DNA from: Microbacterium sp.
GTDB lineage: Bacteria > Actinomycetota > Actinomycetes > Actinomycetales > Microbacteriaceae
Direction: 5' to 3'
Assembly (NCBI RefSeq): GCF_031178525.1
Contig: NZ_JAPSJA010000004.1
Span: forward strand, 1-41,824
DNA length: 41,824 nucleotides
Shown: piece by piece, positions 1 to 41,824 of the stretch
Layout of the letters: every line of letters starts with the position of its first letter
Position numbering within the stretch: the first letter of the stretch is position 1
Notes under the pieces: generated by a model
What the model was told of the DNA's origin: nothing
What the model saw: the letters and a program-made list of their open reading frames with translations, nothing else
The model's database searches: none
Translations under genes and position numbers: made by a program

Positions 1-17
1 GCGCCTAGGCTGGACGC

Positions 18-635
18 ATGATCTCCTCCCTGCGCGGCACGGTGCTGCACGCCGGCACCGACAGCGTCATCGTCGAGGTCGGGGGAGTCGGCTTCTCGGT
101 CGCCGTGCCGCCGGATGTCGCGCGCACGGCGCGCGTCGGCGAGACGCTCGCGCTGCACACCACCCTCATCGTGCGCGAGGATGCCCTGTCGCTGTTCGGG
201 TTCGCCGAGCGCTCGGAGCTCGAGGTGTTCGGGACGATGCTGAGCGTGTCCGGCGTCGGTCCCAAATCCGCCCTCGGGGTGCTGTCCGCGCTGACGGTCG
301 ACCAGATCGCGGCCGCGGTCGCGGAGGACGACGACAAGCCGTTCCGGCGCGTGTCGGGCATCGGCCCCAAGACCGCGAAGCTCATCGTCGTGCAGCTGCA
401 GGGCAAGCTCGCCCCGCCGGCGCCGACCGCCACGCCCGCGGCGGCGCCGTCCGACGTGACGGACCGTGTCGTGCAGGCGGTCGCCGGGCTCGGCTGGCCC
501 GAGCGCGTCGCGGGCGAGGCCGTCGCGCAGGCGGCGGAGGCGGCATCCGATTCGGACCGGGCCTCCGTGCAGGCGCTGCTGCGTCTGACGCTGGCCCTCC
601 TGGGCCCGGCCAAGCAGGGAGCAGCGCGTGGCTGA
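18..635 (+). CDS. ruvA: Holliday junction branch migration protein RuvA
   Basis: ORF 205 aa starting [26 protein letters not shown]; HhH-type [13 protein letters not shown] and [13 protein letters not shown]; directly upstream of ruvB with overlap. Confidence 0.97.
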
Positions 636-1674
636 CGACGACCTGTCGTCCGACGACGTCACAAGGCCCCAGCCGCTCGACGAGGTGGAGCTCGCGATCG
701 AGGGTGCGCTGCGCCCCGCCAGCCTGGCGGAGTTCGTCGGCCAGCAGAAGGTCCGCGGGCAGCTCCAGCTGCTGCTCGACGCCGCACGCATCCAGCAGCG
801 GCCGGCCGACCACATCCTGCTGGCAGGGCCGCCCGGCCTCGGCAAGACCACGCTCGCCATGATCGTCGCCCAGGAGAGCGAACGACCGCTGCGGCTGTCG
901 AGCGGCCCCGCCATCCAGCACGCGGGCGATCTGGCAGCGCTGCTGTCGAGCCTGACGCCGGGCGAGGTGCTGTTCATCGATGAGATCCACCGGATGGCCC
1001 GCTCGGCCGAGGAGATGCTCTACCTCGCGATGGAGGACTTCCGCATCGACATCATGGTCGGCAAGGGCGCGGGCGCGACGAGCATCCCGCTCGATCTGGC
1101 GCCGTTCACGCTCGTGGGCGCCACGACCCGCTCGGGCATGCTTCCGAACCCGCTTCGCGACCGGTTCGGCTTCACGGCGCACCTCGAGTACTACGAGCCC
1201 GCCGAGCTCGAGCGCGTCGTGGGGCGCTCGGCCGCGGTGCTCGGCGTGGAGCTGGGGCCGCCGCAGCGCGCGGAGATCGCGCGCCGCTCGCGCGGCACGC
1301 CCCGCATCGCCAACCGCCTGCTGCGCCGCGTGCGCGACTACGCGCTCGTGCATGCCGGGGGCGCCGCGGCGGGCATCGCCGAGGTGCGCGCCGCGCTCGA
1401 CCTGTATGACGTGGACGAGATCGGACTCGATCGGCTGGATCGCGCCGTCCTGGACGCGCTCGTGCGGAGATTCCGCGGGGGGCCGGTCGGACTCTCGACG
1501 CTCGCGGTCGCGGTCGGCGAGGAGCCGGACACGGTCGAGAGCGTCGTCGAGCCCTACCTCGTGCGCATCGGCTTCATGGGGCGCACGCCCCGTGGTCGCG
1601 TCGCGACCCCCGAGGCCTACGCGCATCTGGATGTGCCCCACCCGGATGGGGTGCTGAAATTCAATGACCTATAA
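628..1674 (+). CDS. ruvB: Holliday junction DNA helicase RuvB
   Basis: [18 protein letters not shown], Walker [12 protein letters not shown], Walker [11 protein letters not shown]-terminal [13 protein letters not shown]. Confidence 0.98.
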
Positions 1675-1675
1675 T
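1670..1675 (+). promoter_or_regulatory. Candidate -10 element (TATAAT) for yajC-secDF, overlapping the ruvB stop codon
   Basis: Exact TATAAT in a GC-rich context ~90 nt upstream of yajC; no convincing -35 seen. Confidence 0.45.
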
Positions 1676-1763
1676 CACTGAAGGTCTGGCGGCTTCCCGC
1701 CGAACGCCCCTTCTCTCGCACCCGTGACGGTGCGTGCGCCCACCCGAAAGGCTCTCCCGCCCC

Positions 1764-2237
1764 ATGGATATCCTCCTCCTCGTCGTCCTCGCACTGCTGC
1801 TCGTCTGGATGTTCTTCAGCTCCCGGCGCCGTCAGCAGAAGATGCGCGAGGAGCAGGCCCGCAAGGCCGAGCTCATGGTCCCCGGCGCGCGCGTCATGAC
1901 GCGATCCGGACTGTTCGGCACGCTGGTCGAGTTCGACAAGGACGACCTGTCGCAGCCTGCGAGGGTCGAGATCGCCCCGGGCGTCGTCGTCGAGCTGCAC
2001 ACGCAGGCGATCGATCTGGCTCCCGAGGAGACGGCGGCCACGGCCGACGCCACCGACGCCGATGCCGCCGAGGTGGACGCCGTGGACGCGCGCGACGCGG
2101 ACGCGACCCTGATCGCCGAGCCGGAGCCGGTCGCGGATGACTCGAAGCCGGGCACCTACACGGTCAACGGCGTCGAGGCCGACGAGCTGCCCGGATCGGG
2201 CACCACGCCCGACAAGCGCGACGACAAGAACGCCTGA
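1764..2237 (+). CDS. yajC: Preprotein translocase subunit YajC
   Basis: MDILLLVVLALLLVWMFFSSRRRQQKM single TM then basic motif; upstream of secD-secF. Confidence 0.93.
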   Translation: MDILLLVVLALLLVWMFFSSRRRQQKMREEQARKAELMVPGARVMTRSGLFGTLVEFDKDDLSQPARVEIAPGVVVELHTQAIDLAPEETAATADATDADAAEVDAVDARDADATLIAEPEPVADDSKPGTYTVNGVEADELPGSGTTPDKRDDKNA

Positions 2238-2283
2238 GCCGCACAGCCGCGCCTCACCTCCGCTGCAGAAAGCTGACACCTCA

Positions 2284-4020
2284 GTGGCGATCTCCACTCC
2301 TGCGCGCCGTGCCTGGCGCGTCCTGACCGGCCTGCTGGTCATCACCGCCATCCTGTTCGGCGCGAACGCGCTCGGCGTCCACGTCGTCAAGGGGGGCACC
2401 TGGGTCCCCGAGCTCGCGCTCGACCTCCAGGGCGGCACGCAGATCGTGCTCGAGGCCCAGACCGAGGAGGCGGAGCCGTCGGCCGAGCAGCTCGCGCAGG
2501 CCGTCGCGATCATCCGCCAGCGCGTCGACGCGTCGGGGGTCGGCGAGTCCGAGATCTCCACGCAGGGTTCGCAGAACATCGTCGTCCAGATCCCGGGCAA
2601 CGCGGACGAGCAGACGCGCGAGCGCATCCAGGCCAGCGCGCAGCTCGAGCTCCGCGCCGTGATCTACGCGTCTGGTCCCTCGAACACGTTCGTGGGAGAG
2701 GACGGCGAGGAGACCCCGTACCCGACGCCGGACGCATCGCTCAACGCGACGCCCACCGCCGAGCCGTCGAACGGGTCCGACCCCGCCTGGGTCAGCGACC
2801 TGCTGTGGGCGCAGTTCCAGTCCTACCGCTGCGATGACCCCGAGAACGACCCCTCAGCCGCCCCTGCCGACCAGCCGCTCATCACCTGCGACGCCTCCGG
2901 CGCGGCGAAGTACATCCTCGGCCCGGTCGAGATGGACGGGTCCTCGATCGACGACGCGACGAACGGCATGGACCCGCAGACGGGCACGTGGAGCGTCAAC
3001 CTGCAGTTCGACGGCGAGGGCGCGCAGACGTTCGGCGAGATCAGCGAGCGTCTGAACGCCGTCCGCCAGGAGTCGCCGAACGACCCGCGGAGCCAGTTCG
3101 CGTTCGTGCTGGACGGCAACATCATCTCGGCGCCGACGATGAACGCGGTCATCACCGACGGCCGTCCCAGCATCTCCGGCGGCGGCATCGACCAGGAGAC
3201 CTCGAAGGTGCTGGCCGATCAGCTCAAGTTCGGCGCACTGCCGCTGAGCTTCGAGGTCGTCAGCTCCGACACCATCTCGGCGACGCTCGGCTCGCAGCAG
3301 CTGCAGAGCGGTCTGATCGCGGGACTCATCGGCCTGCTGCTCGTCGCCCTGTTCGTCGTCCTCGTCAGCTACCGCGCACTCGGCTTCGTGATCATCGCGT
3401 CGCTCGTCGTGATGGCGGTGCTGACCTACATCCTGCTGTGCCTGCTGTCGTGGCGCCTCGGCTACCGCCTCTCGCTCGCCGGCGTCGCGGGCCTGATCGT
3501 GACGATCGGCTTCACGGCGGACTCGTTCATCGTCTACTTCGAGCGCATCCGCGACGAGCTGCGCGACGGGAAGGCGATGACGGTCGCCGTCGAGGACGGC
3601 TGGGCGCGCGCCAAGCGGACGATCTACATCTCGAAGTCGATCAACGTGCTCGCCGCCGTCGTGCTGTACATCCTCGCCGACGCGACCGTGAAGGGCTTCG
3701 CGTTCACGCTGGGTCTGACGACCGTGCTGGACGTGCTGATCTTCGTGGCGTTCACGCACCCGGTCATGCAGCTGCTCGTGCGCACGCGCTTCTTCGGCGA
3801 CGGACATCCGCTCTCGGGCCTCGACCCCGCCGCCCTCGGCGCCGTCTACCGCGGCCGCGCATCCTTCCGCACGCCGGTCGCCGCGGCCGGGCGCGCGAAG
3901 CGCTCCCGCGGTGAGGCAGAACGCCGCCAGACCATCGCCGAGCGCAAGGCCGCCGAACTGGCGGCCGCGCAGAACGCATCGGACAAGGGCGCGGGCCGCG
4001 CCGAGGAGGAGAACGCCTGA
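2284..4020 (+). CDS. secD: Protein translocase subunit SecD
   Basis: LDLQGGTQIVLEA, IIRQRVDASGVGESEI, GFTADSFIVYFERIRDELRDG; GTG start inside ORF 2137-4020. Confidence 0.95.
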   Translation: MAISTPARRAWRVLTGLLVITAILFGANALGVHVVKGGTWVPELALDLQGGTQIVLEAQTEEAEPSAEQLAQAVAIIRQRVDASGVGESEISTQGSQNIVVQIPGNADEQTRERIQASAQLELRAVIYASGPSNTFVGEDGEETPYPTPDASLNATPTAEPSNGSDPAWVSDLLWAQFQSYRCDDPENDPSAAPADQPLITCDASGAAKYILGPVEMDGSSIDDATNGMDPQTGTWSVNLQFDGEGAQTFGEISERLNAVRQESPNDPRSQFAFVLDGNIISAPTMNAVITDGRPSISGGGIDQETSKVLADQLKFGALPLSFEVVSSDTISATLGSQQLQSGLIAGLIGLLLVALFVVLVSYRALGFVIIASLVVMAVLTYILLCLLSWRLGYRLSLAGVAGLIVTIGFTADSFIVYFERIRDELRDGKAMTVAVEDGWARAKRTIYISKSINVLAAVVLYILADATVKGFAFTLGLTTVLDVLIFVAFTHPVMQLLVRTRFFGDGHPLSGLDPAALGAVYRGRASFRTPVAAAGRAKRSRGEAERRQTIAERKAAELAAAQNASDKGAGRAEEENA

Positions 4021-5000
4021 TGCGCTCCATGACCGACTTCGGCAACGACCTCTACACGGGCAAGGCATCCTTCCCGTTCGTCGGTCGCCGCCGCACGTGG
4101 TTCATCGTCGCGATCGTGCTCGTCGTGCTGTCGGCCATCGCGCCGTTCCTGCGCGGCGGTTTCGAGTTCTCCGTCGAGTTCACGGGCGGATCGCAGTTCC
4201 TGGTCTCCTCGCCCTCGTCCACCGACCAGGCGCTCGCGACCGACACGGTCGAGGAGTCCGTCCCCGGCACGACGACCAGGGTCACGACCGTCAACGACCG
4301 CGACATCCGCGTGCAGACGTCGCAGCTCGGCGCCGAGCAGACGCAGACGGTCACGGAGGCTCTCGCCTCGGCCTACGACGTCGCGCCGGAGGAGATCACC
4401 GCATCGTTCATCGGCCCCTCCTGGGGGCAGGACGTCACGCGCCAGTCCCTGTGGGGCCTGGCGATCTTCCTGGGGCTGACCTTCCTCATCCTCGCCATCT
4501 ACTTCCGCACCTGGAAGATGTCGGCGGCAGCGATCGTGGGCCTGCTCGACGTGCTGATCGTGACGGTCGGCATTTACGCCCTGTGCGGGTTCGAGATCTC
4601 GCCCGCGGCCGTGATCGGCTTCCTGACGATCCTCGCGTACTCGCTGTACGACACCACCGTCGTGTTCGACAAGATCCGCGAGAACACGATGGAGGACGCG
4701 GACGTGTCGGGTCGCACGTTCGGCGAATCGGTGAACCTCGCCGTGAACCAGACGCTCGTGAGGTCGATCAACACCTCCGTCGTGGCCGCGCTGCCGGTCG
4801 CCGCGATCCTGTTCATCGGATCGCTGTGGCTGGGTGCCGAGACGCTGTCGGACATCTCGCTGTCGATCTTCGTGGGCATCATCGTCGCGACGTACTCGAC
4901 GCTGTTCGTCGCCGCGCCGATCTACTCGCTGTTCCGGGAGAACGAGCCGGCGATCCGTCAGGCCGACGAGAGGGTGCTCGCCGCACGTGGCGCAGCCTGA
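4020..5000 (+). CDS. secF: Protein translocase subunit SecF
   Basis: FSVEFTGGSQF, YSLYDTTVVFDKIREN, VNQTLVRSINTS; start overlaps secD stop. Confidence 0.96.
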   Translation: MRSMTDFGNDLYTGKASFPFVGRRRTWFIVAIVLVVLSAIAPFLRGGFEFSVEFTGGSQFLVSSPSSTDQALATDTVEESVPGTTTRVTTVNDRDIRVQTSQLGAEQTQTVTEALASAYDVAPEEITASFIGPSWGQDVTRQSLWGLAIFLGLTFLILAIYFRTWKMSAAAIVGLLDVLIVTVGIYALCGFEISPAAVIGFLTILAYSLYDTTVVFDKIRENTMEDADVSGRTFGESVNLAVNQTLVRSINTSVVAALPVAAILFIGSLWLGAETLSDISLSIFVGIIVATYSTLFVAAPIYSLFRENEPAIRQADERVLAARGAA

Positions 5001-5070
5001 GTGGTCCCCGCCCCGGCGTAGGATTGCAGAATCCGCATGGCGGGCGAGTGAGCGAGGGAGGGGACGCAGC

Positions 5071-7320
5071 ATGGCCGATTCCGTGACGTCCCAGGCCCCG
5101 AGCCTGCGCCGGCTGGTCCCGCGGATCTTCTCGCGCGCCGGGCGGCACGTCGATCTCACGCGGCTGATCACGACCGTGCGGGCGAACCACCCGCGCGGCG
5201 ACCTGGCGATCATCCAGCGCGCGTACGCCGTCGCGGAGGAGAAGCACCGCGGTCAGAAGCGGCAGAGCGGTGAGCCGTACATCACGCATCCGCTCGCGGT
5301 CGCGCAGATCCTCGCCGAGCTCGGCCTCGGCCCGCGGGCGATCGCTGCTGCGCTGCTGCACGACACGGTCGAGGACACGGGCTACCCGCTGCCCGAGCTG
5401 CAGGCCGAATTCGGCGACGAGGTCGCCCTCCTCGTCGACGGCGTCACCAAGCTCGACAAGGTCAAGTACGGCGAGAGCGCGCAGGCCGAGACCGTCCGGA
5501 AGATGATCGTGGCGATGTCGAAGGACATCCGCGTGCTCGTGATCAAGCTCGCCGACCGTCTGCACAATGCGCGCACGTGGGGCTTCGTCCCGCCCGAGAA
5601 GGCCAAGAAGAAGGCGACCGAGACGCTCGAGATCTATGCGCCGCTCGCGCATCGCCTCGGCATCCAGGCGATCAAGTCCGAGCTCGAGGACCTCTCGTTC
5701 GCGGTGCTGCACCCGAAGATCTACAACGAGATCGACAGCCTCGTGAAGCAGCGGACGCCGCAGCGCGAGCAGTACGTGCAGAACGTGATCGACGACGTCA
5801 GCCGCGACCTGCACGAGCTGCGCATCCGCGGCACGGTCGCCGGTCGTCCCAAGCAGCTGTACTCGGTGTACCAGAAGATGGTGGTGCGCGGTCGCGAGTT
5901 CGATGACATCTACGACCTGATCGGCATCCGCGTGATCGTCGCGACCGTGCGTGACTGCTACGCGGTCCTGGGTTCGATCCACGCGCGCTGGCGCCCGCTT
6001 CCCGGTCGGTTCAAGGACTACATCGCGACGCCGAAGTTCAACCTCTACCGGTCGCTGCACACGACGGTGATCGGGCCCGGCGGTCGCACGGTCGAGATCC
6101 AGATCCGCACGAACGAGATGCACCAGCAGGCCGAGTTCGGTGTCGCGGCGCACTGGAAGTACAAGGAGCGGATGGCCGGCGGCAAGGCGGCCGCGGATCC
6201 GAAGTCGATCGACACCGACATGGCGTGGCTGGCGAGGATCTCCGACTGGGAGTCGGAGACGAAGGATCCGGGGGAGTTCCTCGATTCGCTGCGCTTCGAG
6301 ATCGGCGCGAAGGACGTCTACGTCTTCACCCCGAAGGGGAAGGTCATCGGCCTTCCGGCCGGTGCCACCCCGGTCGATTTCGCGTACGCGGTGCACACCG
6401 AGATCGGTCACCGCACGATGGGTGCGAAGGTCAACGGCCGCCTGGTGCCGCTGGAGTCCACGCTGAACTCCGGCGACGTGGTCGAGGTGTTCACGTCGAA
6501 GAACCCCGACGCGAGTCCGAGCCAGGACTGGCTCACGTTCGTCAAGAGCACCCGCGCGCGCAACAAGATCCGCGGCTGGTTCACGAAGGAGCGCCGCGAC
6601 GAGGCGATCGAGCAGGGCAAGGACGCCATCGCGCGCGCGATGCGACGTCACCAGCTGCCGCTGCAGCGGTTGAAGGACTCGCTGCACGAGGTCGCGGACC
6701 TCATGCACTACGAGGACGTCTCTGCGCTCTACGCGGCGGTCGGCGAGGGACACGTCTCGACCCAGTCGGTGCTGGAGAAGGTCTCGGCGCTCGTGCAGGC
6801 GAGCGACGAGCCGACAACCGAGCAGGTCGACCTGCCGCCCACCGTCAGCCAGCGCGCGCCGCGCGGCGGCGACTCCGGCGTGCTGGTGCGCGGTGCCGGC
6901 GACATCCTCGTCAAGCTCGCCAAGTGCTGCACCCCGGTGCCGGGCGATCAGATCGTCGGCTTCATCACGCGCGGCAGCGGCGTCTCGGTGCACCGCGAGG
7001 ACTGCACGAACGTGAAGTCGCTGAAGAACGATCCCGAGCGCATGGTCGAGGTGACCTGGGCGCCCACGACGAAGAGCGTGTTCCTCGTGCACATCCAGGT
7101 CGAGGCGCTCGACCGCTCCGGTCTGCTCTCCGACGTCACACGCGTGCTCACGGAGCACCACGTCAACATCCTGTCGGCCACCGTGTCGACCACGAAGGAG
7201 CGCCTCGCGCTCAGCCGCTTCGTGTTCGAGATGGGCGACGCCGTGCACCTCGACCGCGTGCTGAACGCCGTGCGCCGCATCGACGGCGTGTACGACGTCT
7301 ATCGCGTGACGTCGTCCTGA
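5071..7320 (+). CDS. relA: Bifunctional (p)ppGpp synthetase/hydrolase RelA/SpoT
   Basis: HD hydrolase motif LLHDTVEDT, synthetase RFKDYIATPKFNLYRSLHTTVIGPGG, TGS and ACT domains; start chosen at MADSVTSQAPS. Confidence 0.96.
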   Translation: MADSVTSQAPSLRRLVPRIFSRAGRHVDLTRLITTVRANHPRGDLAIIQRAYAVAEEKHRGQKRQSGEPYITHPLAVAQILAELGLGPRAIAAALLHDTVEDTGYPLPELQAEFGDEVALLVDGVTKLDKVKYGESAQAETVRKMIVAMSKDIRVLVIKLADRLHNARTWGFVPPEKAKKKATETLEIYAPLAHRLGIQAIKSELEDLSFAVLHPKIYNEIDSLVKQRTPQREQYVQNVIDDVSRDLHELRIRGTVAGRPKQLYSVYQKMVVRGREFDDIYDLIGIRVIVATVRDCYAVLGSIHARWRPLPGRFKDYIATPKFNLYRSLHTTVIGPGGRTVEIQIRTNEMHQQAEFGVAAHWKYKERMAGGKAAADPKSIDTDMAWLARISDWESETKDPGEFLDSLRFEIGAKDVYVFTPKGKVIGLPAGATPVDFAYAVHTEIGHRTMGAKVNGRLVPLESTLNSGDVVEVFTSKNPDASPSQDWLTFVKSTRARNKIRGWFTKERRDEAIEQGKDAIARAMRRHQLPLQRLKDSLHEVADLMHYEDVSALYAAVGEGHVSTQSVLEKVSALVQASDEPTTEQVDLPPTVSQRAPRGGDSGVLVRGAGDILVKLAKCCTPVPGDQIVGFITRGSGVSVHREDCTNVKSLKNDPERMVEVTWAPTTKSVFLVHIQVEALDRSGLLSDVTRVLTEHHVNILSATVSTTKERLALSRFVFEMGDAVHLDRVLNAVRRIDGVYDVYRVTSS

Positions 7321-7868
7321 TCCGCGACAGGCACTGATCGGTCGTCCGTCAGCCCCGCCAGGAAGGACATGGCGGGCTGTCGTCCGGGAAATCGCCGGTG
7401 GGCGACGAGCCATCCGATCGCCGCATCGACCAGCGCCGGCGTCGCGAGGCGTCGTGCGCAGTCGGCGGACAGGGGATCGGATGCCTCGCGCGCCAGCTCT
7501 ACGAGCGTGCGCACGGGGCTGGCAACGCGCACCCCTCCCAGCACCACGATGTCGTCGTCGCCGATGGGCGTGTCGCGGAAGCGGATGCCGCGGCTGACCG
7601 GACGCGCCACACCGTGGGAGCCGCGCTGCACATGGTGCACCGCGGGCGGCGCGCCCGAGGCGCCGTGCACCCACGCCGCGCTCACGCCGATCGCGACAAG
7701 ACGCTCGCCGAGCAGCCCGCGCAGGCTCGCGGCCCGCACGGCGGGCGTCTCGAGCGCGTCTGCGGGTGCGTACGCGTCCCCGCCGACGCGGGTGAGTTCG
7801 CCGTCGAGCCGCGCGGCGGACAGCTCGGCGGGGGACAGGATCTCGTGAGGCAGGTGCACGCGGGCCAT
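7299..7868 (-). CDS. AbiEi-like (type IV antitoxin family-like) hypothetical protein
   Basis: 189 aa ORF, GLLGERLVAIGVSAAWVHG...HHVQRG...DDIVVLGGVRVASPVRTLVELAR resembles AbiEi C-terminal-like proteins; family call by recall only. Confidence 0.55.
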   Translation of the reverse strand: MARVHLPHEILSPAELSAARLDGELTRVGGDAYAPADALETPAVRAASLRGLLGERLVAIGVSAAWVHGASGAPPAVHHVQRGSHGVARPVSRGIRFRDTPIGDDDIVVLGGVRVASPVRTLVELAREASDPLSADCARRLATPALVDAAIGWLVAHRRFPGRQPAMSFLAGLTDDRSVPVADQDDVTR

Positions 7869-7890
7869 GCACGCAGTGTGCCGGGAACGA

Positions 7891-7938
7891 CGAAGAGCGC
7901 GCGGCCCGGTGTGGATAACCGGTGCCGTGCGCTCTTCG
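7891..7938 (-). terminator. Long imperfect hairpin downstream of the DUF349 gene
   Basis: cGAAGAGCGCgCGGCcCGGT-gtggata-ACCGGtGCCGtGCGCTCTTCg, ~19 paired positions with one wobble and one bulge, between two minus-strand genes. Confidence 0.65.
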
Positions 7939-7967
7939 AGGGCAGTCGTCTCGCTCCGCTGCGCGGA

Positions 7968-9686
7968 TCAGCCTCCGATGGCCCTGAGCCAGGCGCGGCG
8001 CGCGTCGAGTGCCTCGCGCGCGTTCGCCGCGGCCTTCGCGTCGCCCTTGGCCTCGGCGTCTGCGAGCTCCTTCTCGAGCTTCTCGATCGCCTCCTCGAGC
8101 TGGCGCGTCGCGTCGTTCGCGCGCGCCTTGGTCTCGGGGTTGTTGCGCTTCCAGTCGACCTCTTCGCGCGCGCGCAGATCCTGCTCGATCTTTCGCAGCT
8201 GGTCATCCAGCGCACGCTCGGCGTCGCGCGGGAAGATCCGGCCGACCTCGTCCCAGCGGCGCTGGATGCCGGTCAGCAGCTGACGTGCGCGCTTCACATC
8301 GGCGATGTCGGGAACGGCCTTCGCCTCCTCGAGCAGCGCCTTGCGCGCCTCGATGCGCGGCGCCGACTCGGCCTGCTCGGCGGCGTCGCGCTCCGCACGC
8401 GCCGAGTAGAGGGCGTCGCCCGCGGCCTTGAAGCGCGCCCACAGAGCGTCGTCGACCTTGCGCCCGGCCCGACCGGCGGACTTCCACTCGTCCAGCAGGG
8501 CGCGGTAGGCGGGGATGCCGTCCTCACCCTTCGGGGCGAGGGCCTCGGCGCGCTCGAGGATCTTCGTCTTGCGATCGCGTGCGGCCTTGTGGGTCTCGTC
8601 GAGCTCGGCGAAGAACGCGCGACGATGACGCTCGACCGTCGAGCGCGCGTCGCGGAATCGCTTCCAGAGCGCCTGACCGGTCGACTTCGGCAGGCGCGGT
8701 GCCGACTGCTGGTGCTGCTGCCACTCCTCGAACGCCGCGTTGAGCTCGGTCGTCGCCTGCTTCCACTGGATCGACTTCGGGTCGCGGGCGGCGAGGGCCT
8801 CGACGCGCTCGACGATGGCGGTGCGCTGGGCGACGGCCTCGTCCACCGCGGCGCGATGCGCGGCGGCCTCCTCGGCGCTGGCCTCGGCGAGCGAGGCGGT
8901 CAGCGCGTCGAGCAGATCGGTGAGACCGGCCAGATCGCCGACGACGGCCGCGCCGTCGACCTCTTCGCGCAGCTTCTTCGCCTGACCGCGCAGGTCGGCG
9001 GCGGACGCTCCGCCGCGCAGCCGGCGCTGGGCCAGAGTGCGCACGCGCAGCGCGAGATCGTCGAACTTGCGCTCGTAGTAGGCGAGCGCCTCCTGGGGTG
9101 TGCCGTCGGGATACTCGCCGACGACGCGCCACTCGTCGCCCTCGCGCACCGAGACGACGCCGGCTTCATCCACCCGTCCCCACGTGGTCGCGGCCTGCGC
9201 GGCGGGCTCGCCCGGCTCGGGGGCCGCGGCATCCCCGCCCGCGGCGGGCTCCTCTGCAGAGGACCCCTCGGCAGCGGTGGCGTCGGCAGCGGCCGCGTCG
9301 GGGCTCTCCTTCGCAGCGGGCTCCTCGGCAGCGGGCTCCTCGGCAGCGGTCACGTCGGCGCTCTCCGCCGGCTCCGCGGCTTCTCCCGGCTCGGCGTCGC
9401 CGGCGGCCTCGACCGCCGACGGGGCCTCCTCGGCCGCGGGGTCGTCGGCCACCGGCTGCTCCGCGGCGGGCTGCTGCGTGACGGGCTCGTCGGCGGCGGG
9501 CCGGCTCGCGTCGGCGGTGGCGGCAGGCGCATCCTCGTCCGCGGGCGTCGCGGCGGTCTGGCTCTCGTCGGCCGGTGCCGTCTCGCGCACCGTCTCGGTG
9601 CGCTCCGGCGCGGTCTCGGCGACCTCGGCGGCATCGGCGCCGGCGGGGTTCGTCTCTTCAGCGGGGGTGTGATCGGGGCTCGTCAC
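7968..9686 (-). CDS. DUF349 domain-containing protein
   Basis: Repeated W...F/L..R units (ALWKRFRDARSTVERHRRAFFAELDE, DEWKSAGRAGRKVDDALWARFKAAGDALY); acidic Ala/Glu/Pro-rich N-terminus; GTG start at MTSPDHTPAEE. Confidence 0.88.
   Translation of the reverse strand: MTSPDHTPAEETNPAGADAAEVAETAPERTETVRETAPADESQTAATPADEDAPAATADASRPAADEPVTQQPAAEQPVADDPAAEEAPSAVEAAGDAEPGEAAEPAESADVTAAEEPAAEEPAAKESPDAAAADATAAEGSSAEEPAAGGDAAAPEPGEPAAQAATTWGRVDEAGVVSVREGDEWRVVGEYPDGTPQEALAYYERKFDDLALRVRTLAQRRLRGGASAADLRGQAKKLREEVDGAAVVGDLAGLTDLLDALTASLAEASAEEAAAHRAAVDEAVAQRTAIVERVEALAARDPKSIQWKQATTELNAAFEEWQQHQQSAPRLPKSTGQALWKRFRDARSTVERHRRAFFAELDETHKAARDRKTKILERAEALAPKGEDGIPAYRALLDEWKSAGRAGRKVDDALWARFKAAGDALYSARAERDAAEQAESAPRIEARKALLEEAKAVPDIADVKRARQLLTGIQRRWDEVGRIFPRDAERALDDQLRKIEQDLRAREEVDWKRNNPETKARANDATRQLEEAIEKLEKELADAEAKGDAKAAANAREALDARRAWLRAIGG
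9313..9342. repeat. Tandem duplication of 15-nt unit GCAGCGGGCTCCTCG (partial third copy follows) in the DUF349 gene
   Basis: Two exact adjacent copies; encodes the EEPAAEEPAA low-complexity stretch. Confidence 0.85.
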
Positions 9687-9765
9687 GGGGGGCTCCTTGC
9701 GCGGTGACCGCGGGAGGGGACAGGACGGCCCCAGCCTAGTACGCCGCCGCGTGGGCGACCCGGCG

Positions 9766-10098
9766 TCAGCCCGCGGGCGTCTCCGTCGGCGCGGGCGAGC
9801 CCGTCGGCACAGGCGTGCCGGTGACATCCGGTGCCGGTGCGGGCGACTCCGAGATCGCGGGCGTCTCGCTCGGGACGGGCGCCTCCGCCGCCCCGGGGCC
9901 GACCGAGTAGAACAGCGCCTGACCGCCGACCGCCGCGGCGACGACGAGCCCCGCAACGCTGGTGGCGACGATGTTGTCGCGGCGTCGCCGGCGCGCCTGC
10001 GCCTGATGGTGCTGCACGCGCGCCTCGTACAGTCGCGCGCGCTCGCGGGCCTCGCGCGCGGCGCGGTCCCGGGCGGACGACCTGCCCACTGCGGCCAT
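9766..10098 (-). CDS. Small single-TM protein with basic N-terminal helix and Pro/Thr/Ser-rich extracytoplasmic tail
   Basis: [54 protein letters not shown] then [15 protein letters not shown]... Confidence 0.75.
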
Positions 10099-10253
10099 GG
10101 CTGCGAATCCTCTCGGCGGTGGTCGAAATCGGTCGCTCCGCTCGAGGGGCGCCTCCGCGGCGCCTCCTGCGAAGCGCGATAGAGCCTACGCAGGCTCGTG
10201 CTCGTCGTCGAAATCGACACGGTCGTGTCCGAGGTCCCGCATACGCTGGAGGG

Positions 10254-11591
10254 ATGAACTCGGGCTCCCTGATGGGCGGCGGCCGCGGCTCTACGCCGCT
10301 CGCCGTGCGCATGCGCCCGACGTCTCTGCAGGAGGTCGCGGGGCAGGCGCACCTGTTGCGCCCCGGCTCGCCGATCGTGGCGCTGGCGGATCCCGAGGCG
10401 CAGGCACCCGGCACCGTGTCGGTCATCCTGTGGGGCCCGCCCGGCACGGGCAAGACGACGCTGGCCCAGGCGATCGCGCGATCGTCGGGTCGCCGCTTCG
10501 TCGAGCTGTCCGCCATCACGGCGGGTGTGAAGGACGTCCGCGAGGTGATGCAGGAGGCGCTGAACCAGCGCGACCTGTACGGCCAGTCGACGATCCTGTT
10601 CCTCGACGAGATCCACCGCTTCACGAAGGCCCAGCAGGACGCGCTGCTGCCCGGCGTCGAGAACGGCTGGGTCATTCTGATCGCGGCGACCACCGAGAAC
10701 CCGAGCTTCTCGGTCATCTCGCCGCTCCTCTCGCGCTCCCTGCTGCTCACGCTGCAGCCGCTGACAGATGAGGACCTCGGGCTTCTGGTCGACAGGGCCG
10801 TGACGGATCCGCGCGGCCTCGCGGGCGAGATCCGCCTCGACCCGGAGGCGCGCGCGGCGCTCATCCGCCTCGCCTCCGGCGACGCTCGTCGGGCGCTCAC
10901 GGCACTCGAGGCGAGCGCGGGGGTCGCGGTGTCCGAGTCGCCCGAGGACGCGGATGAGCCGACGGTCACCGCCGCCCACGTCGCGCAGGCCGTGGACCGC
11001 GCCCTCCTGCGCTACGACCGCCAGGGCGACGAGCACTACGACGTCATCAGTGCGTTCATCAAATCGATCAGGGGCTCCGATGTCGACGCGGCGATGCACT
11101 ATCTCGCGCGCATGATCGAGGCGGGGGAGGACCCGCGGTTCATCGCCCGGCGCCTCGTGATCTCGGCATCCGAGGACATCGGACTCGCCGACCCGCAGGC
11201 GCTGCAGATCGCGGTCGCCGCGGCGGACGCCGTGGCGTTCATCGGCATGCCGGAGGGGCGCATCCCGCTGGCCGAGGCGACGGCGTACCTCGCGACCGCA
11301 GCGAAATCCAACGCCGCCTACAACGCGATCAACGCCGCCATCGCCGACATCAAGGCCGGCCGGATGGGCCCCGTCCCGAAGCACCTGCGCGACGCGCACT
11401 ATGCGGGTGCGAAGCGGCTCGGGCACGGCAAGGGCTACGTCTACCCGCATGACAACGATCTCGGCGTCGTGCCGCAGCAGTACCTGCCCGACGAGCTGCG
11501 AGGGCGGCGCTACTACGAACCGAAGCCGCACGGCGCCGAGCGCGAGGTGGGCGCGCGGCTCGAGCGCCTGCGCCGCATCCTGGGCGACTGA
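10254..11591 (+). CDS. rarA: Replication-associated recombination protein A (RarA/MgsA-like AAA+ ATPase)
   Basis: [58 protein letters not shown]-terminal [21 protein letters not shown]. Confidence 0.93.
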
Positions 11592-11631
11592 CGCCGGCCG
11601 CGCTCGGCCAGGCGCGGCCTGCTGCTGGCGC

Positions 11632-11708
11632 CAAACCACATCGCCTGAACGAGACCACACTGTCTGACGCGCCCGAAGCCTGTGGTCTCGTTCACACCAT
11701 GTGGTTTG
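11632..11708. repeat. Two-segment perfect inverted repeat (REP/MITE-like or RNA hairpin)
   Basis: CAAACCACAT(11632-41)/ATGTGGTTTG(11699-708) and TGAACGAGACCACA(11646-59)/TGTGGTCTCGTTCA(11681-94), 4x4 internal loop, 21-nt apical loop. Confidence 0.92.
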
Positions 11709-11876
11709 CTGCACGGACGGGGCGGGCGCACGCAGGCAGCGACCCCGAGCGGGTCAGGGGGATCCCCGGTTTCCGGCGCGAATCCTTGACGCGGCGCTTC
11801 GGGGACCGCGAGGGTGAGCAGACATTCCCCTGATCCCACCCACCCCAGCCCCAGCTCCCCGAACGAGGTCTCCCGC

Positions 11877-12851
11877 ATGGCCGTCTTCCGACGCGTGATC
11901 CTGCCTGTCTTCTGGCTCATCATCGGCGCGATCGTCGCCGTGGCGCTCGCCAAGCTCGCGTTCTTCCCCGACCGCGCCGAAGCTCCCGCGGTGGGCGCCG
12001 GCGCGGAGCCGACGGGAGCGCTCGCCGAGCCGCAGCTGCCGGTCGAGCGCGGCACGATCGTGAACGACCTCGAGCTTCCCGCGACGATCGCGAACGACCC
12101 CGCCGTGGCGGTGCAGGCGCACAAGGCCGGGACGGTGGTGGATGTCTTCTTCCGCAAGGGACAGCAGGTGAAGGCCGGCGCGATCGTCGCCAGCGTCCGC
12201 GAGCAGGTGCCGCAGGAGGACGGATCGACCACCGACCTGTGGAGCGAGATCATCGCGCCCGGCACGGGAACCCTGTCCGACCTCACCCTCGCGAGCGGTC
12301 AGGCCGTGGCGCCGGGAGACACGGTCGGGGCGATCGCGCCGGCGACCTTCCAGATCCAGGGCTCGATCCCGCCGGCGGATCGCTACCGCCTCACGACGGA
12401 GCCGAAGGAGGCGACCATCGAGATCACGGGCGGGCCCGCGCCGTTCACCTGCAAGGGTCTCGTGCTGGAGACGCCGCTCGCGGGGCTCGAGAGCGAGAGC
12501 GGCGAGGCCGCCGCGCCCGCGACGACCACGGTGCGCTGTCCCGTGCCCGACGACGTGCGGGTGTTCCCCGGACTGAGCGCCACGATCACCATCCCGGGCG
12601 GCGTGGCCGAGGACGTGCTCGTCGTGCCGATGACGGCGGTCCTCGGCACGGCGGAGTCCGGTGTCGTGTTCGTGCCCGGCCCCGACGGACTGCCGGAGGA
12701 GCGCGACGTCGTCCTCGGCCTGAACGACGGTTCGGTCGTCGAGGTGCGCGAGGGGCTTGAGGAGGGCGAGGCGATCTTCGAGTTCGTGCCCGTCTCCGAG
12801 CAGCCCGGCGAGGACGCCGACGCTCAGACGACCGCCGGGGCGGAGGGGTGA
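11877..12851 (+). CDS. Efflux periplasmic adaptor-like (MacA/HlyD-type) protein
   Basis: N-terminal TM; biotinyl-lipoyl-like VQAHKAGTVVDVFFRKGQQVKAGAIVA; precedes ABC ATPase and MacB-type permease. Confidence 0.85.
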   Translation: MAVFRRVILPVFWLIIGAIVAVALAKLAFFPDRAEAPAVGAGAEPTGALAEPQLPVERGTIVNDLELPATIANDPAVAVQAHKAGTVVDVFFRKGQQVKAGAIVASVREQVPQEDGSTTDLWSEIIAPGTGTLSDLTLASGQAVAPGDTVGAIAPATFQIQGSIPPADRYRLTTEPKEATIEITGGPAPFTCKGLVLETPLAGLESESGEAAAPATTTVRCPVPDDVRVFPGLSATITIPGGVAEDVLVVPMTAVLGTAESGVVFVPGPDGLPEERDVVLGLNDGSVVEVREGLEEGEAIFEFVPVSEQPGEDADAQTTAGAEG

Positions 12852-13582
12852 GCGCGCCGATCCTGCGGGCTCGCGGCATCACCCGCACGGTCGAGCTGCC
12901 CGACGCGGCGCCCCTGCACATCCTGCGCGGTGTGGATCTCGACGTCGCGGTCGGCGACCATCTGAGCGTCATGGGCCGGTCAGGATCCGGGAAGTCGACG
13001 CTGCTGAACATCCTCGGCCTGCTCGACGCCCCCACGGACGGCGAGCTCGAGTTCGACGGCGTGCCGCTGCAGCGCATGAGCGCCGGGAGGCGGGATCGCA
13101 CGCGCGGCAGGAACGTGGGGTTCGTGTTCCAGCAGTTCAACCTGCTGCCCGGACGCACCGCGCTCGAGAACGTCGAGATGCCGCTGCTGTACGACAGCGG
13201 ACGCGCGTTCTGGCGACGGCGTGCGATCGCGACGGACATGCTCGAGCGCGTGGGGCTCGGCGACAGGCTCGAGCAGATGCCCGAGCGGCTGTCGGGCGGC
13301 GAGCAGCAGCGCGTCGCGATCGCCCGCGCGCTCGTGCGCTCACCGCGGCTGATCCTCGCGGACGAGCCGACCGGCGCGCTCGACGTCGAGACCGGGGCCG
13401 TGATCATGGATCTCCTCGACGACATCGCCACGCAGGCGGGCGCCGCGCTCATCACGATCACCCACGACCCGCACGTCGCGGTGCGCGCACGGCGCGCCTA
13501 CCGGCTCGCGGAAGGCGTCCTGCACGAGACCGTCCCTGTGCTCGAGGCGGACGCGATCGCGCGCACGGGAGGAGTGGCATGA
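12848..13582 (+). CDS. ABC transporter ATP-binding protein (MacB/LolD-type)
   Basis: GRSGSGKSTLLNILGLLD, LSGGEQQRVAIARALVRSPRLILADEPTGALD. Confidence 0.95.
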   Translation: MSAPILRARGITRTVELPDAAPLHILRGVDLDVAVGDHLSVMGRSGSGKSTLLNILGLLDAPTDGELEFDGVPLQRMSAGRRDRTRGRNVGFVFQQFNLLPGRTALENVEMPLLYDSGRAFWRRRAIATDMLERVGLGDRLEQMPERLSGGEQQRVAIARALVRSPRLILADEPTGALDVETGAVIMDLLDDIATQAGAALITITHDPHVAVRARRAYRLAEGVLHETVPVLEADAIARTGGVA

Positions 13583-14841
13583 GGCCGCTCACCGCGATCA
13601 CCGGCGCGCTCACGGAGGCGTGGCAGGAGCTGCGTGTGCACCGGCTGCGCGTGCTGCTCAGCCTGATCGTCGTCGCGGTCTCCGTCGCCGCGTTCACGGG
13701 CGTCGTGGCCCTCGGGCAGATGATGGCGCAGGGCTTCCAGGAGCAGATGGAGCGCTCCGGCGGCAGGCCCGCCCTCGTCGGATTCTCGGCCTTCGAGGCC
13801 TCGAGCGACCCGGACGCGGTCCCGGAGCCGCCGGACGCGGACGTCGTGGACGCGGCGTTCTTCGCGACGACGGAGCGCTTCGGCGTCGACTGGGCCGCGC
13901 GTGTCGCGCAGGTCGACGCGGTCGTGCCGAGCGGGCCCTGGGTGAGCATGCAGGCGGTCGACCCGGACTACGGCGTCATGCGGCGCGTCCCCGTGCTCGA
14001 GGGGCGATGGTTCACGGATGCCGACGGCGACCGGCTCGTGCCCGCGGTCGTGATCAGCGAGAACTGGTGGAAGGCGCTGGGCGCTCCCGCGATGCAGGCT
14101 CATCCCACCGTGACGCTCACCCTCAGCTCCTGGAACGTCGACGGCACGCCGTCGGCGCGGGTGAACGCCGAGGCGGTCGTCGTCGGGGTGACCACGTCGA
14201 CGGCGGGGCCGGACGGATACAGCGGCTACATCGTCTACGAGGACGCTGCAGGGATCGTCGGGCCGACGCTGAGCGCGAATACGTCGCGAGAGGCGTGGAT
14301 CCCCGTCGAGGGCGCGGACGAGCTCATGGAGGCGATGAAGGTCTCGATGGCGGCGAGTCTTCCGCGCGGCATGGAGGCCGACGCGTACCGCAGCGACTTC
14401 CTGTTCCAGCAGGAGCAGGGCGGCTACGACCCGTTCGGTCCGATGTTCCTGATCCTCGGCGCGATCGCGGCGCTCATCCTGGCGCTCGGTGGGCTCAGCC
14501 TGCTCAACATCACGCTCGTCACGGTGCGGCACCGCATCCGGGAGATCGGCGTGCGACGCGGCTTCGGGGCGACCGGCACGCGGGTGTTCTTCTCCGTCAT
14601 GCTCGAGAGCGTCGTCGCGACCGTCATCGCGGGCGGCGTCGGCATCGTGATCGCGATCCTCGTCCTGCGTATGCCGCTGCTGACGGACAACCTGTTCGCC
14701 GGTCTGCAGGAGCCGCCGGCGTTCCCCATGTCCGCGGCCGTGACCGGCCTGCTGGTCTCTGCGGTCGTCGGCGCCCTCGCGGGGCTGCTGCCCGCGCTCG
14801 TCGCCGTGCGGGTGCGCCCGATCGACGCCATCCGCTACTGA
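13579..14841 (+). CDS. ABC transporter permease (MacB/FtsX-like)
   Basis: N-terminal TM, MacB-type periplasmic region, LGGLSLLNITLVTVRHRIREIGVRRGFGAT, C-terminal VAVRVRPIDAIRY. Confidence 0.93.
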   Translation: MRPLTAITGALTEAWQELRVHRLRVLLSLIVVAVSVAAFTGVVALGQMMAQGFQEQMERSGGRPALVGFSAFEASSDPDAVPEPPDADVVDAAFFATTERFGVDWAARVAQVDAVVPSGPWVSMQAVDPDYGVMRRVPVLEGRWFTDADGDRLVPAVVISENWWKALGAPAMQAHPTVTLTLSSWNVDGTPSARVNAEAVVVGVTTSTAGPDGYSGYIVYEDAAGIVGPTLSANTSREAWIPVEGADELMEAMKVSMAASLPRGMEADAYRSDFLFQQEQGGYDPFGPMFLILGAIAALILALGGLSLLNITLVTVRHRIREIGVRRGFGATGTRVFFSVMLESVVATVIAGGVGIVIAILVLRMPLLTDNLFAGLQEPPAFPMSAAVTGLLVSAVVGALAGLLPALVAVRVRPIDAIRY

Positions 14842-14864
14842 CGCAGCCCGCAGGGGTCGTCTGA

Positions 14865-14870
14865 TAGGCT
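14865..14870 (+). promoter_or_regulatory. Candidate -10 (TAGGCT) for rpsD
   Basis: TAGGCT matching the TANNNT pattern seen upstream of other genes here; implies ~125-nt leader. Confidence 0.4.
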
Positions 14871-14884
14871 TGATCGGCTCGAAA

Positions 14885-14996
14885 ATCCGGGCACATCCCC
14901 TTTCGCACGATCCCTCGGGTGGGTAGACGTACGCCCGAACCGGATGGAAGGGGACTGTACGTCCGAGCGTCGCGATAGCCGCGGCCTCGTGAAAGG
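14885..14996 (+). promoter_or_regulatory. Candidate structured leader (possible S4 autoregulatory element) of rpsD
   Basis: GACGTAC(14926-32)/GTACGTC(14957-63) flanked by CTCG(14914-17)/CGAG(14964-67); loop AAGGGGA(14948-54) complementary to TCCCCTT(14896-902); CCTTTC(14899-904) complementary to SD GAAAGG(14991-96). Confidence 0.5.
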
Positions 14997-15001
14997 AAAC
15001 C

Positions 15002-15631
15002 ATGGTTACCAAGTCCCAGGACCGCCGCAAGGTCCGCCTGTCGCGCGCCCTCGGCGTCGCGCTGACCCCGAAGGCCGCGCGCTACCTCGAGAAGCGCCCT
15101 TACGGCCCCGGTCAGCACGGCCGCACGAAGCGCAAGACCGACAGCGACTACGCCGTCCGTCTGCGTGAGAAGCAGCGTCTGCGCGAGCAGTACGGCATCC
15201 GTGAGAAGCAGCTGCGCATCGCCTTCAACGAGGCTCGCCGCACCGAGGGCCTGACGGGTGAGAACCTCGTCGAGCTGCTCGAGATGCGTCTCGACGCCCT
15301 CGTGCTGCGTTCGGGCTTTGCCCGCACGACCGCGCAGGCCCGTCAGTTCGTCGTGCACCGTCACATCACGGTCGACGGCAAGATCGTCGACCGCCCGTCG
15401 TTCCGCGTGAAGCCGGGCCAGACGATTGAGGTCAAGGCGAAGAGCGAGGGCCTCGAGCCCTTCCAGGTCGCGGCTCTCGGCGGTCACGCCGAGGTGCTGC
15501 CCGCCGTGCCCGGCTACCTCGAGGTCGAGCTCGACAAGCTCCAGGCGAAGCTCGTGCGTCGTCCCAAGCGCGCCGAGGTGCCCGTCACGTGTGACGTGCA
15601 GCTCGTCGTCGAGTACTACGCCGCGCGCTGA
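15002..15631 (+). CDS. rpsD: 30S ribosomal protein S4
   Basis: KSQDRRKVRLSRALGVALTPKAARYLEKRPYGPGQHGRTKRK; S4 domain ARTTAQARQFVVHRHITVDGKIVDRPSF. Confidence 0.98.
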   Translation: MVTKSQDRRKVRLSRALGVALTPKAARYLEKRPYGPGQHGRTKRKTDSDYAVRLREKQRLREQYGIREKQLRIAFNEARRTEGLTGENLVELLEMRLDALVLRSGFARTTAQARQFVVHRHITVDGKIVDRPSFRVKPGQTIEVKAKSEGLEPFQVAALGGHAEVLPAVPGYLEVELDKLQAKLVRRPKRAEVPVTCDVQLVVEYYAAR

Positions 15632-15646
15632 GCGATCCCGCGCTGC

Positions 15647-15678
15647 GAGGGCGTCGAGGCTTCGGCCTCGGCGCCCTC
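15647..15678 (+). terminator. Hairpin terminator after rpsD
   Basis: GAGGGCGtCGAGGC-TTCG-GCCTCGgCGCCCTC, 14 paired positions incl. one G-U; UUCG tetraloop; no strong U-tract. Confidence 0.75.
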
Positions 15679-15775
15679 CGTCGTTCCGCGCCCGGCGGCT
15701 TCGGCTGCCGCGCCCAGCGTCGGTCTACGATGGAACGGATGCCGCCACGCGCGGTCCGATCGGAGGATGGGTGAC

Positions 15776-15973
15776 ATGAAGAACCTGCTGGCGTTCCTGC
15801 TCGGCATCATCGCCGGCTTCGTCGCGGCGCACTTCCTCAACAGGGACCCGCGGGGCGCCGAGCTGCTCGCCGACATCGACGCGCGCATCGACGAGTTCAC
15901 GGGCCGCATCGGCGAGGCGTACCGCCTCGAGGAGGCCCGCCGCTCGTCGGCGGACGACGCCCCCGCCGTCTGA
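15776..15973 (+). CDS. Small membrane protein (hypothetical)
   Basis: MKNLLAFLLGIIAGFVAAHFLNRDPRG; SD cGGAGG upstream; between rpsD and alaS. Confidence 0.75.
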   Translation: MKNLLAFLLGIIAGFVAAHFLNRDPRGAELLADIDARIDEFTGRIGEAYRLEEARRSSADDAPAV

Positions 15974-16076
15974 CCCCATCCGCTTCCCGGCCGTCACCCG
16001 AGACGGCCGCCCCCGCATGCTGTCGCGCTTCCTCCGGGAACCCGCCAGCAGATCGACCAAGGACGAATCACCCCAC

Positions 16077-18734
16077 ATGAAGACCGCGGAGATCGCGAAG
16101 CGCTACCTCGACTACTTCGAGAAGAACGACCACACGATCGTGCCGTCCGCGTCGCTCGTGAGCGACGACCCGTCGATCCTGTTCACGATCGCGGGCATGG
16201 TCCCGTTCATCCCGTACCTCACGGGCGTGGTGCCCGCGCCGTATCCGCGCGCCGCCGACGTGCAGAAGTGCATCCGCACGAACGACATCGAAGAGGTCGG
16301 CAAGACCGCCCGGCACGGCACGTTCTTCCAGATGCTCGGCAACTGGTCGTTCGGCGACTACTTCAAGGAGGGCGCGATCGCGTATGCGTGGGAGCTGCTG
16401 ACCTCCTCGGAGGCGGACGGCGGCCTGGGCTTCGCGGAGAAGGACCTGTGGGTCACCGTCTACGAGACCGACGACGAGGCCGCCGAGCTGTGGCAGAGGA
16501 TCGCGGGACTGCCCGCCGAGCGGATCCAGCGGCTCGGCCGCGAGGACAACTTCTGGACGACCGGCCAGCCCGGACCTGCGGGTCCCTGCTCGGAGATCTA
16601 CTTCGACCGCGGCCCGGCGTACGGTCGCGAGGGCGGCCCCGTGGTCGACGACAACAGGTTCCTGGAGATCTGGAACCTCGTGTTCATGCAGAACGAGATC
16701 ACGAACGTCCGGTCCAAGACCGAGTTCGACATCGTGGGCGACCTTCCCGCGAAGAACATCGACACCGGCATGGGACTCGAGCGCGTCGCGTTCCTCAAGC
16801 AGGGCGTCGAGAACATGTACGAGATCGACCAGGTGCGCCCCGTGCTCGACCGCGCGTCCGAGCTGTCGGGCCGCCGCTACGGCGCGGTGCACGAGGACGA
16901 CGTGCGCTTCCGGATCATCGCGGACCACGTGCGGTCGTCGCTCATGCTGCTGTCCGACGGCGTGACGCCGTCGAACGAGGGTCGCGGCTACATCCTGCGC
17001 CGCCTGATGCGCCGCAGCGTGCGCGCCATGCGGCTGCTCGGCGTGGAGGAGGCCACGTTCCCCGTGCTCTTCGAGGCGTCGCGCGATGCGATGAAGGAGG
17101 CCTACCCGGTCGTCGATGCGGACTGGCAGCGGCTCTCGTCCTACGCGTTCGCGGAGGAGGAGACCTTCCTGCGCACGCTCTCGTCGGGATCCACGATCCT
17201 CGACACCGCGGTGCAGAAGACGAAGTCGGAGGGCGGCGCGACGCTCGGCGGCGACCAGGCCTTCCTGCTGCACGACACGTACGGCTTCCCGATCGACCTC
17301 ACGCTCGAGATCGCCGAGGAGGCGGGCATCGGCGTCGACCGTGCCGGCTTCGACGCGCTGATGCAGGAGCAGAAGCAGCGCGCGAAGGCGGACGCGCGCT
17401 CGCGCAAGCGCGCGATTGCGGACGTCAGCGTCTACCGCGACTTCCGCGCGCTCGGCGAGACGGTGTTCACGGGCTTCACCGACCTGGAGACGGAGAGCCG
17501 GGTGCTGGGGGTGCTCGTGGACGGCCTCGCCACCGGCACCGCATCCGAGGGACAGATCGCCGAGGTCATCCTCGCCGAGACCGCGCTGTACGCCGAGTCG
17601 GGCGGCCAGGTGGCCGACAAGGGAACGATCGTCGGGCCGGGCTATGAGCTCGAGGTGCTCGACGTGCAGCGCCCTGTGCCCGGTCTGGTGAGCCACACCG
17701 TGCAGGTCACGCGTGGCGAGGTCGGCCAGGGGCAGCCCGCCACGACGATCGTCGACGCGGTCAACCGCCGGGCCGCGCAGCAGGCCCACTCGGCCACCCA
17801 CCTCGTGCACGCGGCCCTGCGGGACACGCTCGGCAAGGGCGCGACCCAGGCAGGCTCGCTCAACCGAGCGGGCTATCTCCGCTTCGACTTCACCTGGGGT
17901 CAGGCGCTCAGCGCCGAGACCCGCTCCGAGATCGAGGAGATCGCCAACAACGCCGTGCGGGACAACCTCGAGGTCACGACGCGCGTGCTCTCGCTCGAGG
18001 ACGCGAAGGCCGCCGGAGCCATGGCGCTGTTCGGCGAGAAGTACGGCGAGACCGTGCGAATGGTCGACATCGGCGGGCCGTGGTCGCGCGAGCTGTGCGG
18101 CGGCACGCACGTGTCCTCGAGCGCGGAGGTCGGGCTCGTGAGCCTGATCGGCGAGTCGTCGGTCGGCGCGTCGAACCGCCGGGTCGAGGCGCTCGTCGGC
18201 GTCGACGCGTTCCGCGAGCTCACCGCCGAGCGGGCGATCGTCGCCGAGCTGTCGGCGTCGCTGAAGGCGCCGAAGGACCAGCTCTCGGCGCGGATCGCCG
18301 AGCTCACCGCGAATCTCAAGGCCGCCGAGAAGAAGATCGCGGCGTTCGAGGCCCGCGCCCTCGCCGACCGTGTGCCGGCGCTCGCCCAGACCGCTCAGCG
18401 GACCGGATCTGTCAATCTCGTCGCCGAGAACGTCGGTGCGGTCGGTTCCGCCGACGACCTGCGCAGCCTCGCCACCTCCGTGCGGGAGCGCCTCGGCTCG
18501 GAGCCCGCCGTCGTCGCACTGACGGGGCGCGCGGGAGACAAGGTGCTGGCGATCGTCGCGACCAACGACGCGGCGCGCGCCGGGGGCGCGAAGGCCGGCG
18601 TGCTGATCAAGGCCGCGCTCGAGCCGCTCGGCGGCCGCGGCGGCGGACGCGACGACATGGCGCAGGGCGCCGGTGCGGACGCGTCAGGCGTCGTCGCCGC
18701 ACTGGACGCCGTGCGCGCGCAGCTGCAGGGGTGA
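16077..18734 (+). CDS. alaS: Alanine--tRNA ligase
   Basis: FTIAGMVPFIPYLTG, NWSFGDYFKEGAI, HSATHLVHAALRDTLG, ELCGGTHV. Confidence 0.98.
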   Translation: MKTAEIAKRYLDYFEKNDHTIVPSASLVSDDPSILFTIAGMVPFIPYLTGVVPAPYPRAADVQKCIRTNDIEEVGKTARHGTFFQMLGNWSFGDYFKEGAIAYAWELLTSSEADGGLGFAEKDLWVTVYETDDEAAELWQRIAGLPAERIQRLGREDNFWTTGQPGPAGPCSEIYFDRGPAYGREGGPVVDDNRFLEIWNLVFMQNEITNVRSKTEFDIVGDLPAKNIDTGMGLERVAFLKQGVENMYEIDQVRPVLDRASELSGRRYGAVHEDDVRFRIIADHVRSSLMLLSDGVTPSNEGRGYILRRLMRRSVRAMRLLGVEEATFPVLFEASRDAMKEAYPVVDADWQRLSSYAFAEEETFLRTLSSGSTILDTAVQKTKSEGGATLGGDQAFLLHDTYGFPIDLTLEIAEEAGIGVDRAGFDALMQEQKQRAKADARSRKRAIADVSVYRDFRALGETVFTGFTDLETESRVLGVLVDGLATGTASEGQIAEVILAETALYAESGGQVADKGTIVGPGYELEVLDVQRPVPGLVSHTVQVTRGEVGQGQPATTIVDAVNRRAAQQAHSATHLVHAALRDTLGKGATQAGSLNRAGYLRFDFTWGQALSAETRSEIEEIANNAVRDNLEVTTRVLSLEDAKAAGAMALFGEKYGETVRMVDIGGPWSRELCGGTHVSSSAEVGLVSLIGESSVGASNRRVEALVGVDAFRELTAERAIVAELSASLKAPKDQLSARIAELTANLKAAEKKIAAFEARALADRVPALAQTAQRTGSVNLVAENVGAVGSADDLRSLATSVRERLGSEPAVVALTGRAGDKVLAIVATNDAARAGGAKAGVLIKAALEPLGGRGGGRDDMAQGAGADASGVVAALDAVRAQLQG

Positions 18735-19201
18735 TGAGCGGCTTCCGACGCGGCGTGCGTCTCGGCGTGGACGTGGGCAAGGCCCGCGTCGGCGTCGCCC
18801 GCTGCGACCCCGACGGCATGCTCGCCGTGCCCGTGGAGACCGTGCCGCGCGACGAGCGGTCGATCGCGCGACTCGTGGAGCTCGCGGCGGAGTACGAGCC
18901 GCTGGAGTTCGTCGTGGGACTGCCGCTCAACATGCGCGGCGAGGACACGCCCTCCACGGCGGACGCCCGCGAGTTCGCGGCCCGGCTCGCAGCAGCCCAG
19001 GCGGCTCCTGTCCGGCTCGTCGACGAGCGCCTGAGCACGGTGTCCGCGCATTCCGCTCTGCGCCAGTCCGGGCGTTCTCAGAGGGGTTCTCGTAGCATTG
19101 TGGATCAGGTCGCCGCGGTGGTGCTGCTGCAGCACGCCATCGACAGCGAGAAGCGCACCGGGGCGGCCGCCGGTATCCCGGCCGGCATACCCGAGGAGTA
19201 G
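18734..19201 (+). CDS. ruvX: Holliday junction resolvase-like protein RuvX/YqgF
   Basis: RLGVDVGKARVGVARCDPDGMLAVPVETV, VVGLPLNMRGE, VRLVDERLSTVSA; overlaps alaS stop. Confidence 0.94.
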   Translation: MSGFRRGVRLGVDVGKARVGVARCDPDGMLAVPVETVPRDERSIARLVELAAEYEPLEFVVGLPLNMRGEDTPSTADAREFAARLAAAQAAPVRLVDERLSTVSAHSALRQSGRSQRGSRSIVDQVAAVVLLQHAIDSEKRTGAAAGIPAGIPEE

Positions 19202-19210
19202 ACCCGACTC

Positions 19211-20647
19211 ATGTCCGACCCGACTCGCGATGGCAAGCCGCTGACCCGACGTCAAGCACGGCAGGCCTCTCGCGCTCCGCAGGACCCGAACCCGCCCGCC
19301 GCCGCGGAGGAGGGCCCCGCGGACGCCGCCGGCCCCGTTCCGGCCAGCCGCTCGCTTCCCTGGGACCAGGAGCTGTTCCGCGGCCCGTCCGGCGGCTCCG
19401 AGGCCACGATCGCTCCGCCCCCCGCCGCCCGTCGCGGCACGGCGCCGGCGACGCTCGCGGAAACCGCCACGCGCGCGGCCGACGAGCCCGACGCCGCGGA
19501 TTCCGAGCCCGCCTCGCTCGATGACCTTTTCGTGCCGGAGAACACCGTCGACGCGAAGCCGCGCCGGGGCGGCCGCGGCTGCCTTGTGACCCTGGTGATC
19601 CTGCTGGCGATCCTCGGCGGCATCGTCGCCGGCGGCTTCTACCTCTGGAACACGTATGGCCCGGCGATCCAGGAGCGCTTCGGCTGGGACGGCCCGAGCG
19701 ACTACGAGGAGGGCCAGGCGACCGGCGAGGCGACCATCACGATCGAGGAGGGCGACGGCGGCGAGGCGATCTCGCAGAAGCTCTACGAGGCCGGCGTCAC
19801 GCTCAAGCCGGACTCGTTCTACGATCACCTCATCGCGGCCGAGGCGATCCCGCTGTTCTATCCGGGCGTGTACCAGCTGCAGCAGAAGATGACGTCCGCG
19901 GCGGCACTGGCGGCGATCGAGGATCCCGCCAACCGCCTGGAGAACGCCGTCGCGCTGCAGGAGGGGCTCACGGTCGAGGCGACGCTCGAGGCGGCATCGG
20001 CCGGACTCGACATGCCGCTGGAGGAGCTGCAGGCAGCGGCCTCCGACCCGTCCGCTTTCGGCGTCGAGGGCGACAGCCTGGAAGGCTGGCTGTTCCCCGC
20101 CAACTACACGTTCGATCCGGGCGTCACGGCCGAGGACGCGATCCGCGCCATGGTCGACCGCACGCGCGAGTCGCTCTCGGCCGCGGGGGTGCCCGAGGGG
20201 CAGGAGCACGAGATCCTGACGATCGCCTCGATCATCCAGCGCGAGGCGCGCTTCCAGGACGACTTCTACAAGGTCTCCCGCGTGATCCAGAACCGTCTCG
20301 ACCCCGCCATCTCGGACACGGGCGGCCTGCTGCAGATGGACTCGACCGCGCAGTACGGCTACGGCGAGATGCACGACGGCACCGTCAGCAGCTCCGAGGA
20401 GGCGCTGCAGGACGACAACCCGTGGAACACCTACGTGCACACCGGCCTGCCCGCCGGCCCGATCTCCAACCCCGGCGATGTCGCGATCGACGCCGCGCTC
20501 AAGCCGGCCGAGGGGCCGTGGCAGTACTTCGTGACCGTAAATCTCGACACCGGTGAGACGGTGTTCAGCGAGACCCTCGGCGAGCACGAGCGGGCCATCT
20601 CCCAGTGGCACGAGTGGTGCGAGGCGAACCCGGACTCCGGCTGCTGA
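19211..20647 (+). CDS. mltG: Endolytic transglycosylase MltG
   Basis: Cytosolic disordered N-terminus, TM LVTLVILLAILGGIVAGGFYLW, LTIASIIQREA, VIQNRLD..LQMDSTAQYG, NPWNTYVHTGLPAGPISNPG. Confidence 0.95.
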   Translation: MSDPTRDGKPLTRRQARQASRAPQDPNPPAAAEEGPADAAGPVPASRSLPWDQELFRGPSGGSEATIAPPPAARRGTAPATLAETATRAADEPDAADSEPASLDDLFVPENTVDAKPRRGGRGCLVTLVILLAILGGIVAGGFYLWNTYGPAIQERFGWDGPSDYEEGQATGEATITIEEGDGGEAISQKLYEAGVTLKPDSFYDHLIAAEAIPLFYPGVYQLQQKMTSAAALAAIEDPANRLENAVALQEGLTVEATLEAASAGLDMPLEELQAAASDPSAFGVEGDSLEGWLFPANYTFDPGVTAEDAIRAMVDRTRESLSAAGVPEGQEHEILTIASIIQREARFQDDFYKVSRVIQNRLDPAISDTGGLLQMDSTAQYGYGEMHDGTVSSSEEALQDDNPWNTYVHTGLPAGPISNPGDVAIDAALKPAEGPWQYFVTVNLDTGETVFSETLGEHERAISQWHEWCEANPDSGC

Positions 20648-20648
20648 C

Positions 20649-21506
20649 GTGCCGGCCGCACACCGTCTGGCGGTCTGGGGCGACCCGATCGCGCACAGCC
20701 GGTCGCCTCAGCTGCACGGCGCCGCGTATGCGATGCTCGGCCTCGACTGGACGTTCGGGCGCGTGCGCGTGGCGGAGGCCGTGTTCGACGACATGCTGGC
20801 GACGCTCGACGCCGAGTGGCGTGGCCTCGCGGTGACCATGCCGCTCAAGGAGCGGGCGTGGCGCGCGAGCGCGTGGCACGATCGCCGCGCCGAGCTGACC
20901 GGCGCCGTCAACACGCTGCTGCTGCCCGGCGCCGACGTGCGGCGTCCGGAGGGTGCACCCGCCGGCGCGCCCATCGGCTTCAACACCGACGTGGGGGGCA
21001 TCGTCGCGGCGCTCGCGGACGAGGGGATCACCGCGGTCGACGAGGTGCGGATCATCGGCGCGGGTGCCACATCGGCCTCCGCCCTCGTCGCCGCAGGAGA
21101 GATCGGCGCGCGGCGGGCGAGCATCGTCGCGCGACGTCCGGAGCGTGCCCTGCCGCTGGTGGCGCTGGCCGAGCGGCTGGGGATCGACGCGTCGGTCGAG
21201 CCGTTCGGCATGGTGCACGCGCCCGTCGACCTGACGGTGTGCTCCCTGCCGGGCGGCACGATCCTGCCCGAGGCGCACGCCGACGCCCTCGCGGCCGCCG
21301 GAGGGGCCCTGTTCGACGTCGCCTATCACCCGTGGCCGTCGCACCTGGCAAGCCGCTGGAGCGGACGGGCGATCCCCGGACTCGGCATGCTGCTGCACCA
21401 GGCGGTGCTGCAGGTGCGGGTCTTCACGAGCGGGAGCGTCGAGACCCCGCTCGCGTCCGAGGATGACGTGCGCGCCGCGATGCGCGCCGCGCTCGTGGGA
21501 GACTAG
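20649..21506 (+). CDS. aroE: Shikimate dehydrogenase (biosynthetic copy)
   Basis: [62 protein letters not shown] start after mltG stop. Confidence 0.93.
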
Positions 21507-21510
21507 GGGC

Positions 21511-22734
21511 ATGCTCCGCGTGCTCACGGCCGGCGAATCGCACGGCCCCGAACTCATCGCCGTGATGGAGGGCCTGCCCTCCGGCGTGCCCCTTCTCGCC
21601 GAGGACATCCAGGCGGACCTCCAGCGCCGCAAGCTCGGCTATGGACGCGGATCGCGCATGAAGTTCGAGCAGGACGAGCTCACGATCTCGGGCGGCGTGC
21701 GTCACGGGCTCACGCTGGGCAGCCCGATCGCGCTGCGCATCGGCAACACCGAGTGGCCGAAGTGGACCGAGGTCATGAGCGCCGCGCCTGTCGAGCTGAC
21801 CGAGAAGTCGCGGGGCCGCGGTGCGCCCCTCACCCGCCCGCGTCCCGGTCACGCCGATCTGGTCGGCATGCAGAAGTACGACTTCGACGAGGCCCGTCCG
21901 ATCCTGGAGCGCGCGAGCGCCCGTGAGACGGCCGCACGCGTCGCTCTGGGTGCCGTCGCGCGCGCCTTCCTCGCGCAGCTCGGCATCGGGCTCGTGAGCC
22001 ACACGCTGTCGATCGGTCCCGTCCGTGTGCCGGACGACGCCCCGCTGCCGACCCCCGGCGATGTCGCCGCGCTGGACGCGGATCCGCTGCGCTGCTTCCA
22101 CGCGGCGACGTCGGAGCGGATGGTCGCCGAGGTCGACGACACGCGCAAGGCGGGCGACACGGTCGGCGGCATCGTCGAGGTGCTCGCCTACGGGCTGCCG
22201 CCGGGGCTCGGCTCTCACGTGCACTGGGACCGTCGGCTCGACGGCAAGCTCGCACAGGCGCTCATGAGCATCCAGGCCATCAAGGGCGTCGAGGTCGGCG
22301 ACGGCTTCGAGACGACGCGTCGCCGCGGGTCCGCCGCGCACGACGAGCTGTACGTCACGCCGGACGGCATCGCGCGCGGCACCGACCGTGCGGGCGGCAC
22401 CGAGGGCGGCATGTCCACCGGCACCGTGCTGCGCGTGCGGGCGGGAATGAAGCCCATCGCGACCGTGCCCCACGCCCTGCGCACGGTCGACGTCGCCACG
22501 GGGGAGACCGCCGCCGCGCATCACCAGCGCTCCGATGTGTGCGCCGTGCCCGCCGCCGGCGTGGTCGCCGAGGCGATGGTCGCCATCACGCTCGCGGACG
22601 TCGTGCTCGAGAAGTTCGGCGGCGACTCGGTGCGCGAGACGCGCCGCAACCTCGAGGCATACCGGGAAGGGATCGCCGACGAGCTGCGGACGTCCTCGGA
22701 TCCCGCGACGCTCGCGCATGACCTCGCCCTCTGA
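21511..22734 (+). CDS. aroC: Chorismate synthase
   Basis: [77 protein letters not shown]. Confidence 0.98.
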
Positions 22735-23287
22735 CGTGCAGCCCGCCGCCGCGCCGCCGGGACGCGGAGGCGAGAAGGCCGTGGTGCTCGTCGGGCCGAT
22801 GGGTGCAGGCAAGACCAGCATCGGACGCAAGCTCGCCAAGGCCCTCGCCGCGACATTCCGCGACACGGACGCGATCGTCGTGCGCGAGCACGGTCCGATC
22901 CCCGAGCTGTTCCGTACGCGCGGCGAGCAGACGTTCCGCGAGCTCGAGCGCCGCGCGGTCGTCGAGGCCCTCGCCGCCGGCGGCGTCGTCTCCCTGGGCG
23001 GCGGCGCGGTGCTCGATGCGCGGACGCGAGAAGACCTCCGGGAGCACCGGGTGGTGTTCCTGACCGTGGCGCTCCCTGCGGTGCGTGGGCGTATCGCGGG
23101 GGCGAACCGCCCGCTGCTCGAGGGGGCCGACCCCGTCGCGGAGTGGCGACGGATCTTCGACGAGCGCCGGCCGCTGTACGAGGAGGTCGCGGGCCTCGAG
23201 ATCGACACGTCGACGGGGCCCATCTCGGGCGTCGTCGCCCGCATCGCGGACTGGGTGGGACAGAGCGCCGAGGAGGGCTCCAGATGA
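22718..23287 (+). CDS. aroK: Shikimate kinase
   Basis: [57 protein letters not shown]; overlaps aroC. Confidence 0.96.
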
Positions 23288-24393
23288 GTGACACGACGGT
23301 GATCCCTGTCGGCACCGAGTACGACATCACGATCGGGCACGGGCTGCTCGCCGACGTCTCGGCCGCGCTCCCGCCCGCGGCCCGCAAGGTACTCGTCGTG
23401 CACCCGCCGACGCTGGCGGCACAGGCGGCCGAGCTGCGGGAGCGGCTGCTCGCGGACGGCGGGCGCGAGGTGCTGCTCGCCGAGATCCCGGACGCCGAGG
23501 CGGGCAAGCGCATCGAGGTCGCCGCATTCTGCTGGCAGATCATGGGGCAGGCGGACTTCACGCGCACGGACGCGGTCGTGGGCTTCGGCGGCGGCGCGGT
23601 GACGGACCTCGCCGGCTTCGTCGCGGCCACCTGGCTGCGCGGCGTCGAGATCGTGCAGGTGCCGACGACGGTGCTCGGCATGGTGGATGCGGCCGTCGGC
23701 GGCAAGACGGGGGTCAACACCGCCGAGGGGAAGAACCTCGTCGGCGCCTTCTGGGCGCCCCGGGCGGTGATCTGCGACCTCGACCTGCTCGCGACGCTGT
23801 CCGAGAACGAGGTGCTCGCGGGCTTCGCGGAGGTCGTGAAGGCGGGATTCATCCGCTACACCGAGATCCTCGATCTGATCGAGGCGGACCCGGCGCGGGT
23901 CGTCGACGTCACCTCGCCCGAGTTCCGTCGCTGCGTCGAGCTGGCGATCCGGATGAAGGCGGATGTCGTCAGCGCCGACTTCCGAGAGGCGGGGGAGCGG
24001 GAGATCCTGAATTACGGCCACACGCTCGGGCACGCGATCGAGCACGCCGAGCGGTACCGCTGGCGCCACGGCGCCGCCGTCTCGGTGGGGATGATGTACG
24101 CGGCCGAGCTGTCGCGGCTGGCCGGACGGCTTTCGGACGATGCCGTCGACCGCCACCGCCGCGTGCTCGAGATGCTCGGGCTGCCGACCACCTACCGCGC
24201 GGGCGCGTGGGCGACGCTGCTGGCGACGATGAAGCGCGACAAGAAGAGCCGGGGCGACATGCTGCGCTTCATCGTGCTCGATGACCTCGCCAAGCCCACT
24301 GTGCTGCAGGCGCCGGACGAGTCGCTGCTGTTCGCGGCGTACCAGGAGATCGGCGCCGAGGACGAGGGACGGATCATCCGCACCGGTCGCTGA
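23284..24393 (+). CDS. aroB: 3-dehydroquinate synthase
   Basis: GFGGGAVTDLAGFVAATWLRGVEIVQVPTTVLGMVDAAVGGKTGVN, NYGHTLGHAIEHAERYRWRHGAAVSVGM. Confidence 0.98.
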   Translation: MSDTTVIPVGTEYDITIGHGLLADVSAALPPAARKVLVVHPPTLAAQAAELRERLLADGGREVLLAEIPDAEAGKRIEVAAFCWQIMGQADFTRTDAVVGFGGGAVTDLAGFVAATWLRGVEIVQVPTTVLGMVDAAVGGKTGVNTAEGKNLVGAFWAPRAVICDLDLLATLSENEVLAGFAEVVKAGFIRYTEILDLIEADPARVVDVTSPEFRRCVELAIRMKADVVSADFREAGEREILNYGHTLGHAIEHAERYRWRHGAAVSVGMMYAAELSRLAGRLSDDAVDRHRRVLEMLGLPTTYRAGAWATLLATMKRDKKSRGDMLRFIVLDDLAKPTVLQAPDESLLFAAYQEIGAEDEGRIIRTGR

Positions 24394-24399
24394 CGACGC

Positions 24400-24434
24400 G
24401 AAGACGCCCGGCGAGTTGCTCGCCGGGCGTCTTC
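24400..24434. terminator. Bidirectional terminator between convergent aroB and MHS transporter
   Basis: Perfect 16-bp stem GAAGACGCCCGGCGAG-ttg-CTCGCCGGGCGTCTTC. Confidence 0.88.
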
Positions 24435-24444
24435 ATCTCTGCGG

Positions 24445-25764
24445 TCAGGCGCCGGCCAGCACCTTCGCATCGGCACGGTGGCCGAGCTGCTCGGTCGGCA
24501 CGTCGCGCGTCTCGCGCGCGGTGAGCGCGCTGACCGCGGCCACGATCGCCACCACGGCGGTGAACACGCTGATGACGACCCACCCGCCGTCCGCGACGCC
24601 ACCGAGCGCGGTCACGATCGTCGGCGCGAAGCCGGCCATCAGGAAGCCGAGCTGCGTGCCGATCGCCATGCCGGAGAACCGCACGCGCGTCGAGAACATC
24701 TCCCCGTAGAACGAGGGCCATACGGCGTTGGCCGCCGCGTACCCGAACGAGAACGTCAGGATCGCCAGGGTGAAGATCAGCAGCGTGGCGCCGCTGCTCA
24801 TGGACAGCATGTAGAACGGCATGAGCGCGGCGGACGCCAGGGCGCCGTACACGTACACCGGCTTTCGGCCGATGCGGTCGGCCAGCCGGCCGAAGAGCGG
24901 CTGCGTGCCGAGGGCGACGATGTTCGCCACCACCACGAGCCACAGCGTGAGGCTCTCGGCGAGACCGACCTCCTTGCCGTACGCGAGCGCGAGGTTGCCG
25001 AACACGGTCGAGACCGCCGCGATCGTGGCACACAGCACGACGCGCAGGACATCGCGCCAGTGGTCGCGCACCAGCGGCACGAGAGGCAGTCGCGCGATCT
25101 GGCCCCGGGCCTTGGCATCCTCGAACGCCGGTGTCTCGTGCAGCGAGCGGCGGATGATGTAGGCCACGATCACGACGATCGCACTGAGCCAGAACGGGAC
25201 GCGCCAGCCCCACGAGTACTTGATGTCGTCGGGCAGCGCGACGACCGGGATGAAGATCAGCGCCGCGAGGATCTGCCCGCCCTGCGTCCCGGTCAGCGTC
25301 CAGGACGTGAAGAACGCGCGCCGGTCGTCCGGTGTGTGCTCGAGCGTGAGCGACGATGCGCCGGCCTGCTCGCCGGCGGCCGACAGGCCCTGCATCAGGC
25401 GGCACAGCACGAGCAGGGCGGGCGCCAGCCACCCGACCTGCTCGAAGCTCGGCAGGCATCCGATGATGAACGTGGACACGCCCATCAGCACCAGCGTGAA
25501 CAGGAGCACCTTCTGCCGCCCGATCCGGTCCCCGAAGTGCCCGAGGAAGATCGCGCCCACGGGGCGGGCGACGTAGGCGAAGGCGAACGTCGCAAACGAC
25601 ATCACGAGCGCCGCGTTGTCCGCGGACGGGAAGAACACGTGCGGGAAGATCAGGGCCGCGGCGGATCCGAACACGAAGAAGTCGTAGTACTCGACGGCGC
25701 TGCCCATGAAGCTGGCAACGGCCGCCCTCACGGGTGTCTTCCGCGTCGTTGCGGTGTCGGTCAT
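24445..25764 (-). CDS. MFS transporter, metabolite:H+ symporter (MHS) family, probable shikimate/aromatic-acid permease
   Basis: ASFMGSAVEYYDFFVFGSAAALIFPHVFFP, ARPVGAIFLGHFGDRIGRQKVLL; SD GGAG precedes second ATG (MTDTATT); neighbours give substrate inference. Confidence 0.88.
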   Translation of the reverse strand: MTDTATTRKTPVRAAVASFMGSAVEYYDFFVFGSAAALIFPHVFFPSADNAALVMSFATFAFAYVARPVGAIFLGHFGDRIGRQKVLLFTLVLMGVSTFIIGCLPSFEQVGWLAPALLVLCRLMQGLSAAGEQAGASSLTLEHTPDDRRAFFTSWTLTGTQGGQILAALIFIPVVALPDDIKYSWGWRVPFWLSAIVVIVAYIIRRSLHETPAFEDAKARGQIARLPLVPLVRDHWRDVLRVVLCATIAAVSTVFGNLALAYGKEVGLAESLTLWLVVVANIVALGTQPLFGRLADRIGRKPVYVYGALASAALMPFYMLSMSSGATLLIFTLAILTFSFGYAAANAVWPSFYGEMFSTRVRFSGMAIGTQLGFLMAGFAPTIVTALGGVADGGWVVISVFTAVVAIVAAVSALTARETRDVPTEQLGHRADAKVLAGA

Positions 25765-25779
25765 CGGGTTGTGCTCCAT

Positions 25780-26655
25780 TCAGACGAGGATCTCGCGCGG
25801 GCGCACGAGATCGTGGAAGTGGCGGTTCATGCGGTCGGAATCGGGTCGGGTGCCCGTGATCAGTTCGAACGCGTCGACGGCCTGGCCGACGGCCATGCGG
25901 CCGCCGTCGAGGGTGGGGCAGCCGGCCGCGCGCGCGGCGGCGAGCAGCTCGGTCACGAGCGGCCGGTAGACGATGTCGGCGACCCACAGGTCTGGTCGCA
26001 GCAGCGCGGCGTCGAAGGGCATGCCGGGGTGCTCGGCCATGCCCGTCGGGGTGCAGTGCACGACGCCGTCGGCGCCCGCGAGCAGCTCCGCGAGCTGCGA
26101 GGGCCCTGCGGCGACGGCGTCCGTCCCGCGGCGCTCGCGCAGATCGCGAGCCAGCGCATCGGCGCGCGCGGCATCGAGGTCGACGATCGTGAGGCGGGCG
26201 GTGCCGAGCCGGGCGAGGGCGTCGGCCACGGCGACGCCCGCGCCGCCGGCGCCCAGCTGCACGACGTCGCCGCGAGGGGCGTCGGGCATGCCCGCGGTGA
26301 ACGCGCGCTCGAAGCCCGTGGTGTCCGTGTTCCACCCGCGTCGGCCCTCGGGGCCGAGCAGCACCGTGTTGACGGCGCCGAGCGCCTGCGCCACGGGGTC
26401 GATCTCATCCAGGTGGGGCATCACGGCCTGTTTGCACGGGTGCGTGATGTTCAGGGCGTCGAAGCCGAGTCGCTCCGCCCACGTGAGGACATCGCCGATC
26501 CGGTCGGCGCCCAGATCGAGCGTGGTGAGGTCGATGGGGCGATAGACATACGGGATGCCGAGCGCCGCCGCCTCCGCCATGTGCATCGGCGGCGTGAGCG
26601 ACGGGGTGACCCCTGAACCCACCAGACCGACGAGGTACGCGTGCGCGCTGTCCAC
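25780..26655 (-). CDS. Shikimate/quinate dehydrogenase (second aroE paralogue)
   Basis: LVGSGVTPSLTPPMHMAEAAALGIPYVYRPIDL, NITHPCKQAVMPHLDE, GAVNTVLLGPEGRRGWNTDTTGF, LGAGGAGVAVADAL. Confidence 0.9.
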   Translation of the reverse strand: MDSAHAYLVGLVGSGVTPSLTPPMHMAEAAALGIPYVYRPIDLTTLDLGADRIGDVLTWAERLGFDALNITHPCKQAVMPHLDEIDPVAQALGAVNTVLLGPEGRRGWNTDTTGFERAFTAGMPDAPRGDVVQLGAGGAGVAVADALARLGTARLTIVDLDAARADALARDLRERRGTDAVAAGPSQLAELLAGADGVVHCTPTGMAEHPGMPFDAALLRPDLWVADIVYRPLVTELLAAARAAGCPTLDGGRMAVGQAVDAFELITGTRPDSDRMNRHFHDLVRPREILV

Positions 26656-26667
26656 TCGAGCTCCTTC

Positions 26668-26681
26668 GCTGAGCGCTCAGC
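26668..26681. promoter_or_regulatory. Perfect 14-bp palindrome in the divergent aroE2/qsuB-like intergenic region
   Basis: GCTGAGCGCTCAGC is its own reverse complement. Confidence 0.6.
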
Positions 26682-26703
26682 CGTGAGCGCCGTGTCTGTA
26701 CTA

Positions 26704-26718
26704 TCCGGTACGTACGGA
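26704..26718. promoter_or_regulatory. Candidate operator, interrupted palindrome
   Basis: TCCGGTACGTACGGA: TCCG/CGGA arms around GTACGTA, in the divergent intergenic region. Confidence 0.5.
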
Positions 26719-26800
26719 GTGAATCACGCCGGCCGGGTGATGTCAACGTCCGTGGCACGCGGCAGAACGCGGCAATGAACCGCGTGGTACATTTTCGCGG

Positions 26801-28612
26801 ATGAAGACGTCGATCGCGACCGTGTGCCTGAGCGGCACGCTGGCCCAGAAGCTGCACGCGTGCGCCGCCGCGGGGTTCGACGGCGTCGAGATCTTCGAGC
26901 CCGACCTCGTCGCCGCTCCCGAGAGTCCGGAGGAGATCCGCGCGCTCGCGGCGCGTCTCGGGCTCTCGCTCGATCTGTACCAGCCGCTGCGCGACGCCGA
27001 GGGCGTGAGCGAGGAGGTCTTCGCCGACGTGCTGCGTCGCGCCGAGGCGAAGTTCGCGCTCATGAAGCGCCTGGGCATGGATCTCGTGCTGTGCTGCAGC
27101 AACGTCGCGACAGCCACGATCGACGACGACGAGGTGAGCGCAGGCCAGCTGCGCCGGCTCGGCGACCTCGCACAGCGCTACGACGTGCGCATCGCGTACG
27201 AGGCCCTGGCCTGGGGGCGCTTCGTCGACGACTACCGGCGCGCCTGGCGCATCGTCCAGCTCGCCGACCACCCCGCGGTCGGCGTGTGCCTCGACTCGTT
27301 CCACGTGCTCTCGCGCGGGCACGATCCCGCCGCGATCGAGGACATCCCCGGGGAGCGGATCTTCTTCCTCCAGCTCGCGGACGCGCCGGCGCTCGAGATG
27401 GACGTGCTGTCGTGGAGCCGGCACCACCGCCTGTTCCCCGGCGAGGGCGATTTCGACCTGCACGCGTTCGTCGGCCACGTGCTGCGCGCGGGCTACAGCG
27501 GGCCGATCTCGCTGGAGGTGTTCAACGACACCTTCCGGCAGACCGAGGCACGCCAGACAGCCGTGCACGCGCGTCGCTCGCTGCGCTGGCTGGAGGACGC
27601 GCTCGCGGGCGATCCGCCGCACCGCACCGACCTCTCCCGGCTCACCCCCGCGGCGGCTCCGCGCGGGTTCGACTTCGTCGAGATCAAGGCCGAGGACACG
27701 TCGCACATTGAGGCCCTGCTGCAGGCGGCGGGATTCTCGCGCCGGGGTCGTCATCGCACGAAGCCCGTGACGCTGTGGAGCTCTGGCGAGGCCCGCGTGA
27801 TCCTGAACGAGCAGCACGCGCGCGACCTGCAGCCGCACATCGCCGCGGTGGGCTTCGCAGTCGCCGACACGGACGCGCAGACGGCAAGGGCGCGCGAGCT
27901 GCGCACGCCCTTCGCGTATCGGCGCACGCACGCCACCGAGGAGGCGCTGGTCGCCGTCACGGCGCCCGACGGGTCCGAGGTGTACTGGTACGCCGCATCG
28001 GAGGGCGAGCCCGCCTGGGTGTCGGAGTTCGTCGACGGCGAGAGACGCGGTGGCGGGCCGGTCAGCGGCATCGACCACGTCAGCCTGACGCAGCCGTGGC
28101 AGGTGATCGACGAGAGCGTCCTGTTCTATCGCTCGGTGCTGTCGCTCGAGACCGCCGGCGGCACGGATGTCGCGAGCCCGCGCGGCCTCGTGCAGTCGCG
28201 GGTGCTGCAGACACCGGACCGGGCGATCCGGATGCCGCTCAACGTGTCGCCGCCGATCGTCGCCGAGCGCGGACCGGGCGCCGGGCTCTCGCAGCACGTC
28301 GCCTTCCGCTGCAGCGACGTCGTCGCGCTCGCGCGGGAGGGGCGCGCGCGCGGCCTGGACATCCTGCCGATCCCCGACAACTACTACGACGACCTCACGG
28401 CGCGCTTCGGTCTGCCGGGAGACCTTCTCGCTGAGCTGCGCGCTCTCGATCTGCTGTACGACCGCGACGCGACGGGCGAGTACCTGCACTTCTACGCGTC
28501 GGCTCCCGGTCGCGTGTTCTGGGAGTTCGTCGAGCGGCGCGAGGGCTACGACGGCTTCGGCGCCATGAACGCCCCCGTGCGTCTTGCGGCGCAGGACCCC
28601 GGCGGCCGCTGA
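26801..28612 (+). CDS. Two-domain 3-dehydroshikimate dehydratase (QsuB-like: AP-endonuclease-type TIM barrel + HPPD/VOC-like domain)
   Basis: MKTSIATVCLSGTLAQKLHACAAAGFDGVEIFEPDL..., PISLEVFND; C-terminal GIDHVSL, SQHVAFRCSDV, FWEFVERREGYDGFG. Confidence 0.9.
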   Translation: MKTSIATVCLSGTLAQKLHACAAAGFDGVEIFEPDLVAAPESPEEIRALAARLGLSLDLYQPLRDAEGVSEEVFADVLRRAEAKFALMKRLGMDLVLCCSNVATATIDDDEVSAGQLRRLGDLAQRYDVRIAYEALAWGRFVDDYRRAWRIVQLADHPAVGVCLDSFHVLSRGHDPAAIEDIPGERIFFLQLADAPALEMDVLSWSRHHRLFPGEGDFDLHAFVGHVLRAGYSGPISLEVFNDTFRQTEARQTAVHARRSLRWLEDALAGDPPHRTDLSRLTPAAAPRGFDFVEIKAEDTSHIEALLQAAGFSRRGRHRTKPVTLWSSGEARVILNEQHARDLQPHIAAVGFAVADTDAQTARARELRTPFAYRRTHATEEALVAVTAPDGSEVYWYAASEGEPAWVSEFVDGERRGGGPVSGIDHVSLTQPWQVIDESVLFYRSVLSLETAGGTDVASPRGLVQSRVLQTPDRAIRMPLNVSPPIVAERGPGAGLSQHVAFRCSDVVALAREGRARGLDILPIPDNYYDDLTARFGLPGDLLAELRALDLLYDRDATGEYLHFYASAPGRVFWEFVERREGYDGFGAMNAPVRLAAQDPGGR

Positions 28613-28696
28613 CGGGCCGCGCAGGAGCGACCCGGTAGAATCGGCTTTCGGTCGCATCCGGCCGCATCCCTCAGGACGAACGGAAACTCCACACTC

Positions 28697-29257
28697 ATGG
28701 CATCCACCGCAGACATCAAGAACGGCGTCGTGCTCAGCATCGACGGGCAGCTCTGGAGCGTCGTGGAGTTCCAGCACGTCAAGCCCGGCAAGGGCGGCGC
28801 GTTCGTCCGCACGAAGCTCAAGAACGTCGTGACCGGCAAGGTCGTCGACAGGACGTTCAACGCGGGTGCCAAGGTCGACATCCAGAACGTGGACCGCCGC
28901 GACTACACCTACCTCTACAACGACGGCGACAACTTCGTGTTCATGGACGCGAAGGACTACGACCAGATCAACGTCGCCGCCGCGACGGTCGGCGACGCGT
29001 CGAAGTTCCTGCTCGAGAACCAGGAGGTGACAATCGCGCTGCACGACGGCACGCCGCTGTACGTCGACCTGCCCGCCTCGGTCATCCTCGAGATCACGTA
29101 CACCGAGCCGGGTCTGCAGGGCGATCGCTCGTCGGCCGGCACCAAGCCCGCCACGGTCGAGACCGGCGCCGAGATCCAGGTGCCGCTGTTCCTCGAGACG
29201 GGCACGCGCGTCAAGGTCGACACCCGCACGGGCGAGTACCTCGGCCGCGAGAAGTGA
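28697..29257 (+). CDS. efp: Elongation factor P
   Basis: [44 protein letters not shown]-terminal [18 protein letters not shown]. Confidence 0.98.
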
Positions 29258-29261
29258 GCGC

Positions 29262-29672
29262 GTGAGCGCCCGCACCAAGGCGCGCAAGCGCGCCCTCGAC
29301 ATCCTGTTCTCCGCCGACGTGCGAGGGGACGACATCGCCGTCGCGCTGGCCGCAGAGGCCAAGCGCGCCGCCTCCGAGCCCGCGCGTCAGGCGTCCTGGC
29401 TCTACGCGCGCGAGATCGTCGACGGCGTGATCGACGCGGCCGCGGAGATCGACGAGCAGATCACGACCCACAGTCGCGACTGGAAGATCGACCGCATGCC
29501 CGCGGTCGATCGGGCCCTGCTGCGCATCGCGACGTGGGAGATCCTGCACAACCCCGACGTGCCGACGGCGGTGGCGATCGACGAGGCGGTGGAGCTCGCC
29601 AAGGAGTTCTCGACCGACGACTCCGGCGCGTTCGTCCACGGCGTCCTGGCCCGTATCGCCCGCTCGAGCTGA
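29262..29672 (+). CDS. nusB: Transcription antitermination factor NusB
   Basis: [65 protein letters not shown]. Confidence 0.96.
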   Translation: MSARTKARKRALDILFSADVRGDDIAVALAAEAKRAASEPARQASWLYAREIVDGVIDAAAEIDEQITTHSRDWKIDRMPAVDRALLRIATWEILHNPDVPTAVAIDEAVELAKEFSTDDSGAFVHGVLARIARSS

Positions 29673-29694
29673 GCGAGCCCGGCTTCCGCTGAAC

Positions 29695-29700
29695 TAGACT
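29695..29700 (+). promoter_or_regulatory. Candidate -10 (TAGACT) of the pyr operon
   Basis: TAGACT between nusB and pyrR, giving a ~48-nt leader; weak -35. Confidence 0.5.
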
Positions 29701-29714
29701 GATCACGACCTGCA

Positions 29715-29745
29715 CCTTTAACACCGTCCTGTGAGGCGGAGAAGG
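29715..29745 (+). promoter_or_regulatory. PyrR-binding leader hairpin (pyr translational control element)
   Basis: CCTT aacaCCG-TCCTGTGAGG-CGGagAAGG: loop matches the UCCNGNGAGG PyrR-binding core; lower stem pairs with AAGG of the SD. Confidence 0.8.
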
Positions 29746-29754
29746 GAGAGGCGG

Positions 29755-30297
29755 ATGAGCACGCGTGCCGTGCTGAATGACGCCGACATCGCCAGGGCCC
29801 TGACTCGGATCGCACACGAGATCCTCGAGTCCAACAAGGGGTCGGACGGACTGATCCTGCTGGGGATCCCGACGCGCGGCGTGACGCTCGCGCAGCGGCT
29901 CTCCGCCCTGATCGAGCGCTTCGCGGGTCAGGCCGTGCCGACCGGTTCGCTGGACGTCACGATGTACCGCGACGACCTCGCGAAGCACCCGACCCGCACG
30001 CCGCGGCCCACGCAGATCCCCGCGTGCGGCATCGACGGCAAGGTCGTGGTGCTGGTCGACGACGTGCTCTTCTCGGGCCGCAGCATCCGCGCCGCGCTCG
30101 ACGCCCTGAACGACATCGGTCGTCCCGCGGCAGTGCGCCTCGCGATCCTCGTCGACCGGGGGCACCGCGAGCTGCCGATCCGACCCGACTTCGTCGGCAA
30201 GAACCTGCCGTCCTCCCGCACCGAGCGCGTCAACGTGCGCGTGACCGAGGTCGACGGCGGAGCCGACGAGGTCTCGATCGAGGGCGGCGACGCATGA
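29755..30297 (+). CDS. pyrR: Bifunctional pyr operon regulator/uracil phosphoribosyltransferase PyrR
   Basis: [53 protein letters not shown]. Confidence 0.97.
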
Positions 30298-31268
30298 GGC
30301 ACCTGCTCGACACGCACACGCTGTCGCGTGAGGACGCGATCCGGATCCTCGACATCGCAGAGGACATGGCCGACACGCAGTCGCGCGAGGTCAAGAAGCT
30401 GCCAACGCTGCGCGGCAAGACCGTCGTGAACCTGTTCTTCGAGGACTCCACGCGCACGCGCATCTCGTTCGAGGCGGCGGCCAAGCGCCTGTCCGCCGAT
30501 GTCATCAACTTCGCGGCCAAGGGCTCGAGCGTCTCCAAGGGCGAGAGCCTGCAGGACACCGCCCAGACGCTGCAGGCGATGGGCGCGGACGCTGTCGTGA
30601 TCCGACACGGTGCGTCCGGCGCGCCACGCACGCTCGCGACGAGCGGATGGATCGACGCGGGCGTCGTGAACGCCGGCGACGGCACGCACGAGCACCCCAC
30701 GCAGGCGCTGCTCGACGCTTTCACGATGCGCAAGCGCCGCGACGGCGCGGACAGCCGCGGCAGAGATCTCGCGGGCTACCGCGTCGCGATCGTGGGAGAC
30801 ATCCTGCACTCGCGGGTCGCGCGTTCGAACGTGTGGCTGCTGCACACGCTGGGCGCGGATGTCACGCTCGTGGCGCCGCCGACGCTGCTGCCGCAGGACA
30901 TCTCGAACTGGCCCGTGACCGTGCGCTACGACCTCGACGAGGCGATCGCGGCGCAGCCGGACGCGCTCATGATGCTGCGCATCCAGCTCGAACGCATGAA
31001 TGCGGCATATTTCCCCTCTGAGCGGGAGTATTCCCGCCGCTGGGGGCTCGACGCACGGCGCTTGGACAGCCTGCCAGCCGGTAGCATTGTGATGCACCCC
31101 GGGCCGATGAACCGGGGCCTGGAGATCTCCGCAGAAGCCGCCGACTCGCCGCGTTCGACGGTGCTCGAGCAGGTCAAGGCGGGTGTCTCCGTGCGGATGG
31201 CGGTGCTCTACCTGCTGCTGGCGGGGGAGCGGACGGACGCGAAGACCCAGAGTGAGGAGGAACGATGA
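30294..31268 (+). CDS. pyrB: Aspartate carbamoyltransferase catalytic subunit
   Basis: [62 protein letters not shown]. Confidence 0.97.
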
Positions 31269-32596
31269 GCAGTGTCCTTCTCATCACCGGAGCATCGATC
31301 GAGGGCGGCGACCGCGCCGATCTGCTGATCGAGGACGGCCGCATCACGGAGGTCGGATCCGGCCTCTCACGCAACGGCGCCACGCGCATCGACGCGGACG
31401 GACTCGTCGCTCTGCCGGGCCTCGTCGACCTGCACACGCACCTGCGCGAGCCGGGCTACGAGGCGAGCGAGACGATCCTCACCGGAACCCGCGCGGCGGC
31501 GGCCGGCGGGTTCACGGCCGTGTTCGCGATGCCGAACACCTCCCCGGTCGCCGACACGGCCGGCGTCGTCGAGCAGGAGCTCGCGCTGGGCGAGGCGGCA
31601 GGCTACGCGACCGTGCAGCCGATCGGCGCCGTCACCGTGGGTCAGAAGGGCGAGCGCCTCGCCGAGCTCGGGGCGATGGCCGACTCGCGCGCCCGCGTCC
31701 GCGTGTTCAGCGACGACGGCTTCTGCGTGTGGGATCCGCTGATCATGCGCCGGGCGCTCGAGTACGTGAAGGCCTTCGACGGGGTCGTGGCGCAGCATGC
31801 GCAGGATCCGCGCCTCACCGAGGGCGCCCAGATGAACGAGGGCGTCGTGTCGGCCGAGCTCGGCCTCGCGGGCTGGCCCGCCGTCGCGGAGGAGTCGATC
31901 ATCGCGCGCGACGTGCTGCTCGCAGAGCACGTGGGCTCGCGCCTGCACGTCTGTCACCTCTCCACGGCCGGGTCCGTCGACATCATCCGATGGGCGAAGA
32001 AGCGCGGCATCGACGTCACCGCCGAGGTCACGCCGCACCACCTGCTGCTGACGGACGAGCTCGTGCGCGACTACGACGCGCGCTTCAAGGTGAACCCGCC
32101 GCTGCGCACGGCCGAGGACGTTCAGGCGGTGCGCGAGGGGCTGGCCGACGGCACGATCGACATCGTCGCGACGGATCACGCCCCGCACCCCGCCGAGGCG
32201 AAGGCCTGCGAGTGGCAGGCTGCGGCCAACGGCATGGTCGGGCTCGAGAGCGCGCTGCGCGTCGTGCACCAGGCGATGGTCTCCACGGGCCTGCTGGATT
32301 GGGCGGGTGTGGCGCGTGTGCTGTCGAAGGCACCCGCGCGGATCGGGCGCCTGGCCGGCCACGGCACGCCGCTCGCGGCGGGGCAGCCCGCCGAGCTCGC
32401 GCTCTACGATCCCGCGACCGGGGGAGCGTTCGGCACGTCCGACCTGCGCGGGCGCAGCCTCAACTCGCCGTACGTCGGGCGCGAGCTGCCCGGTCGGGTG
32501 ATGTGGACGATCCACCGCGGTTACCCGACCCTCGCCGGCGGCGAGGTCGTCGATCCCGAGACGGTGCGTGCGAGCGAGCGGAGCACGTCGGCATGA
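31265..32596 (+). CDS. pyrC: Dihydroorotase
   Basis: [62 protein letters not shown]. Confidence 0.97.
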
Positions 32597-33111
32597 GCCA
32601 CGAAGCCGCCTCGCTGATCTTCGTCGCGATCGCCGTCATCGCCCTCGCGCTCATGGTGTGGGGATGGCGACGACGAGCCAGGCGCGACGCCCGCGTCACC
32701 GCTCCGGTCGCCGAGCGCCGCGGTGCGGTGCGCGCCACCTTCACGGGCCTCTACGTCGCGACCACGCGTCACGACGAGCCGCTCGACCGCCTGAACGTGA
32801 AGCACCTCGCCTTCCGCTCGCGCGTGACGGTGACCGTGACCGACGCCGGCGTCGCGCTCGACATGCCCGGCGAGCCCACCGTCTTCCTCGACGCGCCGCG
32901 CCTGCGGGACGCGGGTCGCGCGACGTGGACGATCGACCGCGTCGTCGAATACGACGGCCTCGTGCTGCTGGCCTGGACGGCCGACGACGGCACGATCTGC
33001 GACAGCTATGTGCGGCTGCAGAATGCGGACCCGGACGCCCTGGTGTCCGAGGTCCAGCGCCTCCGCACGGATTCCGACTCCGACTCCACCCAGATGGGAG
33101 CACAGCGATGA
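32593..33111 (+). CDS. Membrane-anchored protein conserved in actinobacterial pyr operons (position as M. tuberculosis Rv1382)
   Basis: N-terminal [27 protein letters not shown]; lies between pyrC and carA with overlaps on both sides. Confidence 0.8.
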
Positions 33112-34272
33112 CATCGCTCCTCGACCGCCAGCCGGCCGTGCTCGTCCTCGAGGACGGCACGCGCTACCCCGGGCACGCCTACGGCGCGCGCGGCACGACC
33201 CTCGGCGAGGTCGTCTTCACGACCGGCATGACCGGCTATCAGGAGACCCTGACCGACCCGTCCTACGCCGGTCAGATCGTCCTGCAGACCGCGCCGCACA
33301 TCGGCAACACGGGCGTCAACACGGAAGACCCCGAGTCGCGCCGCGTCTGGGTCGCCGGCTACATCGTGCGGGACCCCTCGCGCGTCGTCTCGAGCTGGCG
33401 CGCCGAGGAGTCGCTCGACGACGCGCTCGAGCGCGACGGCATCGTCGGCATCAGCGGGATCGACACCCGCGCGATCACGCGGCACATCCGCTCGGCGGGC
33501 AGCATGCGCGGCGGCATCTTCTCGGGCGACGCGGCGCAGATCGCGGACGACGAGCAGCTGCGACTCGTGACCGAGGCCCCGCAGATGTCCGGACAGAACC
33601 TGTCGGATCAGGTGTCGGTCGAGGTCGCCGCGGTCACCCCCGCCGTGGGCGAGAAGATCGGCAACCTGGCGGTCATCGACCTCGGCATCAAGCAGGCGAC
33701 CGTCGACAATCTCGCGCGCCGCGGCTTCGAGGTGCACGTGCTGCCGCAGAGCGTGACGAAGGAGCAGCTGCTCGCGATCGACCCGGTCGCGGCGTTCTAC
33801 TCCAACGGCCCTGGCGACCCCGCGGCCTCGGAGGACCACGTGCAGCTGCTGCGCGGCATCCTGGACGAGCAGCTGCCGTTCTTCGGCATCTGCTTCGGCA
33901 ACCAGCTGCTCGGCCGCGCGCTCGGCCTGGGCACCTACAAGCTGCCGTTCGGTCACCGCGGCATCAACCAGCCCGTGAAGGACAAGGTCACGGGCCGCGT
34001 CGAGATCACGGCGCACAACCACGGCTTCGCGGTCGACGCGCCGCTCGTGGGCGCGTTCGACAGCCCCGCCGGCTACGGCCGCGTCGAGGTCAGCCACGTG
34101 GGCCTCAACGACGACGTCGTGGAGGGCCTGCGCGCGCTCGACATCCCCGCCTTCTCGGTGCAGTACCACCCGGAGGCCGCCGGCGGTCCCAACGACGCCA
34201 ACTACCTGTTCGACCGCTTCCGCGACATGGTCGTGGAGCACCTTGCCAGCAAGCACGCCAAGAAGGACGCGA

Positions 34273-34280
<8 letters not shown>
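33108..34280 (+). CDS. carA: Carbamoyl-phosphate synthase small subunit
   Basis: [58 protein letters not shown]. Confidence 0.98.
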
Positions 34281-37577
<3,297 letters not shown>

Positions 37578-37581
<4 letters not shown>

Positions 37582-38456
37582 CCTCATCCGGCACCGCGAC
37601 GCGGGCCTCGTTCGGTGAACGGGCCCGCGTCGCCATCGCGCGGCGCGGGCACCTGTGCGTCGGCATCGACCCGCACGAGCCGCTGCTCGCGGCGTGGGGT
37701 CTGCCGACGGATGCGGCCGGCGTGCGCGAGTTCGGATTGCGCGTCGTGGAGGCCGCTGCCGGACGCGCGGGCTTCGTCAAGCCGCAGGTGTCGTTCTTCG
37801 AGCGTCACGGATCGGCGGGGCTCGCGGCACTCGAGGACGTCCTCGCGGCCGCGCGCGCCGCCGACGTGCTGACGATCGCGGACGCCAAGCGGGGCGACAT
37901 CGGCTCGACGATGGACGCGTACGCCGCGGCCTGGCTCACACCCGGTGCCCCGCTCGAGGCGGATGCGCTGACGGTGAGCCCGTACCTGGGCGTCGGCGCG
38001 CTGTCGGGCACGTTCGATCACGCGATCGCTCACGGCAAGGGCGCGTTCGTGCTGGCGGCGACGAGCAACCCCGAGGCGACGACGCTGCAGCGTGCGACCA
38101 CTGCCCAGGCGCGCACCGTCTCGGCTGCCGTGATCGCCGAGGTCTCCGACCGCAACGCCGCTGCGGTGCGCGACGGCGAGTGGGGAAGCCTGGGGTTCGT
38201 GATCGGCGCGACGGTCGACTGGGCGGAGGCGGGGCTCGAGGCGTTCGCGCCGCCGGCTCCGATCCTCGCGCCGGGCTTCGGGCATCAGGGGGCCCGCGCC
38301 GAGCAGCTGCGTGCCGTGTACGGTGCGATGGCGCCCGCTGTCGTGGCGAGCGAGAGCCGCAGCATCCTGTCCGCCGGGCCCGACGGCATCGCCGACGCGA
38401 TCGCCGCCGCGGCGGCGGCCTATCCGTCCGTCACCGAGGAGGGGGCGCATGTCTGA
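37578..38456 (+). CDS. pyrF: Orotidine 5'-phosphate decarboxylase
   Basis: [61 protein letters not shown]. Confidence 0.96.
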
Positions 38457-39387
38457 CACCGCGGAGAACCACGCGCGCGGCAGCGCGACGCGGCCCCCGG
38501 AGGTCGACCGCGCTGCCGCATCGCGCCGTGCCGTGGCGGCGCGGCGCGCGCGGGCGTCGCTCAAGCGCGACCTCAGCACGCGGGTCGTGACGCCGCAGGA
38601 GGTGCTGCGGCGCGCGGTCGCCGATCCGTCGTCGCCCGCGGGCACCCTGCGCGTTCCCGACTTCCTGACGTCGCTGCCCGCGATCGGCGAGGGCAAGCGC
38701 GACCGCATCCTCGCGGAGCTCGGGATCTCGCCCGTCAAACGCCTCGGCGGCCTCGGCACGCGCCAGCGCACCGCGCTGCAGGCGTGGCTCGATCGACGCA
38801 TGCCGGAGCCCCGGCCGCGCCCGGGCCGCAGCCGGCTGCTCGTGCTCGCCGGGCCCACCGCGGTCGGCAAGGGCACGGTGTCCGCCCGCATCCGCGAGGA
38901 GCACCCGGAGATCCTGGTGTCGGTCTCGGCGACCACGCGTCCGCCGCGACCGGGCGAGATCGACGGCGTGCACTACTACTTCGTGGACGATGCCGAGTTC
39001 GACCGGATGATCGCGGAGGGCGAGCTGCTCGAGTACGCCGTCGTGCACAACCGGCATCGCTACGGCACGCCCCGCGGGCCGATCGAGGCCGCGCTGCTCG
39101 ACGGCCGCACGGTGCTGCTCGAGATCGATCTGCAGGGCGCCCGCCAGGTGCGTGCGGCGGATCCGCGGGCTTCGCTCGTGTTCCTGCTTCCGCCGAGCTG
39201 GGACGAGCTCGTGCACCGGCTCGTCGGCCGCGGCACCGAGGACGACGAGGAGCGGGCCCGTCGCCTGCGCACCGCGCGCGTGGAGCTCGCGGCGCAGAAC
39301 GAGTTCGACTTCCACATCGTGAACGAGGACGTCGCCACCGCTGCGCGGCAGGTCGTAGAATTGTCAGATGCTTCCGCGCGCTCTTAG
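38449..39387 (+). CDS. gmk: Fusion protein: integration host factor-like mIHF (N-terminal) + guanylate kinase (C-terminal)
   Basis: mIHF-like AARRARASLKRDLSTRVVTPQEVLRRAV...LPAIGEGKRDRILAELGISPVKRLGGLGTRQRTAL then Gmk LLVLAGPTAVGKGTVSARIRE...VSATTRPPRPGEIDGVHYYFV in one uninterrupted frame. Confidence 0.95.
   Translation: MSDTAENHARGSATRPPEVDRAAASRRAVAARRARASLKRDLSTRVVTPQEVLRRAVADPSSPAGTLRVPDFLTSLPAIGEGKRDRILAELGISPVKRLGGLGTRQRTALQAWLDRRMPEPRPRPGRSRLLVLAGPTAVGKGTVSARIREEHPEILVSVSATTRPPRPGEIDGVHYYFVDDAEFDRMIAEGELLEYAVVHNRHRYGTPRGPIEAALLDGRTVLLEIDLQGARQVRAADPRASLVFLLPPSWDELVHRLVGRGTEDDEERARRLRTARVELAAQNEFDFHIVNEDVATAARQVVELSDASARS
39356..39361 (+). promoter_or_regulatory. Candidate internal -10 (TAGAAT) for rpoZ inside the gmk 3' end
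   Basis: gtcgTAGAATtgtcag, resembling the actinobacterial -10; ~50 nt upstream of rpoZ start. Confidence 0.4.
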
Positions 39388-39393
39388 CGCGCG
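39375..39393 (+). promoter_or_regulatory. GC hairpin enclosing the gmk stop codon
   Basis: CGCGCGCT-ctt-AGCGCGCG, 8-bp perfect stem; TAG stop at 39385-39387. Confidence 0.6.
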
Positions 39394-39411
39394 ACCGACA
39401 GGAGGATCCAC

Positions 39412-39666
39412 GTGACCACGGAGAACAAGGGCATCATCGACCCGCCCATCGACGAGCTGCTCGACAAGGTCGACTCGAAGTACCAGCTGGTCATCTACGG
39501 CGCCAAGCGCGCGCGCCAGATCAACGACTACTACACGGACCTCCACGAGGGGAACCTGTTCGACAACGTCGGCCCCCTCGTCGACTCCTCCGTCGAGGAC
39601 AAGCCGCTCACGATCGCGCTGCACGAGATCCACCAGGACAAGCTGCGCCTGCGTCACGCAGAGTAA
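39412..39666 (+). CDS. rpoZ: DNA-directed RNA polymerase omega subunit
   Basis: [34 protein letters not shown], actinobacterial omega signature; SD aGGAGG. Confidence 0.96.
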
Positions 39667-39683
39667 GCGTCTCGCACGATGTC

Positions 39684-39715
39684 GGTGGTCGCCCCCATCA
39701 TGGGTGGCGACCACC
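39684..39715 (+). terminator. Hairpin terminator after rpoZ
   Basis: GGTGGTCGCC-cccatcatgggt-GGCGACCACC, 10-bp perfect outer stem plus inner CCC/GGG, followed by TTCTCGTCT. Confidence 0.82.
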
Positions 39716-39750
39716 TTCTCGTCTGAGCCCGATCGTCGACCAGGAGCAGC

Positions 39751-40938
39751 ATGAGCCTTCGCCTTTTCACGTCCGAGTCGGTCACCGAGGGACACCCCGA
39801 CAAGATCTGCGACCAGATCTCCGACAGCATCCTCGACGGCCTCCTCGCGAGCGATGCCGAGAGCCGCGTGGCGGTCGAGACCCTCGTCACGACCGGCCTG
39901 GTGCACGTCGCCGGTGAGATCCGCACGGATGCGTACGTCGAGATCCCGGCGATCGTGCGCGGTGTCATCAACCGCATCGGCTACACGTCGAGCGACATGG
40001 GCTTCGACGGCGACTCGTGCGGCGTGAGCGTGTCGGTGGGCGAGCAGTCCGGCGACATCGCGGCCGGCGTCGACACCGCGCTCGAGACGCGCGAGGGCTC
40101 GTCCGACCACTACGACGAGCTGGGCGCGGGCGACCAGGGCATCATGTTCGGCTTCGCTGCCAACGAGACCCCCCAGCTGATGCCCATGGCGGCGTGGACC
40201 GCCCACCGGCTCGCCGAGCGACTGACCGAGGTGCGTCGCAACGGCGAGATGCCGTTCCTGCGCCCCGACGGCAAGACCCAGGTCACGCTCGGCTACGAGG
40301 GCTTCACGCCGAAGACGGTCGACGCGGTCGTCGTCTCGACGCAGCACCACCCCAAGATGACGCAGGAGGAGATCCGCGCCGAGGTGGAGGCGCGCGTGAT
40401 CCGCCCCGTGCTCGAGCAGACCGGCCTCGAGGCCGACGGCGTCAAGCTCTACATCAACCCCGCCGGGCCCTTCGTGACGGGTGGCCCCAAGGGTGACGCG
40501 GGCCTCACGGGCCGCAAGATCATCATCGACACCTACGGCGGCGCCGCCCGCCATGGCGGCGGCGCCTTCAGCGGTAAGGACCCGTCGAAGGTCGACCGCT
40601 CGGCCGCGTACGCCATGCGGTGGGTCGCGAAGAACGCCGTCGCGGCCGGTCTCGCCGACCGCCTCGAGGTGCAGGTCGCATACGCGATCGGCAAGGCGAA
40701 CCCCGTCGGTCTCTACGTCGAATCGTTCGGCACGGGCGTCGTCTCCGACGACGTGATCGTCGACGCCATCCGCTCGGTGTTCGATCTGCGCCCGGCGGCG
40801 ATCATCGAGCAGCTCGAGCTCAAGCGACCGATCTACGCCCAGACCGCCGCGTACGGGCACTTCGGTCGCGAGCTGCCCGACTTCACGTGGGAGCAGACCA
40901 CGCGCGTCGACGACCTGCGACGCGCCGCGGGTCTCTGA
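39751..40938 (+). CDS. metK: S-adenosylmethionine synthase
   Basis: [55 protein letters not shown]. Confidence 0.99.
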
Positions 40939-40964
40939 CCCACCCGGATCCCGAGGGAGCCGTG

Positions 40965-41824
40965 GTGTCGCGCCGTATCGCGCGCGTGCTGATCGACTCG
41001 CCGCTGCCGCAGCTCGACAGGCTGTTCGACTACGTCATCCCCGCCGACCTCGACCGGGACGCCGTGCCGGGCGTCCGGATCAAGGCCCCCCTGCGCACCG
41101 CCGGACGCGTCGTGGAGGGCTACATCGTCGAACTGGCCGACGAGGCCGACGGCGATCGCCCGCTGTCCGAGCTGGAGTCGGTCGTATCGGCGGCCGAGGT
41201 GCTGCCACAGCGCCTCTACATGCTCGCGCGCAGGGTGGCGGACCGGGCCGCGGGGTCGGCGATCGACATCCTGCGCCTGGCGATCCCGAAGCGGCAGGTG
41301 CGGGTCGAGAAGCAGTGGCTCGCGGGGGAGAGGCGGCCCGCTCCGGCCGTCACCGACGAGGCGGTCACCACGGCGCATGCCGTGCTGAATGCGTTCCCCG
41401 GTCTCGCAGACCGAATCGCGGCAGGCGGGCGGATCGCGGTCGACGCGCCCGCGCGGCTGGAGGGGTCCCGCCCGGCGTGGACGGCCCTGCTGGCGGCGGC
41501 GGCCACGGTGGTCCTGGCAGGCGGGCGCTCCGCGGTGCTCGCCGTGCCGGATCACCGCGACCTCGATCTGCTGCACGCGGCGCTGGTCGAGGTGCTGCCG
41601 GGCGAGGCGATCGTGCGCCACGACGCCCAGCAGACCGGGCCCGAGCGGTACCGGGGGTTCCTCCGGACCCTCGAGGACGCTCCCTGCGTCGTGATCGGCA
41701 ACCGCTCCGCCGTGTACTCGCCGGTGAGCCGCCCGGGGCTCATCGCGATGTGGGACGACGGCGACCCGCTCTTCGAGGAGCCGCTCGCCCCCTACGTGCA
41801 CGCACGCGACGCCGCGCTCGTCCG
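40965..41824 (+). CDS. priA: PriA-like primosomal protein N' (partial, runs off window; apparently degenerate helicase motifs)
   Basis: GTG start, SRRIARVLIDSPLPQLDRLFDYVIPADL...PGVRIKAPLRTAGRVVEGYIVEL; downstream of metK. Not in the supplied ORF track because it is truncated by the window end. Confidence 0.85.
   Translation, partial: MSRRIARVLIDSPLPQLDRLFDYVIPADLDRDAVPGVRIKAPLRTAGRVVEGYIVELADEADGDRPLSELESVVSAAEVLPQRLYMLARRVADRAAGSAIDILRLAIPKRQVRVEKQWLAGERRPAPAVTDEAVTTAHAVLNAFPGLADRIAAGGRIAVDAPARLEGSRPAWTALLAAAATVVLAGGRSAVLAVPDHRDLDLLHAALVEVLPGEAIVRHDAQQTGPERYRGFLRTLEDAPCVVIGNRSAVYSPVSRPGLIAMWDDGDPLFEEPLAPYVHARDAALV

Follow-up and report, generated by a model that had tools for sequence, protein, structure and literature searches.

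How is the synthesis of ribosomal protein S4 adjusted in Microbacterium sp., and does the DNA in front of its rpsD gene encode an RNA that takes part in this? S4 autoregulates its synthesis in Gammaproteobacteria and in Bacillus via leaders that are unrelated (PMC7247131, PMC10931766), and its leaders are a textbook example of unrelated RNAs that regulate one protein. Within the stretch of 41,824 nucleotides analysed here (the window), an initial annotation had proposed a pseudoknotted S4 autoregulatory leader directly 5′ of rpsD. A conserved pseudoknotted leader is indeed present there, as compensatory changes in relatives and the conservation of the pseudoknot core indicate. We consider it probable (roughly 0.78) that this leader, designated type A, is an S4-binding autoregulatory element that represses rpsD translation and represents a new structural class.

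The rpsD gene of the window is the single S4 match in the source genome, and it is the sole ribosomal protein gene of its apparent transcription unit. The next gene after rpsD is alaS. A strong stem-loop follows rpsD, which is a possible terminator (Table 1), and rpsD is therefore probably monocistronic. On the other side, genes for a LolD/MacB-like ABC-transporter ATPase and permease (12848–14841) end about 35 nt 5′ of the rpsD leader. The rpsD transcript is predicted to begin at about 14876–14878, since 81 of the 83 non-redundant leaders have a TANNNT element that begins exactly 11 nt 5′ of the first P1 G. Since the predicted start is 5′ of P1, the entire structure should be within the transcript. 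The same spacing speaks against a transcription start downstream of 14930, which the initial annotation had named as evidence that would count against its proposal. A terminator-like site was looked for in the rpsD leader and none was found, which makes translational control likelier than attenuation.

In 5′ to 3′ order the type A leader, which in the window extends over about 14876–15001, consists of hairpin P1, the long-range helix P2 with hairpin P3 inside it, a pseudoknot formed by the P3 loop, and hairpin P4 next to the Shine-Dalgarno sequence (SD). The pseudoknot connects the P3 loop with the P2–P4 junction, and in the window its pairing can be extended to GACGTAC/GTACGTC. Only 1 nt lies between the end of P4 and the SD, which in the relatives is likewise placed shortly after P4 and which is unpaired in the conserved type A fold. 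P1, P2, P3 and P4 are all found in the single-sequence MFE fold, calculated with no comparative input; for the leader 14877–15010 the MFE is −55.2 kcal/mol (z = −2.07), and 4 of 200 shuffles are as good.

Table 1. Features of the rpsD locus in the window, and loci of the second leader type (type B) in other Microbacteriaceae.
Feature	Position	Strand	Basis
-10 element TAGGCT (TANNNT)	14865–14870	+	fixed spacing in relatives
P1, hairpin GCTCG 14877–14881 / CGGGC 14888–14892	14877–14892	+	intact in 81/83; in MFE fold
P2, long-range helix 14894–14902 (CATCCCCTT) with 14948–14957 (AAGGGGACTG); C14955 bulged	14894–14957	+	compensatory changes
P3, hairpin within P2; stems ATCC 14910–14913 / GGAT 14942–14945 and TCGGGT 14915–14920 / GCCCGA 14933–14938; loop with 8-nt motif GTAGACGT, 14923–14930	14910–14945	+	9/10 model pairs changed on both sides
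Pseudoknot, P3 loop GACGT 14926–14930 with ACGTC 14959–14963	14926–14963	+	core complementary in 82/83
P4, hairpin; CGAG 14964–14967 / CTCG 14986–14989; bulged C14968; GTCGCG 14969–14974 / CGCGGC 14980–14985	14964–14989	+	98% of cells paired; 6/10 pairs compensatory
SD GAAAGG of rpsD	14991–14996	+	sequence
rpsD, ribosomal protein S4; ATG at 15002	15002–15631	+	NCBIfam TIGR01017 (E 6e-63) and NF003717 (E 5e-70), both above cut-offs
G+C-rich strong stem-loop 3′ of rpsD, GAGGGCG...CGCCCTC, weak U tract	15647–15678	+	read from sequence
Type B leaders	L109:1339–1440; L123:135–236; L138:137–239; 49 others		

The fold was judged from relatives: 80 rpsD loci, mostly from Microbacterium, together with family genomes (1–2 per genus, 85 genera, partly read). 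One common architecture, type A, is seen in the leaders of Microbacterium and about ten further genera, and the alignment of these relatives has invariant positions in the type A loops. From 28 leaders a covariance model, R1, was built that has 123 positions and 33 pairs and omits the pseudoknot; 84 distinct leaders were aligned to it for the analysis of covariation. Across these 84 leaders 91.9% of the cells are paired, and when the registers are slid this value drops to 27–45% in every case. Changes on both sides were counted in 25 pairs and 334 cells, as compared with 18.5 and 116 in shuffles, and none of 500 shuffles reached either number. P1 contributes both-side changes in 5 of its 7 model pairs and P2 compensatory changes in 5 of 6 (e.g., UA/CG, CG/AU); in P3, 78% of the cells are paired because the stem lengths vary. 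The stem lengths are also the reason why RNAalifold recovered only the pseudoknot and fragments of P4 from a raw MAFFT alignment, a shortfall that was fixed by segment-wise and covariance-model alignment.

A more stringent comparison was made with a tree-based null, in which substitutions were re-dealt on a FastTree tree and column pairs scored by a G-test with APC, using an R-scape-like in-house script rather than R-scape itself. The top seven of about 7,000 column pairs were all structural. The best pair of all columns is in P4, and no score under the null was higher; E was 0.02 and 0.05 for two pairs of P2, and 0.1–0.4 for one P3 and two P4 pairs. Covariation in the rpsD upstream regions of relatives, which the initial annotation had suggested looking for, is thus found against the tree null and against shuffles, and P1, P2, P3 and P4 all covary in the aligned sequences.

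The pseudoknot has to be considered separately. Its five-pair core is kept in 82 of the 83 non-redundant leaders, the exception being L197 with an altered loop, in an alignment that was not fitted to the pseudoknot pairing; in 2,000 random re-pairings the number of complementary leaders averaged 76 and never rose above 81. One pair is clearly variable (A-U in 26, G-C in 19, G-U in 38), and A-C never occurs at it. By conservation the pseudoknot thus appears well supported, by covariation weakly, because essentially only this pair varies, and of the helices it is the least independently proven.

All complementary segments to which the initial annotation had drawn attention are present in the window: GACGTAC (14926–14932) and GTACGTC (14957–14963), TCCCCTT (14896–14902) and AAGGGGA (14948–14954), ATCCGG (14885–14890) and CCGGAT (14940–14945), CCTTTC (14899–14904), and CTCG (14914–14917, also 14986–14989) and CGAG (14964–14967). 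Several of them find other roles in the conserved fold. The pairing of GACGTAC with GTACGTC is real, with GACGU/ACGUC kept as described above, and forms the pseudoknot from the P3 loop, not the nested hairpin as which it had been drawn. Conversely, TCCCCTT and AAGGGGA do form a helix, which had been taken for a pseudoknot and is the nested helix P2, its exact extent varying. CGAG pairs with the CTCG at 14986–14989 in 69 of 83 leaders and with the CTCG at 14914–14917, its first assigned partner, in only 7. The second pseudoknot, ATCCGG with CCGGAT, is intact in 2 of 83: ATCCGG is the 3′ strand of P1 (81/83), and CCGGAT pairs with ATCC at 14910–14913. A mutually exclusive switch between CCTTTC and the SD had also been envisaged. 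Of 80 leaders, 17 contain the exact anti-SD hexamer, as compared with about 8 for shuffled hexamers; the hexamer is not conserved, and the purine-rich 3′ strand of P2 may account for the surplus. The last three pairings, CTCG 14914–14917 with CGAG, ATCCGG with CCGGAT and the anti-SD, are to all appearances coincidences of the window sequence.

How widespread is type A? Of 300 family genomes searched whole, 28 (from 11 of the 85 genera) contain a single R1 match, with E values of about 1e-6 to 1e-19; in 297 genomes of the order there was none outside Microbacterium, and no match was found outside the family. It should be noted that searches over more than 40 genomes were run with stricter filters, by which weak matches could be lost. 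By tblastn, the type A loci fetched have rpsD directly downstream; the single exception, L186, lies on a contig that stops about 30 nt beyond the motif. At genes other than rpsD no R1 match was seen in the genomes searched. A degenerate type A-like rpsD leader (GGCUCG, GGCGU...ACGCC) that falls below the model threshold is found at L103 (G018), the RpsD of which is a long branch inside the type A clade.

Does type A correspond to an S4 leader already described? The search of Rfam suggested in the initial annotation returned nothing from Rfam 15, whether the query was the window, the leader by itself or any of 15 other leaders; over the leader, the Alpha_RBS model failed to match even with the limit relaxed from the gathering score to E = 10. 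A flavivirus frameshift match on the minus strand (E = 4) is noise. Alpha_RBS of the Gammaproteobacteria resembles type A: it too is a leader with a pseudoknot, sited at the ribosome-binding site of a unit that includes the S4 gene, and S4 is presumed to repress translation. In E. coli, however, the pseudoknot spans the ribosome-binding site of rpsM in the alpha operon, whereas in type A rpsD stands alone and the SD is just 3′ of P4. With the S4 leader of Bacillus subtilis and other Firmicutes type A has the stand-alone rpsD and the proposed ligand in common. The Firmicutes leader is reported to lack a pseudoknot and to carry an rRNA-mimicking GUAA (PMC10931766, PMC7247131), whereas type A has its pseudoknot core in nearly all leaders and no conserved GUAA among the invariant columns.

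The S4 leaders in Eckert and Weinberg (2020) are from Gammaproteobacteria, Firmicutes, Bacteroidia, Clostridia, Flavobacteria and Fusobacteriales, and Table 1 of that paper contains none from Actinobacteria. Their S4 motifs are, like type A, r-leader candidates from comparative genomics 5′ of rpsD-containing units; type A differs from them in lineage and in the shapes described, those of Bacteroidia and Flavobacteria being described as hairpins. A review from 2024 describes only the S4 cases of E. coli and Bacillus (PMC10931766). In the open-access papers searched we found no actinobacterial S4 leader, the 30 ribosomal-leader candidates of PMC11109978 being outside this comparison. Type A is therefore likely to be a structurally new S4 leader. 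As regards the criteria for an r-leader, it has a covariation-supported structure and is consistently 5′ of a ribosomal protein gene (with the one contig-end exception).

Mechanistically, S4 in excess over 16S rRNA would bind the pseudoknotted leader and so hold the pseudoknot and helix P4 stable against the ribosome-binding site; productive initiation by 30S subunits would be prevented and the translation of rpsD lowered. The blockage could be an entrapment, as in the model for E. coli (PMC10931766), or an exclusion; with the SD itself unpaired in the conserved fold, the way of blocking is a guess. We infer binding and repression by S4 from the position of the leader at rpsD and from the autoregulation by S4 elsewhere, and take translation as the likelier level of control. 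A mimicry of the S4 site of 16S rRNA was sought in the leader and none was convincing. One candidate, CGGCGUGC, is found only in a Microbacterium subgroup and is within the range of shuffled 16S controls.

Among other explanations the one that fares best, although unlikely, is that the leader is a structured 5′ UTR acting without a ligand, for mRNA stability, ribosome standby or constitutively high translation. Its stable hairpin P1 at the predicted 5′ end is like that of stabilising leaders, and its other end adjoins an accessible SD. However, a multi-helix pseudoknot with invariant loop positions is more than stabilisation requires, and the occurrence at rpsD only, with one match per genome, suits a ligand-specific element. 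Such an element need not respond to S4: another ribosomal protein, a small molecule or an sRNA could be the ligand of a cis-regulatory RNA at rpsD, the sequence not revealing the ligand and a likeness to the 16S S4 site not being demonstrable. This we regard as quite improbable, since the motif is found at rpsD only and rpsD is apparently the sole ribosomal protein gene within its reach. That the segments are complementary by chance, in intergenic DNA rich in G+C and with no RNA conserved, fits the look of the ATCCGG/CCGGAT and anti-SD pairings, but for the leader as a whole it is refuted by the comparative data, namely the covariation of P1–P4, the fixed distance to the promoter and the rpsD-only matches with E values down to 1e-19.

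The reading of type A as an S4 leader gains a second aspect from the rest of the family. Most other Microbacteriaceae have a different rpsD leader, type B, in which a hairpin H1 with the loop GGCUGC is followed by a hairpin H2 with the loop UGUAGCC and then by CAUCCCUCU. The stem of H2 covaries strongly and is 93% paired. GUAGCC of the H2 loop is complementary to GGCUGC of the H1 loop, and the two loops may kiss; the contact is invariant, so that covariation is uninformative on it. A model of type B, R2, matched 82 of the 120 family genomes searched, covering 59 of 85 genera; outside the family it gave four weak matches, none of them at rpsD, and in the loci tested type B had no Rfam match. 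Both types precede the same gene in the same family and possibly have the CAUCCCUCU strand and P2 in common, whereas type B has two hairpins with complementary loops and lacks P1, P4 and the GRCGU pseudoknot. By descent the two types may have one helix in common. The type B leaders L118, L129, L131 and L164 also contain CAUCCCUCUUC...GAAGA..GAUG, which resembles P2 of type A.

None of the 120 genomes has a type A and a type B match together. In a tree of RpsD (209 columns), which represents one short gene and in which the type A loci were partly picked for closeness to the window, the two types are interleaved, and at least five changes are forced by well-supported branches. This suggests that the leader was replaced, or that rpsD was transferred together with it, more than once. 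We lean, if only slightly, to the view that the family has two unrelated, undescribed and mutually exclusive S4 leaders, interleaved on the RpsD tree, and that S4 autoregulation was repeatedly rebuilt or exchanged over a short evolutionary time. Two new leader classes in one family would be a close-range natural experiment on the replacement of ribosomal protein regulation, and their comparison may show which RNA features S4 really needs. The models of both types are possible submissions to Rfam.

Both types also occur within one genus code, for example in G082 versus G283 (g83) and in G048/G118 versus G265 (g49). At four loci (L100, L105, L106, L134), in genomes with neither R1 nor R2 matches at rpsD, there is a further conserved form of rpsD leader, GGUCGUUCCCUCACCG ... 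GUGGCCGAGAGAAC or similar.
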